A stretch of 64,000 nt of DNA from Bradyrhizobium betae (GTDB lineage Bacteria; Pseudomonadota; Alphaproteobacteria; Rhizobiales; Xanthobacteraceae), in contig NZ_CP044543.1 in assembly GCF_008932115.1 (NCBI RefSeq), forward strand, positions 6,702,501 through 6,766,500, written 5' to 3'. Below are positions 1 to 64,000 of this stretch, one piece after another. Both the position numbers and the translations under genes were made by a program. Below the pieces are notes generated by a model. The model was given only the letters and a program-made list of their open reading frames with translations, was not told where the DNA came from and made no database searches. Each line of letters begins with the position of its first letter. The stretch's first letter is position 1.

Positions 1-2314
1 ACGCGATGTGCTCGGTGATGAGGCCCTGCGCCACCGCGCGCGACACCGTCCACTGCACGCTCATCGCGGCGATCATGGCGCCCAGCATCTGGCCGGGTTT
101 GATCGCGACGCGCGCGCGATACATCGACAGGAAGTGCGCGAGCGAGACGATGAAGGCGCCGATGATCGGCAGCGTCAGGATCTTGTCGGGGATGGCGATG
201 TCGGCGAAGGCGACGATCGGCACCCAGATGAGATTGAGCAGCGCCACGACCACGCCGAGGCTTTCGGCGCCCAGCCAGTTCAGCCAGCCGAGGCCGTATT
301 CGTGCTTCTGGTTCGGCGTCAGCCGGCTCTTGCCCGGCAGGAAGTGGCGCCAGTGCTTCTTGACGATCTGCAGGCCGCCATAGGCCCAGCGGTGACGCTG
401 CTTCTTGAAGGCCTCGTAGGTGTCGGGGAGCAGACCCTGGCCGTAACGGTGGTTGGTGTAATGGGTGGTCCAGCCGAGCTCCTGGATCGCCAGGCCGAGA
501 TCGCTGTCCTCGCAGATGGTGTCGCTCGACCAGCCGCCGGCCATGTCCATCGCGGCGCGGCGGATCAGGCACATCGTGCCGTGCACGATGATGGCGTTGA
601 CCTCGTTGCGCTGGACCATGCCGATGTCGAAGAAGCCGGCATATTCGCCGTTCATGATGTAGTGCATGATCGACAAATCGCCGTCGCGATGCTCCTGCGG
701 CGCCTGCACGAGGCCGACGCTTGGATCGGCGAAAGCCGGCACCAGGTCCTTCAGCCAGTCGGGATCGACGACATAGTCGGCATCGAGGATGCCGATGATC
801 TCGGCATCGACGGCGGTGCGGTCCATCGCGATGCGCAGCGCGCCGGCCTTGAAGCCCTGCACCTTCTCGGCGTTGATGAACTTGAAGCGTTCACCGAGCG
901 CGCGGCAATGATCCTGGATCGGTTGCCAGAAGGCGGGATCCGGCGTGTTGTTGATGATGACGACGCATTCGTAGTTCGGATAGTTCAGCCGCGACAGCGC
1001 ATCGAGCGTCTGCTTCAGCATCTCGACCGGCTCGAAATAGGCGGGGATGTGGATCGAGACCTTCGGGCAGTAATTCTCCGGCACGTTCGCGATCGGCTTG
1101 TCCTTGGTGAGCAGCCGCTGCGGCGGCCGGCCGAAGGCGACCGCTGCGATCTCGTCGATCCGCGCCATCGCGATGAGGACGAGCGGAACGAGCAGGATCA
1201 TGCCGAGCGTCAGCGCGAAGGCCGAGCCGAAGATGAAGTAGTGACCGTTCCAGAACGCGAACACGGTGGCGGCCCAGGCGCCGACGCCGTTGGCGGTGGC
1301 CGATAGCAGGAACGCCTGTCGCGCGGTCGGCTGCTCGATCCGCAGGATCGGCAGCGACAGGAGAACGCCCACCAGAAGCGCGATCGTCATCAGCTTCCAG
1401 TAATCGGGATTCTCCACTGGGCCGGTCCAGGCGAATTTTGGCTCGCGGCTGGCGTTGAGAATGCCCCAATACGGGCCGACGCCGCCCTCGAAGAACTTCC
1501 AGGGCTGATCGATCGCTTCGACGATGTTGTATTCCATGCCGATGCCTTCGGCGCGGCTGACGAAATTGCGCAGGGTCAGCGCCTGCTGGAACGGGCCGGG
1601 GTCGGCGTTGCGCAGATTGTAGCCCTGGCTCGGCCAGCCGAACTCGGCGATCACGATGCGCTTGCCGGGGAACAGGTTGCGCAGCAGGTTGTAGCGGTCG
1701 ACGGCTTGGTCGACGGCCTGGTCCGAGCGGAAGTTTTCCCAGTAGGGCAGCACGTGGGCGGCGATGAAGTCGACGTTGGAGGCAAGGTCAGGATTGTCGC
1801 GCCAGATGTTCCAGATCTCGCCGGTCGTGACGGGCACGCGCACCGAGCCCTTGACCTTCTTGATCATCTCGATGAGGTCTTCGACCTTCTGCTCGCCGCG
1901 ATAGATCACCTCGTTGCCGACGACGACGCCGTTGACGTTGCTGTTCTTGCGGGCAAGCTCGATCGCGGCCTTGATCTCGCGCTCGTTGCGGTCCTTGTCC
2001 TTGTCGATCCAGGCGCCGACGGTGACCTTGAGGCCGAACTCGGCCGCGATCGGCGGCACCAGCTCCACGCCGCCGGTCGACGAATAGAGGCGGATCGCGC
2101 GCGTCATCGTCGACAGCGTCTTCAAATCGGCGCGGATTTTCTCGACGGTCGGAATGTTGTCGATATCGGGGTGGGCCGAGCCCTCGAACGGCGCGTAGGA
2201 GACACTGGGCAGCAAGCCCTTGAAGTCCGGCGCGGGTTCCTTGTCACGCAAGACTCCCCACAGCCCAGCGTGGAGCGCGGTCACGAGCAGCAGAACGGCG
2301 GCGACAACGCGCAT
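1..2314 (-). CDS. ndvB: NdvB-like beta-1,3-glucan synthase, partial (GH17 + GT2)
   Basis: This is a membrane glycosyltransferase for cyclic beta-1,3/1,6-glucan synthesis, with the C-terminus beyond the left edge (about 771 codons visible). The start chosen is ATG at 2314, followed by a hydrophobic N-terminus. Residues about 35-300 resemble a family 17 glycoside hydrolase domain (VVGNEVIYRGE, then AEFGWPSQGYN). Two membrane segments follow, then a GT2 domain with DADYVVDP, ICEDSDLG and the processive-synthase motif QRHRW, then further membrane segments. In Bradyrhizobium, NdvB has this role in periplasmic glucan synthesis and symbiosis; assignment to that protein is by architecture and by the ndvD-like and ndvC-like neighbours. 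Confidence 0.85.
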   Translation of the reverse strand, partial: MRVVAAVLLLVTALHAGLWGVLRDKEPAPDFKGLLPSVSYAPFEGSAHPDIDNIPTVEKIRADLKTLSTMTRAIRLYSSTGGVELVPPIAAEFGLKVTVGAWIDKDKDRNEREIKAAIELARKNSNVNGVVVGNEVIYRGEQKVEDLIEMIKKVKGSVRVPVTTGEIWNIWRDNPDLASNVDFIAAHVLPYWENFRSDQAVDQAVDRYNLLRNLFPGKRIVIAEFGWPSQGYNLRNADPGPFQQALTLRNFVSRAEGIGMEYNIVEAIDQPWKFFEGGVGPYWGILNASREPKFAWTGPVENPDYWKLMTIALLVGVLLSLPILRIEQPTARQAFLLSATANGVGAWAATVFAFWNGHYFIFGSAFALTLGMILLVPLVLIAMARIDEIAAVAFGRPPQRLLTKDKPIANVPENYCPKVSIHIPAYFEPVEMLKQTLDALSRLNYPNYECVVIINNTPDPAFWQPIQDHCRALGERFKFINAEKVQGFKAGALRIAMDRTAVDAEIIGILDADYVVDPDWLKDLVPAFADPSVGLVQAPQEHRDGDLSIMHYIMNGEYAGFFDIGMVQRNEVNAIIVHGTMCLIRRAAMDMAGGWSSDTICEDSDLGLAIQELGWTTHYTNHRYGQGLLPDTYEAFKKQRHRWAYGGLQIVKKHWRHFLPGKSRLTPNQKHEYGLGWLNWLGAESLGVVVALLNLIWVPIVAFADIAIPDKILTLPIIGAFIVSLAHFLSMYRARVAIKPGQMLGAMIAAMSVQWTVSRAVAQGLITEHIA

Positions 2315-2528
2315 CGCGGCTAAACCAAAAGGGGCTGAGGTGGCAGGGAAGCGGATCCGACCCCGAGATCCGACCGAGTCCGCGGCAAATGGAGCATACC
2401 TCTGCCGCGCGGTTTCACAACTGTCATGGCCTCATGACGGTATGAGGGCATGTCTTTCTGCAAACGCGCGGCAGTGCCAACCAAAGATATCGCCGATCAT
2501 TCCTGAACGGCGGCTGAAACGATCGCGG

Positions 2529-3122
2529 CTATTTTGGGGGCGCCGGTGTCGGGCTCGCCGCGGGCGAGGGGCTGGCGGCCGGCTGCGGCTGTGCGCTGCC
2601 TGACGTCGGCGCTGCCGGCTGGGAAGCTGCGGCCGCCGCCTGCTGCGGCTGGGACGCCGGGTTGATCCAGCAAGCGTGCACGCGGCTGTCCAGGGTCTCG
2701 GCGACCTTGGGATCGATCTGGCCACCGAAGCGGGTCAGGCAGCGAAAGACCGCCTGGATGTGACCGCCGGGGCAGCCGAAGCGGTCGTAGAGGTCGAGAT
2801 GGCGGAACGCGGTATCGAGGTCGTCACGCCACATCAGCCGCACCACGCGCCGGCCGAGCCAGACGCATTCGGGATTGCCGGCCGGGCCGTTGATGACCTG
2901 GGCGGCTTCGGCGAACTCGTCGGTGCGGCGCTGGTTCTGGGCGGCGTCCTTGGCGGCGGCGTCGGCGGGCTGGGCGGCGGCCTTGCCCTGGTCGGGGGCA
3001 GGCGTACCGCTCTGGGCGGAAGCGCCGCCGAGACTGACCATCATGACCAGCGAGGAGGCGGCCAAGGTGGCGGCGAACTGCCGCAGGACCGCATTTCGTA
3101 ACTGACGCACCCGTTGCCGCAT
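2529..3122 (-). CDS. ndvD: NdvD-like periplasmic glucan biosynthesis protein
   Basis: This encodes a 197-residue exported protein. The ATG at 3122 is preferred over an upstream in-frame start because a clean signal peptide begins there and ends near GGASAQ. The mature part has a Gln/Ala-rich linker, a conserved-looking core of about 75 residues with four cysteines (ECVW, FGCPGG, FRCL, HACW) and a low-complexity Ala/Pro/Gln tail. It lies between the ndvB-like and ndvC-like genes, as the small ndvD gene does in B. japonicum, and its size of about 20-25 kDa fits. Its biochemical role is not known; disulfide-stabilised periplasmic function is inferred from the cysteines and signal peptide. Confidence 0.65.
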   Translation of the reverse strand: MRQRVRQLRNAVLRQFAATLAASSLVMMVSLGGASAQSGTPAPDQGKAAAQPADAAAKDAAQNQRRTDEFAEAAQVINGPAGNPECVWLGRRVVRLMWRDDLDTAFRHLDLYDRFGCPGGHIQAVFRCLTRFGGQIDPKVAETLDSRVHACWINPASQPQQAAAAASQPAAPTSGSAQPQPAASPSPAASPTPAPPK

Positions 3123-3386
3123 GAATTCCCCAATATCTCCGCTGACCGCCCGCGCGTCAGGATCCCGCGGACGCGCCGGTGATGACGTCCAAATGGGTCT
3201 CCAATGGGGCGGAAAAGTCCCGCAAAATCCCATGACCTGTATTTCGAATTTTGTCCAGCAAAGTCACGATCCTAGGCCTCGGTCGAACGGCCGCAGCCGA
3301 ATTCACTGGGGGAGGAGCGGATCGGTCGCCCGTTACCCCCTTGGCAGATGGCGTGTGAGCAGGTAATCGACGGCGCTCCGCGGAGG

Positions 3387-5012
3387 ATGGAACCGATTTC
3401 ACTTCGTACGCCACTGGCGCTTCTGCTCGTCTCACTGGGCGCGATTGCGGCCGCGTGGTGGTGGCTTGCCACACCGATCACGCTCGCGCGCGCGCCCATC
3501 GATCCCAGCGACAAGGTTCAATGCGTCTCCTATGCGCCGTTCCGCGGCGAGCAGTCGCCGCTCAACGCATGGACCCATATCGAGGCCGACCAGATCGAGC
3601 AGGATCTGCGCCAGTTGAAGGAGATCACCGACTGCGTCCGCACCTATTCGATGGAAAACGGGCTCGACCAGGTGCCTGCGATCGCGGCGAGGATCGGCGG
3701 GCTGAAGGTGCTCCAGGGCATCTGGCTCTCCAGCAACCGCAGCAAGAATTTTGAGCAGGCCGCGCTCGCGGTCCGCCTCTCCAAGGATTTCCCCGGCGTC
3801 GTCACCAGCATCATCGTCGGCAACGAGGTGCTGCTGCGCGGCGAGATGACGACGGCGGATCTCGTCTCCATCATCCGCTCGGTGAAGGCGCAGGTCAGCG
3901 TGCCCGTCACTTACGCCGACGTCTGGGAGTTCTGGCTGCGGAATCGCGAGGTCTATGACGCCGTCGATTTCGTCACGATCCACATCCTTCCCTATTGGGA
4001 GGATTTTCCGGTAAAGGCGAAATTTGCAGCAAGCCACGTCGAGGCGATCCGCGAGCGGATGGCGGTGGCCTTCCCCGGCAAGGAGATCCTGATCGGTGAG
4101 ACCGGCTGGCCGAGCGAGGGACGCATGCGCGAGGGGGCGCTGCCGTCGCGCGCCAACCAGGCCCGCGTCGTCTCGGAAATCCTGAGCCTGGCGAAAGCGC
4201 AGAAGTTCCGCGTCAATCTGATCGAGTCCTACGACCAGCCCTGGAAGCGCAAGCTGGAAGGCACGGTCGGCGGCTATTGGGGCCTCTACGACTCGGTTCG
4301 CCGCAACCTGAAATATCCGCCGGGCCAGCCGATCAGCAATTTTCCATACTGGAAATGGTACATGGGCGCCGGCATGGGCCTGTGCGTGCTGGTGTTCGCG
4401 GTCGCGGGCCTGACGCTGCGTCGGCGGCCCTGGACGCCGCGCTTCTCGGCCTGGCTCGGTGTCGCCATCTCGGCGACGTCAGCGGGCATCCTGCTCGGGG
4501 TCGGCGCCGACAAGATGTACTATGAGAGCTACGGCTGGGCGGGCTGGCTGCATTGGGGCGCGCTGCTGCTCGCCGGCATCCTGTCGCCGATCTTCTGCGC
4601 GCAGGCTATGGTGATCGGCCGCAGCCTTCCGACCTTCCTCGATCTGCTCGGGCCGCGCGAGGGCCGCAAATGGTCGAAGCTGACCGCCGTGCTCGGCTTG
4701 ACGCTGGCGGTGACAGCGGTGATCGCGGCGCAGACCGCGCTCGCCTTCGTGTTCGACCCGCGCTACCACGACTTCCCCTACGCCTCGCTGACGATGGCGG
4801 TGGTGCCGTTTGCGCTGCTGATGCTGAACCGGCCGCAGATCGGCCAGCGTCCGATCGCGGAGTCCGTATTCGCCGGGGTGCTGGCGCTGTCGGCTGTCTA
4901 TGTGTTCTTCAACGAGGGCCGCGACAACTGGCAGTCGCTGTGGACCTGCGCGATCTATCTCTTGTTCGCGCTCACGCTGTGGCGGGCGCGGGCCGAGCAA
5001 ATCCAAGAATGA
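3387..5012 (+). CDS. ndvC: NdvC-like GH17-type beta-glucan biosynthesis membrane protein
   Basis: This 541-residue protein has an N-terminal membrane anchor, a GH17-like domain at about residues 45-320 (IIVGNEVLLRGE with the acid residue, then GETGWPSEG) and about seven C-terminal membrane segments. NdvC of B. japonicum is about 62 kDa and is needed for beta-1,6 linkages in the cyclic glucan; length and architecture agree. ATG 3387 is chosen because the membrane anchor begins right after it, but its GGAGG abuts the codon, so ATG 3348 (13 residues more) remains possible. It is divergent from the ndvD-like gene across about 260 bp, and its 3' end overlaps the convergent neighbour by 41 bp. Confidence 0.75.
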   Translation: MEPISLRTPLALLLVSLGAIAAAWWWLATPITLARAPIDPSDKVQCVSYAPFRGEQSPLNAWTHIEADQIEQDLRQLKEITDCVRTYSMENGLDQVPAIAARIGGLKVLQGIWLSSNRSKNFEQAALAVRLSKDFPGVVTSIIVGNEVLLRGEMTTADLVSIIRSVKAQVSVPVTYADVWEFWLRNREVYDAVDFVTIHILPYWEDFPVKAKFAASHVEAIRERMAVAFPGKEILIGETGWPSEGRMREGALPSRANQARVVSEILSLAKAQKFRVNLIESYDQPWKRKLEGTVGGYWGLYDSVRRNLKYPPGQPISNFPYWKWYMGAGMGLCVLVFAVAGLTLRRRPWTPRFSAWLGVAISATSAGILLGVGADKMYYESYGWAGWLHWGALLLAGILSPIFCAQAMVIGRSLPTFLDLLGPREGRKWSKLTAVLGLTLAVTAVIAAQTALAFVFDPRYHDFPYASLTMAVVPFALLMLNRPQIGQRPIAESVFAGVLALSAVYVFFNEGRDNWQSLWTCAIYLLFALTLWRARAEQIQE

Positions 5013-5352
5013 ACAGGCCGATCGCAAGGCCCGCCAGCACCACGTTGTAGAGCACGATGCCGAGGCCGGCAGCGATGATACCGACGGTGAGCAGCACGAT
5101 CGACGGCCGCATCAGGTTGAGCGTCGCCGCCACCAGTGCGACGATGCCGAACACCGAATTCTTGAACAGCACCGTCGAGACCGCGCGCGCCTTGCAGATC
5201 AGCGTCTGCAGGCCGGCGTCGCAGGCGAGCCCGACCGTCGACAGTTCGATCCCGAGATAACGCAAGTAAAGCGCATAGCCGACGGAGGCGAAGCCGACGA
5301 CGATCAGGAACTGGACCTGGTAGGGCGTGAGGCGGAATGGCTTTTTTGTCAT
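4972..5352 (-). CDS. Small conserved membrane protein
   Basis: This is a 126-residue protein with about four predicted membrane helices. Two cysteines lie in the first extramembrane loop (LACDAGLQTLICKAR), spaced as in a possible disulfide pair. The start chosen is ATG 5352, where the hydrophilic MTKKPF leads into the first helix; upstream in-frame codons look non-coding. It is convergent with the ndvC-like gene and overlaps its end by 41 bp, so both reading frames use the same DNA at the stops. I do not recognise a named family; a redox or glucan-related role would be a guess from position only. Confidence 0.6.
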   Translation of the reverse strand: MTKKPFRLTPYQVQFLIVVGFASVGYALYLRYLGIELSTVGLACDAGLQTLICKARAVSTVLFKNSVFGIVALVAATLNLMRPSIVLLTVGIIAAGLGIVLYNVVLAGLAIGLFILGFARPAPATA

Positions 5353-5459
5353 GGCCGCAATATGGTCGGGATGGCGCGGAGGGGCAACAGGGCAGGTGGA
5401 TTTTTCTGTCCAGCCGGCCGCGCACGCATCGTTGTTTCCGCCGGCCGATCCGAACGACG

Positions 5460-5951
5460 CTAATTGGCGAACGCGTTGCCGTCTTGCACCGAGCATGACG
5501 CCGGCCCGGCCGACACGGATTCAAACTCGAGCATCTTGCCGGTCAGCACCTCGGCGCTGCATGACGAACCGCCGTCGAACGTGATGCGGATTCTGCGGCC
5601 GAGACCGTGATTGTTGCCGGTCGAGATCAGCGTGTTGCCCTGGAAGGTCACGGCACCGGCGCCGTCGGCGCCGCTTCCCGCGTCGCCGACGCGGTCCTTC
5701 GACCCGGAGGCACGTCCGGACGCTGTCGTGGAGGTCAAGCGTTTGAACAGCTGGCCTTTGGAGCTGACATAGACGGTGAACGACAGCGGGATGGAGACCG
5801 ATTTGAAGGCGCCTTCGCCCTGCACGCGCTGGCTTCTCGCTTCGTTCCAGCTGACGCTCAACGTCTTGCCGTAGAAACTTTGCGGAGCGGCTTGCGCGCT
5901 GCAGGCAAAGGCCATCCCGGCAACGGCAATGAGAGAATTCAGGCCACGCAT
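5460..5951 (-). CDS. Secreted protein of unknown function
   Basis: This encodes 163 residues with a signal peptide that ends near CSAQA. The mature part looks like a small beta-rich secreted domain: a strand reading SVSIPLSFTVYVSSKG, a Gly/Ser/Asp loop and a C-terminal half with two cysteines (SSCSAEV and ASCSVQD) that could pair. ATG 5951 is supported by AAGGA about 8 bases upstream. The protein at 48006-48356 has a similar size, signal peptide and gap-rich beta style, but I cannot claim homology. No function is recognised. Confidence 0.6.
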   Translation of the reverse strand: MRGLNSLIAVAGMAFACSAQAAPQSFYGKTLSVSWNEARSQRVQGEGAFKSVSIPLSFTVYVSSKGQLFKRLTSTTASGRASGSKDRVGDAGSGADGAGAVTFQGNTLISTGNNHGLGRRIRITFDGGSSCSAEVLTGKMLEFESVSAGPASCSVQDGNAFAN

Positions 5952-6050
5952 TGAAGGTAATTCCTTCTCAAATGGACGACTCGCAAATTGCAGCTCGCAG
6001 AGATCCAAGAGGGTCTGCGATCGATCGTTCCGCCTTCTCGCCGTTCTTCG

Positions 6051-7415
6051 CTACCGCCTGAAGAACGACGACAACGTCGATCCCGCCGACGCCGTCTCAG
6101 GCTTTGCGGGCGCAGGCTGTGGGGCCGCTGGCGCAGGCGCGGGCTCTTCGCGCTTCGATGAGCGCTTGGAAGAATAGCTGCGGCGGCGCTTGTCCGGTTT
6201 GGCGGTGGGGGCGAGCGCCGGTGCGGTCTCGGCTTGCGGCGCCGAGTCTGGGTTCTTCTCGGCGTTCTTGTCCTGAACCCTGTCCTGCGTCTTCTCCTGT
6301 CCCTTTTCCTGGCCGCGCAGCGACAGGCGCTGGCCGTCGAATACGGTGGTCTCGCAGTGACGGTCGTTCTCGGCAAGGCCCGCGCAGAGCTTTGCGGCCG
6401 CGGCGGCGTTGACGAGCGGGCCGGCCCCCAGGCGCAGCTGCATGCCGAGGCCGGTGGTGCCTTCCTTGATCATGATGATCGGCCGCAGCGCGGCAATCTC
6501 CGGATTCGATTTGCTCAGGCCGCGCCACAGCGCACGCAGGCCGTCGATCGAATTGGCGCCGCCGAGATCGATCGCAAAGCGCGTCTGCTGGACGGCGATC
6601 GCCGGAGACTCGGTCTCGGCGGCTTCGGGCGGCTTGGCTGCTGCTGCCGCGACTTCGGTCGGGGTGGGCGCCGGCTCGGGCTTCTTCTCGGTCGACTTCT
6701 CGGTTGTCTCGGGCTGAACCAGTCTGGACGCGGCGGGATCAGGCGGCGCCATCATCGACTTGGACGGCACCAGCGGCAGCATCGGCAGCGCCGACGTCGT
6801 TGCCGGCGCCTGCGATACGAGCGAAGCGGCGGAAGCGGTTTGCGGCGGCGGGCCCGACGGCTCCTTGGCCGAATCCTTCACAGCGTCCTTTGCCGGTTCC
6901 TTCGCCTGGTCCTTTGACGCGCGCGGCTTGTCGGTGGATGGCGCCGGCATCGAGGCGACCGGTGCGACGCTGGGCGCCGCGGGCGGTGTCTGCGCATCAG
7001 CTGCCGGTGTGTCCTGCGGCTTCGCACCCTGCCTGGCGATGGCGCCGGTGACGGAATCGAGCCCTTGCTCCAGCACGGTGACGCGCGAATAGAGCCGGTC
7101 GCGATCGGTGTTCAGGGTCTCGATGGCGGAGGCGAGGCGGCGGGCCTCGTTCTGGCTTTCCTTGGTCAGCAACTGCAGCCGGTCGGCCTGGCGCGCGAGA
7201 TCGGCGGCCGCGATCTGGTCGCGGTGCCAGCCGAGCTGGGCCTGGTTGGACATGACCGCGACGGTGATCGCGACGATGGCGGCAAAGCCCCACGAGCCCA
7301 GCCGCCACATCGTGCGGCGGTCGAACTCGTTTTCCTCGGCCAAGAGTCCGGAGAACAGCCCGCCGGTCTCCTTGTCGCCGAAGGCGTCCGCCAATGGGTC
7401 GGAATCCTTTGCCAT
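6051..7415 (-). CDS. Inner-membrane protein with coiled coil and SPOR-like C-terminus
   Basis: This is a 454-residue protein. Residues 1-36 are cytoplasmic, one membrane helix lies at about 37-57, then a periplasmic coiled coil runs to about 130 (many Leu/Glu/Arg heptads). A long Ala/Pro/Lys linker follows, then a globular segment at about 275-375 with LRPIIMIKEG and the pattern LRLGAGPLVNAAAAAKLCAGL shortened here to RLGAGPLVNAAAAAKLCA, which is typical of SPOR peptidoglycan-binding domains. The tail is Lys/Arg and Pro rich. A role in envelope or division-site biology is inferred from the SPOR-like fold only. It is divergent from glmU, which supplies peptidoglycan precursor. Confidence 0.6.
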   Translation of the reverse strand: MAKDSDPLADAFGDKETGGLFSGLLAEENEFDRRTMWRLGSWGFAAIVAITVAVMSNQAQLGWHRDQIAAADLARQADRLQLLTKESQNEARRLASAIETLNTDRDRLYSRVTVLEQGLDSVTGAIARQGAKPQDTPAADAQTPPAAPSVAPVASMPAPSTDKPRASKDQAKEPAKDAVKDSAKEPSGPPPQTASAASLVSQAPATTSALPMLPLVPSKSMMAPPDPAASRLVQPETTEKSTEKKPEPAPTPTEVAAAAAKPPEAAETESPAIAVQQTRFAIDLGGANSIDGLRALWRGLSKSNPEIAALRPIIMIKEGTTGLGMQLRLGAGPLVNAAAAAKLCAGLAENDRHCETTVFDGQRLSLRGQEKGQEKTQDRVQDKNAEKNPDSAPQAETAPALAPTAKPDKRRRSYSSKRSSKREEPAPAPAAPQPAPAKPETASAGSTLSSFFRR

Positions 7416-7585
7416 GAACGTTAAGTGCCCAGCCCCGAACAGCTTCCCCGAATCAATCAGGGAACATTAACAGGAAAAGCGTGTCGCACTTGAACTCCGG
7501 GCGTTTGCGGGGGTAGCAAGGCAGGCAGCTCATGACGCCGCTGGCCCCGCCGCCCATTGATTCGGCCGCATCTGACAGGATTTCG

Positions 7586-8941
7586 ATGACCGTCCGCTCC
7601 AGCCTCACGATCGTGCTCGCCGCCGGTGAAGGCACGCGCATGCGCTCCCAACTGCCGAAAGTGCTGCATCCGGTCGCGCACCAGACGCTGCTCGCGCACG
7701 TGCTCGCCGCAGCACCGAAGGGAACCGGCACCTCGCTCGCCGTCGTGATCGGCCCCGACCACCAGGCGGTCGCGGACGAGGCGAGGCGCATCCGGCCGGA
7801 CGCGCTGACCTTCGTGCAGAGCGAGCGCCTCGGCACCGCGCATGCGGTGCTGGCGGCGCGCGAGGCCATCGCGCGCGGCGTCGATGATCTGCTGATCGCG
7901 TTCGGCGACACGCCGCTGATCTCGGCCGAGACCTTTGCGCGGCTGCGCGTGCCGCTCGCCGGAGGTGCTGCGATTGCCGCGCTCGGCTTTCGTGCCGCCG
8001 ATCCCACCGGCTATGGCCGTTTCATCGTCGAGGGCGACCGCCTGGTCGCGATCCGCGAGCAGGCCGACGCCAGCGAAGCGGAGCGCAAGATCGATCTGTG
8101 CAACGCCGGCGTCATGGCGATCGACGGCCGCCGCGCGCTGGCGATCCTCGACAAGATCGGCAATGCCAATTCCAAGGGCGAATATTATCTGACGGATGCG
8201 GTTGGCATCGTCCGCGAACAGGGATGGGAGTCCGTGGTGATCGAGACCGGCGAGGACGAGGTACGCGGCATCAACACCAAGGCGCAGCTCGCCGAGGCGG
8301 AAGGCGTGATGCAGGCGCGGCTGCGCAAGGCTGCGATGGAATCCGGTGTGACGCTGATCGCGCCCGAGACGGTTTACCTGTCCGCCGACACGGTGTTCGG
8401 CAAGGACGTGACGATCGAGCCGTTCGTGGTGATCGGCCCGGGCGTGTCGATCGCCGACGGCACCGTGATCCATTCCTTCTCGCACATCGTGCAGACCACG
8501 CTCGGCAAGAACGTCTCGATCGGACCATATGCTCGCTTAAGGCCCGGCACCTCGCTCGGCGACGGCGCGCGGATCGGCAATTTCGTGGAGACCAAGGCGG
8601 CGACACTGGAGGCCGGCGTCAAGGTCAACCATCTCTCCTACATCGGCGATGCCACGATCGGCGCCAATTCCAACATCGGCGCCGGCACCATCACCTGCAA
8701 CTACGACGGCTTCAAGAAGCACAAGACCATCATCGGGCAGGGCGCCTTCGTCGGCACCAATTCCTCGCTGGTGGCGCCCGTGACGATCGGCAACGGCGCC
8801 TATATCGGCTCCGGTTCGGTGATTACGCGCGACGTGCCAGACGACGCGATGGCGCTGGAGCGCAACCAGCAGACCATCCGGGAAGGCGGCGCCGCGCGCT
8901 ATCGCGAACTGAAGACGGGCGGCAAGAAGCCGGAGAAATAA
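7586..8941 (+). CDS. glmU: Bifunctional UDP-N-acetylglucosamine pyrophosphorylase / glucosamine-1-P acetyltransferase
   Basis: GlmU acetylates glucosamine-1-phosphate and then couples it to UTP to make UDP-GlcNAc for peptidoglycan and LPS. The 451-residue length is normal. The N-terminal pyrophosphorylase signature [11 protein letters not shown] is at residues 11-21. The C-terminal left-handed beta-helix begins near residue 255 and shows repeated hexapeptides and [13 protein letters not shown], the acetyltransferase site region. ATG 7586 is chosen over ATG 7532 because the family starts just before the nucleotide-binding loop and AGGA lies 7-8 bases upstream. glmS, which makes glucosamine-6-phosphate for this pathway, is 0.7 kb downstream. 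Confidence 0.97.
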
Positions 8942-8988
8942 GCGGTCGAGTCCCAGCCATTCCTCCGTATCGCTAGGGTTGCGCGCTC

Positions 8989-9174
8989 GTGGACCAAGAC
9001 ACCTATATATTCGACGTCTTTGTCCAACACGTCATTGCGCCGCCGGGACGATGGGTGCTGGAACAGATCGGCGTACGCCATCCGCAAGACCACGCGCTGG
9101 CATCTTTGGTGATCGGAATAGCATTCTGGGCCTTCGTTGTCGTCCTGGGGGTTGCTCTGGTGCTTGGGTGGTGA
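8989..9174 (+). CDS. Small single-pass membrane protein
   Basis: This is a 61-residue ORF starting at GTG 8989, 47 bp after glmU. It has a hydrophilic first half (DQDTYIFDVFVQH) and one C-terminal membrane helix ending LVLGW. There is no strong ribosome site, so the start is uncertain. It converges on the next small gene with a 7-bp gap. No family is recognised; amino-acid composition and the clean helix make it more convincing than a random frame. Confidence 0.45.
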   Translation: MDQDTYIFDVFVQHVIAPPGRWVLEQIGVRHPQDHALASLVIGIAFWAFVVVLGVALVLGW

Positions 9175-9181
9175 GCTTTCA

Positions 9182-9406
9182 CTAGTCGTCGTCGGCGACG
9201 TCCGAGAACATCGCACGATTCAGACGCCAGCCGCGCGGCCTGGCGCGCTTTGCCGGCTCGCCGGCAGCCTGCGTGACGAGGACGGGCTTGCTGTCCTTGC
9301 CGCGCTCCATGGCGCGCTGAGGCGGCGGCCAATGCGCCAGGTGCGTGCCGGTGGTTTCGCTGGTGTGCATCGATGACAGACCTTTGCGGTCGGACGAGCT
9401 TTTCAT
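9182..9406 (-). CDS. Small hypothetical protein
   Basis: This 74-residue, charged, cysteine-free protein has no membrane segment. ATG 9406 is preceded by a good ribosome site (GAGGAGAAGG), which decides the start against the longer upstream frame. The N-terminus is Ser/Thr rich and the C-terminus ends in an acidic DVADDD. It sits alone between the glmU and glmS units and points against both. I do not recognise it. Confidence 0.5.
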   Translation of the reverse strand: MKSSSDRKGLSSMHTSETTGTHLAHWPPPQRAMERGKDSKPVLVTQAAGEPAKRARPRGWRLNRAMFSDVADDD

Positions 9407-9529
9407 GGCCTTCTCTCCTCGACACGGAAGGGTTGGCCAAATTTGTTGACAAGACGTTAATGCGTGCGGTCTAAGGCCTGCCAGTTCGACGCAGGCGAAG
9501 CACTGGCCGCCCGATGCTGTCTCAATCAG

Positions 9530-9541
9530 CAATAATTATTG
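9530..9541. promoter_or_regulatory. AT-rich 12-bp palindrome upstream of glmS
   Basis: The perfect palindrome CAATAATTATTG lies 85 bp before the glmS start, inside otherwise GC-rich DNA. It could be a regulator site or part of an AT-rich promoter for glmS; nothing in the sequence decides between these. Confidence 0.3.
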
Positions 9542-9625
9542 AGTATCTGGTTCCTTACGAACTTCGCTAAAAACCGAGCGCGTCGTTTAGGCGATTTTTC
9601 GACGATTTGGGGGATATTGATCCGC

Positions 9626-11452
<1,827 letters not shown>

Positions 11453-11541
11453 GCAGAAGGGATCCGGCCGGAACGCTAGGTGGTCTTCCAAAACCTGCTA
11501 GAAGACCCTAGCTTGACTGCAGCGACCGACCTGGAACCCGA

Positions 11542-12312
11542 ATGACCGCCCGCGACGACACGCCTGCGCCGCTTGATCCTGCGCCCGAACCGCATACCGG
11601 CCTGATCGGCCGCTTCCGTAACTATTTCCTGACCGGCCTCGTTGTCACCGGGCCGGTCGCGATCACCTTCTATCTGGTCTGGTGGTTCGTCACCTGGGTC
11701 GATGGTGTGGTGCGACCGTTCATTCCGCAGGCCTATCGGCCTGAAACCTATATGCCGTACGTCATTCCCGGCTGGGGACTGATTGTCGCATTCTTCACGC
11801 TGACGCTGGTCGGCTTTCTCGCGGCGAACCTGATCGGCCGAACGCTGGTCGATGTCGGCGAGACCTTCCTCGGCCGTATCCCGGCCGTGCGCGCCATCTA
11901 CCGCGGCCTGAAGCAGGTGTTCGAGACGCTGTTCTCGGGCAAGGGCTCGAGCTTCCGCAAAGTCGGCCTGGTCGAGTTTCCCTCGCCCGGCATGTGGTCG
12001 ATCGTGCTGATCTCGCAATCGCCGAACGAAGAGGTCGCGCGCAGCCTTCCGGGGCAGGAGGAGCACGTCTCCGTGTTCCTGCCGTGCTCGCCGAACCCGA
12101 CCACGGGATTCTTCTTCTACGTGCCCAAGAGCAAGATCGTCGAGGTCGATATGAGCACCGAGGATGCCGCGACCCTGATCATGTCGGCCGGCGTGGTGCA
12201 GCCCGGCGCCGCGCCCGACCCGAAGAAGGCCGCCGCGCTCGCGGGCATGGCGAATGCCGCGCGAATCGCCAATGCGGCCGCGCTCCAGCCCCAGCCTGCG
12301 AAGGTGGAGTAG
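11542..12312 (+). CDS. DUF502 family membrane protein
   Basis: This is a 256-residue protein of the DUF502 family. It has two membrane segments (about residues 30-60 and 75-100, the first rich in Trp and Val), then a conserved soluble region with VRAIYRGLKQVFETLF and a PNPTTGFFFYVPK motif typical of the family. The C-terminal tail is Ala/Pro rich. It starts 89 bp after glmS on the same strand and may be cotranscribed. No biochemical function is established for the family. Confidence 0.85.
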   Translation: MTARDDTPAPLDPAPEPHTGLIGRFRNYFLTGLVVTGPVAITFYLVWWFVTWVDGVVRPFIPQAYRPETYMPYVIPGWGLIVAFFTLTLVGFLAANLIGRTLVDVGETFLGRIPAVRAIYRGLKQVFETLFSGKGSSFRKVGLVEFPSPGMWSIVLISQSPNEEVARSLPGQEEHVSVFLPCSPNPTTGFFFYVPKSKIVEVDMSTEDAATLIMSAGVVQPGAAPDPKKAAALAGMANAARIANAAALQPQPAKVE

Positions 12313-12418
12313 GGCCATTCCCGTTTCGGATGGCGGTCGGTCACGCGGGCGTTCGCATCCTCTGCTAGTGTTCCGGTTGACCTGAGCGCCTCGCTCGGAA
12401 TTCGACTTGGAGTGCACG

Positions 12419-13276
12419 ATGTCCAAAACCATTGCGATCCTCGCGCCCGGCGCCATGGGCAGCGCGGTGGCCCGCCGCCTCAGCGAGAATGGCGCGCGCG
12501 TGCTGACGTCGTTGAAGGGGCGCAGTGCAGCCACGCTGAAACGTGCCGCAGACGCCGGCATGATCGGCGCCGAGGACGACGCGATCGCGGATGCCGACAT
12601 CATCCTTTCGATCGTGCCGCCGGGCGAGGCCGTGGCGCTGGCCGAGCGGCTGGCGGCGATGATCATCCGGCGCGAGAAGAAGCCGGTCGTGGTCGATTGC
12701 AACGCCGTCAATGTCGACACCGTGCAGCGGATCGAGGAGATCATCGGCTCGGCGCAGGCCCCGTTCGTCGATGGCGGGATCATCGGCTTCCCGCCGCAGC
12801 CCGGGGCTAAGAGCCCGGCGTTCTACCTGTCGGGCGAGCACGCCAGGGACGTTGCGGTGCTGAAGGATTTTGGCCTCGACGTTCGGATCGTCGAGGGACC
12901 GGTCGGCGCGGCCTCCGCGCTCAAGATGTCCTATGCCGGCATCGTCAAGGGCCTCGCCGGCATCGGCTCGGCCATGGTGGTCGCGGCAACGAAGGCGGGC
13001 GCGGCGGACGCGCTACGTGACGAGCTCGCGCTGAGCCAGCCGGCCGTTCTGGCCCGGCTCGAAGTGGCCCTGCCGGACATGATCCCGAAAGCCTATCGCT
13101 GGGTCGCGGAGATGCGGGAGATTTCCGGCTTCCTTGGACCCGATCATCCCGCCAGCCAGATCTACGAGGGATTTGCGCGCTGGTTCGAGCATCTCGCTGA
13201 CGACGCGAAAGGTGAGGCGGCGGATACGGAGTTGATGAAGGCATTCGCGGCAGGTATCGCGCGGAAGAAGAGCTGA
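12419..13276 (+). CDS. NAD(P)-dependent oxidoreductase with DUF1932 domain
   Basis: This 285-residue protein belongs to the 6-phosphogluconate / beta-hydroxyacid dehydrogenase superfamily. It has an N-terminal Rossmann domain (ILAPGAMGSAVARRL, residues about 5-20), the DCNAV segment near residue 100, and a helical C-terminal domain of the DUF1932 type with the conserved lysine in SALKMSYAG. ATG 12419 is supported by GGAG about 7 bases upstream. The substrate cannot be read from sequence. It may follow the DUF502 gene in one transcript, with a 106-bp gap. Confidence 0.8.
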   Translation: MSKTIAILAPGAMGSAVARRLSENGARVLTSLKGRSAATLKRAADAGMIGAEDDAIADADIILSIVPPGEAVALAERLAAMIIRREKKPVVVDCNAVNVDTVQRIEEIIGSAQAPFVDGGIIGFPPQPGAKSPAFYLSGEHARDVAVLKDFGLDVRIVEGPVGAASALKMSYAGIVKGLAGIGSAMVVAATKAGAADALRDELALSQPAVLARLEVALPDMIPKAYRWVAEMREISGFLGPDHPASQIYEGFARWFEHLADDAKGEAADTELMKAFAAGIARKKS

Positions 13277-13341
13277 CCCAAGCCCTGAATTCAAATCCAG
13301 TCGAGGGGAAGGGGGCAGCTTCTAAACAAGCTCTCTCCACG

Positions 13342-13421
13342 CGTCATTGCGAGCGCAGCGAAGCAATCCAGACTGTCTCCGTGGAAAGACTCTGCATTGC
13401 TTCGCTGCGCTCGCAATGACG
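13342..13421. repeat. Long palindromic intergenic repeat, type A, copy 1
   Basis: Two perfect 26-bp inverted arms (13342-13367 and 13396-13421) flank a 28-bp spacer. The arm begins CGTCATTGCGAGCGC. The element fills the gap between the DUF1932-type gene and the panE-like gene. A second, less perfect copy is at 36486-36558. It resembles REP/BIME-like elements that are abundant in Bradyrhizobium genomes. Confidence 0.85.
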
Positions 13422-13483
13422 GGGAGGAGACGTCGCGGGTACCATCTGTTATTGTTTCTGCTGAAGCCGGAATGGGAGTTCGA

Positions 13484-14413
13484 ATGAGATTGCTCGTCAT
13501 CGGCGCGGGAGCGCTGGGAGGATATTACGGCGCTCGCGTGGTCAGGGCCGGTGGCGACGTGACCTTCCTTGTTCGCGCGAAGCGCGCCGAGCAACTGCGC
13601 CGGGATGGACTGCAGGTCGTGAGCCCGCATGGCGACTTTGCCGTGCAGCCGAAACTCATCGTGGCTGACGATCTCAAGGAAGCGTTCGACGTCGTGCTCG
13701 TCGGCGTGAAGGCGTATTCGCTCGACGACGCCATGAGCCAGTTTGCGCCGGCCGTCGGGTCCAGCACGATGATCCTGCCGATCCTCAACGGGTTGAAACA
13801 TATCGACGCCCTGACCGCGCGGTTCGGCGCGAGCCGCGTCCTCGGCGGGCTCGCGAATGTCAGTGCCGGGCTCGATGCGGAGGGGCGCGTCGTTCAATTC
13901 ATGGCCAATCAGACCATTGTCTTCGGCGAGATCGATGGTTCGCTGAGCGAGCGGGCGCTCGCGCTGGAGACACTGCTCCACGTTCCCGGTATCGACGTGC
14001 GCGCCAGCGAAGCGATCATGCAGGACATGTGGGAGAAGTTCGTCCAGCTCTCGACGCTCGCCGGCATCACCTGCCTGATGCGCGCGAGCATCGGCGACAT
14101 CCTGGCCGTGCCGAACGGCGAGCAGTCGATCTTCCGCCTGTTCGCGGAGTGCTGCGCCGTCGCGACGGCTTCGGGCTTTGAGCCGCGCGCGCCGTTCATC
14201 GAGTTTGACCGAAAACTCTTCACTACCCTGGACTCGCCGCTCAAGGCCTCGATGCTGCGCGATATCGAGCGCGGTTCGATCACGGAGGCGGAGCACATTC
14301 TCGGCGATATGGCCAACCGTGCCCGCACGCTCGGCATCGACACGCCGCTGCTGGATCTGGCCCGCGCGCATGTAGCAGCTTACGAAGTCGGGCGCCGAAG
14401 GGCAGCAGGCTAA
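13484..14413 (+). CDS. panE: Ketopantoate reductase family protein (PanE/ApbA)
   Basis: This 309-residue protein matches 2-dehydropantoate 2-reductase, which reduces ketopantoate with NADPH in coenzyme A synthesis. It has the N-terminal GxGxxG nucleotide loop (VIGAGALGGYYGAR), a PILNG-containing segment (LPILNGLKH) near residue 105, and the C-terminal helical domain with the catalytic-type lysine in MWEKFVQL. ATG 13484 is preceded by GGGAG at a good distance. Bradyrhizobia carry several paralogues, so the pathway role is not certain. It converges with recG and overlaps it by 4 bp. Confidence 0.75.
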   Translation: MRLLVIGAGALGGYYGARVVRAGGDVTFLVRAKRAEQLRRDGLQVVSPHGDFAVQPKLIVADDLKEAFDVVLVGVKAYSLDDAMSQFAPAVGSSTMILPILNGLKHIDALTARFGASRVLGGLANVSAGLDAEGRVVQFMANQTIVFGEIDGSLSERALALETLLHVPGIDVRASEAIMQDMWEKFVQLSTLAGITCLMRASIGDILAVPNGEQSIFRLFAECCAVATASGFEPRAPFIEFDRKLFTTLDSPLKASMLRDIERGSITEAEHILGDMANRARTLGIDTPLLDLARAHVAAYEVGRRRAAG

Positions 14414-16518
14414 CCGGCGCCGATCAACGGGATCGCCTCGTCGCGCTCGTAGAGATACAGCAGGCAGCGCAGCGCCTCGCCGCGCTCGCCCTTGAGCTTC
14501 GGATCGTCCTTGAGGATGCGCAGCGCCTCGTCTCTCGCCTGGGTGATGAGCTGGCCGTGGACCTCCGGGCGCGCGATCCGGTAGCCGGGCAGGCCGCTCT
14601 GGCGCACGCCGAGCACGTCGCCTTCGCCGCGCAGCTTCAGATCCTCCTCGGCGATGCGAAAACCGTCGGTGGTTTCGCGGATCACCTTCAGCCGCGCCTT
14701 CGACATCTCGCCGAGCGGCTCGCTGTAGAGCAAGAGGCAGGTCGAGGCTTCCGAGCCGCGTCCGATCCGGCCGCGCAACTGATGCAGCTGGGCAAGGCCG
14801 AAGCGTTCGGCATTCTCGATCACCATGATGGTGGCGGCAGGCACGTCGACGCCGACCTCGACCACGGTGGTCGCGACCAGCAGGCCGATCTCGTGGGCGG
14901 CGAACTGGCCCATCACGCGGTCTTTCTCGGTGCCCTTCATCTGGCCGTGGACGAGGCCGACGCGATCGCCGAAACGCTGCTGCAGGCTCTCGAAGCGTTT
15001 TGTCGCGTTGGTGAGGTGCTCGGTGCCCTCGGCCTCGGATTCCTCGACCAGCGGGCAGATCCAGTAGACCAGTTTACCGGCCTCGAGCGCGCGGCCGATG
15101 CTGTCGGTGACCTCGCCGAGGCGGCTCATCGAAATGGTGCGGGTTTCGATCGGCTGACGGCCGGCGGGCTTTTCGCGCAGCTCGGAGATGTCCATGTCGC
15201 CGAAATAGGTCAGCACCAGCGTGCGCGGGATCGGGGTTGCGCTCAGCACCAGCACGTCGACCGCTTCGCCCTTGGACGTCAGCGCGAGGCGCTCGCGCAC
15301 GCCGAAACGGTGCTGCTCGTCGACGATGGCGAGCGCGAGATCATGGAAGATCACATCGTCCTGGATCAGCGCGTGCGTGCCGACGAGCAGGTCGATCTCG
15401 CCTTCCGCCAGCTGCGCGATGATTTCGCGCCGCTCCTTGCCCTTTTCGCGGCCGGTGAGGATCGCGACCCGCATCCCCGCACGCTCGGCGAGCGGCGCGA
15501 TGGTTTTGATGTGCTGGCGCGCCAGGATTTCGGTCGGCGCCATCAGTGCGGCCTGCTTGCCGACCTCCGTGACGGCGGCGGCAGCGAGCAGCGCGACCAC
15601 GGTCTTGCCGGAGCCGACGTCGCCCTGGAGCAGCCGCAGCATCCGCACGGGCTGCTGCAGATCATTGGCGATCGCCGCGGCCGCTTCGCGCTGGGACAGC
15701 GTCAGCGCATAGGGCAGGGCGTCGATGATCTTGCTGCGGAGGTGCCCGTCGCCGGCGTTGCGCACGCCGGCCGGGCGGCGCAATTGCGCGCGGATCAACG
15801 CGAGCGCGAGCTGGCCGGCCAGCAGCTCGTCGAAGGCAAGGCGCGACCAGAATGGTTTCTCGGGCAGGATGTCCGTAAGCTCGATCGGCTGATGCACGCG
15901 ATTGAGCGCTTCAGTGATCGGCGGGAAGCTGCAGCGGCGCATCACCTCCGGGCTGATCCACTCCGGCAAGGCCGGCAGCTTCTGCAGCGCCTGCGCGACC
16001 GCCCGGCGCAGCGAGCCGAGCGCGAGGCCTTCGGTCAGGGGATAGACCGGGTCGATGCCAGAGAGTTTCGAGATCGCCTCTTCGTCCAGCACGCGATCGG
16101 GATGCACGATCTGCGGGATGCCGTCATACATCTGCAGCGTCCCGGAGATGAAGCGCTTCTCTCCGACAGGCAGCAGCTTCTCGACATAGCCGGGCTTGGC
16201 GCGGAAGAACGTCAGCACGACGTCGCCGGTGTCGTCGCTGGCATGGACCAGATATGGCGCGCGCGCGTTGCGGGGCGGGGGCGGGCGTTGACGGTCGACG
16301 GTGACCTCCAGCGTCACCATGGTTCCCTGGACGGCGTCGCGAATCTTCGGCCGGGCCCGGCGGTCGATGACCTGGCTCGGCAGATGCAGCAGCAGATCGA
16401 CCAGCCGCGGCGTCTCGTTGCGGCTGAGCAGGTACTGCAGCAGCTTGTCCTGCTTCGGACCGACGCCGGGCAGGCTGGTCACGGGAGCAAACAGCGGATT
16501 GAGCAGGCTGGGGCGCAT
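14410..16518 (-). CDS. recG: ATP-dependent DNA helicase RecG
   Basis: RecG remodels stalled replication forks and Holliday junctions. The 702-residue length is typical. An N-terminal wedge/OB region starts with SLPGVGPKQ and covers about residues 10-240. The helicase core follows, with Walker A GDVGSGKT, Walker B VDEQHRFG, SATPIPRT (motif III) and the GRIGRG arginine-finger motif VI. The gene is divergent from sdhE-mfd, an arrangement seen in many Rhizobiales. Confidence 0.97.
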   Translation of the reverse strand: MRPSLLNPLFAPVTSLPGVGPKQDKLLQYLLSRNETPRLVDLLLHLPSQVIDRRARPKIRDAVQGTMVTLEVTVDRQRPPPPRNARAPYLVHASDDTGDVVLTFFRAKPGYVEKLLPVGEKRFISGTLQMYDGIPQIVHPDRVLDEEAISKLSGIDPVYPLTEGLALGSLRRAVAQALQKLPALPEWISPEVMRRCSFPPITEALNRVHQPIELTDILPEKPFWSRLAFDELLAGQLALALIRAQLRRPAGVRNAGDGHLRSKIIDALPYALTLSQREAAAAIANDLQQPVRMLRLLQGDVGSGKTVVALLAAAAVTEVGKQAALMAPTEILARQHIKTIAPLAERAGMRVAILTGREKGKERREIIAQLAEGEIDLLVGTHALIQDDVIFHDLALAIVDEQHRFGVRERLALTSKGEAVDVLVLSATPIPRTLVLTYFGDMDISELREKPAGRQPIETRTISMSRLGEVTDSIGRALEAGKLVYWICPLVEESEAEGTEHLTNATKRFESLQQRFGDRVGLVHGQMKGTEKDRVMGQFAAHEIGLLVATTVVEVGVDVPAATIMVIENAERFGLAQLHQLRGRIGRGSEASTCLLLYSEPLGEMSKARLKVIRETTDGFRIAEEDLKLRGEGDVLGVRQSGLPGYRIARPEVHGQLITQARDEALRILKDDPKLKGERGEALRCLLYLYERDEAIPLIGAG

Positions 16519-16545
16519 CAGGTGAATCTAGGATCGTTTCGCCCC

Positions 16546-16580
16546 GTCATGCCCGGCTTTATGCCGGGCATCCACGGCTT
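16546..16580. repeat. Short REP-like palindrome between recG and sdhE
   Basis: The hairpin ATGCCCGGC-TTT-ATGCCGGGCAT is followed by CCACG...CGTGG around a T-rich loop. It lies in the recG-sdhE divergent spacer and looks like a degraded member of the palindromic repeats found elsewhere in the window. Confidence 0.5.
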
Positions 16581-16714
16581 TTTTCGTGGCCTGCGGCGGT
16601 GGCGAGCCAGACTAGGTCGAAAGCGCAAATCGCGGGCTGACACAGCCGGTCGCAATGGCTATATCACCCCGGCCCGGCATGTCCGGGCTTTCGGCGTTTG
16701 ACTGGATCAGAGAC

Positions 16715-17005
16715 ATGACGGGAACGACACGATCGAGCAACGGGCTGGACGACCGCCGCAAGCGGCTTCTGTTCCGCTGCTGGCACCGCGGCACGCGCGA
16801 AATGGACCTGATCCTCGGCCGCTTCGCCGATGCCGAGATCGGCAATCTGTCCGACGATGAGCTGACCGAGCTCGAGACCCTGCTCGAGGAGTCCGATCCC
16901 GATCTCTATGCCGCCATCACCGGTGACAAGGTGCTGCCGGCTCATGTCACCGGCCCGCTGTTTGCCCGCATCAAGGCGTTTCCGATTACGGACGGCGATC
17001 TATGA
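16715..17005 (+). CDS. sdhE: FAD assembly factor SdhE (succinate dehydrogenase assembly factor 2)
   Basis: SdhE assists covalent FAD attachment to succinate dehydrogenase. The 96-residue protein carries the family signature RRKRLLFRCWHRGTREMD, including the RGxxE motif, followed by the acidic helical half (LEESDPDLYAAITG). ATG 16715 is chosen by family length; the in-frame ATG at 16655 would add 20 residues that fall in repeat-like DNA. Its stop overlaps the mfd start (ATGA), so the two are translationally coupled. Confidence 0.92.
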   Translation: MTGTTRSSNGLDDRRKRLLFRCWHRGTREMDLILGRFADAEIGNLSDDELTELETLLEESDPDLYAAITGDKVLPAHVTGPLFARIKAFPITDGDL

Positions 17006-20000
17006 AACCTGGTTCGAAGTCGCCGGCCGAGCTGCTGACGCCCGGCCGCGCGCTGACGCTTGCCAACGTCGCCGAGGGCGCCGAGGGCCTCGTCATCTCC
17101 GATCTCGCGCGCGCCATCGCGGCGCGGCCGAAGAAGCCGACGGTCAGCCTTGCCGTCGTCTGCCGCGACGGGGCGCGGATGCAGCAGCTCGAACGCGCGC
17201 TGCAATTCTTCGCGCCCGATCTGCCGGTTCTGCAGTTCCCGGCCTGGGACTGCCAGCCCTATGATCGTGTCTCGCCGCATGGCGGCATCCTGGCGCAGCG
17301 CCTGACCACGCTGGCGCGGCTGGCGCCGCTGACCGGCAGCGACAAGCCGCTGATCGTGCTGACCACGGTGAACGCCATCGTGCAGCGCGTGCCCGCGCGC
17401 GAGCTGGTCGCGGCGCAGGCGCTGTCGGTCGCGCCCGGCAACGTGGTGCCCATGGATACCATCGTCGCCTGGCTCGAGCACAACGGCTACAACCGTTCCT
17501 CGACTGTGCGCGAGCCCGGCGAATATGCCGTGCGCGGCGGCATCCTCGACCTGTTTCCGGCCGGCCTCGACCAGCCGGTTCGTTTCGATTTCTTCGGCGA
17601 CAGCCTGGAATCGATCCGCACCTTCGACGCGGAGACCCAGCGCACGCTGCTCGACATGCGCGCGCTCGACCTCGTGCCGATCTCGGAATTCCAGCTCGTC
17701 ACCGACACCATCCGCCGCTTTCGCATGGGCTATGTCGCCGAGTTCGGCGCGCCTGAGCGCGACGATGCGCTGTACGAGGCCGTCAGCGAAGGCCGCCGCC
17801 ATCCCGGCATGGAGCACTGGCTGCCGCTGTTCCAGGACCGCATGGACACGCTGTTCGACTATCTGCAAGGGGCCGCCGTCGCGATCGAGCCGCAGGCCGA
17901 GGACGCCGTTCGCGAGCGTTTCAAGCAGATCGCCGACTATTACCAGGCCCGCCGCGATGCGATGGAGCTTCCCGGCGGCGGCGCCATCTACAAGCCGCTG
18001 CCGCCTGACAGGCTGTACCTGACCGAGGAGGAGTGGACCAGGCGCCTCGGCGACATCCCGCTGGCGCGGCTAACGCAGTTTTCCGTGCCGGCCGATGGCT
18101 CCAGCGTCGTCGATGCCGGCGCACGCAAGGGCCGCGACTTCGCGCCGGAGCGCAACGACAGCAGCGTCAACGTGTTCGCGGCGGTGGTCAGCCACGTCAT
18201 GGCCTTGCATGCCCAGCGCAAGAAGGTCGTGGTCACGCTGTGGAGCGAAGGCTCGCGCGACCGCATGACCTCGATGCTGCGCGACCACAAGCTGACCCAC
18301 ACCACCAGCGTCAACAGCTGGCGCACGGTGCAGGCGACCCCGCGCAACGAGACTATGCTCGCCGTACTCGGCTTGGAGGCCGGTTTCGAGACCGACGAGA
18401 TCGCCATCATCAGCGAGCAGGACATCCTCGGCGACCGCCTGGTGCGGCCACGCAAGGCCAGCCGCAAGCTCGACAATTTCATCTCGGAGATCACGAGCCT
18501 CACCGCCGGCGACATCGTCGTCCACGCCGATCACGGCATCGGCCGCTTCGTCGGCCTGCAGACGCTCGACGTCGCCGGCGCGCCGCATGATTGTCTCGAG
18601 CTGCACTATGCCGCCGAGGCAAAGCTGTTTCTCCCGGTCGAGAACATCGAGCTATTGTCACGCTACGGCTCCGACCAGACCGCGGTCGAGCTGGATCGTC
18701 TGGGCGGCTCCGGCTGGCAGACCCGCAAGGCGAAACTCAAGAACCGCATCCGCGAGATCGCGGGCGAGCTGATCAAGATCGCCGCCGCGCGCCATCTGCA
18801 CGAGGCGCCCAAGCTGCCGGTGCAGCCCGGCCTCTACGACGAGTTCTGCGCGCGCTTCCCCTATGACGAGACCGAGGACCAGCTCGGGGCGATCGAATCC
18901 ACCCTGAAGGATCTCGAGCTCGGCCGTCCCATGGACCGGCTGATCTGCGGCGACGTCGGCTTCGGCAAGACGGAAGTCGCCTTGCGCGCGGCCTTTGCCG
19001 TCGCGCTCGAAGGCAAGCAGGTCGCCGTCGTGGTGCCGACCACGCTGCTGGCTCGCCAGCATCACCGCACCTTCACCGAGCGCTTCAAGGGCTTTCCGGT
19101 GAACGTGGCGCAGGCCTCGCGCCTGGTCCCGGCCAAGGAGCTCAACCTGGTCAAGAAGGGCATCGCCGATGGCTCCGTCGACATCGTCGTCGGCACCCAC
19201 GCGCTGCTCGGCAAGGCGATCAAGTTCCGCGACCTCGGCCTCGTCATCGTCGACGAGGAGCAGCATTTCGGCGTCACCCACAAGGAGCGGCTGAAGGCGC
19301 TTCGCGCCGAGGTGCACGTGCTGACGCTGTCGGCGACGCCGATTCCGCGCACGCTGCAACTGGCGCTCACCGGCGTCCGCGAGCTCTCGATCATTGCCTC
19401 GCCGCCGGTCGATCGCCTCGCGGTGCGCACCTTCGTCGCCCCGCACGATCCCCTGATGATCCGCGAGGCGCTGCTGCGCGAGCGCTATCGCGGCGGCCAG
19501 GCTTTCTACGTGGTGCCGCGCATCGACGACCTCGCCGAGGTCAAGGACTTCCTCGACAAGAACGTGCCTGAGATGAAGGTCGCGGTCGCGCACGGCCAGA
19601 TGCCGCCCGCCGTGATCGAGGACATCATGACCGCGTTCTACGACGGCAAGTTCGACATCCTGCTGTCGACGACGATCGTCGAGTCCGGCCTCGACATTCC
19701 CAACGCCAACACGCTGATCGTGCACCGCGCCGACATGTTCGGCCTTGCCCAGCTCTATCAGCTCCGCGGCCGCGTCGGCCGTTCCAAGCTGCGGGCTTAC
19801 GCACTGTTCACGCTGCCGGCGCAGCAGAAAATCACGGCGCAGGCCGAACGCCGGCTCACCGTGCTGCAATCGCTGGAGACGCTGGGCGCAGGCTTCCAGC
19901 TCGCCTCGCACGACCTCGACATCCGCGGCGCGGGCAATCTGCTCGGCGAGGAACAGTCCGGCCACATCAAGGAGGTCGGCTTCGAGCTTTACCAGTCGAT

Positions 20001-20520
20001 GCTGGAGGAGGCGATCGTCAACCTCAAGGCCGGCGTCTCCGAGCCCGCGGCGGACCGCTGGTCGCCGTCGATTACCATCGGCATGCCCGTGCTGATTCCG
20101 GAGGACTATGTCGGCGATCTCTCGGTGCGGCTGTCGCTGTATCGGCGGCTCGCCGATCTCGACAGCGAGGAGGAGATCGAGAATTTCGGCGCCGAGATGC
20201 GCGACCGCTTCGGCGTGCTGCCGGACGAGGTGCGCTATCTGTTCAAGGTCGCCGCCATCAAGGCATTCTGCCGCCAGGCCAATGTCGGGAAGATCGACGC
20301 TGGCCCAAAGGGCGCCGTCATCGCCTTCCGCGACAATTCCTTTGCGCATCCCGACCGCCTGGTGTCGTTCATCCGCAGCTACGGCCAGGCCGCCAAGGTG
20401 CGGCCCGACATGAAGGTGGTGTTCCTGCAGGACTGGGAGACGCCGGAAGAACGCCTCGCCGGCACCACCGAGATCATGCGGCAGCTCGCGCAACTTGCGC
20501 AGAGCAAGAAGGCGGCGTAA
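17002..20520 (+). CDS. mfd: Transcription-repair coupling factor Mfd
   Basis: Mfd displaces stalled RNA polymerase and recruits UvrAB to lesions. The 1172-residue protein has the full set of domains. An N-terminal UvrB-like region is at about 1-350, and an RNA-polymerase-interaction domain (GDIVVHADHGIGRFVG) near 500. The RecG-like motor has GDVGFGKTE and DEEQHFG at about 640-760, with GRVGRS motif VI near 930. The C-terminal TRCF autoinhibitory domain follows. It starts inside the sdhE stop codon. Confidence 0.97.
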   Translation: MKPGSKSPAELLTPGRALTLANVAEGAEGLVISDLARAIAARPKKPTVSLAVVCRDGARMQQLERALQFFAPDLPVLQFPAWDCQPYDRVSPHGGILAQRLTTLARLAPLTGSDKPLIVLTTVNAIVQRVPARELVAAQALSVAPGNVVPMDTIVAWLEHNGYNRSSTVREPGEYAVRGGILDLFPAGLDQPVRFDFFGDSLESIRTFDAETQRTLLDMRALDLVPISEFQLVTDTIRRFRMGYVAEFGAPERDDALYEAVSEGRRHPGMEHWLPLFQDRMDTLFDYLQGAAVAIEPQAEDAVRERFKQIADYYQARRDAMELPGGGAIYKPLPPDRLYLTEEEWTRRLGDIPLARLTQFSVPADGSSVVDAGARKGRDFAPERNDSSVNVFAAVVSHVMALHAQRKKVVVTLWSEGSRDRMTSMLRDHKLTHTTSVNSWRTVQATPRNETMLAVLGLEAGFETDEIAIISEQDILGDRLVRPRKASRKLDNFISEITSLTAGDIVVHADHGIGRFVGLQTLDVAGAPHDCLELHYAAEAKLFLPVENIELLSRYGSDQTAVELDRLGGSGWQTRKAKLKNRIREIAGELIKIAAARHLHEAPKLPVQPGLYDEFCARFPYDETEDQLGAIESTLKDLELGRPMDRLICGDVGFGKTEVALRAAFAVALEGKQVAVVVPTTLLARQHHRTFTERFKGFPVNVAQASRLVPAKELNLVKKGIADGSVDIVVGTHALLGKAIKFRDLGLVIVDEEQHFGVTHKERLKALRAEVHVLTLSATPIPRTLQLALTGVRELSIIASPPVDRLAVRTFVAPHDPLMIREALLRERYRGGQAFYVVPRIDDLAEVKDFLDKNVPEMKVAVAHGQMPPAVIEDIMTAFYDGKFDILLSTTIVESGLDIPNANTLIVHRADMFGLAQLYQLRGRVGRSKLRAYALFTLPAQQKITAQAERRLTVLQSLETLGAGFQLASHDLDIRGAGNLLGEEQSGHIKEVGFELYQSMLEEAIVNLKAGVSEPAADRWSPSITIGMPVLIPEDYVGDLSVRLSLYRRLADLDSEEEIENFGAEMRDRFGVLPDEVRYLFKVAAIKAFCRQANVGKIDAGPKGAVIAFRDNSFAHPDRLVSFIRSYGQAAKVRPDMKVVFLQDWETPEERLAGTTEIMRQLAQLAQSKKAA

Positions 20521-20714
20521 TCGCTTATTTCGATGCGAGAGGCGACGCAGCCAGAGCGATGCGGAGGGGCGTCGATTCCGGCAACGAAATGATCTCTTGC
20601 GGAATGGTCGAACAGTCCCTATGTTGTGATCATCGAGTTTCGGCCGAACGACTTGGCCTCGCCGCTTTCAAGCGCGCCTGACTGACGACCCTCCCTCCAG
20701 ATCTCGACGACACG

Positions 20715-20736
20715 GACCGCGCTTTTCAGCGCGGTC
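20715..20736 (+). promoter_or_regulatory. Hairpin in the cold-shock gene 5' leader
   Basis: GACCGCGC and GCGCGGTC form a perfect 8-bp stem around TTTTCA, ending 31 bases before the cold-shock start codon. The 247-bp space behind mfd is long for this window. A long structured 5' leader is typical of cspA-type genes, where it controls mRNA stability and translation; that role is inferred here. Confidence 0.4.
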
Positions 20737-20767
20737 AAACGCTTATCTATCTCAAAGGACGACCCCC

Positions 20768-20977
20768 ATGACGACGGGAACTGTGAAGTGGTTTAACAGC
20801 CAAAAGGGTTTCGGATTCATTCAGCCGGACCAGGGAAGCCAGGACGTTTTCGTTCATATCAGCGCCGTTGAACGCGCCGGTCTGAGCACCCTCAACGAGG
20901 GGCAGAAGGTTTCCTTCGAAATCGTCGCAGATCGCCGCACCGGCAAGTCTGCTGCGGAGAATCTGCGGGCCGACTAG
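20768..20977 (+). CDS. cspA: Cold-shock protein, CspA family
   Basis: This 69-residue single-domain protein binds single-stranded RNA and DNA. It shows both RNA-binding motifs, KGFGFIQPD (RNP1) and VFVHISAVE (RNP2), in a normal-length OB fold. AAAGGA lies about 10 bases upstream of ATG 20768. A terminator follows at about 21043, so the gene is probably monocistronic. Confidence 0.95.
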
Positions 20978-21042
20978 GCCGCCGCAATCGAAATGACGTT
21001 GCTTTGACCACGGATGTACTGGCAGAGCTTCGGATCTCTTGA

Positions 21043-21073
21043 CCCGCGACCGTTCATCGGCCGCGGGTTTTTT
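21043..21073 (+). terminator. Rho-independent terminator after the cold-shock gene
   Basis: CCCGCG at 21043 pairs with CGCGGG at 21062-21067 (inner CCG/CGG extends it) and is followed by six T residues. It lies 66 bases past the cold-shock stop. Confidence 0.75.
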
Positions 21074-21147
21074 GCGACGCCTGCCGCCTCTTTGCGAATA
21101 AGCATGCGAATGCTGGCATTTCGCGTGAAGATACCCATATAGACTCC

Positions 21148-21339
21148 ATGAGCAATTGGCAGAAGTCGACCACGCGACAAGCACCGATGAGCAAGGCAGA
21201 GCTTCGCCTGATGCTGACCGAGGCTGTCCGCAATACGCAGCCCGGCCTCGAGCCGGAGCAACTGTCGAGAGTCAGGAAGATCGCGGCCGGGACGGCTCCC
21301 GCCGATCTGGCTTCCGGGGTCGCCGTACCGGTTCGCTGA
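21148..21339 (+). CDS. Small hypothetical protein
   Basis: This is a 63-residue soluble ORF with a helical look (KAELRLMLTEAV, LEPEQLSRVRKIAAG). ATG 21148 has no clear ribosome site; an internal Met at residue 14 (ATG 21187) is an alternative start. It ends 17 bp before the next small ORF, which has a good ribosome site, so the two may form a mini-operon. No family is recognised. Confidence 0.45.
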   Translation: MSNWQKSTTRQAPMSKAELRLMLTEAVRNTQPGLEPEQLSRVRKIAAGTAPADLASGVAVPVR

Positions 21340-21356
21340 GCCCCAGAAGGAACAGC

Positions 21357-21593
21357 ATGCGCAAGCTTCCCAAGCCCACTGAGCAAGAGCTCAGGGAGGG
21401 GCCCCAAGCGGTATCCTTTTTGATCGCTAATGGGAACGCGCGGCAGAGCTGTATTCTGCAAACCAGTTTTCCCACCAAAGTGCAGGCGCAGAGATACCTG
21501 CTGACGAACTGGCCGGCCGTCGAGAAGATGGCGCGCGACGCTCTCGCGACGGGGGCCGTTGAGGACGGCCAGATCAAGCTCGTGATGCCTTGA
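21357..21593 (+). CDS. Small hypothetical protein
   Basis: This 78-residue protein starts at ATG 21357 with AGAAGGA at the expected distance, which decides the start. It is amphipathic with one cysteine (RQSCILQTS) and ends GQIKLVMP. It sits just downstream of another small ORF and before a palindromic repeat. I do not recognise it. Confidence 0.5.
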   Translation: MRKLPKPTEQELREGPQAVSFLIANGNARQSCILQTSFPTKVQAQRYLLTNWPAVEKMARDALATGAVEDGQIKLVMP

Positions 21594-21613
21594 GCGATCG
21601 AGCCGGCAGCTTC

Positions 21614-21695
21614 GTAGGGGCAAAGGCGCCCTTGCGCCGTGCCAACCATTTTTATCGGATGGATGTGATGGGCACGCTTGGCTTTGCCCAACCTA
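21614..21695. repeat. Palindromic repeat remnant
   Basis: Two arms with the sense GGGCA...TGCCAACCAT and ATG...GGGCACGCTTGG...TGCCCAACCTA surround TTTTATCGG. The pattern matches a family of intergenic palindromes with TTTGCCCA arms that I know from Bradyrhizobium sequence; this copy is diverged. Confidence 0.4.
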
Positions 21696-21712
21696 GGACT
21701 GCGAAGCTGTAG

Positions 21713-22942
21713 CTACGACGCCGCCCGTGACGCGTCGGCCGACAGCCGCGCCAGCAGCGATCTTGCCGTGTCCGACGGCGACAGCGAGTCGACGCTGACG
21801 ACCGGATCGCTGCGCATCTCGTGCTTGCCGTTCGAGGTGTGCCGCATCACCGCTGACAGGCGGCGGGCAATCATGTGCGCTGTCCGGAAATCGGTCTCCG
21901 CGAACACCACGATCACCGAACCGTCCTTCTGCGCCGCGCCGAAATCCATCTGCCGCATCAGGCGGCTCAGGATGCGCGCGGCATCGAGCTGGGCGCGTGA
22001 ATTGCCGGGGTCGAAGGCGAAGCGGGCGACCGAGAGGCCGCCGCCGCGGGCGAGCGTCTGCTCGACCGCCTTGGCGAAATCGCGGGCGAAGGCTTCCACC
22101 GTGAGCAGGCCGCTGCGCGGATCGAGCCAGCCGCCGGCATCGATCGAGCGCAAGGTGCGGCTCATCTGGCCTTCCATGGCGCGCTGGCGGATCAGCGGCA
22201 GCGCATTGGCGGCGACCTTCGCCGGCTCGCCCGGGATCAGCTCGAGATTGGGCAGGTCATAGCTCTGCGCGAGCTGGTGCGCGGTGACCACCACGGGCAG
22301 GTTGCGGAAGCGGGTGTCCTCGGCGAGCACCGTGAGGAAGGCATCGGTGACGCGCGCGGTAAAACCTTCGGCGAGCACGACGCCGTCGATCTCGCGGGTG
22401 TTGAGATGCTTTGCGGCGGCCTCGATCGAGAGCGCGCCGACCACGCCGACGCGCTCGCCGAGTGCGACGGAAAGCGCGGGATAAGCCGAACCGCGCCCGA
22501 TCAGGAGCACGGTGGCGTCGCGCACGGGATCGCCCTCGGGCAGAGCGACCTTCGCCTCCGGCAGCCGGCGCATCACGGTGGCATGAAGGGTGCGGACGCG
22601 CAGTGCGGCACGGAGCCGTGCGATCAGGCGGTCGGAATTTCCGCTGCGCGAGGAAGTCGAAAAGGGCAGGGCGTTGTGCGGCAGCGTGCCCGCCGCATCG
22701 AGGGCCACGAAGGGCAGGTAAGGCGATTGGTCCGCGATCTTGGTCGCGAGCGCCGCCAAGTGCGGCTCGTGGTCGCCGGACATCGCCGCGAGAACCACGG
22801 CGGGCTGCACCTGCTCGACGGCGCGCGCCGCGCTGGCCCAGTCGCTGTCGACCACGGGAAAGAGGCGCGCCTCGTCCAGCGCCGCAAGGAAGGCCGGCCG
22901 TTCGGCACCGGACACAAACAGGATCGGGCCCGCCTGGGACAT
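21713..22942 (-). CDS. Degenerate GGDEF-family response regulator-like protein
   Basis: This 409-residue protein has the layout of a PleD-type regulator. Two receiver-like segments (about 1-120, GPILFVSGAE..., and 140-255, ATVLLIGRGS...) precede a C-terminal GGDEF-like domain that starts at WLDPRSGLLTVEAFARDF. The signature position reads AQKDGSVIVVF, with no GG(D/E)EF, and the receivers lack an obvious Asp-Asp pocket. It is therefore probably not an active diguanylate cyclase and may be a regulatory or structural relic. It stands alone, with small intergenic gaps on both sides. Confidence 0.65.
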   Translation of the reverse strand: MSQAGPILFVSGAERPAFLAALDEARLFPVVDSDWASAARAVEQVQPAVVLAAMSGDHEPHLAALATKIADQSPYLPFVALDAAGTLPHNALPFSTSSRSGNSDRLIARLRAALRVRTLHATVMRRLPEAKVALPEGDPVRDATVLLIGRGSAYPALSVALGERVGVVGALSIEAAAKHLNTREIDGVVLAEGFTARVTDAFLTVLAEDTRFRNLPVVVTAHQLAQSYDLPNLELIPGEPAKVAANALPLIRQRAMEGQMSRTLRSIDAGGWLDPRSGLLTVEAFARDFAKAVEQTLARGGGLSVARFAFDPGNSRAQLDAARILSRLMRQMDFGAAQKDGSVIVVFAETDFRTAHMIARRLSAVMRHTSNGKHEMRSDPVVSVDSLSPSDTARSLLARLSADASRAAS

Positions 22943-23026
22943 CTCGCACTCTGATCACGCAACAGATGCTGCGCAATCTAGTCCGGCCGCCTTAATGCAG
23001 CGTCAATGGTGCAGTCAAAACTGTGC

Positions 23027-24535
23027 CTAGATCGCCCCGGAGCGGTCGCGAAAAGCCTCGACCATCAGGGGGTTAAGGCCAAGTTCGCTGAGCGCTTCGC
23101 GGGCCCGGGCATTGTCCTGGGCCCGGCCTGCCAGCCGGTGACCCGAGAGCCGGTCCGGCAGCGCGGTGAGCAGGGCGCCCTGGCCGAGCCGCCGCGCCCA
23201 TTCCTGCAGGTCGTTGGAGAGGAAGCGGTAGCCGCCGACAGCCATGATGCCGGAGGGCGGCGCGGTGATGCAGATCGCGCCGCTGGGGCGGTCGATCCGC
23301 GCGGCATAGCCGGTGTCGACATAGTCGCGCGGCGGCTGCGCGATCAGGGTGTCGCCGGCCGGCTGCGGCGGGGCGTAGGCCGCGATCGGCGCCATCGGGC
23401 CGCGCAGGCCGAGCGTGCCCTTCGGCGTCAGCAGGATCTCGCCGGCGATCGAGGAGCCCGACTGCTCGCGCGGGGCGCCGTGCGGGCCGGGCATGACAGG
23501 CACCGGCATGCCGTCCTCACCGCGGCGGGCGCCGAACAGGCCGGCCTCGCCGAACAGGTAGACGTCGGTCAGCGGCGCATGCGGCGAGGTCCAGGCCTCG
23601 CTCGTGGCCACCTGCTCGGGCGCACGCCACAGGCCGATGACGTTGCGCAAGCTCGGCAGCCGTTCCGCGAGGTTGGAATCGCCGAGCCGCAGCGCGAGCT
23701 GCGCCGGTGCGATCAGCACCTCGCATTCATGCTCGTTGATCTGCTGCTCCAGCACGTCGTTCTCGAACGGATGATGCAGCGCCAGCGCGCCGCCGCACAG
23801 CAGCCACACCGCGAGCGAGGAGGCGAGGCCTGCGAACGACATCGGCGTGAACGCCGCCATCACCGTCGCGCCCTGCCTGATGTCGGCTTCGAGCGACATC
23901 GCAAGGCCACCGGCGATCAGGCTGAAATGCGGCCGCGGCACCGGGCGAAAACCCTCCGCGGTGACGTCGAACGAGATCATCGCCGCCTTGCGGCCGTCCT
24001 GGATCACCGCGCGCGCTGTGCCCGGCGGGCGGGCCAGCACGTCGTCGAGCGAGGCCATGCCTTCGGGCAGGTCGGTGCCGAAGCCGCAGACATAGCGAAT
24101 CGAGAAGGCTTCGGCCGCGGCGTGCATCGCGAGGTCGGCATAGCTGACGCCGTCGACCTTGCTCATGGTGACGATGGCGCGCGCCGCGGTGCGGTTGAGC
24201 GCCGCGGTCAGTTCCGCATGGCGCCACAGCAGCGGCAGCACGGCGACGACGAGCCCGGCGCGATGGGCGGCGAGCACGGTCAGCACGAACTCGACCGTAT
24301 TCGGCAACTGGATCGCGATGACGGAATTGGCCGGCAGGCCCGATTCGACGAAATGCGCCGACAGCGCCTCGATGGCGGTGTCTGCCTCGGCATAGGTCAT
24401 CCGCCGCGGCTGATGGCCGGTGATGCGGGCCTTGTTGAGGGGGTCGAGCAAAGCGGGCGCGTGCGGCTGCCGCATCAGCGTGCGCTGAAACAGCGTGTCG
24501 AGTGTCGGCGATACGGCTGGCGCTGGCTGGTTCAC
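23027..24535 (-). CDS. AMP-binding enzyme family protein, catalytically degenerate
   Basis: This 502-residue protein has the overall fold pattern of acyl-CoA synthetases: an N-terminal substrate region (MTYAEADTAIEALS), ANSVIAIQLPNTVEFV, and a late DTGYAARID that corresponds to the TGD motif. The ATP-binding loop normally reading TSGTTGxPKG is replaced by SFDVTAEGFRPVPRPH, without the Gly/Thr loop or the lysine. The motif equivalent to GYGxTE reads YLFGEAGLF. It starts 4 bp after the upstream peptide-binding protein gene, in one operon with it. It could be a pseudoenzyme or a divergent ligase. Confidence 0.75.
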   Translation of the reverse strand: MNQPAPAVSPTLDTLFQRTLMRQPHAPALLDPLNKARITGHQPRRMTYAEADTAIEALSAHFVESGLPANSVIAIQLPNTVEFVLTVLAAHRAGLVVAVLPLLWRHAELTAALNRTAARAIVTMSKVDGVSYADLAMHAAAEAFSIRYVCGFGTDLPEGMASLDDVLARPPGTARAVIQDGRKAAMISFDVTAEGFRPVPRPHFSLIAGGLAMSLEADIRQGATVMAAFTPMSFAGLASSLAVWLLCGGALALHHPFENDVLEQQINEHECEVLIAPAQLALRLGDSNLAERLPSLRNVIGLWRAPEQVATSEAWTSPHAPLTDVYLFGEAGLFGARRGEDGMPVPVMPGPHGAPREQSGSSIAGEILLTPKGTLGLRGPMAPIAAYAPPQPAGDTLIAQPPRDYVDTGYAARIDRPSGAICITAPPSGIMAVGGYRFLSNDLQEWARRLGQGALLTALPDRLSGHRLAGRAQDNARAREALSELGLNPLMVEAFRDRSGAI

Positions 24536-24539
24536 GGCG

Positions 24540-26363
24540 TCACTTCGCTTGCGGCTGCGACCACCAGGTCTCCGGCAGGTAGCCGGACAGCGCGGTGGCC
24601 TTTGGTCGTTCTATCCGATTCCAGCGCGCGATCCATTGCTCGGATACGTTAAACAGGGGGATTGTGTAGAAACCGGAGATCAAGGCGCGGTCGAGCGCCC
24701 GTACCGCCGGGACGAAGTCCGTATGATCACGGGCCTCCAGCAAGGCACCGATCATGGCATCGACCGCCGGGTCTCTGGCGCCCATGTAGTTGCGGGTGCC
24801 CGGATTGTCCGCGGCCGCGCTGCCCCAATAGAAATACTGCTCGTTGCCGGGAGACAGCGACTGGTCCCAGCGATTCTGGATCATGTCGAATTCATAACTG
24901 AGCCGGCGTTGGTCGAACTGCACGGGATCGACCGTCCGCACGCTCGGCTCGATTCCGGCGCGCCTGAGGTCGCGCTGGAACGCGAGCGCGATGCGTTCCT
25001 GGTCGCGGGTCGTGACCAGCATCTCGAAGGTGAAGGGCGCCTTGGTGGCGAGGTTGCGCAGCACCGTGCCGTCGAGCTCGTAGCCGGCCTCGGATAAGAG
25101 CTTGAGCGCGGCGCGCAGCGTGGTGCGGTCGCGTCCCGAGCCGTCAGTGACGGGCAGGCGGTAGCTTCCGTCCATGATGTCGGGCGGGATCTGCGCGGAG
25201 AAGGGCTTCAGCAGCTCGCGCTCGCGCCCATCGGCGGGCCGGCCATAGGCCGAGAGGTCCGAGCCGGCAAAATAGCCGGCGACGCGCGCATAAAGCCCGA
25301 AGAAGTAGTTGCGGTTGACCAGCTCGAAATCGAACAGCAGCGTCAGCGCCTGGCGCACGCGGATGTCGGCGAATACAGGACGGCGCGTGTTGAACACCAG
25401 GAATTCGGACGGTTGCGGGACGCCCGGCCTGATGGTGTCGCGGATCACCTCGCCGCTTTTCGCGGCCGGAAAATCATAGCCGTCGTGCCAGCGCAGCGGC
25501 TCGTGCTCGACGCGGAAATCATAGAGGCCGCGCTTGAAGGCTTCGAACTGGCCGTTCGCCTCGCGAAAATAGTCGAGCCTGATCTCGTCGAAATTGTAGA
25601 GGCCGCGATTGATCGGCAAATCGCGCCCCCAATAATCGGGATTGCGGGTCAGGGTCACGCTGGCGCCGGGCCTCACCGCCGTGACGCGATAGGGGCCTGA
25701 GCCGATCGGGGCCGCCAGCGTCGTCTCCTCGAAGGTCGCGACATCGACGGCATGCTTCGGCAGGATCGGCATCAGGCCAAGGATCAGCGGCAGCTCGCGG
25801 TCGTTGGCCCCGGTGAGGTCGAAGCGGACGGTGAGGGCATCGGGCGCCTCGGCCTTGGCGACCTTGGCGTAATATTGCCGGTGGTTCGGCCTGCCGTGAT
25901 CGCGCAGCAGCTGCCAGGAGAACAGCACGTCTTCGGCACGCACCGGCTTGCCGTCGGAGAAGCGGGCGCGGGGATCGAGGCGGAAGGTGACATAGCTCCG
26001 CTCGTCGTCGGTCTCGACGGTTTTGGCGAGCAGGCCGTAGAGCGTGAAGGCCTCGTCCTGGCCGCGTGCGAGCAGGCTCTCGACCACGTAGTTTCGCGTC
26101 TGTTGCACCGCCAATCCCTTGACGATGAGGGGATTGAGGCTGTCGAAGGTGCCGAGAATGCCCCAGGTCAACCGGTCGCCCTTGGGGGCGTCGGGATTGG
26201 TATAGGGCATGTGGGTGAAGTCGGCGGGCATCGCCGGCTTGCCGTGCATGGCGATGGCATGGGCTTCCTCGGCCCGTGCCGTACTCGCCGACAACGCGAC
26301 CGCCAGTGCGAACGCGCAGAGACGGACGCCGGAGCCCTCGAAAAGGCGCTGGAACATGAACAT
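24540..26363 (-). CDS. Periplasmic peptide-binding protein, YejA-like (SBP family 5)
   Basis: This extracellular solute-binding protein (607 residues) has a signal peptide that ends near STARA. The mature start, with IAMHGKPAMP and LTWGILGTFDSLNPLIVKG, is typical of YejA-type oligopeptide/microcin C binding proteins. The family 5 hallmark FSDGKPVRAEDVLFSW lies near residue 155. ATG 26363 or ATG 26357 is the start; both give the signal peptide. No permease or ATPase gene is adjacent, so it must work with a transporter encoded elsewhere. The downstream gene is a degenerate AMP-binding protein 4 bp away. Confidence 0.85.
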   Translation of the reverse strand: MFMFQRLFEGSGVRLCAFALAVALSASTARAEEAHAIAMHGKPAMPADFTHMPYTNPDAPKGDRLTWGILGTFDSLNPLIVKGLAVQQTRNYVVESLLARGQDEAFTLYGLLAKTVETDDERSYVTFRLDPRARFSDGKPVRAEDVLFSWQLLRDHGRPNHRQYYAKVAKAEAPDALTVRFDLTGANDRELPLILGLMPILPKHAVDVATFEETTLAAPIGSGPYRVTAVRPGASVTLTRNPDYWGRDLPINRGLYNFDEIRLDYFREANGQFEAFKRGLYDFRVEHEPLRWHDGYDFPAAKSGEVIRDTIRPGVPQPSEFLVFNTRRPVFADIRVRQALTLLFDFELVNRNYFFGLYARVAGYFAGSDLSAYGRPADGRERELLKPFSAQIPPDIMDGSYRLPVTDGSGRDRTTLRAALKLLSEAGYELDGTVLRNLATKAPFTFEMLVTTRDQERIALAFQRDLRRAGIEPSVRTVDPVQFDQRRLSYEFDMIQNRWDQSLSPGNEQYFYWGSAAADNPGTRNYMGARDPAVDAMIGALLEARDHTDFVPAVRALDRALISGFYTIPLFNVSEQWIARWNRIERPKATALSGYLPETWWSQPQAK

Positions 26364-26624
26364 AGGCACACGTTGATTCGAGGACCGGCGGGGCTTGAAT
26401 CCTATCACAGGGAATTTCACCGGGAGCAGGTCTGGATGCAGTCAAAAATGGTTGTCGGCATTGATCTTTCCGTCGGCCACGCTAAGAAGGCGGGCAATCG
26501 CGCAAGAGCGTCGAGCCCGTCACTTATCCGCCTCAATTGACGGGGAGAGAGCCGCGCCCAAGGCGGCCAGGTTCGGCGCTTCGGAGCGGTTCGGGCACTT
26601 CCCGTTCAGAAAGGGTTTTCCGCA

Positions 26625-27437
26625 ATGAATTTCCGTTACTTGGCCGCGTCCGTCCGGCCGCGCGGGCGACTTCTCGCCTTGTTGACGGCGACGGCGTTGG
26701 CTGTTCCGTTTGCCGCCGAGGCCCAGACCCCGGCTCCGGGCGCGCCCGCCGCGCCCAAGGCTGCCCCCAAAGCCGCCCCGAAGGCTGCCCCCAAGGCTCC
26801 CGCGCCGGCGGCCCAGGCGCCCGCTCAGGCTCCCGCTGCAGGTGCTCCGGCGCAGCAAGGCGCGGCCCAGCCGGCCGATCAGCAGATCCAGCTGATCTAC
26901 GCCCCCTGGACCAAGTTCTGTCTCAAGGGCCAGGACGCCAACGCCAAGCAGGTCTGCTTCACCGGCAAGGACGGCCGCATCGAGTCCGGCCAGCCGGTCA
27001 TCGCGGCGGTCATCATCGAGCCGGAAGGCGAGCCCAAGAAGATCCTGCGCGTGACGCTGCCGCTCGGTATGCAGCTCGTGCACGGCACCCGCATCATCGT
27101 GGACAACAACGCACCGCTGCAGAGCCCGTATGTGATCTGCTTCCAGAACGGCTGCATGTCGGATTACGAGGCCACGCCCGAATTCATCAACAGCATGAAG
27201 AAGGGCCAGAATCTCGTTGTCCAGGCAATCAATGCCAACGGCGCGCCCCTGACCCTGCCGCTGCCGCTCGCCGGCGAATTCCAGAAGGCCTATGACGGCC
27301 CGCCGACCGATCCGAAGGTGTTCGAGGAAACCCAGAAGAAGCTCCAGGAAGAGCTTCAGAAGAAGGCCGACGAGCAGCGCAAGAAGCTCGAGCAGGGCGG
27401 CGGTGCGCCCGGCGCGGCTCCGGCCGGTCAGAAGTAA
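26625..27437 (+). CDS. Invasion-associated locus B (IalB) family protein
   Basis: This 270-residue exported protein has a signal peptide (cut near AAEAQ), then a long Ala/Pro/Lys low-complexity stretch to about residue 80. The IalB-like core follows, with APWTKFC, KQVCFTGKDGR, YVICFQNGCMSDYEA and NGAPLTLPLPLAGF-type sequence (here LPLAGEF). The two cysteine pairs are typical of the family. The tail is a Lys/Glu/Gln coiled coil. IalB was named from Bartonella erythrocyte invasion; in rhizobia the role is unknown. A terminator follows 25 bp after the stop. Confidence 0.88.
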   Translation: MNFRYLAASVRPRGRLLALLTATALAVPFAAEAQTPAPGAPAAPKAAPKAAPKAAPKAPAPAAQAPAQAPAAGAPAQQGAAQPADQQIQLIYAPWTKFCLKGQDANAKQVCFTGKDGRIESGQPVIAAVIIEPEGEPKKILRVTLPLGMQLVHGTRIIVDNNAPLQSPYVICFQNGCMSDYEATPEFINSMKKGQNLVVQAINANGAPLTLPLPLAGEFQKAYDGPPTDPKVFEETQKKLQEELQKKADEQRKKLEQGGGAPGAAPAGQK

Positions 27438-27461
27438 TCGGGAAGTTCAGGTCCAGACATG

Positions 27462-27491
27462 AAAAAGGCGCTCGGTTCGAGCGCCTTTTTT
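27462..27491. terminator. Bidirectional terminator between ialB-like gene and hspQ
   Basis: AAAAAGGCGCTCG-GTT-CGAGCGCCTTTTTT is a perfect stem with A and T runs on either side. It can end transcription of the convergent genes from both directions. Confidence 0.9.
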
Positions 27492-27516
27492 GCTGATCCA
27501 TCGGATCGGGCGAAAC

Positions 27517-27849
27517 TCAATTCAGCGACGGATTGCGCTGGCGATAGCCGCCGGCCTTGTCCTTGATGAAGATCTCGGCGACCTGGGAATGCCGGATCGG
27601 CTCGCCGGAATCGTCCGGCAGCAGGTTCTGCTCGGAGACGTAAGCGACGTATTCCGATTCCGCGTTCTCCGCGAGCAGGTGGTAGAACGGCTGGTCCTTG
27701 TGGGGCCGCACCTCCTCGGGGATCGACAGCCACCACTCCTCGGTGTTGTTGAACTCCGGATCGATGTCGAAAATCACCCCCCGGAACGAGAAGATCCGGT
27801 GGCGAACGACCTGTCCGATCTGGAATTTCGCGGTCCGCGCTTTAATCAT
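27517..27849 (-). CDS. hspQ: Heat-shock protein HspQ
   Basis: This 110-residue protein matches HspQ, a hemimethylated-DNA-binding and Lon-specificity factor in enterobacteria. It shows KFQIGQVVRHRIFSFRGVIFDIDPEF, cited here only in part, followed by DQPFYHLLAEN and YVSEQNLLPD, all family hallmarks. The start ATG 27849 is followed directly by the conserved region. It shares a bidirectional terminator with the ialB-like gene. Confidence 0.92.
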   Translation of the reverse strand: MIKARTAKFQIGQVVRHRIFSFRGVIFDIDPEFNNTEEWWLSIPEEVRPHKDQPFYHLLAENAESEYVAYVSEQNLLPDDSGEPIRHSQVAEIFIKDKAGGYRQRNPSLN

Positions 27850-27955
27850 TTCCCGTCGATAGACCAGGATTGTGGCCGATGCTAGTGCCCTTGTCTGGAA
27901 TTAACCCGCGGTTGCCGGGCAGATAGCCCCAAGGTCTTCAGAAAACACTTCATCA

Positions 27956-28909
27956 ATGGCCGATATCCTCAATCTTGCTCTACCTTATTTCGGCTTGATC
28001 TTTGTCGGTTTTGCCTGCGGCAAGGTCAAATCCCTGCCGGAATCAGGCCTCGCCTGGATGAACTTCTTTCTGCTCTACGTGTCGCTGCCGGCGCTGCTGT
28101 TTGCGATCATGTCGAAGACGCCGTTCTCGGAATTGAACAACCCGCCGTTCCTCGTCGCGACCACGCTGTCGACGGTTGCCGCGTTTACCCTGGCGCTGGT
28201 CGTGGGGAAGGTTTTTGGCCGTCTGACGCTGCGTGAGGCGACGCTCGCCGGGCTCTCCGGCGGCTACGGCAATATCGGCTATATGGGGCCGGGGCTCGCG
28301 CTCGCGGTGCTCGGAACCAAGGCATCGGCGCCGACCGCGTTGATCTTCTGCTGCGACAGCATCTTCCTGTTCACGATCGTGCCGCTGCTGATCGAGCTCT
28401 CCGACCGCGATCATCCCTCGATCGTGCATGCCTTCGGCGTCGTGCTGAAGCAGATCGTGCTCAACCCGCTGATCATGTCGGCCTGCTTCGGCGTGGCCTT
28501 CGCATCGCTGCATATCGAGATGCCGGTGGCGCTCGATCGCACCATCACCTTCCTCCAGAACGCGGCGGCGCCGACCGCGCTGTTCGTGCTTGGCGTGACG
28601 GTGGCGCTGCGCCCGTTCGACCGGGTGCCGTGGGAGGTGCCGGGCGTGATCGCAATCAAGCTGCTGTTTCACCCGCTTGCCGCGTTCGGGCTGATGCTGG
28701 CGTTCGGTCCGTTCGCGCAGCCTTGGGCTGCGACCGCCGTGCTGATGGCCTCGCTGCCGCCGGCGCTGAACGTGTTCGTGATCGCCCGGCAGAACGACGC
28801 CTGGATCGAATCCGCCTCCGTTGCCGTGCTGCTCGGGACGTTTGCATCGGTGGTCACGCTGACCAGCGTGATGTGGCTGCTGCAGACCGGCCGGCTGGCG
28901 TTCCCCTGA
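27956..28909 (+). CDS. AEC family transporter (auxin efflux carrier type)
   Basis: This 317-residue membrane protein has about ten helices in two inverted halves, typical of the AEC/BART group that exports malate, malonate or similar acids in bacteria. Family features are GFACGKVKSLPE at the start, the GGYGNIGYMGPGL crossing and the C-terminal PPALNVFVIARQ. The substrate is not decidable. Its stop is followed by a TAGC microsatellite and then the convergent hydroxylase gene. Confidence 0.88.
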   Translation: MADILNLALPYFGLIFVGFACGKVKSLPESGLAWMNFFLLYVSLPALLFAIMSKTPFSELNNPPFLVATTLSTVAAFTLALVVGKVFGRLTLREATLAGLSGGYGNIGYMGPGLALAVLGTKASAPTALIFCCDSIFLFTIVPLLIELSDRDHPSIVHAFGVVLKQIVLNPLIMSACFGVAFASLHIEMPVALDRTITFLQNAAAPTALFVLGVTVALRPFDRVPWEVPGVIAIKLLFHPLAAFGLMLAFGPFAQPWAATAVLMASLPPALNVFVIARQNDAWIESASVAVLLGTFASVVTLTSVMWLLQTGRLAFP

Positions 28910-28914
28910 TGCGC

Positions 28915-28952
28915 GCTAGCTAGCTAGCTAGCGTCGCCAGCTAGCGTCGCCA
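28915..28952. repeat. TAGC microsatellite and 13-bp tandem duplication at a stop codon
   Basis: Bases 28915-28932 read GC followed by four TAGC units. Overlapping this, GCTAGCGTCGCCA occurs twice in tandem (28927-28939 and 28940-28952). The second copy contains the stop and last codons of the UbiH-type gene, read on the minus strand. CTAG is usually rare in such genomes, so the cluster stands out. Confidence 0.85.
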
Positions 28953-30125
28953 CGTCGGCGTCAGACCCTCGCGCATGGCGAAGCGCCGGAGCGGGCCGAT
29001 GGCACCGAGCAGGTGCATGCCGACCGCGCGGACCGGCTGCAGCGGCAGGAAGTCGTTGAGCAGGGAGCGGTTGGCGATATCGATCGCGAAGGTGCGGCTC
29101 AGGATATCCGGGCGCCGCGCGCGGTCGTAACGCTTGAGCACCTCGTCCGAACCGGGGTCCTGTCCCGCCGCGAGCGCTTCGCCCGCGAGCCTGGCGATGT
29201 CGGCGGCATCGCGCAGGCCGAGATTGAGGCCCTGGGCGCCGATCGGCGGAACCACATGGGCGGCCTCACCGACCAGCGCGATGCGGTCGCGGCCGAAGGA
29301 CTTTGGGCGCTCGATCGCCAGCGGAAACAGGTTGCGTCCGGGCTCGACCGTCATGCGTCCCAGGATGGAATGCGACTGCTTTTCGATCGCGGCGGAGAGC
29401 TCCGCGTCGCTCAAGCCGCGAAGCCGCTCGGCCTCCGCGGGCGCCGAGACCCAGACCACGCTGGAGCGGTCGCCGGGCAGGGGCACGAACACGCAGGGAC
29501 CATGCGGCGTGTGGAACTCGGTCGAGACATTGCGATGCGGACGTGCGTGGCCGACGTTGAAGGTCAGCGCGGTCTGCGTCAGGTCGCGCCGCGTCACCTC
29601 GATGCCGGCGGCCTCCCGGCACAGCGAGTGCCGTCCGTCGGCGCCGACCACGAGCCGGGCCGAGAGAAATTGCGCGGAGGCGGTGCGGATGGCGACATCG
29701 TCGGCGCCGATGACGATGCTCTCGGCCTCGTCGTCGAAGCGCACGAGGCCGGGCAATTCGGCGGCGCGCTCTTCCAGCGCCAGCATCAGCGAGCGGTTAT
29801 CGATGTTGTAGCCGAAGGCGTCGCGCGCGATCTCGTGACAGGAGAACCGGACCTCGGGACTGCGGAACAGCCGGCCGGTATCGTCGACCAGCCGCATGAC
29901 CTCGAGCGCGGCCGCCTTGTCCTTGCAGCGCGGCCAGACATCGAGGCTCTCCAGCAGATCGACGGAGGCACCCAGCAGCGCGGTGGTGCGGTTGTCGGAA
30001 TACGGCACACGCCGGGCCACCAGCGCGGTGCGCGCGCCCGCCTGCGTCAGCGCGATCGCCGCCGCGAGTCCCGCCGGTCCGCCGCCGATCACGGCCGCGT
30101 CGAAGAGTGTCGATGCCTCTGTCAT
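28941..30125 (-). CDS. UbiH/UbiF/COQ6-family FAD-dependent hydroxylase
   Basis: This 394-residue flavoprotein monooxygenase probably hydroxylates a ubiquinone precursor ring. It has the N-terminal FAD loop AAVIGGGPAGLAAAIAL, the VGADGRHS (DG) motif near residue 170, and the second FAD motif GEAAHVVPPIGAQGLNLG near 290, where UbiH proteins have HxxxPxxGQGxN. ATG 30125 is chosen; a TTG at 30161 would add 12 residues without a ribosome site. It is divergent from pcs across 88 bp. Which ring position it acts on is not clear. Confidence 0.82.
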   Translation of the reverse strand: MTEASTLFDAAVIGGGPAGLAAAIALTQAGARTALVARRVPYSDNRTTALLGASVDLLESLDVWPRCKDKAAALEVMRLVDDTGRLFRSPEVRFSCHEIARDAFGYNIDNRSLMLALEERAAELPGLVRFDDEAESIVIGADDVAIRTASAQFLSARLVVGADGRHSLCREAAGIEVTRRDLTQTALTFNVGHARPHRNVSTEFHTPHGPCVFVPLPGDRSSVVWVSAPAEAERLRGLSDAELSAAIEKQSHSILGRMTVEPGRNLFPLAIERPKSFGRDRIALVGEAAHVVPPIGAQGLNLGLRDAADIARLAGEALAAGQDPGSDEVLKRYDRARRPDILSRTFAIDIANRSLLNDFLPLQPVRAVGMHLLGAIGPLRRFAMREGLTPTWRR

Positions 30126-30213
30126 GGGAACGACATTTGACACGCTCTGCGGCAAATTCAAGCCCGGCTGTTTTTCCTTGATTTTGGGGCCGATTGTGCG
30201 ACGGAGCGCCGCA

Positions 30214-30981
30214 ATGGCTTATGTGCAAACCGGCCCCATTCTGATAGCAGAAGCCATGGATATTCAGCAGGATTCCCTGAAACCGAGACCGGCGATCCGC
30301 GCTGCGGCCTTTTCGGTGCACATCTTCACCGCCTTCGGTGCGGCCATCGCGCTGCTGGCGATGCTGGAGGCCGTGCGCGAGCATTGGGCGAGCATGTTTC
30401 AGTGGCTGGGCGTAGCCCTGATCATCGACGCCGTCGACGGTCCGATCGCGCGGCTGCTGAAGGTCAAGGACGTACAGCCGAACTGGTCGGGCGACGTGCT
30501 CGATCTCGTGGTCGATTTCGTCACCTATGTGTTCGTACCTGCCTATGCGATCGTGGCGAGCGGCCTGCTGCTGCCGGTGGCGGCGCCGCTGCTCGGCATC
30601 GCCATCATCGTCACCAGCGCACTATATTTCGCCGATCTGCGCATGAAGGCGGACGACAACCATTTTCGCGGCTTTCCGGCATTGTGGAATGCGGCGGCGT
30701 TCTACCTGTTCCTGCTGCACTGGCCGCCGCTGTGGTCGACGCTGCTGGTGGCGGCGCTGGTGGTGCTGACCTTCGTGCCATTCCATGTGCTGCATCCGGT
30801 CCGCGTCGTGCGGCTGCGCTGGCTGACGATGTCGCTGATCGCGGTCTGGGCGGTGCTCGGCCTCTACACGCTGGAGATGGATTTTCGCGTCGGCACCGGC
30901 GTGACCGTCGCGCTCTGCGCCATCGCACTGTGGATCAGCTTCAGCGACGCCATGATCCGCCTGGCAAGATCCTTGGCATGA
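30214..30981 (+). CDS. pcs: Phosphatidylcholine synthase
   Basis: Pcs condenses choline with CDP-diacylglycerol to form phosphatidylcholine in the inner membrane, a route typical of rhizobia. The 255-residue integral membrane protein carries the CDP-alcohol phosphotransferase motif DG-x2-AR-x8-G-x3-D-x3-D, seen from DGPIAR to DLVVD at about residues 75-100, and about eight helices. ATG 30214 has GGAG 7 bases upstream. The in-frame ATG 30256 would give 241 residues, nearer the length of characterised Pcs proteins. The stop overlaps terC (ATGA). Confidence 0.92.
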   Translation: MAYVQTGPILIAEAMDIQQDSLKPRPAIRAAAFSVHIFTAFGAAIALLAMLEAVREHWASMFQWLGVALIIDAVDGPIARLLKVKDVQPNWSGDVLDLVVDFVTYVFVPAYAIVASGLLLPVAAPLLGIAIIVTSALYFADLRMKADDNHFRGFPALWNAAAFYLFLLHWPPLWSTLLVAALVVLTFVPFHVLHPVRVVRLRWLTMSLIAVWAVLGLYTLEMDFRVGTGVTVALCAIALWISFSDAMIRLARSLA

Positions 30982-31703
30982 TGCATCTGCTCACCAGCCC
31001 GGAAGCCTGGGCCGCGCTGCTCACCTTGACCGCGCTCGAGATCGTGCTCGGCATCGACAACGTCATCTTCCTGTCGGTGATCGTCTCGCGCATCCCCGGG
31101 AAGCAGGCGCACCAGGCTCGTCAGATCGGGCTCGCGCTGGCGCTGGTGTTCCGCATCATCCTGCTCAGCGTGCTGGTCTGGCTGATCGGCCTGACCGCAC
31201 CGGTGGTCTCGTTTGCCGGTTACGACTTCTCCTGGCGCGACCTCATCCTGATCGGCGGCGGCCTGTTCCTGATCGCGAAGGCGACGCACGAGATCCACGC
31301 CGAGGTCGAGGCCGATGACGGGGAGGGCGAGCGTGAATCCGGCGGCCGCGCCTTCTTCTGGGTGATCGTCCAGATCATCGTCATCGACATCGTGTTCTCG
31401 CTGGACTCGATCATCACTGCGATCGGCATGGCGCAGGACATCGAGATCATGATCGCGGCCGTCGTGATCGCCTGCCTGATCATGTACATTTCGTCGGGGC
31501 CGGTGTCGCGATTCGTCGCGGAGCATCCCACCACCAAGATGCTCGCGCTGGCATTCCTGGTGCTGATCGGCGTCGCCCTGGTTGCGGACGGATTCCAATT
31601 CCACATCCCGCGCGGCTACGTCTATTTCGCGATTGCGTTCTCGGCGGCGGTCGAGTTCTTCAACGTGCTGGCAAAGCGCAACCGCAGGCAAGCCGGCAGA
31701 TAG
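30978..31703 (+). CDS. TerC family integral membrane protein
   Basis: This 241-residue TerC/Alx-type protein has about seven helices. Signature acidic segments lie within helices: ALEIVLGIDNVIFLS near the N-terminus and VIDIVFSLDSIITAIG in the middle. The family is linked to tellurite resistance and, in better studied cases, to manganese export. Start codons ATG 30978 and ATG 30981 are adjacent; the first overlaps the pcs stop, so translation is coupled to pcs. Confidence 0.9.
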   Translation: MMHLLTSPEAWAALLTLTALEIVLGIDNVIFLSVIVSRIPGKQAHQARQIGLALALVFRIILLSVLVWLIGLTAPVVSFAGYDFSWRDLILIGGGLFLIAKATHEIHAEVEADDGEGERESGGRAFFWVIVQIIVIDIVFSLDSIITAIGMAQDIEIMIAAVVIACLIMYISSGPVSRFVAEHPTTKMLALAFLVLIGVALVADGFQFHIPRGYVYFAIAFSAAVEFFNVLAKRNRRQAGR

Positions 31704-31795
31704 TCGCGTCCGATCCGTTCCTGCAGGCGTCGAGTTGACAAGGCGAGCGCGATGTCTTTCGCTCGTCCGTGACAAGACCGAGAGGAGGTCAGGTA

Positions 31796-32770
31796 ATGAC
31801 CAAAGCCGTCCGTGTACACAAGGTTGGGGGCCCCGAAGCCCTGGTCTATGAGAGCGTCGACGTGCCGGCGCCTGGACCCGGCGAAGTGCGCATCCGCCAG
31901 CATGCGGTCGGCCTGAACTTCATCGACGTCTATTATCGCACCGGTCTCTACAAGGCGCCGGGGCTGCCCTTCATCGCCGGCAACGAGGCTTCGGGCGAGG
32001 TCATCGCCGTCGGACCGGGCGTGACCAATTTCCATCCCGGCGACCGCGTCGCCTACTACCACAATCTCGGTGCCTATACCGGCGAGCGCAACATTCCCTG
32101 GGAGAAGCTGGTCAAGCTGCCCGATCACATCACCTACGAGCAGGGCGCCGTGCTGATGCTGAAGGGGCTGACCGTCTGGTATCTGCTGCACAAGACCTTC
32201 AAGGTCGAGCCGCATCACCGCGTGCTGATCCACGCCGCCGCCGGCGGCATCGGGCTCTTGGCCTGCCAATGGGCGAGGGCGCTCGGGGCGCATGTCATCG
32301 GCACGGTCGGATCGCGCGAGAAGGCCGAGCTTGCGGAGGCCAATGGCTGCGACCACGTCATCCTGTACAATGAAGAAGATTTCGTCGCGCGCGTCAAACA
32401 GATCAGCCGCAACGAGGGCTGCGACGTCGTCTATGACGGCGTCGGCAAGGCGACCTTCCCGGGCTCGTTGTCGTGCCTCAAGCCGCGCGGCATGTTCGTC
32501 TCGTTCGGCAATGCCTCGGGGCCGGTGCCGCCGTTCTCGATCGCCGAGCTCAACAATCACGGCTCGCTGTTCGCGACGCGGCCGAAGCTCAACGACTATG
32601 TCGGCACGCGCAAGGAACTGCTGGAAGGCGCCGACACGCTGTTTTCCGCCGTCATCAACGGCAAGCTGCACGTGCCGATCAACCACGCCTACGCGCTGAA
32701 GGACGCCGCCAAGGCGCATATCGATCTCGAAAGCCGCAAGACCACTGGCGCGTCGATCCTGAAGCCGTAG
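31796..32770 (+). CDS. qor: Quinone oxidoreductase (zinc-independent MDR family)
   Basis: This 324-residue NADPH:quinone oxidoreductase has the GroES-like N-terminal domain (GLNFIDVYYRTGLY) and a Rossmann domain with HAAAGGIGLLACQWA at about residues 148-162. No zinc-binding cysteine/histidine set is present, as expected for QOR. A strong GGAGG ribosome site precedes ATG 31796 at 7 bases. It stands alone before a palindromic repeat. Confidence 0.9.
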   Translation: MTKAVRVHKVGGPEALVYESVDVPAPGPGEVRIRQHAVGLNFIDVYYRTGLYKAPGLPFIAGNEASGEVIAVGPGVTNFHPGDRVAYYHNLGAYTGERNIPWEKLVKLPDHITYEQGAVLMLKGLTVWYLLHKTFKVEPHHRVLIHAAAGGIGLLACQWARALGAHVIGTVGSREKAELAEANGCDHVILYNEEDFVARVKQISRNEGCDVVYDGVGKATFPGSLSCLKPRGMFVSFGNASGPVPPFSIAELNNHGSLFATRPKLNDYVGTRKELLEGADTLFSAVINGKLHVPINHAYALKDAAKAHIDLESRKTTGASILKP

Positions 32771-32774
32771 CTCG

Positions 32775-32911
32775 CGTGTCCCGGACAAGCTGCAACGCGC
32801 AAGCGTTGCGGCGCAGAGCCGGAACCCAGAAGCGGCACCCGGTGCGGAGGGATGGGCCCCGGCTCTGCAGCGCACCGCCGAAGGGGCGCTGCGCTGCGTC
32901 CGGGGCACGAG
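32775..32911. repeat. Palindromic intergenic repeat, type D
   Basis: Outer arms of GTGTCCCGGAC and GTCCGGGGCACGAG type enclose nested arms rich in GCGGCGCAGAGCC / GGCTCTGCAGCGC. It fills the gap between the convergent qor and argD genes and may also act as their transcription end. Confidence 0.6.
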
Positions 32912-32918
32912 ACCGGCA

Positions 32919-34115
<1,197 letters not shown>

Positions 34116-34159
34116 GTCGAACTCCTCTGGGGGCGGGTGGAAGCGGGGGTGCGAAAAGC

Positions 34160-34192
34160 AGAAAGGCCGCACCTTGCGGGTGCGGCCTTTCT
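34160..34192 (-). terminator. Attenuator-type terminator hairpin upstream of argD
   Basis: On the minus strand AGAAAGGCCGCACC pairs perfectly with GGTGCGGCCTTTCT (14 bp) around the loop CGCAA. TTTT follows three bases later. It lies 26 bases after the stop of the Arg-rich leader ORF and 45 bases before argD. Bases 34178-34184 of its ascending arm (CGCACCC) are complementary to GGGTGCG at 34240-34246 inside the leader ORF. Confidence 0.8.
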
Positions 34193-34217
34193 CGAAAACT
34201 TCGCTGAATTCAGTGCT

Positions 34218-34310
34218 TCAGCGGCGTCGTCGGACATGGCGCACCCTCTCATCGTCGCGGAAGCGACGACGGAGCATTTCGGTGCGCTGATGGGTCCGAG
34301 CGTTGATCAT
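34218..34310 (-). CDS. Putative arginine leader peptide of argD
   Basis: This is a 30-codon ORF with 12 arginine codons, including CGT-CGT-CGC near the middle and CGA-CGA-CGC-CGC directly before the TGA. Its ATG at 34310 lies about 10 bases after a -10-like TGTATT, so the mRNA would be nearly leaderless, as for the trp leader of Sinorhizobium. The ORF is too short for routine gene calling. A small hairpin (CGCTGAA/TTCAGCG) overlaps the stop, and the terminator hairpin follows. Translation of this ORF as an arginine sensor is inferred; the codon content and arrangement are seen directly. Confidence 0.7.
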   Translation of the reverse strand: MINARTHQRTEMLRRRFRDDERVRHVRRRR

Positions 34311-34320
34311 GGGGCGCGGC

Positions 34321-34348
34321 AATACATGCCAATGGCAGGGCTTGTCAA
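34321..34348 (-). promoter_or_regulatory. Sigma70-type promoter for the argD leader
   Basis: On the minus strand TTGACA (34343-34348) and TGTATT (34321-34326) are separated by 16 bases, a good housekeeping promoter match. The predicted start of transcription is near 34314, a few bases before the leader ATG. An imperfect inverted repeat (about 34349-34372) lies immediately upstream and may be an operator or the end of the preceding gene. Confidence 0.6.
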
Positions 34349-34386
34349 GCGGGCGTTTTGCGAAACACCCGCCCGGCGTGCATCGG

Positions 34387-35028
34387 TCAGGTCAGATGCG
34401 CGGCTCCCTCGGCATCTTCGTCGCCCCAGTCCGCATCGGCAATCGCGCTGTCGATGAGCTCGCCGCGCAGCAGCTTGAGCGGCGATTTCCAGTACAGCGC
34501 GATGTTGTGGAAGGGATCGGTCAGCACCTTGAACGCCCACACCAGCCCGGTGGTGACGTCGCGCGTGACGAACAGCTGGAGCATGCGCGCAAGGGCGCCG
34601 CCGATGCCGATCGCGAGCCAGAGCGCGCCGACATGGCGGACGAAATCGAAGCGGTCGGTGGGAAGATCGAACAGTCCGAACAGTGTGGGATAGGCGTACA
34701 GTGCGATCGGCGCGCTGCCCCAGACCAGCAGCAAAACGATCTTGCGGGTCTGGTTGTAGCCGACCTTGACCGCTTCCTTGTAGTCGTTGCTGACGTCGTT
34801 GACCGCGTCGTAGCCGTTCGGCTCGAAGAAGAAGTGCCCGGTCTGCCGCGTCAGCATCGCGAGCCAGCCGACGATGCCGGCAAGCGCCGGGTCCTTGAAC
34901 AGCAGCGCATAGCAGCCGAGGAAGATCACGGCACTGAACAGGTGCAGCGTCTGGTTCACGGTGCTCTGGTGGTAGAAGCGGTAATCGTCGAAGCGCTGCG
35001 TGCGCAGCATATCCGAGAGGTGGCTCAT
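34387..35028 (-). CDS. Mpo1-like (DUF962-type) membrane protein
   Basis: This 213-residue protein has about four membrane helices. The segment FYHQSTVNQTLHLFS and the later RQTGHFFFEPNGYD resemble the conserved His/Asn/His and GHxxFE motifs of the DUF962/Mpo1 family. In yeast Mpo1 is an iron dioxygenase acting in alpha-oxidation of 2-hydroxy fatty acids. The match is by motif only and the C-terminal half is longer than in typical members. A 9-bp perfect hairpin (35037-35062) lies in the 5' leader close to ATG 35028. Confidence 0.5.
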   Translation of the reverse strand: MSHLSDMLRTQRFDDYRFYHQSTVNQTLHLFSAVIFLGCYALLFKDPALAGIVGWLAMLTRQTGHFFFEPNGYDAVNDVSNDYKEAVKVGYNQTRKIVLLLVWGSAPIALYAYPTLFGLFDLPTDRFDFVRHVGALWLAIGIGGALARMLQLFVTRDVTTGLVWAFKVLTDPFHNIALYWKSPLKLLRGELIDSAIADADWGDEDAEGAAHLT

Positions 35029-35318
35029 CCTCGTTCCTCGCTCGCGTTGAAAAGCGAGCGAGAGTTAGGACGAGTCCGTGACCCCTGCGTGAATGCAATA
35101 TAGTGTCACATTGCCTGCCCATGCCGTCGCACGCGACGATGATGCGCGAGAGAATTGTGATAACTTCAGCGTACCCATCGGGAGCGAATCTCAACGCGCT
35201 TTTCGACGGAAACTTTCATGCCTCTAGCGCGTTTGTGATCGACGCGCGAAAATTGGCTCGAACCGGATCTCGTCCGGGACAGACCAAGAGGGGCGGGACC
35301 AACAGATAGTTTTGAACC

Positions 35319-36260
35319 TTGTCCGAGACGCCTTACCCGATCGACCTCGACAGCATTCGCGGCGCGTTTCCGCCGGGCATCGAGGCACCATCCCTTCTGG
35401 TCGACTTTGCCGATTGGCTGAAGGGGCGACCGTGGGGCAGCGTCGGCTGCTTCTCCCTGCAAGGCCAGTTCTCCGATCAGGCGCCGATCTTCGACGGCAG
35501 TCCGTTGCGCGACAGGTTCTCGCTGTTCATGCGGCTGCCCGACGGCTCGGCCGTCGGCGGCTGGTATGGCGCGGGTCTGGATCGCGACAATCCGCCGATC
35601 GTGGGGCTGGGCTCCGAAGGCGACCATGAGCTGCTGGCGCCAAGCCTTGATGCCTTGCTGGCAAAACTCACGTCACAGCAATTCGGCAAGGCGTGGAGCG
35701 ATCTCAAGCCGCATGACGAGGTCGAGTGCCAGACGGTCGAGCTGGCGCGATGGCTCGCCGGACAGCCGGCCGGCGACAAGGCGGCGTGCGATGACGGCGC
35801 AGCGGAGATTCCGGATTTTCGCGGCTTCATGGAAAAGTGGAGCCGGGACCGCGAGGACTATTGGGCCAATCACCGCCTGATGGCCGAGCTCGGCTGGCGC
35901 CTGGCTGCGCATCTGCCGAAGGGCAAAAATGCCTGGGACAAGACGCATTTCCAAGTCGCGATATCAGGCAAGCAGTACGAGGCTCGCGTGCTGTCGCGTG
36001 GCCCGCAGCCGTTCGAGGAGGCTGCCTCGGTCGAATCGTTGCTGCGCGATCTGCGCGAGGACATGCTGAAAGCCCAGCCAGAGCTCGGACTTTGGTATGC
36101 GATGAAATTCGGCCTCTACGCCGACGGCCGTGTCATGCCGAATTTCGAATACGATGTGCGGCCGACCATCGGCGGCGAGCCGGCGCTGCTGTCCGAGGCG
36201 AAAGCCGATCTTGCCCGTGCGCCAAGGCCGGAGCGCTGGGTGCCGAAATGGCTGGCGTGA
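35319..36260 (+). CDS. Two-domain SUKH (SMI1/KNR4)-like and YezG-like protein
   Basis: This 313-residue soluble protein starts at TTG 35319; no ATG lies near the conserved N-terminus. Residues about 20-125 resemble the SMI1/KNR4 (SUKH) fold with SAVGGWYGAG, PPIVGLGSEGDHELLAPS and a following helix. The C-terminal part with LGLWYAMKFGLYADGRVMP, FEYD and ERWVPKWLA resembles the YezG/DUF600 type. Both folds are common among immunity proteins of polymorphic toxins. No toxin gene is adjacent, and the gene is followed by a block of palindromic repeats. The domain calls are by eye and moderate. Confidence 0.55.
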   Translation: MSETPYPIDLDSIRGAFPPGIEAPSLLVDFADWLKGRPWGSVGCFSLQGQFSDQAPIFDGSPLRDRFSLFMRLPDGSAVGGWYGAGLDRDNPPIVGLGSEGDHELLAPSLDALLAKLTSQQFGKAWSDLKPHDEVECQTVELARWLAGQPAGDKAACDDGAAEIPDFRGFMEKWSRDREDYWANHRLMAELGWRLAAHLPKGKNAWDKTHFQVAISGKQYEARVLSRGPQPFEEAASVESLLRDLREDMLKAQPELGLWYAMKFGLYADGRVMPNFEYDVRPTIGGEPALLSEAKADLARAPRPERWVPKWLA

Positions 36261-36307
36261 TTGCCTCCACGGCGTCATTGCGCGAGCGGCAAAGGCAATA
36301 GAGGACC

Positions 36308-36454
36308 CGTCATCCTGAGGTGCGAGGCTTGCGATGCAAACGCATCGCGAGCGGAGCCTCGAAGGATGAGTGGCCTGGATGCAGCCGGGCCGTCGTCCTT
36401 CGAGGCTTGCTCTACGGCGCGATCGCGCCGCAGAGCAAGCACCTCAGGATGACG
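36308..36454. repeat. Palindromic intergenic repeat, type C
   Basis: Outer arms GTCATCCTGAGGTGC and GCACCTCAGGATGAC are perfect complements. Inner arms include GAGCCTCGAAGGATGA and TCGTCCTTCGAGGCT. A smaller internal hairpin (GGCGCGATCGCGCC) is nested in the right half. The layout is a multi-branch cruciform-type element. Confidence 0.85.
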
Positions 36455-36485
36455 GTGATGGAACGGAAATCGCTATGCGGCCCGA

Positions 36486-36558
36486 TTGTCGTGAGCGAAG
36501 TAATCCAGAATCTTTCCGCAGCGGCAGTCTGGATTGCTTCGCTGCGCTCGCAATGACG
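36486..36558. repeat. Palindromic intergenic repeat, type A, copy 2
   Basis: The right arm (36533-36558, ATTGCTTCGCTGCGC...) is identical to that of the 13342-13421 element. The left arm (GTCGTGAGCGAAGTAATCC) is diverged with deletions. This asymmetry suggests an older or recombined copy. Confidence 0.8.
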
Positions 36559-36565
36559 GAGGAAG

Positions 36566-37891
36566 TCAGAATCCCGCGACGCTGCCGTGCAGATCGTACT
36601 GATCCGCACGCTCGATTTTCGCGGTGACGATCTCGCCGACGCGCAACGGCCGGCGGCTGGTCAGATACACCGCGCCGTCGATCTCCGGCGCATCGGCCTT
36701 GGAGCGGCCCTTGGCCACGGTCGGTCCGACCTCGTCGATGATGATCTGCTGGCGCGTGCCGACCTTGCGCTTCAGCCTGCGCGCCGAGATCTTCTGCTGG
36801 CGGGCCATCAGCGCGTTGTAGCGCTCCTGCTTGATCTCCTCCGGCACCGGATTCTCGATTGCGTTCGCCGTGGCGCCGGCAACCGGCTCGTATTTGAAGC
36901 AGCCGAGGCGATCGATCTCGGCTTCATCCAGCCAGTCGAGCAGATATTGGAAATCGGCATCGGTCTCGCCGGGGAAGCCGACGATGAAGGTCGAGCGCAG
37001 AGCAAGATCAGGGCATTCCTCGCGCCAGCGCTTGATGCGCGCCAGAGTCTTGTCCTGTGCGGCCGGGCGCTTCATCGCCTTCAGCACCTCGGGGCTCGCG
37101 TGCTGGAACGGGATGTCGAGATAGGGCAACACCTTGCCCTCGTTCATCAGTGCGATGACCTCGTCGACATGCGGGTAAGGGTAGACATATTGCAGCCGGA
37201 CCCAGGCGCCGAGCTCGCCGAGCTCGCGCGCAAGGTCGAGGAATCTGGCGCGGACCTGGCGATCCTTCCAGGGGCTCTCGGCGTATTTGAGATCGACGCC
37301 GTAGGCCGAGGAGTCCTGCGAGATCACCAGCAGCTCTTTCACACCGGCGCCGACCAGGCGTTCGGCCTCGCGCAGGACGTCATTGGCCGGGCGCGAGACC
37401 AGATCGCCGCGCAGCTTGGGGATGATGCAGAAGGTGCAGCGGTTGTTGCAGCCCTCGGAGATCTTCAAGTAAGCGTAGTGCCGCGGCGTCAGCTTGATGC
37501 CCTGCGGCGGCACCAGGTCGAGATGCGGATTGTGGGCGGGCGGTAGCGCGCGGTGGACGGCGTCGAGCACGCTCTCATATTGCTGCGGGCCGGAGATCGA
37601 GAGCACGCCGGGATAGGCCTGCTCGATCGCTTCCGGTTCGGCGCCCATGCAGCCTGTTACGATCACCTTGCCGTTCTCGGCCATGGCCTCGCCGATCGCC
37701 GAGAGTGACTCCTGCTTGGCGCTGTCGAGGAAGCCGCAGGTGTTGACGATGACGATGTCGGCCCCGTCATGCTTGCGGGCAAGCTCATAGCCCTCGGCGC
37801 GCAGGCGCGTGATGATGCGCTCGGAATCTACCAATGCCTTGGGACACCCGAGCGACACGAAGCTGACCTTGGGCGCAGCCGTCTGATCCAT
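36566..37891 (-). CDS. rimO: Ribosomal protein S12 methylthiotransferase RimO
   Basis: RimO is a radical-SAM enzyme that methylthiolates an aspartate of ribosomal protein S12. The 441-residue protein has the N-terminal UPF0004 domain ([30 protein letters not shown]), the radical SAM motif [13 protein letters not shown] near residue 150, and a C-terminal TRAM domain ([14 protein letters not shown]). ALVDSE rather than the MiaB form points to RimO. ATG 37891 is chosen over TTG 37897. It is divergent from nasT. Confidence 0.95.
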
Positions 37892-38002
37892 ATCCAAATC
37901 TGCCTGATTGACAGGCCTGAGCTAGTCCCAATTGCCCATAATTACAACCCTTTGCATCGCCCTCCGGCATGCTATGGATGACTCGCCGGTGGTGAGTGAG
38001 CA

Positions 38003-38593
38003 ATGAGCGCCGAACAGTCGCCTAAAATCGTGATTGTCGACGAGAGCCCGATCCGGGCCGCAATCCTCCAGGAGGGACTGCGGGAGGCCGGGTTCACCCA
38101 GCTCGTCCATATCAGCGAAATGCAGAGCCTGCTGGCCCGTATTTATGCGGTCGACCCTGATATCATCCTGATCGATCTGGAAAACCCCAGCCGCGACGTG
38201 CTGGAAGCGATGTTCCAGGTCAGCCGCGCCGTGCGGCGGCCGATCGCGATGTTCGTCGACCAGAGCGATTCCGCCTCGATCCAGGCCTCGGTGGAGGCGG
38301 GGGTGTCCGCCTACATCGTCGATGGATTGAAGAAGGAGCGCATCAAGCCGATCCTCGATCTCTGCGTGTCCCGCTTCAATGCCTTTGCAAAACTCCAGGA
38401 GGAGCTGGAGCGCACCAAGTCGCAGCTCGAGGACCGCAAGGTCATCGAGAAGGCCAAGGGCATCCTGATGAAGGTGAAAGGCCTCAACGAGGACGAGGCC
38501 TACGTGCTGCTGCGCTCCACCGCGATGCGCGAGAAGAAGAAAATCGGTGAGATCGCCCAGTCGATCATCACCGCGTCGGAGATGCTGAAATGA
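38003..38593 (+). CDS. nasT: ANTAR response regulator NasT (nitrate antiterminator)
   Basis: This 196-residue protein has an N-terminal receiver-like domain (IVIVDESPIRAAIL, about 1-120) and a C-terminal ANTAR RNA-binding domain (RKVIEKAKGILMKVKG, AYVLLRSTAM). NasT binds hairpin leaders of nitrate-assimilation mRNAs and prevents termination. NasS holds it inactive when nitrate is absent. The stop overlaps nasS (ATGA). The receiver has a Glu-Ser pair at the acidic pocket (VDESPI), fitting regulation by NasS rather than by phosphorylation. Confidence 0.92.
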   Translation: MSAEQSPKIVIVDESPIRAAILQEGLREAGFTQLVHISEMQSLLARIYAVDPDIILIDLENPSRDVLEAMFQVSRAVRRPIAMFVDQSDSASIQASVEAGVSAYIVDGLKKERIKPILDLCVSRFNAFAKLQEELERTKSQLEDRKVIEKAKGILMKVKGLNEDEAYVLLRSTAMREKKKIGEIAQSIITASEMLK

Positions 38594-39753
38594 CCGCTCC
38601 CCTCCGCATCGGGTTCATCCCGCTGGTCGATGCCGCGGCCCTGATCGTCGCCGTCGACAAGGGCTTCGCCGCCGCCGAGGGGCTCGACGTCACGCTGGTG
38701 CGCGAGGTGTCCTGGTCCAACGTCCGCGACAAGCTCAATATCGGCCTGTTCGACGCCGCGCATCTGCTGGCGCCTGTGGCGATCGCGTCCTCGCTCGGGC
38801 TCGGCCACGTCAAGGTTCCGATCGCCGCGCCCTTCAATCTCGGTATCAACGGCAATGCGATCACGGTCTCGCCGGCGCTTCATGCGGCGCTGATGGAGGA
38901 GATCGAGGGCGACCGTTTCGATCCGCTCGTCACGGCGAAAGCGCTGGCGAAGGTGGTCGCCAAACGCCGCAAGGCCGGTGCCGAGCCGTTGACCTTCGGC
39001 ATGACCTTCCCGTTCTCGACCCACAATTACCAATTGCGGTTCTGGATGGCGGCCGCCGGCGTCGATCCAGACGAGGATGTGCGGCTCGTGGTGCTGCCGC
39101 CGCCCTATATGGTGGACAGCCTCAAGAGCGGCCATGTCGATGCGTTCTGCGTCGGCGCGCCCTGGAATTCGGTCGCGGTCGACCTCGGCATCGGCCACAT
39201 CCTGCATTTCGTGTCCGACATCCTGGTGCGCGCCGCCGAGAAGGTGCTGGCAGTTCGCCAGGTCTGGGCCGACAAGAATCCGGATGTGGTCGCGAGCCTG
39301 GTGCGCGCGGCGGTGAAGGGCGCCGCGTTCATCGAGGATCCCGCGAACCTGACCGAAGCGGCGCAGCTTCTGGCGCAGCCCGAGCGGATCGGCGTCGATG
39401 CCGAGGTCATCAAGCGCACGCTCACCGGACGCCTGAAGATCTCGCCCGACGGCACCTTCCGCGAAAGCGCCCGCTACCTGCTGGTCGGGCGCGAAGGGGC
39501 AGGGCGCCCCGATCCGGTCCAGGCCGCCTGGCTCTATGCCCAGATGGTGCGGTGGGGGCAGACCGCGCTGACCCCCGATGGCGTCAGGACCGCCATGGCC
39601 GTGTTCAGGCCGGATCTCTACGACGCCGCCCTCGGCCAGCAGCCGCCCAGCGAAGCTCCGGCGGCGTTCGGCGCGTTCGCCGGCCCCACCTTTGATCCCG
39701 ACAACATTCGGGGGCATCTGGAGGCCTTCGAGGTCGGGCGCTGGAGGCCCTGA
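38590..39753 (+). CDS. nasS: Nitrate-sensing protein NasS (CmpA/NrtA family)
   Basis: This 387-residue protein belongs to the CmpA/NrtA nitrate-binding family but has no signal peptide (MTAPLRIGFIPLVDAAAL), so it is cytoplasmic, as expected for the NasS sensor. Family segments include NIGLFDAAHLLAPVA, FGMTFPFSTHNYQLRFW and VGAPWNSVAVD. NasS sequesters NasT and releases it on binding nitrate or nitrite. The 4-bp overlap with nasT allows matched synthesis of the two partners. Confidence 0.92.
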   Translation: MTAPLRIGFIPLVDAAALIVAVDKGFAAAEGLDVTLVREVSWSNVRDKLNIGLFDAAHLLAPVAIASSLGLGHVKVPIAAPFNLGINGNAITVSPALHAALMEEIEGDRFDPLVTAKALAKVVAKRRKAGAEPLTFGMTFPFSTHNYQLRFWMAAAGVDPDEDVRLVVLPPPYMVDSLKSGHVDAFCVGAPWNSVAVDLGIGHILHFVSDILVRAAEKVLAVRQVWADKNPDVVASLVRAAVKGAAFIEDPANLTEAAQLLAQPERIGVDAEVIKRTLTGRLKISPDGTFRESARYLLVGREGAGRPDPVQAAWLYAQMVRWGQTALTPDGVRTAMAVFRPDLYDAALGQQPPSEAPAAFGAFAGPTFDPDNIRGHLEAFEVGRWRP

Positions 39754-40085
39754 TTCGGCCTGCATTATTTTTGGGCGCGCGGGTCCAGCGGCTAAATTTT
39801 GAGCTGGCTGCCCGAATTTCGTGAGAGTTTCCGCCCGGAAGTTTGCGGAAGCCTCCGTAATCCACTGAAAATACATCGACTTTCAGATCATCGCAGCTGG
39901 CACGCAACTTGTATGTTGCAGTGCGGCCAGCTTGTCGCAGGTGCCTGCTGAGCCAAGTCCCACAGCAACGAAGCTGATTGGACCGTTGGGTGGCGAAGCA
40001 GGCTTTGGGGCCAGCTGAGTTCCTCGCGGATCGTTCTTCATTCCGTCGATCCACCCAGGTGGCCGCAGGAGCTTCGTTACCGACC
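39754..40085 (+). promoter_or_regulatory. 332-bp nirA upstream region with regulatory candidates
   Basis: No gene is seen here. The space holds a sigma54-like element (39898-39913) and, downstream of it, a hairpin with a six-base AACGAA loop (39963-39976). About 110 further bases of leader precede nirA. The long leader fits antitermination by NasT, but no classical T-run terminator is visible. Confidence 0.5.
39898..39913 (+). promoter_or_regulatory. Sigma54-like -24/-12 promoter element of nirA
   Basis: TGGCACG-CAAC-TTGTA matches the consensus TGGCACG-N4-TTGCW except for one base in the -12 box. The spacing is exact. Nitrogen-regulated nitrite reductase genes are often NtrC/sigma54 dependent, so position and function agree. 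The start of transcription would be near 39924. Confidence 0.55.
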
Positions 40086-41864
40086 ATGAAAATCGATACG
40101 CTCTCAGTCGACTTTACCGACGAGCAGAAACGCTATCTCGAAGGTTTCACGACCGGTCTGCAGATCAGCAAGGTCGGTCGCGGTTTTGGCGGCGGCGGCA
40201 AGGCGAATGCCGAGCCTGTGGGTCCCGATGCCGTGCACATCAAGGCGCAGGACAAGGTCATCGCGTCGGGCAAGAAGCTTGCCGACCAGGAGAAATTCAA
40301 GCGCGACGAGCATCCCTTCGATGCCTATCCGCGGCTGCGCCAGCAGGCGGCCGACAACGCGCCGCCGAGCCCTGCGGACAATTTCCGCTGGCGCTATTAC
40401 GGCATCTTCTACGTCGCGCCGACGCAGGATTCCTACATGTGCCGGCTGCGTATTCCCAACGGCATCATGAAGCACTGGCAGCTGTCGGGCCTCGCCGATC
40501 TCGCCGATGAGCTCTGCGGTCCCTACAGCCACGCCACGACGCGATCCAATCTCCAGCTGCGCGAGATCCCGCCGAAGAACGCTGTTCTGCTGATCGAGGG
40601 CATCCAGGACCTCGGCCTGTGCTCGCGCGGCTCCGGCGCCGACAACATCCGCAACGTCACGGGAACGCCGACGGCCGGCATCGACCCGCAGGAGCTGATC
40701 GACACGCGCCCCTATGCGCGCGAGTGGCACTACCACATCCTCAACGAGCGCTCGCTCTACGGTCTGCCGCGCAAGTTCAACGTCGCCTTCGACGGCGCCG
40801 GCAAGATCGCGGTGCTGGAAGAAACCAACGACATCGCCTTCACCGCGTATGAGGTGAAGGACGGGTTCGGCGTCGAGCCCGGAATCTGGTTCCGCCTCGG
40901 ACTCGGCGGTATCACCGGCCACAAGGACTTTGCAAAATACTCCGGCATCATCGTCAAGCCGGAGCAGGCGACCGCCGTCGCTGATGCCATCGTGCGCGTG
41001 TTCATCGATCATGGCGATCGCACCAACCGCAACAAGGCGCGGCTGAAATATGTGCTCGACGCGATGGGCCATGACGGCTTCCTCAAGCTGGTCGAAGAGC
41101 GGCTGAAGACGCCGTTAACGCGCGTGCCGGAAGAGGCGTTTGCCCCACGGCCCGCGTCGAACCGCATGGCGCATATCGGCGTGCACAAGCAGAAGCAGGA
41201 CGGCCTGAACTGGATCGGCGTGTCGCTGACACTCGGCAAGATGACCTGCGACCAGATGCGGGGCCTCGCCAAGGTCGCGCGCGACCTCGGCGACGGCGAG
41301 ATCCGCCTGACCGTGTGGCAGAACCTGCTGATATCGGGCGTGCGCGACGAGAATGTCGAGCTCGCCATTGCCGCGATCAAGCAGATCGGACTCGCGGTCC
41401 ATGCCTCGCATATCCGCGCCGGCCTGATCGCCTGCACCGGCAATGCCGGCTGCCGTTTCGCGGCCTCCAATACCAAGCGCAATGCGGCCGAGATCGGCGA
41501 CTGGTGCGAGCCGCGCGTCGCCATGGACAAGCCGGTCAATATCCACGTCACCGGCTGCCACCATTCCTGCGCGCAGCACTACATCAGCGACATCGGCCTG
41601 ATCGGCGCGCGCGTGCCTGTGAACGACGAGGACACGGTCGAGGGCTATCACCTGTTCACCGGCGGCGGGTTCGGTCCGGCCGCCGACGTCGGGCAGGAGG
41701 TCTATCACGACCTCAAGGCCGAGGACGCCCCGAAGACGGTCGAGGGTCTGCTCAAGGCCTACATCGCCCACCGCGCTTCGCCCGACGAAAGCTTCCTCGC
41801 CTTTGCGCGCCGCCATGACGGCGAGACGCTGCGCAAGCTTGCCGATGCACAGGTGTCCGCATGA
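40086..41864 (+). CDS. nirA: Ferredoxin-type assimilatory nitrite reductase NirA
   Basis: This 592-residue siroheme/4Fe-4S protein reduces nitrite to ammonium with six electrons. The cluster ligands are visible as CTGNAGC (Cys450, Cys456) and CHHSC (Cys491, Cys495). Two nitrite/sulfite reductase half-domains are present (e.g. YMCRLRIPNG...HATTRSNLQLR). Sulfite reductases share the fold, but nasT-nasS directly upstream makes nitrite the likely substrate, and B. diazoefficiens has nirA with nasST. ATG 40086 begins the conserved region. The stop overlaps the flavoprotein gene (ATGA). Confidence 0.9.
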   Translation: MKIDTLSVDFTDEQKRYLEGFTTGLQISKVGRGFGGGGKANAEPVGPDAVHIKAQDKVIASGKKLADQEKFKRDEHPFDAYPRLRQQAADNAPPSPADNFRWRYYGIFYVAPTQDSYMCRLRIPNGIMKHWQLSGLADLADELCGPYSHATTRSNLQLREIPPKNAVLLIEGIQDLGLCSRGSGADNIRNVTGTPTAGIDPQELIDTRPYAREWHYHILNERSLYGLPRKFNVAFDGAGKIAVLEETNDIAFTAYEVKDGFGVEPGIWFRLGLGGITGHKDFAKYSGIIVKPEQATAVADAIVRVFIDHGDRTNRNKARLKYVLDAMGHDGFLKLVEERLKTPLTRVPEEAFAPRPASNRMAHIGVHKQKQDGLNWIGVSLTLGKMTCDQMRGLAKVARDLGDGEIRLTVWQNLLISGVRDENVELAIAAIKQIGLAVHASHIRAGLIACTGNAGCRFAASNTKRNAAEIGDWCEPRVAMDKPVNIHVTGCHHSCAQHYISDIGLIGARVPVNDEDTVEGYHLFTGGGFGPAADVGQEVYHDLKAEDAPKTVEGLLKAYIAHRASPDESFLAFARRHDGETLRKLADAQVSA

Positions 41865-43468
41865 ACCAGATCACGCCTCCGCCGAAACTCGACATCATTC
41901 CCGCCAGCGCGCCGTTCTCCGACGCGCAGCGGTCGTGGCTGAACGGCTTCTTTGCCGGGCTGCTGTCGCCTGACGTGGCGACGCCGCTGTCAGCGGAGCA
42001 GGGCGCCGCGGTCATGCAAGCCGGTGACGGCGACGACGGCGAAGCGCCGTGGCACGACCAGACCATGCCGATCGCCGATCGGATGAAGCTCGCCGAAGGC
42101 CGGCCCGTGCGTCGCAAGATGATGGCGGCGATGGCGCAGCAGGATTGCGGCCAGTGCGGCTACAATTGCAACGACTATTCGGATGCGATCGCCAGCCGCA
42201 GCGAAGCGCGGCTCAATCTCTGCGTTCCCGGCGGCAAGGAAACCGCGCGGATGCTGAAGTCGCTGTACGAGGAGCTGGACAAGGCGCCGGCGGCCAAAGC
42301 GCCCGACAAGGCGGATGCGGTGGCGGCACCCGCCGTGACCGTGACGATCGCCGAGCCCGGCCGCTCCCGTGACAATCCGGTTGCGGCGACCTTCCTGTCA
42401 CGGCGCCTGCTGAACAAAGGCGCCTCGGAGAAGGAAACCTATCACGTCGAGTTCGATCTCTCCGAGAGCAAGCTGGACTACGTCGTCGGTGACAGCTTTG
42501 GCGTGTTCGCGCGCAACGATGTCGGCCTCGTCGATCAGATCATCGCGCTGCTCGGTGCCTCCCATACCACCAAGGTCAACGGCAAGACGCTGCGCGAGGT
42601 GCTGACCGACGACGTCTCGCTGTCGCCGGCACCGGACTCCCTGTTCGAGCTGATCTCCTTCATCACCGGCGGTGCGCAGCGCGAGAAGGCGCGGGCGCTG
42701 GCGCAGGGCGAGGATCCCGATGGCGATGCCGCGACCCTCGACGTCATGGCGGCGCTGCAGAAGTTTTCCGGCACGCGGCCGCATCCCGAGGCCTTCGTCG
42801 AGGCGCTGGAGCCGCTCCAGCCGCGACTCTATTCCATCTCCTCCTCGCACAATGCAACGCCGGGCAAGCTGTCGCTGACGGTCGATTCCGTGCGCTATGT
42901 GATAGGCAAGCGCAAGCGCATCGGCGTCGCCTCGACCTTCCTCGGCGAACGCATCTCTGAGGGCGAGAAGCTCAAGGTCTATGTGCAGAAGGCGCACGGC
43001 TTCGGCCTGCCCGAGGATCCGAAGACGCCCGTCATCATGATCGGCCCGGGTACCGGCATCGCGCCGTTCCGCGCCTTCCTGCTCGACCGCAAGGCGACCG
43101 GTGCGCCCGGCAAGAACTGGCTGTTCTTCGGCCATCAGCGCAGCGATTGCGATTTCTTCTACCAGGAAGAGCTCAACGCGATGAAGATTTCGGGCCAATT
43201 GACGCGGCTGTCGCTGGCCTGGTCGCGCGACGGCGACAAGAAGTTCTACGTGCAGGACCGCATGCGCGAGGTCGGCCGTGAGCTGTGGACGTGGCTCGCC
43301 GCGGGCGCACATCTCTATATCTGCGGCGACGCCAAGCGCATGGCCAAGGACGTCGAGCGTGCGCTGGTCGATATCGTCGCCCAATTCGGCGCGCGCTCGA
43401 CCGACGAGGCCGTCAGTTTCGTCGCCGAGCTCAAGAAGACCGGCCGCTTCCAGGCCGACGTCTACTAA
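41861..43468 (+). CDS. CysJ-like flavoprotein with N-terminal iron-sulfur-like domain in place of flavodoxin
   Basis: This 535-residue protein carries the FAD-binding and NADPH-binding modules of sulfite reductase alpha subunits (RLYSISSSHN, MIGPGTGIAPFRAFL, GDAKRMAKDVERAL). It lacks the N-terminal FMN flavodoxin domain. Instead residues about 75-125 hold C-x2-C-x3-C-x17-C (Cys96, 99, 103, 121), like small 4Fe-4S domains of the PF04060 type. A likely job is to pass electrons from NADPH through FAD and the cluster to NirA; this is inferred from coupling to nirA. It is often annotated as sulfite reductase subunit alpha. Confidence 0.85.
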   Translation: MNQITPPPKLDIIPASAPFSDAQRSWLNGFFAGLLSPDVATPLSAEQGAAVMQAGDGDDGEAPWHDQTMPIADRMKLAEGRPVRRKMMAAMAQQDCGQCGYNCNDYSDAIASRSEARLNLCVPGGKETARMLKSLYEELDKAPAAKAPDKADAVAAPAVTVTIAEPGRSRDNPVAATFLSRRLLNKGASEKETYHVEFDLSESKLDYVVGDSFGVFARNDVGLVDQIIALLGASHTTKVNGKTLREVLTDDVSLSPAPDSLFELISFITGGAQREKARALAQGEDPDGDAATLDVMAALQKFSGTRPHPEAFVEALEPLQPRLYSISSSHNATPGKLSLTVDSVRYVIGKRKRIGVASTFLGERISEGEKLKVYVQKAHGFGLPEDPKTPVIMIGPGTGIAPFRAFLLDRKATGAPGKNWLFFGHQRSDCDFFYQEELNAMKISGQLTRLSLAWSRDGDKKFYVQDRMREVGRELWTWLAAGAHLYICGDAKRMAKDVERALVDIVAQFGARSTDEAVSFVAELKKTGRFQADVY

Positions 43469-43761
43469 GGCCCTGTGAGATCGCCTTGAATCGCCGGAGC
43501 GGAGCAATGCGCCGGCGGTGGCCGCCTACTGTGCATGGGGTTGTTTTCGGCTTTTTGAGTTGGATGACCCAAACAAGGCCCGAGTCGGTTCCAGTCGGCT
43601 CGGATTTTAACGAATAAGATTCTCGGAATTCAGAGGCGGGGAGAATTTGCTCCTGCGATCTGGCTCCTTCAGAGAACCCTCATCGCTATTTCCGCGACCG
43701 TCTTGCCCGCACCCCGGGTTGATCCTTCATATTCCCGCGAATGGGGCGTTGGAGATCGACC

Positions 43762-43914
43762 ATGCGCGAACTATCGGCGGAAGCCAGGCTGCACTTCTAC
43801 GCGCGCTCGCTCTCGCGCCGGACCGCGGCGAGCGTTCATCATGCCGCGCTCTACAGCGCGTTTGCGGTGATCGCGGCCATCGTGTTCGGCACGCTGTCGG
43901 TGCATCCGTTCTGA
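43762..43914 (+). CDS. Small membrane protein (50 aa)
   Basis: This 50-residue ORF is shorter than most gene-calling limits. It has a basic, amphipathic N-terminal half (RLHFYARSLSRRTAASVHH) and one C-terminal membrane helix ending LSVHPF. GGAG lies about 7 bases before ATG 43762. The 293-bp stretch before it holds no other gene that I can support. A palindromic repeat begins 4 bp after its stop. No family is recognised. Confidence 0.5.
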   Translation: MRELSAEARLHFYARSLSRRTAASVHHAALYSAFAVIAAIVFGTLSVHPF

Positions 43915-43917
43915 GTT

Positions 43918-43994
43918 GTCGTTCCGGGGCGGCGAAGCCGAACCCGGAACCTCGAGATTCCGGGTCTGATGCTTCGCATCATCCCGGAATGACG
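43918..43994. repeat. Palindromic intergenic repeat, type E
   Basis: GTCGTTCCGGGGC and the downstream CATCCCGGAATGACGG form outer arms. GAACCCGGAACCTCGAGATTCCGGGTC gives the inner hairpin (ACCCGGAA/TTCCGGGT). It lies between the 50-residue ORF and pxpA. Confidence 0.7.
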
Positions 43995-44001
43995 GCAAAC
44001 C

Positions 44002-44769
44002 TCACCCGCGCTTGAACGGCGCCACTTCGATCCCCGCATCCTTCAACGCCTGACGCAGGGTGCGCGCGATCTCGACGGCGCCTTGCGTGTCGCCGTGGAT
44101 GCAGACGGTATCCGTCCGCATCTTGATGACCTTGCCCGTCACCGACACCACCGCGCCGTCCTGCACCATGCGCACCACGCGGTCGGCAATCGCCTTGGCA
44201 TCGTGCAGCACCGCGCCGGGCTTCTTGCGCGAGACCAGGTTGCCGTCGTCCTCATAGGCGCGGTCGGCGAACACCTCGTGCACCATCGGCAGGTTGGCGT
44301 CTTCGCCGGCCTTCACCAGCTTCGAATTGGCGAGCACGACGAAAATGAGATTGGGGTCGACCGCCCTGATGCCGGCGGCGATCGCCTTGGCGGTCATGTC
44401 GTCTTCGCAGGCGACGTTGGACAGCGCGCCATGCGCCTTCACATGCGTCACCTTGTGCCCGGCCGCGGTCGCGATCGCCTGCAGCGCGCCGATCTGGTAG
44501 GCGACGAGGTTCTCGATCTCGGAGGCCTTCATGCCCATGATCGGATGCCGGCCGAAGCCGTGCAGGTCGCGGTAGCCGGGATGGGCGCCGACCGAGACGC
44601 CGCGCGCCTTCGCGAGCTCAACCGTCCGGCGCATGATGTCGGGATCGCCGGCATGGAAGCCGCAGGCCACGTTGACCGAGCTTGCAAGGTCGATCATGGC
44701 GGAGTCGTTGCCCATCTCCCACGCGCCAAAACCTTCGCCGAGGTCGCAGTTGAGATCGATCGTCTTCAT
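44002..44769 (-). CDS. pxpA: 5-oxoprolinase subunit A (LamB/YcsF family)
   Basis: PxpA acts with PxpB and PxpC to hydrolyse 5-oxoproline to glutamate using ATP. The 255-residue protein begins with the family signature [17 protein letters not shown] and continues with [23 protein letters not shown] and KAHGALSN, which carry metal-type His and Asp residues. GGAGAG precedes ATG 44769. It is the last gene of the pxpB-pxpC-pxpA operon, 32 bp after pxpC. Confidence 0.94.
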
Positions 44770-44801
44770 GGGGTGCTCTCCGCCTTGGGTCGTCTTGTCG
44801 T

Positions 44802-45839
44802 TTACGGCTCCACCGCGACCTGCCAGGTCCCGGCATCCACGGCGCTCACAGCATCGCCCGCAACGTTCGCATCGCTGAGCGCCTCGATATTGAGTTCGAC
44901 GGTGTCGGACGAGCGCAGGCGATCGGGCAGGTCTTTGATGAGCCGCGTAAACTTGCGCGCCTCGTCCTGGGCCTCGGCCATCGTGACCTCTCGGAAGCGG
45001 AACGCCGTTCCCACCGAGGTCTGCGCAAGCCGGCCAACGTCGGCCGTGATCACGGTCGCGATCTTCGGGTAGCCGCCGGTGGTGCCGCGATCCATCATCA
45101 ATGCGATCGGCGAGCCGTCGCCGGGCACCTGGATGCTGCCGATCACGGTGCCGTCGGAGACGATGTTGTGGCCGTGCAGATGCTTGATCGCGGGGCCCTC
45201 GAGCCGGTAGCCCATACGGTCGGAGGTCGCCGAGATCTTCCACTCGCTGTCCAGGAACAGCGCCTTGTTGGCGTCGTCGAACTCGTCGTCCTGCGGTCCC
45301 AGCAGGACACGGATCGGGCCGCTCACCGGCTTCGGCAATTCGATACGCAACTCCGGCGCGCCGCTCGCGGCATCGACGGTGAATTCGTCGCCAGCCTGGA
45401 GCGGGCGCGGGTAGGGGCTGCCGAGACCGGCCCGGGCATTCACCGCAAGACTGCCGAACACGAGCTCGCCCTTGATGGCGCCTTCGATCGCAAGATAAGT
45501 GAACGCACCGCCACGGGCAAAGCCCAGCGTCAGCGTCTCGCCGTCCTTCAACGTCACCGATGTATCCATTGCCACCGGTTTCCCGGCGACGTCGGCATTG
45601 CGCGGCGCGCCCGCGATCGCAACGCGCACAGCGCCGTCACGGGCGGTGAAGGTGGCGCCGAACGGGCCGATCTCGACAGCGGCTGCGAACGGCTCGTTGC
45701 CGAGAAGCGTGTTCGCGGCCGCCAGCGACAGCCGGTCCATCGCGCCGCTGACCGTGAGGCCGTAGCGCTGCGCGCCGTGGCGGCCGCCGTCCTGGACGGA
45801 GCTTGCCGGCCCAATGGAGGCGACGACGAGCCGGCTCAT
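44802..45839 (-). CDS. pxpC: 5-oxoprolinase subunit C (KipA, biotin-dependent carboxyltransferase family)
   Basis: This 345-residue protein shows the family start [20 protein letters not shown] and the SGAMDRLSL and [18 protein letters not shown] motifs. It forms the catalytic complex with PxpB for ATP-dependent 5-oxoproline cleavage. Its start overlaps the pxpB stop by 4 bp (ATGA), so the subunits are translationally coupled. Confidence 0.93.
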
Positions 45840-46567
45840 GCCATCACCTGCTCGGCGACGATCTCGCCGGCTTCGGCGGCGCGGTCGAGTTCCTCAAAGG
45901 TCTTGTGGTCGATGGCGAAAAACGTCACGCGATCACCGGGTTCGGTCAGGAAGGTCGGATTCCGGTGGAGCTGATAGGTCCGCACCGGCGTGCGGCCGAG
46001 CAGGTGCCAGCCGCTCGGCGCGGCCAGGCACTGGATCCCGGCCTGGATGCCGCCGATCGAGATCGTGCCGGCAGGCGTCAGCAACCGCGGCGACTGCCGC
46101 CGCGACATCTGCAGGGATTTGTCGAGGCCGCTGAGATAGGACCAGCCCGGCGTGAAGCCGATCATGGCAACCCGATAGTCGCCCCCGGCGTGGCGGGAGA
46201 TGATGTCCTCGGGCGTGGTGTTCAGCGCCTTGGCGACATCCTCCAGATCGATGCCGTGCTCGCCGCCATAGGCGACGGGAATGCGCCAGCGCCGCGCCTT
46301 GGTGGCCGGCGGCAACGGCTGGCTGGCGATCGGGAGGATCTTTTCGCAGAGCGCGTCGAAGCCGATCTTGCCGGGGTCGTAGTGCACCAGCAGCGAGCGA
46401 TAGGTCGGCACGGTCTCGGTGATACCGTCGATGGGGCTTGCCGCCAGCGCCTTGTCGAGCGCGAGCACGCGCTCGTTGGCGGCGTCGTCGATGGTGCGGC
46501 TGAACTCGACCGTGACGGCACTGTCGCCACTGGGCAGAAGGCGGGGCGGGGGAAGCGTCGCGGCCAT
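45836..46567 (-). CDS. pxpB: 5-oxoprolinase subunit B (KipI, allophanate hydrolase subunit 1 family)
   Basis: This 243-residue KipI-type protein has the conserved start LLPSGDSAVTVEF, YRSLLVHYDP and the signature GFTPGWSYLSGLD. It is the first gene of the pxpBCA operon. Upstream lies a structured divergent spacer shared with the RraA-family gene, with nested inverted repeats. Confidence 0.93.
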   Translation of the reverse strand: MAATLPPPRLLPSGDSAVTVEFSRTIDDAANERVLALDKALAASPIDGITETVPTYRSLLVHYDPGKIGFDALCEKILPIASQPLPPATKARRWRIPVAYGGEHGIDLEDVAKALNTTPEDIISRHAGGDYRVAMIGFTPGWSYLSGLDKSLQMSRRQSPRLLTPAGTISIGGIQAGIQCLAAPSGWHLLGRTPVRTYQLHRNPTFLTEPGDRVTFFAIDHKTFEELDRAAEAGEIVAEQVMA

Positions 46568-46666
46568 GAGTTGTCGAAATCGGGCTGCTGGAGAAACGCG
46601 GGCTCATCCTTGAGTTCCGCGCTGTCCTGCTTCGCGTAAATGCGCCCGCAAGTCCAATAAATTAAT

Positions 46667-46723
46667 GCAGGGGTCCGCGATAAAGCCTTGTTATCGCGTC
46701 GCATAACTGCGCTGCACCCCTGC
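46667..46723. promoter_or_regulatory. Nested inverted repeats between pxpB and the RraA-family gene
   Basis: Outer arms GCAGGGGT (46667) and ACCCCTGC (46716) and inner arms CGCGATAA (46676) and TTATCGCG (46691) are both perfect. GTTAT/ATAAC (46690-46707) offers an alternative pairing. The block lies in the 248-bp divergent spacer and could be a regulator site for either operon. Confidence 0.5.
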
Positions 46724-46815
46724 GTTTCCAGTACCGTCTTGGCCCTTGACGGCAAGCGCCCGGCTCGCAAGATGCGCGGCGTTCTTTCCCGCCCATCCGG
46801 AGCTCGTTTTCGTCC

Positions 46816-47514
46816 ATGTCGCTGTCCCCCGAAGCCCGCAAGACCCTCGCCGGCATCACCACTGCCACCATCACCACGGTCCTGCTGAAGAAGGGCCTGC
46901 GCAACGTCTGGATGCGCGGTGCGCGTCCGCTGCGCCCGGGCCTGCCGCGCCTGGTGGGACCGGCCTTCACGCTGCGCTTCGTGCCGGCCCGCGAGGATCT
47001 GGCGACCCCGGAATCCTGGTCGTCGCCGATCTCGACCCGCACCGCGATCGAGGCGATGCCCGAGGGATGCATCGCCGTGGTCGACGCCATGGGCATCACC
47101 GACGCCGGCATCTTCGGCGACATCCTCTGTGCCCGCATGATGAAGCGCGGCGTGACCGCGCTCGTCACCGATGGCGTGGTGCGTGACGTCGAGGGCGTGC
47201 TTGGGACCAACCTTCCGGTGTGGTGCGACGGCTATGCCGCGCCGCCCTCCGTCGCGGGCCTCACCTTTGTCGGCTGGGGCGAGCCGATCGGCTGCGGCGG
47301 CGTCGCGGTGTTCCCGAACGACGTCGTGGTCGCCGACCAGGACGGCTGCGTGCTGATCCCGCAGGCGATGCTCGACCACGTGCTCAACGAGGGCGTCGAG
47401 CAGGAACGGATGGAAGCCTGGATCGTCAACGAGGTGAACAACGGCGCGGCGCTGCCGGGCCTCTATCCCATGAACGCCGAGACCAAGGCGCGCTACGCCG
47501 CCAGCAAGAAGTAA
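46816..47514 (+). CDS. RraA family protein (HMG/oxaloacetate aldolase-like)
   Basis: This 232-residue protein belongs to the RraA / 4-hydroxy-4-methyl-2-oxoglutarate aldolase family. Motifs seen are GPAFTLRFVPAREDL, VVDAMGITDAGIFGDILC (with the metal-ligand Asp region) and LVTDGVVRDVEGV. The divergent position beside 5-oxoproline genes suggests catabolism of an oxo-acid, but the substrate is not known. It is followed 25 bp later by a cupin gene, probably in one operon. Confidence 0.85.
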   Translation: MSLSPEARKTLAGITTATITTVLLKKGLRNVWMRGARPLRPGLPRLVGPAFTLRFVPAREDLATPESWSSPISTRTAIEAMPEGCIAVVDAMGITDAGIFGDILCARMMKRGVTALVTDGVVRDVEGVLGTNLPVWCDGYAAPPSVAGLTFVGWGEPIGCGGVAVFPNDVVVADQDGCVLIPQAMLDHVLNEGVEQERMEAWIVNEVNNGAALPGLYPMNAETKARYAASKK

Positions 47515-47539
47515 CCAGAACAGAAGCGAGGACGACCCC

Positions 47540-47944
47540 ATGGAGATCACTGTCGCAGGCACGCGGCCGACCCGCCGCGCGCCCAAGGACCACTTCACCG
47601 GCACCGTGTTGCAGGACCCCGTGATCATGGCGCCCGCGCCGGCGCGGCTGAACTGCTCGCGAGTCACTTTCGAACCGGGCGCACGCACCAATTGGCACCA
47701 TCATCCGCTCGGGCAGACGCTCTACGTCATTTCAGGCGTGGGTCGCGTCCAGACCAAGGGCGGTCCGGTGAAGGAAATCCGGCCCGGCGATACCGTCTGG
47801 ATTCCACCGGGGGAACTGCACTGGCACGGCGCGACGCCTGACAACAGCATGTGCCACATCGCCATGCAGGAAGCGCTCGACGGCGTGTTCTCGACCTGGC
47901 TGGAGCCGGTTACGGATGCGGAGTATGGCGCGCCGCTGGGCTAG
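47540..47944 (+). CDS. Cupin-domain protein
   Basis: This 134-residue single-domain cupin has motif 1, TNWHHHPLGQTLYVISGVG, with the histidines and glutamine-type positions for metal binding, and motif 2, PGDTVWIPPGELHWHGA. It lies 25 bp after the RraA-family gene. Small cupins of this type can be isomerases, dioxygenases or sensors; the RraA partner suggests a metabolic role. GAGGACG precedes ATG 47540. Confidence 0.88.
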   Translation: MEITVAGTRPTRRAPKDHFTGTVLQDPVIMAPAPARLNCSRVTFEPGARTNWHHHPLGQTLYVISGVGRVQTKGGPVKEIRPGDTVWIPPGELHWHGATPDNSMCHIAMQEALDGVFSTWLEPVTDAEYGAPLG

Positions 47945-47945
47945 C

Positions 47946-48004
47946 TCTCGTGCCCCGGATGCAATGCAGCGCGTAAGCGGTGCATTGCTGATCCGGGGCC
48001 GAGA
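47946..48004. repeat. Palindromic intergenic repeat, type F
   Basis: TCTCGTGCCCCGGATGCAAT and ATTGCTGATCCGGGGCCGAGA-type arms form an imperfect hairpin that fills the gap between the cupin gene and its convergent neighbour. It may serve both as a terminator. Confidence 0.65.
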
Positions 48005-48005
48005 T

Positions 48006-48356
48006 CTACTGCCGCTCCGCCGTCCATGTGCCCGTGCACATGGTGCCGCGCCAGGTGCCGGAGCCGGACGTGCCGCTCAGCCGGCCGAACCCGACCGCGC
48101 GCTTGATGCCGGTGCTCAGGGTGACATTGATGCTGCCGGCATCGGCCACCCGGCCCGACGCTGTCACCATGGCGCTGCTCGAGGCGATCTGACCGTTGTT
48201 GATGCCGATCGAGACAGTCGCGCCGTTGCCGCAGGTCTCGCTCGACGACGAGATCCGGACATTCCATGCGCCGTCGAACGTGCTGGCGCTCGCCTGCGCG
48301 GCCGGTAATGCGATGGCGACGATGGTGGCGAAAAGGCACTTGCGAAAGCCGTTCAT
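48006..48356 (-). CDS. Small secreted protein of unknown function
   Basis: This 116-residue protein has a signal peptide (cut near ASAS) and a mature beta-rich domain with three short repeats of Gly/Ser-rich strands (FDGAWNVRIS, GFGRLSGTSGSGTWRG) and three cysteines. The pattern W.V....C..G....V.I..G.I resembles small secreted domains of alphaproteobacteria, but no family is named. ATG 48356 has AGGGG upstream. It is convergent with the cupin gene. Confidence 0.6.
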   Translation of the reverse strand: MNGFRKCLFATIVAIALPAAQASASTFDGAWNVRISSSSETCGNGATVSIGINNGQIASSSAMVTASGRVADAGSINVTLSTGIKRAVGFGRLSGTSGSGTWRGTMCTGTWTAERQ

Positions 48357-48463
48357 GGCACGCCCCTTTGGTTGAGCCTGCGGAGATCGTGCCATCGGCG
48401 AGGGGCGGGCGATGTGAGAGGTGTCACGCCCCAGGAGGGCTCTGTGACGTAGCGCACCTTGGG

Positions 48464-50242
48464 TCAGCTCTTGATCCGATCGACGAGACGGGCGAGCAGG
48501 CGGGCTTTTCGGGGGGCGGGCGGCGGCTCCCGCTCGACCGCTGGCTCGGTCGAAACGGAGGCTTGCTCGGTCATCGAAAGCCTGCACAGCCCCAATCCGA
48601 GATCGCGCCTGTCATGGCTCAGTCCCTCGGCATAAGGCGAGGATGCGCCGTCAATTTCGAAGACGAAGTGCAGGACATCTCCGAGCTGTTCGGGCGCGGG
48701 AAGCAGTGCCGAGACCCAGCGCGGTTCACCGCCTCGTACTTCTGCCGGCGTGAACGTCCACTCCGCGATCGGTTCGTCGCCACAGTAAACGCGTACGCTG
48801 ACGCCTTCGTGATCTTGCCTCGGCAAATGCGCAAAGGCGAACGCGTTGAGGAAAAGTTGTCGGTCCGGCTTCGCAGCGAGCTTCACCGATAGTTCAGCGC
48901 GGCCGCCAACGCTCCACGTGCCCCATGGTTCGGTGTCCGACCAGCCGTTCCCCATGAAGCCGCGTGAATCGAGCGCATCGCCGAAATCGATCTCCTCGCC
49001 AATTCCGTAGCCCGGCTCCATGTCGGGAGCGGTTTTGGCGAGTGACACCATGGTTTCGACGAAGCGCCGCAAACCGGTCTCCTCGGCCAGGCGCGGGGCG
49101 AGCTCTCGTGCCGCGGTGCCAAGCTGATGCGAATGCCCAAGACCTTCCAGAATGACGTCAGCCAGCGTCTGCGTCGCACGCTCTGCAAACGACAGGCCGA
49201 CGCCGTAGCCCTCTGCGATCTTGTCGGCCATCCAGGTGCCTTCCGGCACGATCACAGGCTTGCCCAGGCTGGCGGCTTCCGTGAAGACGCCGGAGGTCAG
49301 AAATCGATACGGCTGCGCTTCGTAGGCCAACACGACCAGCGTCGATCGCGCGAGGTATCCAAAATATTCGCTCGTGCTCATTTGCAGAGGAAGAAGCTCG
49401 ACCAGCGGATCGCTGCCAAGATCGAGCGTGGCGATGCTTTGCGCGATATCACCGGCCGGCTTGATCAGGAATCTGGTAGCGGGGGCGCGCGCGTGAACGC
49501 GCCTGATGGTCTCGCCGAGATCGGTCAGGCATCGGCCCGATCTGCCGTTGACGTGGACATAGACCGTTGAGTCCGCAGCTTCCGGCGCCGTGGTGACGTC
49601 CGGCGGCCTGCCGAAATGGTGCTGCATCATGAAGGGGCGCCGGCGAAGCACTCGGGAGACGGAGCGCGCCTTGGCCTTCGAGTTCACCAGGAAGAACACG
49701 CGCTCACGCGCTGAGGCATTGTCGAGATCAGCGGACGCCAGTCGGTAGAACGCGGCCCGGGGCTTGAAGCGCCCCGTGTCCAGGTCGGTCAATTCGTCGC
49801 CGATGATGCGGAAGAACACGGCCGGGCGCTTGCCGGCCGGTTGCTCCGCGAGCCACCTGCCGATGCCGCTGATGAGGACCGGGTGCCCTCGCGGAAAGTA
49901 AATGATGTCGGATGAATCGAGGCCTTCGGCATCGAGCCAGGACCGGAAGGGCGCGAAGAGACGGGCAGTGTCGGCAAATGTCACTGTGGACTGAACGAAA
50001 TTCTCGACGCTGACCTCGAACGCCGGAAGCGGCTTCAGCACACGATCCGCCCCGATGTCCGCTGCAAGCCGCTCGTCAGTCGTGCAAAGCACCAGGATTC
50101 GGGGTGTCAGGCCGATATCAGAGCTTTCGTTCCTGAAATGCAGAAGCTCGTTGAATGAATGGCCTGATACGCCAAAGCTCGCAAAGGCCGGAATGACGAT
50201 CCTGGGCCCGGCGGGACCTTTTCGAGCGGGTGGCGAAGTCAT
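48464..50242 (-). CDS. Glycosyltransferase-like protein with C-terminal beta-sandwich
   Basis: This is a 592-residue soluble protein. Residues about 10-420 look like a GT-B type glycosyltransferase (VIPAFASFGVSGHSFN at the start, then LARSTLVVLAYEAQPYRFLTSG and EAASLGKPVIVPEGTWMAD in the nucleotide-sugar half). From about 430 the segment NGWSDTEPWGTWSVGG begins a beta-sandwich of the type found attached to some surface-glycan enzymes. It has no partners nearby. Codon use looks somewhat less GC-biased at third positions than in neighbours (not counted), which may mean transfer. Confidence 0.55.
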   Translation of the reverse strand: MTSPPARKGPAGPRIVIPAFASFGVSGHSFNELLHFRNESSDIGLTPRILVLCTTDERLAADIGADRVLKPLPAFEVSVENFVQSTVTFADTARLFAPFRSWLDAEGLDSSDIIYFPRGHPVLISGIGRWLAEQPAGKRPAVFFRIIGDELTDLDTGRFKPRAAFYRLASADLDNASARERVFFLVNSKAKARSVSRVLRRRPFMMQHHFGRPPDVTTAPEAADSTVYVHVNGRSGRCLTDLGETIRRVHARAPATRFLIKPAGDIAQSIATLDLGSDPLVELLPLQMSTSEYFGYLARSTLVVLAYEAQPYRFLTSGVFTEAASLGKPVIVPEGTWMADKIAEGYGVGLSFAERATQTLADVILEGLGHSHQLGTAARELAPRLAEETGLRRFVETMVSLAKTAPDMEPGYGIGEEIDFGDALDSRGFMGNGWSDTEPWGTWSVGGRAELSVKLAAKPDRQLFLNAFAFAHLPRQDHEGVSVRVYCGDEPIAEWTFTPAEVRGGEPRWVSALLPAPEQLGDVLHFVFEIDGASSPYAEGLSHDRRDLGLGLCRLSMTEQASVSTEPAVEREPPPAPRKARLLARLVDRIKS

Positions 50243-50323
50243 CAAGGGGCCCGGCAAACGTGCATGCGCTTGCGGATGTGTACGTCAATCCCCCAATTTC
50301 AGGAAGTTATTCGTAAGACCGCC

Positions 50324-50353
50324 GGCAGCGGGATCGAGTGAGATCCCGCCGCC
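50324..50353 (-). terminator. Hairpin after the AtoE-type transporter gene
   Basis: GGC-A-GCGGGATC and GATCCCGC-C-GCC pair around GAGTGA with one mismatch. It lies 19 bases past the transporter stop. There is no clear T-run, so termination efficiency is uncertain. Confidence 0.5.
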
Positions 50354-50371
50354 GCTCGGCCATTTGCAGGC

Positions 50372-51823
50372 TCAGGGGAGAACCGGCGGATGATACGTAA
50401 ACGTCGACATCAGGATCGCCGCCACGATCATCACGATCGGAAAATGGATCAGGAACTGGATCGACGTGTAGCCGATCAGATCCTTCGACTTCAATCCGAG
50501 GATCCCGAGCAGCGGCAGCATCCAGAACGGGTTGATGAAGTTCGGCAGCGTTTCGGCGATGTTGTAGACCATGACGGTCCAGCCCAGATGCGCCCCGACC
50601 GAATTTGCCGCCTTCATGATGTAAGGCGCTTCGATGATCCATTTGCCGCCTGCTGACGGAATGAAGAATCCGAGCACGGCGGAGTAGATGCCGACCAGGA
50701 AGGAAAACACGGTCGAGCTGGCGGAGGCATCGACGAACCAGTGCGCGATGGTGTCCGACAGCGTCACGCCTTTGGCGTTCGGCACCTTGGTGAGCATCTG
50801 GGCGATGCCCGCATAGAACGGAAATTGCAGCAGCACGCCCGACACGCTCGGCATCGCCTTGGAGAACGCTTCGAGCAGGCTGCGGGGACGCCAGTGCAAG
50901 AGGATGCCGAGGATCAGGAAGACGAAGTTGTAGGTGTTCAGGCCCGACAGCGTGATGAGCGGATTGCCGGACTGGAAGGTCTGCCACAGCCAGCCAAGGG
51001 CGAGGACGACGATCAGGATGGTCAGGATCGGGCTGAATTCGAGGAAGTCGCCGGGCCGGGCGGGAGCCTTCGGCTTGATCGTGTCGTCTTCAAGCGAGAC
51101 GCCGAGGTCCTGCGCGGTTCGGGTCTCGGCCGCGTTGGGCGCGGTCAGATAGCAGATGACGGCCGACACGACCGTCACCAGGATCGTCGTGACCAGATTT
51201 TGCCAGGTCAGGATCGTCTCGGAAAACCCGATGACGCCGGTGATCGGCAGCAGCGAGCTCGGAATGCTGGCGGCGTTGGCCTGAAGCTGCGCGGCCGACG
51301 AGGTGATGCCGAGCGTGAAGCCGCAGCCGAGGCCGAGATAGCCGGCAGCTCCAGCGGCCCGGTAGTCGAGCTTGATGTCCGTGCGCCGCGCGATCTCGCG
51401 GACCAGCAGGCCGGAGAAGATCAGGCTGAGCCCCCAATTGACCAGCGACAGGAGAATGCTCAGCACCCCGACGAAGACCACGGCGCCGCGTCCGGTGGAG
51501 GGCACCGCGGCCAGGCGGCGCAGCGCGGCCGCGATCGGCGGCGACATCGCCACGACGTAACCTCCGATCGCGACCAGAGCCATCTGCATCGTGAATGGAA
51601 TGAGATTCCAGAAACCGTCACCGAACGCACGGCTGACCGCGAGCGGGGAGCCGCCATGGACGATCGTGCCGATCGCGATGGCGATCACGGCGATCAGCAC
51701 GAAGACATAGGCGTCCGGAAACCAGCGCTCGGAGAAGACCACCAGGCGCTGCGAGAATCTCGCGAGCAGATTGGTCTCGGTCGGTGTAGTCCCGTTGAGA
51801 GAGTCTCCGGAAACGGTCGTCAT
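50372..51823 (-). CDS. Short-chain fatty acid transporter, AtoE family
   Basis: This 483-residue membrane protein has about twelve helices. Family features are the N-terminal FPDAYVFVLIAVIAIAIGT, the SLVNWGLSLIFSG segment, and PSAGGKWIIEAPYIMKAA with NFINPFW near the C-terminus, all AtoE-like (short-chain fatty acid uptake such as butyrate or acetoacetate). GGGGG lies before ATG 51823. It starts 53 bp after the Mo-enzyme gene on the same strand, so both are probably one operon under the divergent GntR regulator. Confidence 0.88.
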   Translation of the reverse strand: MTTVSGDSLNGTTPTETNLLARFSQRLVVFSERWFPDAYVFVLIAVIAIAIGTIVHGGSPLAVSRAFGDGFWNLIPFTMQMALVAIGGYVVAMSPPIAAALRRLAAVPSTGRGAVVFVGVLSILLSLVNWGLSLIFSGLLVREIARRTDIKLDYRAAGAAGYLGLGCGFTLGITSSAAQLQANAASIPSSLLPITGVIGFSETILTWQNLVTTILVTVVSAVICYLTAPNAAETRTAQDLGVSLEDDTIKPKAPARPGDFLEFSPILTILIVVLALGWLWQTFQSGNPLITLSGLNTYNFVFLILGILLHWRPRSLLEAFSKAMPSVSGVLLQFPFYAGIAQMLTKVPNAKGVTLSDTIAHWFVDASASSTVFSFLVGIYSAVLGFFIPSAGGKWIIEAPYIMKAANSVGAHLGWTVMVYNIAETLPNFINPFWMLPLLGILGLKSKDLIGYTSIQFLIHFPIVMIVAAILMSTFTYHPPVLP

Positions 51824-51876
51824 TATCAGCCCCCAATTTGACAGTGATGGTCGTGGTTGAAAGTCATGCGGCGTGG

Positions 51877-54800
51877 TCAGAGCGCGAGCGTGAGCTCGGA
51901 CAGCGGGACCGCCTGACAAGTCAGGCAGTGCTCGGTCAAGCTGTCGCCGCCGCCGAGCTGTGCGACGCGGCCATCGACGATGCGCATGGCGCAGCTCTCG
52001 CACTGACCGACGCGGCAGCCGCTGGGCAGCGGCACGCCCGCGGCATGCGCGGCATCGAGCAGCGTGCCCAATTCAGGCGACCAGAGAAAACTCCTGTCGC
52101 TGCCGGCGAGGTGAACCGTCTGCGGCTCCAGCGTCGCAGGCACTTCGGGCGGCGATACGAAGGCTTCCGCAAAGATGTCGAAGCGGGCAACTCCGCGCTC
52201 GGCGAGCTGCGTGGCCATCGAAGACGTGAAGTCCGGCGAGCCGCAGAGATAGGCAAGGGGGCTTTTGGAGAGCAATGGATCAATGGCGGACAGGTCCAGC
52301 CGGCCGGCATGGTCGTAATTGTCGTGCAGCCGGTCGGATGGGCGAGGTGCCGTAAAGGCCGTAATGAGCTTCAACTGCGGCAGCAGCGCCCGGAGCTCCC
52401 GAAGCCGCGCGGCGAAAGGATGCTCGTTGCCATTGCGGCAGGTGTGGATCAGCAGGACGTCCTTGACGCGCTCGGCCGGCGTCATGGCGAGCAGCGCCTC
52501 AAGATGACTCATGAACGGCGTGATGCCGATTCCGGCCGCCAGAAAGATCAGGGGGCGATGGCTCTGCAATGGCGGGGTGAAGATCCCGCCGGGAGCTTCG
52601 AGCTGGACCTCGTCGCCAATCGCGAGGCGATGAATGTGTTCGGAGAGATGAAGGCCGCTGTCGGAATGCTGCTTCTTGACGGCGACGGACAGCACGTTCT
52701 CGCCGCCGGGTCCGATCAATGAGTAGGCCCGGGCGATGTTCACGCCCGGCAAATTCAGCAGGACGTGCTGCCCCGGCCGGTACGCGGGAAGCGCATCGCC
52801 GTCCTTCGGAGCAAGGTCGATGGCGACGACGTCATCGGCCTCGCGGCGGACGCTCGCGACTGAGAATGTGCGCCGCCCGGCCCAGCGCCCGCGGTTCGCG
52901 GCCTGGTCGCGCCTGATGTCGCAGAGCGTGGCGCGCAGAGGAACCGAGCCGCTGACCGGGTCGCGCGACGCGTCGCTCAATGCGTCGTTCATGTTCGACG
53001 TCGCGACGCCCGCGGACGGCGTCACGCCGAGTCCAAGCGGCGGACAACCCTCCCACCAGCCGAACTCGGCCAGCACGACGCGGTCGTCGAGCGCATCGTT
53101 CAGGCGGACCCGGAGCCGGACCTGACCGGATGGCGTTTCGACGATCGCCCAATCGCCGTCTTCGAGGCCCTGCCGCGTTGCGAGCGTCGTGCTGATCTCC
53201 ACGGCGGGATCGGGCGATTTCCTGCGAAGCGATGCCACGTGCCGATGCGAGCTGTGGACGTACCAGCCGCTCTTGGCGGTCGTCAGCACCAGGGGAAACC
53301 GCTTGCCGGAGGTCGTCGCCATCGGACTCTCGGCCGGCTCGACGTGGCCCGCGAGCGGCGCATAGCCGTGATCGAGCATCAGCTCGGAATAGATCTCCAC
53401 GCGCTGCGTCGGCGTCGCGAAACCGGCGATCGTCCCGTCGTTCTTCCTGTCGGCGTATTTTTCGTGATGGAATGGCTGAGGAAAGCGCATGCCCTCGGGC
53501 TGCTTACGCAAGTCGTCGACGGTGATGCCGAGCGTGGCCAATTGATAATTCCAGCCGGCACGAATGTCGCCGCCGAAGAACTGCTCCGCCATCCCCATGC
53601 GCACAGCCAGTTCCGCGACGATCTCGTAGTCGGCCTTGCTCTCGCCGTGCCGTGGCAGCATCCGCGGCCGGAACTGGATCGTCTCGACGGCCTCCTGCGT
53701 GATCTCGAAGCCGATCTTCAGCGCATCGCGTTCCCAGGGCATGCCGGCCGGCAGCACGATGTCGGCATTCTCCGCGGTCGGATTCATGAACATGTCGACA
53801 TGGACATGGAAGTCGAGCGCGCGCAGCGCTTCGCGATTGCGCGAAGAGTGTCCCTGCGACACCACGAAGTTGGTGCCGAAGCTCATCAGCGCGTTGACGC
53901 GGTAGGGCTCGCCCTTGAGCACCGCGCGACTGAAATCGCGCGCCGTGATCCACCCGCGGCTCGGCGGCCCCAGCGGCAATTCGTCGAGGCCCAGCGCCTT
54001 CGCTTTCTGGCCCGGCGGCAGCAGGCTGATGTCGTTGACTGCGCGTGTCGGTGGCGGGACCGGCCAGACATTGCCGCCGGGCCGGTCGCAGGCACCGGTG
54101 AGGGCATAGAGCGTCGCAATGGCCCGCTCGGTGGCGGTCGCATTGGTGTGCTGACCGACGCCGGTCCACGAATGATAGGCGAGCTTCGGACTGTTCTCGA
54201 ACAGCGCGCAGAACGCGGCGACTTTCGATTCATCGAGCCAGGTGGTCGCGGCGACGCTGGACGTCGTGTAGGAGGCAGCCTCGGCTGCGAGCCGCGAGAA
54301 AGCGGTTCTCGCGGCGATCACGCGTCCGCCCACGCCATCAAGCGTTGCCTCGGCGTCGAGGACGCAATTCGCCGGATCGAGCACCTCGACGCGCGGGTCG
54401 TGCGGTCGCGCCTTGCCGGATGGATCGATCACGACGAACGCGTCCGGCGACTGATCGGGCCACAGCTCGGTTGCCCGGACGAAACGTCCGGTGTGCGTGT
54501 CGACCAGAAACGGGCCGTTGGTCCAGCGCGTGACGAAATCCTGATCGTACGTGCCGGTTGCAATGAGATGCCGGATTGCCGCCATCGCCAGCGCCCCATC
54601 GGCGCCGGGACGGATGCGCAGCCAGAGGTCGGCCTGCTGTCCCGACCCGTTCGGCTTGGGATCGACGACGGCCACGCGCGCGCCGCGACGGCGCGCGTCC
54701 GCGATGCGGGTGGCCTGCGCAAGCCAGGTCCGCGCGGGATTGTGTCCCCACAGCACGATGGTGTCGGCTCTGTCGTAGTCGGGGAAGCCGATGCCGCGGC

Positions 54801-55263
54801 CGAACGTCAGCGCGTGGGCGAAATCCTTGTGCCAGCCGCAGACTTCGACGGCATAGATCAGGTTGGGACTGCCGAAACATCGGATGAACCGCTCGACCCA
54901 TTCGAAGCTGTCGACCATGGGGGTGCCGCTCGGTGTCGTGACGGCGAACGCGACGGCTTCCGCGCCGGCAGTGCTGCGGATCCGCCCAAGCTTCTCGACA
55001 ATCTCGCCGAGAGCTTCGTCCCAGGAAATCCGGACCCAGCCAGGGTCGGCGGCATCGCGCGGCGCCGTCCGGCGGAGCGGGTAGGTCAGGCGGCGCGGGC
55101 TATGCACCATCTCGGGCGCGGCGCGGCCCTTCGAGCACAGCGCGCCGCCGGTAGGGTGCGCCGGCGCATTCTCGACCGCGACCATGCGGCCGTTCTCGAC
55201 CACGGTCGTCGAACCGCACCGCGAACGGCAGAGCGTGCAATAGCCGGGATAGCGTTCTGCCAT
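51877..55263 (-). CDS. Molybdopterin oxidoreductase fused to FAD reductase and 2Fe-2S ferredoxin domains
   Basis: This 1128-residue single chain has three modules. Residues 1 to about 800 are a DMSO-reductase-family Mo-bisMGD subunit with an N-terminal 4Fe-4S motif (Cys9, Cys12, Cys16, Cys43) and a likely Mo-ligand Cys142 in VEVCGWHKDF. About 805-1040 is a ferredoxin-reductase unit (ARAYSLIG for flavin, AAGIGITPFMSHLE for NAD(P)). About 1045-1128 is a plant-type 2Fe-2S domain (Cys1083, 1088, 1091, 1116). No signal peptide is seen, so it is cytoplasmic. The design suggests electrons exchanged directly with NAD(P)H. The substrate is unknown. Confidence 0.9.
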   Translation of the reverse strand: MAERYPGYCTLCRSRCGSTTVVENGRMVAVENAPAHPTGGALCSKGRAAPEMVHSPRRLTYPLRRTAPRDAADPGWVRISWDEALGEIVEKLGRIRSTAGAEAVAFAVTTPSGTPMVDSFEWVERFIRCFGSPNLIYAVEVCGWHKDFAHALTFGRGIGFPDYDRADTIVLWGHNPARTWLAQATRIADARRRGARVAVVDPKPNGSGQQADLWLRIRPGADGALAMAAIRHLIATGTYDQDFVTRWTNGPFLVDTHTGRFVRATELWPDQSPDAFVVIDPSGKARPHDPRVEVLDPANCVLDAEATLDGVGGRVIAARTAFSRLAAEAASYTTSSVAATTWLDESKVAAFCALFENSPKLAYHSWTGVGQHTNATATERAIATLYALTGACDRPGGNVWPVPPPTRAVNDISLLPPGQKAKALGLDELPLGPPSRGWITARDFSRAVLKGEPYRVNALMSFGTNFVVSQGHSSRNREALRALDFHVHVDMFMNPTAENADIVLPAGMPWERDALKIGFEITQEAVETIQFRPRMLPRHGESKADYEIVAELAVRMGMAEQFFGGDIRAGWNYQLATLGITVDDLRKQPEGMRFPQPFHHEKYADRKNDGTIAGFATPTQRVEIYSELMLDHGYAPLAGHVEPAESPMATTSGKRFPLVLTTAKSGWYVHSSHRHVASLRRKSPDPAVEISTTLATRQGLEDGDWAIVETPSGQVRLRVRLNDALDDRVVLAEFGWWEGCPPLGLGVTPSAGVATSNMNDALSDASRDPVSGSVPLRATLCDIRRDQAANRGRWAGRRTFSVASVRREADDVVAIDLAPKDGDALPAYRPGQHVLLNLPGVNIARAYSLIGPGGENVLSVAVKKQHSDSGLHLSEHIHRLAIGDEVQLEAPGGIFTPPLQSHRPLIFLAAGIGITPFMSHLEALLAMTPAERVKDVLLIHTCRNGNEHPFAARLRELRALLPQLKLITAFTAPRPSDRLHDNYDHAGRLDLSAIDPLLSKSPLAYLCGSPDFTSSMATQLAERGVARFDIFAEAFVSPPEVPATLEPQTVHLAGSDRSFLWSPELGTLLDAAHAAGVPLPSGCRVGQCESCAMRIVDGRVAQLGGGDSLTEHCLTCQAVPLSELTLAL

Positions 55264-55276
55264 GGACAGCCCAAGA

Positions 55277-55301
55277 GTAGTGCATTACAGTAATGCGCTA
55301 C
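55277..55301. promoter_or_regulatory. 25-bp palindrome, probable GntR operator
   Basis: The core GCATTAC-A-GTAATGC is perfect, and four more base pairs match on each side after one mismatch. It begins 13 bp before the Mo-enzyme start and 87 bp before gntR, so binding would affect both promoters. Confidence 0.65.
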
Positions 55302-55387
55302 ATGCTCGGCGATGGCACCTTCCTGGTCAAGTGCATTCTTTGGGCGGTGCTGATAGATCGAGCAGCAGGCGGCAAGTCGGAGGGGAC

Positions 55388-56080
55388 ATGGACCAGAATC
55401 TGCGCGAGCAGGTCGTGCAGCAGGTGCGCGCGGAAATCATTTCCGGTCAGAGCCTGCCCGGCACGATGTATTCGGTTCCGACCTTGGCCGCGAGCCTTGG
55501 CGTGTCATCGACGCCGGTCCGCGAAGCGCTGCTGGAGCTGAGCCGCAGCGGCCTGATCGAGCCCGTCCGCAATCGCGGCTTCAGGGTTGTCGAGCCGACC
55601 TTGATGGAGCTTCGCAACCTGTTCGATCTGCGCGACGTGCTCGAGCTCCATGCCGCGTCATTGGTTGCGCGCAAGCCTGACAAGGATCTGAGTGAGCTTT
55701 ATCCGTGGGCCGAAGCCATCGCGCGCGCGGTCAAGACCGAGGATATCGGGCTCTACATCGAGGCGGACCGAACCTTCCATCGCTTGCTGACGGACGCCGC
55801 GGGCAATCCGCGCCTGACCGAGATGGTGATGGGATTGCGCGACCAGATGCGGCTGTACGGGATCAATTCACGCGCGGGCCTCGCGCGTCAGAACGACTCG
55901 GCTCCCGAACACTTCCGGATCATCGAGCTGGCAAGCGCGGGCAAGGAGGAGGCGCTCACCAATCTTCTGCGCCATCACATCCGCGCCTGGGAGCCGATCT
56001 TCGTCGAAGCGCTCTCCCAGGTCGGGGCTGGTCGCGAACCGATCGCTGCCGCCCGCAAGCGGCAGTTCTCGCCAACTTAG
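55388..56080 (+). CDS. GntR family transcriptional regulator, FCD type
   Basis: This 230-residue regulator has an N-terminal winged helix (LREQVVQQVRAEIISGQ, ...VSSTPVREALLELSRSGLIE) and a C-terminal all-helical FCD ligand-binding domain with FRIIELA and LLRHH (metal-type His). Start ATG 55388 has GGAGGGG upstream. It is divergent from the Mo-enzyme/transporter operon and is probably its local, acid-responsive repressor. It ends 1 bp from the convergent DUF2147 gene. Confidence 0.9.
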   Translation: MDQNLREQVVQQVRAEIISGQSLPGTMYSVPTLAASLGVSSTPVREALLELSRSGLIEPVRNRGFRVVEPTLMELRNLFDLRDVLELHAASLVARKPDKDLSELYPWAEAIARAVKTEDIGLYIEADRTFHRLLTDAAGNPRLTEMVMGLRDQMRLYGINSRAGLARQNDSAPEHFRIIELASAGKEEALTNLLRHHIRAWEPIFVEALSQVGAGREPIAAARKRQFSPT

Positions 56081-56081
56081 C

Positions 56082-56936
56082 TCAGTTCACCCGCGTCCAG
56101 GTCTGGCCGCCGCAGAACATGCCGCCGAAGGCGCAGCCCTGCACGCGGAGCCGATCCGTGCCCTTCATCGCGATCGTCGAATCGTAGGTCGATCCGGTGT
56201 TGGGATCGAGGATGCGGCCGGACCATTTCTGCTCCTTGCCGGGCTTCATGTTGATCAGGACCTGCTCGCCGTTCTGGTTCGATTTGCTGTCGACCGAATA
56301 GCCGCAGAGATTGTTGCCGCACTGCTCGATGCGGACCTTGCCTTCCTTCTCCTCGGTGAGCCAGATGCCGAGCGGTGAATTGAGGTCGCGGGTCGGCGCG
56401 GCTGCGGGCGCCGGCGGGGCGACGGCGGCGGACTGAACCGGGGCAGGAGGCGGAGGTGGCGCCGCGGGCGCGGTGGCTGCAGTCGGAGCGGGCGGCGGCA
56501 CGGCGGGAGCCGCCTGCTGCTCGGCCGGAGCGGGGGCCGGGGGAGGCGCGGGCGGTGGCAGCACGGCCGTTTCGGCGGGAGCATTGCTGGCGGTCGCTGC
56601 CGGAGGCGGCGCGGGTGCGGGCGGAGCTGGCGGCGGCACTGCAGCGGTTGGTGCGGGTGCCTGTTCTGCTGCCGGAGGTGCTGCGACAGGCGCCGGTGCG
56701 GCCGGCGCTTGCGGATTGGCTTTGGCCTGCTGCGGCGTCTGCTGGCCCGGGGTCGTCTCGTTGTTCTTGGTCTTCTTGGCCTTGCCCTGGCCGGTGTTGT
56801 CATACACCCCGGGGATCTGCACCGTGCCACGGTCCGGATCGATGCGGATGGTGCGTCCGCCATATTCGAAGGTGTACTGCGCCTGGGCAGCTGTGCTTGC
56901 CAAAAGGAATGCGGCCGCGGCCAACAGCTTCCTCAT
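56082..56936 (-). CDS. DUF2147 family exported protein with long Pro/Ala linker
   Basis: This 284-residue exported protein has a signal peptide (cut after AAQAQ), a short N-terminal domain (YTFEYGGRTIRIDPDRG), then about 110 residues of nearly pure Pro/Ala/Val. The C-terminal DUF2147 domain (about 190-284) reads SPLGIWLTEEKEGKVRIEQC, with two pairs of cysteines (QCGNNLCG, QGCAFGGMFCGG). Start ATG 56936 has AGGAG at 8 bases. A CRP-like palindrome lies 61 bp upstream. The function of DUF2147 is not known. Confidence 0.85.
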   Translation of the reverse strand: MRKLLAAAAFLLASTAAQAQYTFEYGGRTIRIDPDRGTVQIPGVYDNTGQGKAKKTKNNETTPGQQTPQQAKANPQAPAAPAPVAAPPAAEQAPAPTAAVPPPAPPAPAPPPAATASNAPAETAVLPPPAPPPAPAPAEQQAAPAVPPPAPTAATAPAAPPPPPAPVQSAAVAPPAPAAAPTRDLNSPLGIWLTEEKEGKVRIEQCGNNLCGYSVDSKSNQNGEQVLINMKPGKEQKWSGRILDPNTGSTYDSTIAMKGTDRLRVQGCAFGGMFCGGQTWTRVN

Positions 56937-56996
56937 TTCGCTCTCCTGAACAGGTGGTCCCCGCACCGAGGCTTAGGCCCCGGTTCGATCGCAAAA

Positions 56997-57012
56997 AGTG
57001 ATCTAGATCACT
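56997..57012. promoter_or_regulatory. CRP/FNR-type palindrome AGTGATCTAGATCACT
   Basis: The 16-bp perfect palindrome contains GTGA-TCTAGA-TCAC, i.e. the GTGA-N6-TCAC core of the CRP consensus, and is close to TTGAT-N4-ATCAA FNR/FixK sites. It lies 61 bp upstream of the DUF2147 start, a usual position for a control site. TTTT follows on the minus strand, so a terminator role for the gene at 57107 is an alternative. Confidence 0.6.
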
Positions 57013-57106
57013 GTTGTCCGTATGAGTCGTCGTCCGGTGGTTCCGGGTTCAATACGCTCGGAGCGGGTCCAAAGTTTGGCCGGGGCAAGCGGCAGGAGGA
57101 CGCAGC

Positions 57107-57898
57107 CTAATCGAACCAGGCGGCGTAGATCTTCCTGTAGCTGCCGTCCTCCATGGAGATGTGCAGCCACTGGTCGACGAAGGCCTTCAGCGCCACGTCG
57201 CGCTGGAGCCAGTAGGCTTTCTCGGAGAAGTCGAACGGCTTTTCGGGATGCACCGCGCAGAGCACGCCGGAATGCTGCTTCTGCTGGTAGCGGGTCTCGG
57301 AGGCGTCCGTCATCATCAGGTCGGCATTGCCCTTGGCAATCTCGTCGAAAATCACGGTGTTGTCCGGGAAGACGGTGATGTCGGCGTCCTTGATGTTGGC
57401 GCGCGCGAAGCGCTCATTGGTGCCGCCGGGATTGACGATCACGCGGGTGCCCTTCTTGTCGATGTCGGGAAGCGTCTGGTATTTGCCGACATCGGCGCAG
57501 CGCGTGATCGGCGTCTTGCCCTCGCGCATGATCGGCGTCGAGAACAGGCCCTTCTTCTGCCGGTCGAGCGTGACCGAGACGCCGCCCATCGCGATGTCGA
57601 ACTGGTCCGCCTCGAAATCCTTCATCAGTTTCGGCCAGGCCGTCGGCACGAATTCGACTTTGACCCCGAGCGCCTTGCCCAAGGCTTCCGCCATGTCGAC
57701 GTCGAAGCCGCTGAACTGCTGCGTGGCCTTGTCGAGATAGGTGAACGGCTTGTAGTCGCCGGTCATGCCGACGCGCAGGGTGCCGCGCTTGACGATCTCG
57801 TCGAGGCGGGAGGGCGCCTGCTGTGCGTGAGCCGAAAGGTTTGCCAGCAACGCCACGGCCAAAGCCGCCAGGATTCGAACAGGCCTTCGAACGATCAT
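57107..57898 (-). CDS. pheC: Periplasmic cyclohexadienyl dehydratase-like protein (PheC type; SBP family 3 fold)
   Basis: This 263-residue exported protein has a signal peptide (cut near SAHAQ). It has the family 3 solute-binding fold, but the whole core follows the PheC pattern: RVGMTGDYKPFTY, FVPTAWPKLMKDFEADQFDIAM, GKTPITRC, VNPGGTNERFARAN, DLMMTDASETR and FDFSEKAYWLQRD. PheC dehydrates prephenate or arogenate in the periplasm to phenylpyruvate or phenylalanine. No transporter genes are adjacent, which also favours an enzyme over a transport protein. Assignment is from recall of the family. Confidence 0.65.
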   Translation of the reverse strand: MIVRRPVRILAALAVALLANLSAHAQQAPSRLDEIVKRGTLRVGMTGDYKPFTYLDKATQQFSGFDVDMAEALGKALGVKVEFVPTAWPKLMKDFEADQFDIAMGGVSVTLDRQKKGLFSTPIMREGKTPITRCADVGKYQTLPDIDKKGTRVIVNPGGTNERFARANIKDADITVFPDNTVIFDEIAKGNADLMMTDASETRYQQKQHSGVLCAVHPEKPFDFSEKAYWLQRDVALKAFVDQWLHISMEDGSYRKIYAAWFD

Positions 57899-57999
57899 CT
57901 CTTTTCCACCCCTGCGCGAGCTGTCATTGTGCAGCTCTTGGTGTGGGATTTAGATCAGATGTCACCCGCTGGCGAGATGGAATTGAGAGGAATTTTGAA

Positions 58000-58509
58000 G
58001 TGGCGATCTCGATGTACGAGGCCTCGGTCGGTCTCTTCGTGCCGTATCTGCGCAACCTGTCCGCACTGCTCGACAAGGGCGTTTCCTACGCCGAGGCCCG
58101 CAAGTTCAATCCTGCCATTCTGCTGGGGATGCGGCTGTCGCCGGACATGTACGATCTGGCCCAGCAGATCGGCGAAGCCTGCCGCCACGCGACGGTCGCG
58201 CCGGCCCTGCTGGCGGAGCGCGAGCCGGTGGCGCTGCCGGCGCTGGAACACGACATGGCCGGGCTTCAGGCGCGCATCGCGACGTCGATCGAGTTCATCG
58301 AAAACCTGCCGCGCGCCGCGATCGATGGCGCGGCGGAGCAGCAAGTCTTCTTCAGGCTGAAGAACGGGACCGAGCTGCCCTTTACCGGGCGGACGCTGCT
58401 GCTGACCTTCAGCGTTCCGCAATTTTTCTTTCACGTCACGACGGCCTACGACCTGTTGCGGCACGCAGGCGTCGAGCTGGTGAAGAAGGATTATCTGGGC
58501 AGGAAGTAG
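58000..58509 (+). CDS. DUF1993 domain protein
   Basis: This 169-residue protein matches DUF1993, a DinB-like four-helix family: SVGLFVPYLRNLSALLDKG, ARKFNPAILLGMRLSPDMYDL and FFFHVTTAYDLLRHAGVELVKKDYLG, each shown in part. Start GTG 58000 has AGAGGA about 9 bases upstream; ATG 58012 is the alternative. Some relatives bind metal through His residues. It abuts the convergent gene at 58510. Function is not known. Confidence 0.8.
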   Translation: MAISMYEASVGLFVPYLRNLSALLDKGVSYAEARKFNPAILLGMRLSPDMYDLAQQIGEACRHATVAPALLAEREPVALPALEHDMAGLQARIATSIEFIENLPRAAIDGAAEQQVFFRLKNGTELPFTGRTLLLTFSVPQFFFHVTTAYDLLRHAGVELVKKDYLGRK

Positions 58510-58995
58510 TTACGCTTCGCCCTTGCGCTCGTAGTCGGCGAGCGAGCTGCGGCCGGCGATCTCGCTGCGCAGCAGCTCGAAACGCCGATGGGCTTCTTCC
58601 TCGTGGGCATCGACGAACTGCACGGCGGCCTCGCTCGTCATCGGGCCGCTGATCACGGGCGCGGATTGCTCGCCGATGGTCTCGTGAACGTAGTACTGGC
58701 TGTCGTCGCCACGATGGACCGTCCATTTCAGGCGGATCGCCACCATCGGCCCGGGACCGACCTTGCTGTAGCCGTCGGCGTCGGTGTGGTCCGGCACCAG
58801 CGGTTGCTCTTCGACCACGGGATGCTCGTCGATGACTGCATGATGTTCTTCATGCTGTTCGGCCGGCTGCTCGCCGACGACGTACTCGGTCTCGCGGATG
58901 ATTTCCGTTTCGCGGACGACGAGGGCCGGCTCGGGATGCTCCAGGATGCTGGCGATGGTCGCCAGCGCGTGGTCGGTCGGGTCGATCTCTGACAA
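58510..58995 (-). CDS. Acidic hypothetical protein with TTG start
   Basis: This 161-residue, Glu/His-rich protein has no membrane segment. The central part (EQPAEQHEEHHAVIDEHP) is low-complexity and the C-terminal half (AIRLKWTVHRGDDSQYYVHE) looks folded. The start is TTG 58995, with a GGAGG site about 8 bases upstream and no in-frame ATG nearby. The stop touches the end of the DUF1993 gene. I do not recognise a family. Confidence 0.55.
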   Translation of the reverse strand: MSEIDPTDHALATIASILEHPEPALVVRETEIIRETEYVVGEQPAEQHEEHHAVIDEHPVVEEQPLVPDHTDADGYSKVGPGPMVAIRLKWTVHRGDDSQYYVHETIGEQSAPVISGPMTSEAAVQFVDAHEEEAHRRFELLRSEIAGRSSLADYERKGEA

Positions 58996-59125
58996 GGGGC
59001 CATCCTCCAGCTCGACGCGGCCGGCAAGTCTGTCCCACTGCCGCCGCGGCCGGGTCTATTACGCGGGTTTGATTAAGGCTGAGTTTGGGCTCGATCTGCA
59101 CCAAAATGGGACGCATTCTGGCGCT

Positions 59126-59155
59126 CCGAAGGCGGGCAGATGGGCCCGCCTTCGG
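59126..59155 (-). terminator. Terminator-like hairpin after the sugar ABC operon
   Basis: CCGAAGGCGGGC and GCCCGCCTTCGG form a perfect 12-bp stem around a six-base loop, 7 bases past the dehydrogenase stop. No T-run follows on the minus strand. Confidence 0.6.
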
Positions 59156-59162
59156 GGCTGCC

Positions 59163-60152
59163 TTAGCCCAGCACGTCCTGATTGATGATGTTCTGCCGGA
59201 TCGGATCGCCATCCAGCACACTCAGGATGTTGCGTGCGGTCTGTTCGCTCATGCGGCTCACTGCCTCGACCGTCACGCCGGCCACGTGCGGAGCCATGAT
59301 GACGTTGGGGAGCGCGAACAGCGGGTTGCTGACCGGAGGCGGCTCCGCCTCGAACACGTCGATGCCGGCGCCGGCAAGCTTGCCGGAGACCAGCGCGTCG
59401 TACAGTGCCGCTTCCTTCACGATGCCGCCGCGCGCGGTGTTGATGAGATAGGATTTCGGCTTCATCCGGCCGATCCGCGCGGCGTCGAACAGGCCGACGG
59501 TTTCCGGCGTCTTCGGGCAGTGGATGGTGACGAAATCGGCATTGGGCAGCGCGGCGTCGAGATCGGCGACCGGCTCGCAACCGGCGGCCTTGATCTCGGC
59601 GGCGGGCTTGTAGGGATCGTAGACCTGGACCTTCATCTCCATCGCCTGGCAGCGCTTGGCGGTCCGGGTGCCGATGCGGCCGAAGCCGATGATCAGGACC
59701 GTCTTGCCGTAGAGGTCGAACGGCAGCATGCCGAGCCGGTTCGCCCATTGGCCGTCCTTGACGCAGGCGTGCATCTCATTTGCGCGCTTGGCCAGCGTCA
59801 GCATCATGAACAGTGCCTGCTCGGCGACCGAAGGCGAGTTCGCGCTGCCGGCGACCATCAACGGCACCTTGCGGCGGGAGAGGGCGGGCACGTCGACGGC
59901 GTCGTAGCCGACGCCGATGCGGGTGACGACCTTCATGTCCCTGGACGCCTCGAGCTCGGTCTCGCCGAAGGCGGTGGCGCCGAGCGCCACGCCATGGACC
60001 GGCGCATGACTCTTCAGCAAGGTCTCGAAGTCCTTCGCCGAGATCAGGTTCGGAAACTCGACGAGCTCGATATCGTCCCGCTGGGTGAGGAGGGCGCGTG
60101 CCCCTTGCGACAAAGTTTGTGTAACGAAAATCTTCTTCTTGTTGGTCGCCAT
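59163..60152 (-). CDS. D-2-hydroxyacid dehydrogenase
   Basis: This 329-residue NAD-dependent dehydrogenase of the phosphoglycerate dehydrogenase-like family has ARxGVGYD (TRIGVGYDAVD), the dinucleotide loop GFGRIGTRTAKR, INTARGGIVKE with the catalytic Arg, a Glu (DVFEAEP) and PHVAGVT with the catalytic His. ATG 60152 is chosen. It is the last gene of the sugar ABC operon, 35 bp after the ATPase, so it probably acts on an acid formed from the imported substrate. Confidence 0.88.
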   Translation of the reverse strand: MATNKKKIFVTQTLSQGARALLTQRDDIELVEFPNLISAKDFETLLKSHAPVHGVALGATAFGETELEASRDMKVVTRIGVGYDAVDVPALSRRKVPLMVAGSANSPSVAEQALFMMLTLAKRANEMHACVKDGQWANRLGMLPFDLYGKTVLIIGFGRIGTRTAKRCQAMEMKVQVYDPYKPAAEIKAAGCEPVADLDAALPNADFVTIHCPKTPETVGLFDAARIGRMKPKSYLINTARGGIVKEAALYDALVSGKLAGAGIDVFEAEPPPVSNPLFALPNVIMAPHVAGVTVEAVSRMSEQTARNILSVLDGDPIRQNIINQDVLG

Positions 60153-60187
60153 CACTCCCCGCCTGCTTCAAGTTTCTTGAGCCGGCG

Positions 60188-61288
60188 TCACAACACGACG
60201 CCGGTCTCCTCGTTTAGCAGGTGCATGTTGTTGAGGTCCATCGCCAAACGCATGGAAGCCCCGTCCGCAGCGCCGGCATTGGGATCGACGCGGCCGCAGA
60301 CGGGGGTGCCGTCGAGGGCGAAATAGACCAGCGTCTCCATCCCCATCGGCTCGGTGACGTCGAGCACGGTGTCGAAGGTTTCTTCGCCGGGCTCGAGGTG
60401 CGCGTGGGCCTCGGTGAGATGTTCGGGCCGGATGCCGAGCAGCAGCTTGTCGGTGCGCGGCAGTGCATTGTAGCGCGCCGCGCGGGCCGGCGGCAGCGGG
60501 AAGGCGATGCGGTCGCTGAGGCGGATCTGCAGCGTGCCGCCGGCATCCTCGAGCCGGCACGGGATGAAGTTCATCGCGGGTGAGCCGATGAAGCCGGCGA
60601 CGAAGCGGGTCGCGGGCTTGTGGTAGAGTTCGTTCGGCGTGCCGATCTGCTCGATGCGCCCCTTGTTCATCACCACGACGCGATCGGCCAGTGTCATCGC
60701 CTCGACCTGGTCGTGGGTGACGTAGACGGTTGTGGTGCGCACCTTCTGGTGCACCTTCTTGATTTCGATCCGCATCTGCACGCGCAGCTTGGCGTCCAGA
60801 TTGGACAGCGGCTCGTCGAACAGGAAGACCTTCGGGTTGCGAACGATGGCGCGGCCCATGGCGACGCGCTGGCGCTGGCCGCCGGACAACTGCTTCGGCT
60901 TGCGGTCGATCAGGTCGGTGATGTCGAGCAGGCGGGCGGCTTCCGTCACTCGCGCCTTGATCTCGGCCTTGGGATAGTGCTTCAGGCGCAGCCCGAACGA
61001 CATGTTCTCCGCGACCGTCATGTGCGGATAGAGCGCGTAGTTCTGGAACACCATCGCGATATCGCGGTCCTTCGGCGGCACGTCGTTGACGACGTCGCCG
61101 CCGATCATGATGTCGCCGTCGGTGATGTCTTCGAGCCCTGCGATCATCCGCAGCGTCGTCGACTTGCCGCAGCCGGAGGGGCCGACCAGCACGATGAACT
61201 CATGGTCTGAAATGTCGAGATCGATGCCGCGCACGGCCTCGACGTCGTCATAACGCTTGATGACTTTCCGCAGAGCAACTTCGGCCAT
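60188..61288 (-). CDS. ugpC: Sugar ABC transporter ATP-binding protein (UgpC/MalK type)
   Basis: This 366-residue ATPase has Walker A GPSGCGKSTT, the signature LSGGQRQRVAMGRA, Walker B VFLFDEPLSNLDA and the switch His in VTHDQ. A C-terminal TOBE/OB regulatory domain spans about 240-366 (LLGIRPEHL). Such CUT1 ATPases can serve several sugar transporters. It follows the second permease by 6 bp. The ligand is not evident. Confidence 0.93.
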   Translation of the reverse strand: MAEVALRKVIKRYDDVEAVRGIDLDISDHEFIVLVGPSGCGKSTTLRMIAGLEDITDGDIMIGGDVVNDVPPKDRDIAMVFQNYALYPHMTVAENMSFGLRLKHYPKAEIKARVTEAARLLDITDLIDRKPKQLSGGQRQRVAMGRAIVRNPKVFLFDEPLSNLDAKLRVQMRIEIKKVHQKVRTTTVYVTHDQVEAMTLADRVVVMNKGRIEQIGTPNELYHKPATRFVAGFIGSPAMNFIPCRLEDAGGTLQIRLSDRIAFPLPPARAARYNALPRTDKLLLGIRPEHLTEAHAHLEPGEETFDTVLDVTEPMGMETLVYFALDGTPVCGRVDPNAGAADGASMRLAMDLNNMHLLNEETGVVL

Positions 61289-61294
61289 ACGATA

Positions 61295-62206
61295 TCAACC
61301 CTTTGTCGCGCCGGCGGTCAGGCCGGCAATGTAATAGTCCATCAGGAAGGCGTAGATGATCAGCGGCGGGGCCGCGCCGAGCAGTGCCCCGGTCATGATC
61401 TGCCCCCAATTGAAGACATCGCCCTTGATCAGCGTGGTGGTGATGCCGACCGGCAGCACGAGCTGGTCCACTGACGTCGTGAATACCAGGGGATAGAGGA
61501 ACTGGGCCCAGGACACCGTGAAGGCGAAGATGGTCGCGGCGATCAACCCGGGCAGGGCCACGGGAATGAAGATTCGCGTCAGCGTCTGGAGCCAGGAGGC
61601 GCCGTCGATCAGTGCGGCCTCGTCGAGTTCTTTCGGGATCGAGGCAAAATAGCCGATCATGATCCAGGTGCAGAACGGCACCGTCAGGGTCGGATAGATG
61701 AAAACCAGCACGTACCACCGGTTCAGCAGCGTGATGCCGGTGAACTCCTGGACAACAGCGAGCATCTTGAACAACGGAATGAACAGCAGGCTGTCCGGGA
61801 TGAGATAGGTCAGGAACACGCCGGTCGCGAGCGTCGCCGAGCCCCAGAACTTCATCCGCGCCAGCGCGAACGCCGCGGGGATGCTGATCAGCATCGTCAC
61901 GATGACGACGATGATCGAGATCATCGACGAGTTCCAGAAGAAGCCCAGGAACTGGTTCGAGGTCAGGAGCTCGACATAGTTCGACAAGGTGGGATGAAAC
62001 ACCCACCAGGGATTGGTCGCTGCCGAGATCTCCGCGCTGCTCTTGAGCGAGGTGATCAGCATGTAGACCGGGGGCGTCAGGAAGAAGATCGCGAACAGCA
62101 CCAGAAAGAAATAGGACCAGCGCAGTGCCCAGGTGCGGTCCCGGCTCATGCTTCGAAGCTTGACCTTGCGCGACGGTCCGGCCTTGTCGATTGCGAGCGT
62201 GCTCAT
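61295..62206 (-). CDS. Carbohydrate ABC transporter permease (MalG type)
   Basis: This 303-residue inner-membrane permease has six helices and the EAA loop ELDEAALIDGASWLQTLTRI, the ATPase contact. Its N-terminus is cytoplasmic and long enough for a CUT1 MalG-type subunit. The ATG overlaps the stop of the preceding permease (TGATG), so the two are coupled. Confidence 0.92.
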   Translation of the reverse strand: MSTLAIDKAGPSRKVKLRSMSRDRTWALRWSYFFLVLFAIFFLTPPVYMLITSLKSSAEISAATNPWWVFHPTLSNYVELLTSNQFLGFFWNSSMISIIVVIVTMLISIPAAFALARMKFWGSATLATGVFLTYLIPDSLLFIPLFKMLAVVQEFTGITLLNRWYVLVFIYPTLTVPFCTWIMIGYFASIPKELDEAALIDGASWLQTLTRIFIPVALPGLIAATIFAFTVSWAQFLYPLVFTTSVDQLVLPVGITTTLIKGDVFNWGQIMTGALLGAAPPLIIYAFLMDYYIAGLTAGATKG

Positions 62207-63147
62207 CAGGCTTCGTTCCCACGTTTGTTGACATCGCGCAGGATGAAGATCGCTGCCACGGCGAGGATCGGCACCATGAACAGCGAGACGCAGGCGCCGA
62301 GCGGAATGTCGCTGCTCTGGATGCCGACCTGGAACGCCCAGGTGGCGAACAGATGTGTCGTGTCCAGCGGTCCGCCCGAGGTCAGGATGCGCACGATGTC
62401 GAAATTGGCGAAGGTGACGATCAGCGAGAACAGCGTGGTGATGGCGATGATGTTGCGCATCATCGGAAGGGTGATGTGCCAGATCTTCTGCCACCAATTG
62501 GCGCCGTCGATCGACGCCGCTTCGTAGAGCTGGTCAGGCACGGATTTCAGCGCGGCCAGATACATGATCAGGAAGAACGGCGCGCCGTACCAGACGTTGA
62601 CCAGGATCACGGAGAAGCGTGCCCAGAAGGTGTCGCCGAGCCAGGGGATCGGACCGACGCCGAAGAAGGACAGTGTGTAGTTGAAGGCGCTGTAGGATGG
62701 GTCGAACAGCCATAGCCAGGCCAGCGTGCTCATCGCCGGCGGGATCACCCAGGGCACCAGCAGCATGCCACGCCATTTGCGTTGCTTCTTGCCCGGAATG
62801 TTGTGGACGAAGTGCGCGACGATGAACCCGATCAGCGCCTTGAAGATCACGGCGGTGACGGCGAAGATGCAGGACTGCTTCACCACCATCCAGAACGTCT
62901 CGCGCTTGAACAGGAAGGTGAAATTGCCGAGGCCGACGAATTTCGTCATCGCCTTGTTCAGCGTCGCCAGATAGAGCGAGTAAAAGGCGGGATAGAGCAC
63001 CAGAAGCACGATCAGCAGGATCAGCGGCAGCGTCAGGAAGAACGCCACGGTCGATTTCCGCCCCAGCACATTGCGCAGGCTCGTACCTCTTTTGCGCGGA
63101 GTGGCAATACGGGCGAGGCGGCCTTGCTCAACGACGACATCAGCCAT
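62206..63147 (-). CDS. Carbohydrate ABC transporter permease (MalF type)
   Basis: This 313-residue permease has six helices and the EAA loop QLYEAASIDGANWWQKIWHI. The order binding protein, MalF-type, MalG-type, ATPase is standard for CUT1 systems. ATG 63147 lies 147 bp after the binding-protein stop; a hairpin sits in that gap. Confidence 0.92.
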   Translation of the reverse strand: MADVVVEQGRLARIATPRKRGTSLRNVLGRKSTVAFFLTLPLILLIVLLVLYPAFYSLYLATLNKAMTKFVGLGNFTFLFKRETFWMVVKQSCIFAVTAVIFKALIGFIVAHFVHNIPGKKQRKWRGMLLVPWVIPPAMSTLAWLWLFDPSYSAFNYTLSFFGVGPIPWLGDTFWARFSVILVNVWYGAPFFLIMYLAALKSVPDQLYEAASIDGANWWQKIWHITLPMMRNIIAITTLFSLIVTFANFDIVRILTSGGPLDTTHLFATWAFQVGIQSSDIPLGACVSLFMVPILAVAAIFILRDVNKRGNEA

Positions 63148-63191
63148 GAGTCAAACTCTCTGAGGCAAACGTTTTCAACGAAGGTTCAACG

Positions 63192-63218
63192 GTGAAGCCG
63201 GCAACCGCTCGGCTTCAC
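63192..63218 (-). promoter_or_regulatory. Intercistronic hairpin between binding protein and permease
   Basis: GTGAAGCCG and CGGCTTCAC form a perfect 9-bp stem. In ABC operons such hairpins often protect the binding-protein mRNA and lower permease expression; this is inferred from position. Confidence 0.5.
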
Positions 63219-63294
63219 GGCACGCGGACTGAATCCGGATGCACCTCGGCGGCGCATGCCCGAAGGCATGAACCGCCATGGCACACACCCGGCC

Positions 63295-64000
63295 TCAACT
63301 CCGCATGAAGCCTTCACATTCGCTTTCAGCCCACGCGAGCGCGGTTTCCAGCTTCTCGCCCTTCGCGTAACGCAGCGCCAACTTGGTCAGCGTCGCCTGG
63401 AAGTAGATCTGTTGTGCGATCTTGGGCGGGGCAGGCGAGGCCGCGATCGAAAGCGTCTGACGGTGATGCGGATCCGGATAGCTGTAGAGCGTACCCTTCG
63501 GCGGCCCTTCCTCCGCCCATGTCTTCAGCTTCGTCATGTTCGCGTAGGCTGGGAGATCGTAGCCGCCGCTCGCGGCGACGAATTTCTCGATTGCGGATGG
63601 CGATGACAGATGAACGAGCAGGCTCTTGGCGGCCTCCTTGTTCTTGCCGAAACTCCAGACGCCCCAGAAGTAGGGCAGGAAGGGCGCGAAGCGGCCTTTC
63701 GGACCCGCCGGCATGCCATGCGTCCAGCACTGTTCGGCAACTTGCGGGGCATCGCGCTTGGCGACCGCCCATGCGCTCGGCGGGTTCAGGATCATCGCGC
63801 CACGGCCCGAGATCAGCCATTTGTTGTTGGACGCGTCGTCCCAGGAGGGAGCGTCCGTCGGAAGAACGGCGATCAGCTTCTTGTAATATTCGAGGGCTTC
63901 GCGCACCGCGTCGGTCTTCACGGTGATGTCGCCCTTGGCATTGACGAGCTCGGCGCCGTACGACTGGAAGATCGCGCCGGCCGTATCGACGCTGTCGGTG
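63295..64000 (-). CDS. Sugar ABC transporter substrate-binding protein, partial
   Basis: This is the C-terminal 234 residues or so of a family 1 extracellular solute-binding protein; the N-terminus and signal peptide are beyond the right edge. Seen are YKKLIAVLPTDAPSWDDASN, GRGAMILNPPSAWAVA and LLVHLSSPSAIEKFVAASGG. It is the first visible gene of the CUT1 operon. The frame stays open to the edge. Confidence 0.9.
   Translation of the reverse strand, partial: TDSVDTAGAIFQSYGAELVNAKGDITVKTDAVREALEYYKKLIAVLPTDAPSWDDASNNKWLISGRGAMILNPPSAWAVAKRDAPQVAEQCWTHGMPAGPKGRFAPFLPYFWGVWSFGKNKEAAKSLLVHLSSPSAIEKFVAASGGYDLPAYANMTKLKTWAEEGPPKGTLYSYPDPHHRQTLSIAASPAPPKIAQQIYFQATLTKLALRYAKGEKLETALAWAESECEGFMRS

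Follow-up and report, generated by a model that had tools for sequence, protein, structure and literature searches.

Ribosome-mediated transcription attenuators occur before the trp, his, leu, ilv, thr and phe operons in Proteobacteria. Control by arginine through a leader peptide has a eukaryotic example in the fungal arginine attenuator peptide, where translation is arrested at high arginine through the peptide itself. Among the closest described bacterial systems, the trpL/rnTrpL leader of Sinorhizobium meliloti is a leaderless ORF that starts from the AUG at the 5′ end of the transcript, encodes a 14-residue peptide and targets trpE (PMC10117765). The Salmonella speF leader orf34 senses arginine via ribosome pausing at consecutive Arg codons (two). 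It has a Shine-Dalgarno sequence, a start at +32 of the mRNA and a conserved DUF2618 core, its target being ornithine decarboxylase, and its output consists of Rho-dependent termination, RBS masking and RNase G decay, with no intrinsic terminator seen (PMC6386406). The uORFC-8-2 motif before cysS of Rhodobacterales is presented as a bioinformatic leader ORF with tandem Cys codons, stems and a terminator (PMC8632094). Among the matches listed in a search of the full text of open-access papers, there was no arginine attenuator before argD.

The locus described here lies in a window of 64,000 nucleotides, the whole stretch of Bradyrhizobium betae DNA that was analysed, where a short Arg-rich leader ORF precedes argD. 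From sequence and modelling it is very probable that this gene is regulated by a trp/his-type attenuator that is leaderless and responds to arginine. The initial annotation of this DNA had proposed arginine attenuation, and the proposal is supported by the recurrence of one layout in leaders of very different sequence and by ribosome-position folding. The argD leader would be an arginine version within the family of ribosome-mediated attenuators, its experimental features being predicted ones. Like the trp/his-type attenuators, it has a short leader ORF with a run of end-product codons, alternative hairpins, an intrinsic terminator and a biosynthetic gene downstream. It differs from them in the predicted sensing of arginine, in argD as target, in having no Shine-Dalgarno match, and in its two Arg runs and a stop codon inside the predicted antiterminator. 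The likeness to S. meliloti trpL/rnTrpL is one of layout, a leaderless leader ORF in a rhizobium, while the window leader has no Trp and is followed by argD instead of a trp gene. As with orf34, consecutive Arg codons of a leader ORF would be the arginine sensor, but the window leader precedes argD and not an ornithine decarboxylase gene, and is without a Shine-Dalgarno match. Like uORFC-8-2, it is a computationally found leader ORF of Alphaproteobacteria in which codons for a single amino acid stand in tandem, accompanied by stems and a terminator, although that motif uses Cys codons and a tRNA synthetase gene. Arginine control via a leader peptide, here predicted, is the point in common with the fungal peptide.

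Anatomy of the Leader and Its Gene

All parts of the locus lie on the minus strand in the order sigma70-like promoter, leader ORF, stop hairpin, terminator-like hairpin and argD. The promoter, TTGACA-N16-TGTATT (34321–34348), has its −35 hexamer TTGACA at 34348–34343 and its −10 hexamer TGTATT at 34326–34321, with a spacer of 16 nt. It was not listed by a strict promoter scan of the window because that scan accepts only −10 hexamers with A in second position; with a looser score it is better than 300/300 shuffles (P 0.003). The leader ORF, MINARTHQRTEMLRRRFRDDERVRHVRRRR (34218–34310), begins with an ATG at 34310, 10 nt 3′ of the −10 box and without a Shine-Dalgarno match, and has 30 codons, 12 of them for Arg, followed by the stop TGA at 34220–34218. 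Its central Arg triplet, codons 14–16 (CGT CGT CGC, 34263–34271), is also the 5′ arm of a mid-ORF hairpin with the 3′ arm at 34250–34258, and its terminal Arg run occupies codons 27–30 (CGA CGA CGC CGC, 34221–34232). A hairpin lies over the leader stop codon (GCTGAA/TTCAGC, 34203–34222). Further downstream, an intrinsic terminator-like hairpin by sequence (34160–34192) has 14 bp, arms at 34192–34179 and 34173–34160 and a 5-nt loop, and is followed by GCTTTT, a weak T tract. The promoter with an ATG about 10 bases after its −10 box, the Arg-rich ORF with four Arg codons before the stop and both hairpins had been reported in the initial annotation and are confirmed here. The gene upstream of the promoter (34387–35028 of the window) has a sub-threshold Mpo1-like match (20.5 bits, cut-off 24).

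The complementarity pointed out earlier between GGGTGCG (34246–34240) and CGCACCC (34184–34178) likewise holds. A second one, between GCGCACC (34287–34281) and GGTGCGC (34245–34239), gives a 1-2-3-4 set, in which segment 1 (GCGCACC, 34281–34287) can pair with segment 2 (GGGTGCGC, 34239–34246), the partner of either segment 1 or segment 3, and the core of segment 3 (CGCACCC, 34178–34184) overlaps the 5′ arm of the terminator. The leader RNA folds much more stably than shuffled versions of it (z −6.7), and the full-length MFE fold contains 1:2 and the terminator.

The gene after the leader belongs to arginine biosynthesis. It is argD (32919–34115), an NF002985/PRK03715-type acetylornithine transaminase (649.9 bits against a cut-off of 568), with its ATG at 34115, 44 nt 3′ of the terminator. 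The earlier placement of argD downstream of the leader was thus correct, but this is the second, NF002985-type argD of the genome and not the argF-linked one. The other ArgD is 45% identical, is of the NF002325 type (646.6 bits) and adjoins an ornithine carbamoyltransferase gene. The frame divergent from it resembles GcrA, as recognised by eye, and a GcrA-like/argD divergent arrangement is described for S. meliloti argD (PMC3616915). No Arg-Arg-Arg leader was found upstream of the argF-linked argD among ATG frames of 8–50 codons within 330 nt, so the leader belongs to an extra argD. A looser scan gave there a 35-codon frame with 7 Arg and no Arg-Arg-Arg, 252 nt upstream of the match start, at a threshold at which Arg-bearing frames were also listed at some other control loci. 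Before argG, argJ, argC and carA of the same genome, no Arg leader with the argD-leader layout was seen by reading. Upstream of argG there is an Arg-Arg-Arg frame of 21 codons and upstream of argJ there are Arg-rich frames, but on reading they look like the tail ends of the preceding genes. Several partial argC-like matches, of which some contain internal stops, were seen at G000:C1:7125832–7127795 and 611–1991; they adjoin the full argC and sit at the other end of the contig.

Conservation among Close Relatives

Relatives of ArgD were collected by a scan of genome contigs, and the best 80 loci of a longer list were kept. A leader ORF of 28–30 codons homologous to that of the window is present at 63 of these best 80 argD loci, L060, L066 and L073 have an unlike Arg-rich ORF instead, and 14 passed no leader threshold. 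Closer reading of those 14 found Arg-Arg or Arg-Arg-Arg frames before argD at L067, L069, L070 and L071. At L053 (1–480), a transposase-like frame, recognised by eye, stands in place of leader and promoter while the terminator before argD is kept; judged by its sequence, this locus is a natural loss of the putative sensor.

The 64-row alignment A1, in which row L049 starts three bases before its ATG, has the leader frame open in 64/64 rows. Indels inside the ORF are whole codons, and the spacer 3′ of the leader stop varies in length by single bases. Arg is found at alignment columns 6, 16, 25 and 28 in 51/51 distinct ORFs and at columns 10 and 15 in 50/51, and the non-Arg residues are mostly variable. 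The stop hairpin keeps its five-pair core, GCTGA–TCAGC, in 64/64 rows with a variable loop. Covariation was counted as two-sided cells, of which the terminator has 14 (5.0 in shuffles), the 1:2 and mid-ORF hairpins together 25 (10.9 in shuffles) and the 2:3 helix 3 (1.3 in shuffles); pairing in the last is kept in 90.3% of cells, with one pair failing in 35/62 rows. The clearest compensatory case, found by eye in A1, is that of L050 and L055, where both terminator arms are altered to GCAAC/GTTGC and pair perfectly with their own segment 2, GGGTTGCG or CGGTTGCG. Alignment across Bradyrhizobium argD loci, which had been suggested from the sequence of the window, therefore finds the Arg codons, the hairpin and the complementary segments conserved. 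An overlapping minus-strand frame from 34237 (ATG TCC GAC GAC) was rejected from A1, since five rows have GTG in place of its ATG and the frame enters the spacer that varies by single bases. Over the whole ORF, synonymous changes numbered 44 against 132 other codon changes on a minimum spanning tree, which gives no coding signal. Because much of the ORF is structured RNA, conservation within Bradyrhizobium cannot separate codon from RNA constraint.

A Layout Shared by Different Leaders

Layout and folding were compared in 24 leaders, 5 of the Bradyrhizobium type and 19 others; the set leaves out the other Bradyrhizobium-type loci, L070, L071, L146 and L149 and the duplicates L067, L069 and L123. 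A terminator-like hairpin with a T-rich tail lies between leader stop and argD in 24/24 leaders, in a search without shuffle control and with a doubtful pick for L125. With the promoter search restricted to −10 boxes ending 3–12 nt before the ATG, the best −10 box lies 6–10 nt before the ATG in each of the 24. The promoter by the ATG beats shuffles (P < 0.05) in 22/24, the exceptions being L124 and L150. No Shine-Dalgarno match of more than 4 bases precedes any of the 24 leaders except L050, where it overlaps the −10 box.

This promoter spacing puts the expected transcription start on the leader ATG or no more than a few nt away from it. A study of B. japonicum USDA 110 maps 320 transcription starts 0–10 nt before start codons, so that leaderless-type messages are not rare there; argD and attenuation are both absent from its main text (PMC4842269). 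L126 and L127 seem to have, in addition to leader and terminator, a hairpin between leader and argD that masks the argD ribosome-binding site. That of L127 is formed by CTTGTCC.. with ..GGACAAG, and L125 is possibly alike. Such a hairpin would add a translational layer.

Ribosome Position and the Terminator Arm

The RNA was folded up to the end of the terminator 5′ arm with the ribosome footprint fixed codon by codon, and the readout was the pairing of that arm with upstream sequence. Most leaders behave alike: a ribosome on the Arg cluster sequesters the greater part of the arm, and by about six codons further on the greater part is free. Tested against shuffled upstream sequence, the contrast between Arg cluster and positions past it gives a Stouffer z of 8.4 for the 24 leaders and of 7.35 for the 19 outside the Bradyrhizobium type. 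Two other footprints, with one value per lineage, give z of 7.4 and 6.1 for 16 lineages, of which 11 have z > 1 and 2 have z < 0. The Arg cluster also differs from the codons just past it (z 6.9, 15 lineages, 3 below 0) and from ribosome-free RNA (z 7.5, 16 lineages, 3 below 0); the contrast with a ribosome at the stop codon is weaker (z 4.0, 16 lineages, 6 below 0), the arm being sequestered to about 0.6 or more at the stop in 8/24 leaders. Exceptions are L125, which goes in the opposite direction, L101, L122 and L073, with little effect, and L127, which is footprint-dependent.

In the window, arm sequestration is 0.82 with the ribosome stalled, 0.29 just past the cluster and 0.55 at the stop. 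That a ribosome at the mid-ORF Arg triplet leads to an antiterminator, as first proposed, is thus borne out in silico. With the ribosome at codon 15, the fold is a composite antiterminator in which 2:3 encloses both the stop hairpin and pairing that involves the conserved GTTTTCGAGA stretch. Complementarity and folding together support a mutually exclusive antiterminator that uses the terminator 5′ arm. The modelled position of the stop hairpin within this antiterminator would explain its retention. The further suggestion that a ribosome at the stop covers 34246–34240 does not hold: with the footprints used it reaches back only to 34238–34232 and leaves that segment uncovered, while a ribosome standing a few codons short of the stop would cover it. 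Termination from the stop position is less clearly predicted. The lowest-energy fold pairs 1 with 2 and the antiterminator is gone, but in the ensemble the arm is only partly free (0.55), and it is freest (0.2) with the ribosome on segment 2, at codons 21–25, which means that how the ribosome is timed relative to RNA polymerase must make a difference. Window RNA that ends at segment 3 and carries no ribosome favours the antiterminator (0.82), so that shut-off without translation is not predicted here at equilibrium, and would require 1:2 to form first during transcription. For ribosome-free L124, L128, L136 and L147 the arm is at 0.01–0.12, and shut-off without translation is predicted.

In the mechanism that we infer, transcription would begin at or beside the leader ATG, and ribosomes would bind at the 5′ end with no Shine-Dalgarno sequence to guide them and translate the ORF. 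When charged Arg-tRNA is scarce, the ribosome would stall on the central Arg codons (about codons 9–17, chiefly CGT CGT CGC) and block the pairing of segments 1 and 2; segment 2 would then pair with 3 in the composite antiterminator around the stop hairpin, and RNA polymerase would continue into argD. When arginine is plentiful, the ribosome would advance onto segment 2 (about codons 20–29) in time with RNA polymerase, segment 3 would be free and the terminator would form; after passage of the ribosome, segments 1 and 2 could re-pair behind it. The modelling makes the central triplet the likely main sensor.

It is possible, though unlikely, that ribosome-dependent control by arginine works here through another sensor, namely the terminal CGA CGA CGC CGC run or a poly-Arg nascent chain in the exit tunnel, or through another output, namely argD translation or Rho. 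Codon column 28 is CGA in 51/51 distinct ORFs, and the terminal CGA CGA run equals the central triplet in conservation at its opening codon. In 19/19 non-Bradyrhizobium leaders examined the Arg cluster opens with CGA, a codon that accounts for 2/98 Arg codons in five window genes; L071, outside those 19, departs from the CGA-first pattern with CGT CGT CGT. The arm of L073 is sequestered (0.9) by a ribosome placed on the terminal run. In the window, however, the same position gives 0.3–0.5, no more than shuffles at late positions, so the folding leaves the terminal run unsupported as main sensor, and the last three positions of the run vary (to G, Q, C or S). A different output would fit the hairpins apparent at the argD ribosome-binding site of L126 and L127, but the T-tailed hairpin found in all 24 leaders, with the doubt at L125 and the absence of a shuffle control already mentioned, speaks for termination. 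With the central triplet as sensor, the terminal run may, through slow decoding, keep the ribosome close to segment 2; alternatively it may join the antiterminator pairing or be the remnant of an ancestral cluster.

Distribution across Proteobacteria

An NF002985-type argD over the cut-off was found in 10/297 genomes of the order, 8/385 of the class and 32/398 of the phylum, these samples being overlapping ones. All of the 17 sampled distinct alphaproteobacterial genomes over the NF002985 cut-off, which include 10 of the same genus, have an Arg-bearing leader before argD, with Arg-Arg-Arg in 16 and Arg-Arg in L101. Alphaproteobacterial leaders such as MIRTATLRRRRHMHPLPGPRGRAHGHRIR, MLNLANRNRRRRSPAALARAR, MKKLNTLTNITSLRRRRS and MSPRTRIRVSRRRACV show no obvious likeness to that of the window apart from the Arg run. 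In non-alphaproteobacterial genomes over the cut-off an Arg leader was found in 12/22, for example MNRIQSELRRRRSPLP, MNMIRTLLRRRSPLPLPGKPCA and MYTEQIINRIYMQVNGADIRRRRYQSVCAIKKCLFTS, and none was seen by reading in the other 10/22. The leader, which had been thought of in a Rhizobiales setting, does occur there but is not confined to it; on the sequence features given above, the type spans several classes of Proteobacteria. The gammaproteobacterial leaders L073 and L070 have a second Arg run right before the stop (SRRR-stop), as in the Bradyrhizobium type. The NF002985-type argD genes read as lacking an Arg leader are those of L133, L134, L135, L137 and L139–L144, of which L133, L134, L135 and L137 are in genomes of 1.7–2.1 Mb, where the lack of an Arg leader may mark loss of control.

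The leaderless ORF and short terminated RNA match the rnTrpL layout as described (PMC10117765), and one could imagine that terminated leader RNA or peptide acts in trans, like Sinorhizobium rnTrpL/peTrpL, with cis attenuation being secondary. We regard this as improbable, for the non-Arg residues of the peptide mostly vary and the leaders of other lineages share little beyond the Arg run. The place before argD is kept and the sequence is not. Action in trans would be compatible with cis control.

It is very improbable that the locus is a structured RNA or terminator with a chance Arg-rich frame in GC-rich DNA, the hairpin being the end of the upstream gene. High GC makes Arg codons common, the mid-ORF codons double as a hairpin, argG of the same genome has its own upstream Arg-Arg-Arg frame that reads as another gene's end, and about 5% of shuffled upstream regions yield an Arg-Arg-Arg ORF. 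Nevertheless, an ATG frame of 8–50 codons with Arg-Arg-Arg within 330 nt upstream is found at 23/42 NF002985-like loci, where 2.04 are expected from dinucleotide shuffles, and at 0/41 loci of other-type argD, where 1.93 are expected. Loci counted as NF002985-like if they exceeded the cut-off or if their identity to the ArgD of the window was 55% or more; the 42 are not independent, since 5 Bradyrhizobium-type loci were picked for the set and some of its genomes are related. The nominal P of 6e-21 overstates the enrichment, because related loci were counted and two of the 23 are probably chance, the frames upstream of L068 and L072 being apparently in the upstream coding region. L070 was counted as a miss because its leader sits beyond 330 nt. 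Furthermore, the same layout recurs in very different sequence, and in the window the hairpin is separated from the upstream gene by the promoter. A T-box or metabolite riboswitch, which the strong fold might suggest, is hardly credible, given that Rfam 15 covariance models gave no match at gathering score anywhere in the window and that the lineages share the Arg run, promoter spacing and terminator with no obvious common core, as judged without cross-lineage alignment.

Implications

CGA, CGC and CGT are read by one tRNA. With the attenuator reading preferred, it is on balance probable that these leaders form an undescribed class of leaderless arginine attenuators, found in several classes of Proteobacteria and travelling with NF002985-type argD. 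Such leaders would evolve fast with mainly their logic kept (promoter at the ATG, Arg run usually CGA-first, terminator) and would sense the charging of that one tRNA. In Bradyrhizobium, the second argD would be an arginine-starvation isoenzyme beside the argF-linked argD.

If this is true, arginine would join the amino acids with a classic attenuator. A comparative study describes ArgR as highly conserved in many gammaproteobacterial groups and absent from other classes (PMC5343134), and where ArgR is absent a ribosome-read arginine switch, present in several classes, would provide a means of feedback. The natural series of fast-evolving leaderless leaders would be useful for studying Shine-Dalgarno-less initiation and CGA-first codon choice against the attenuator threshold, and Bradyrhizobium, with its two argD genes, offers a setting in which the physiological question can be tested directly.
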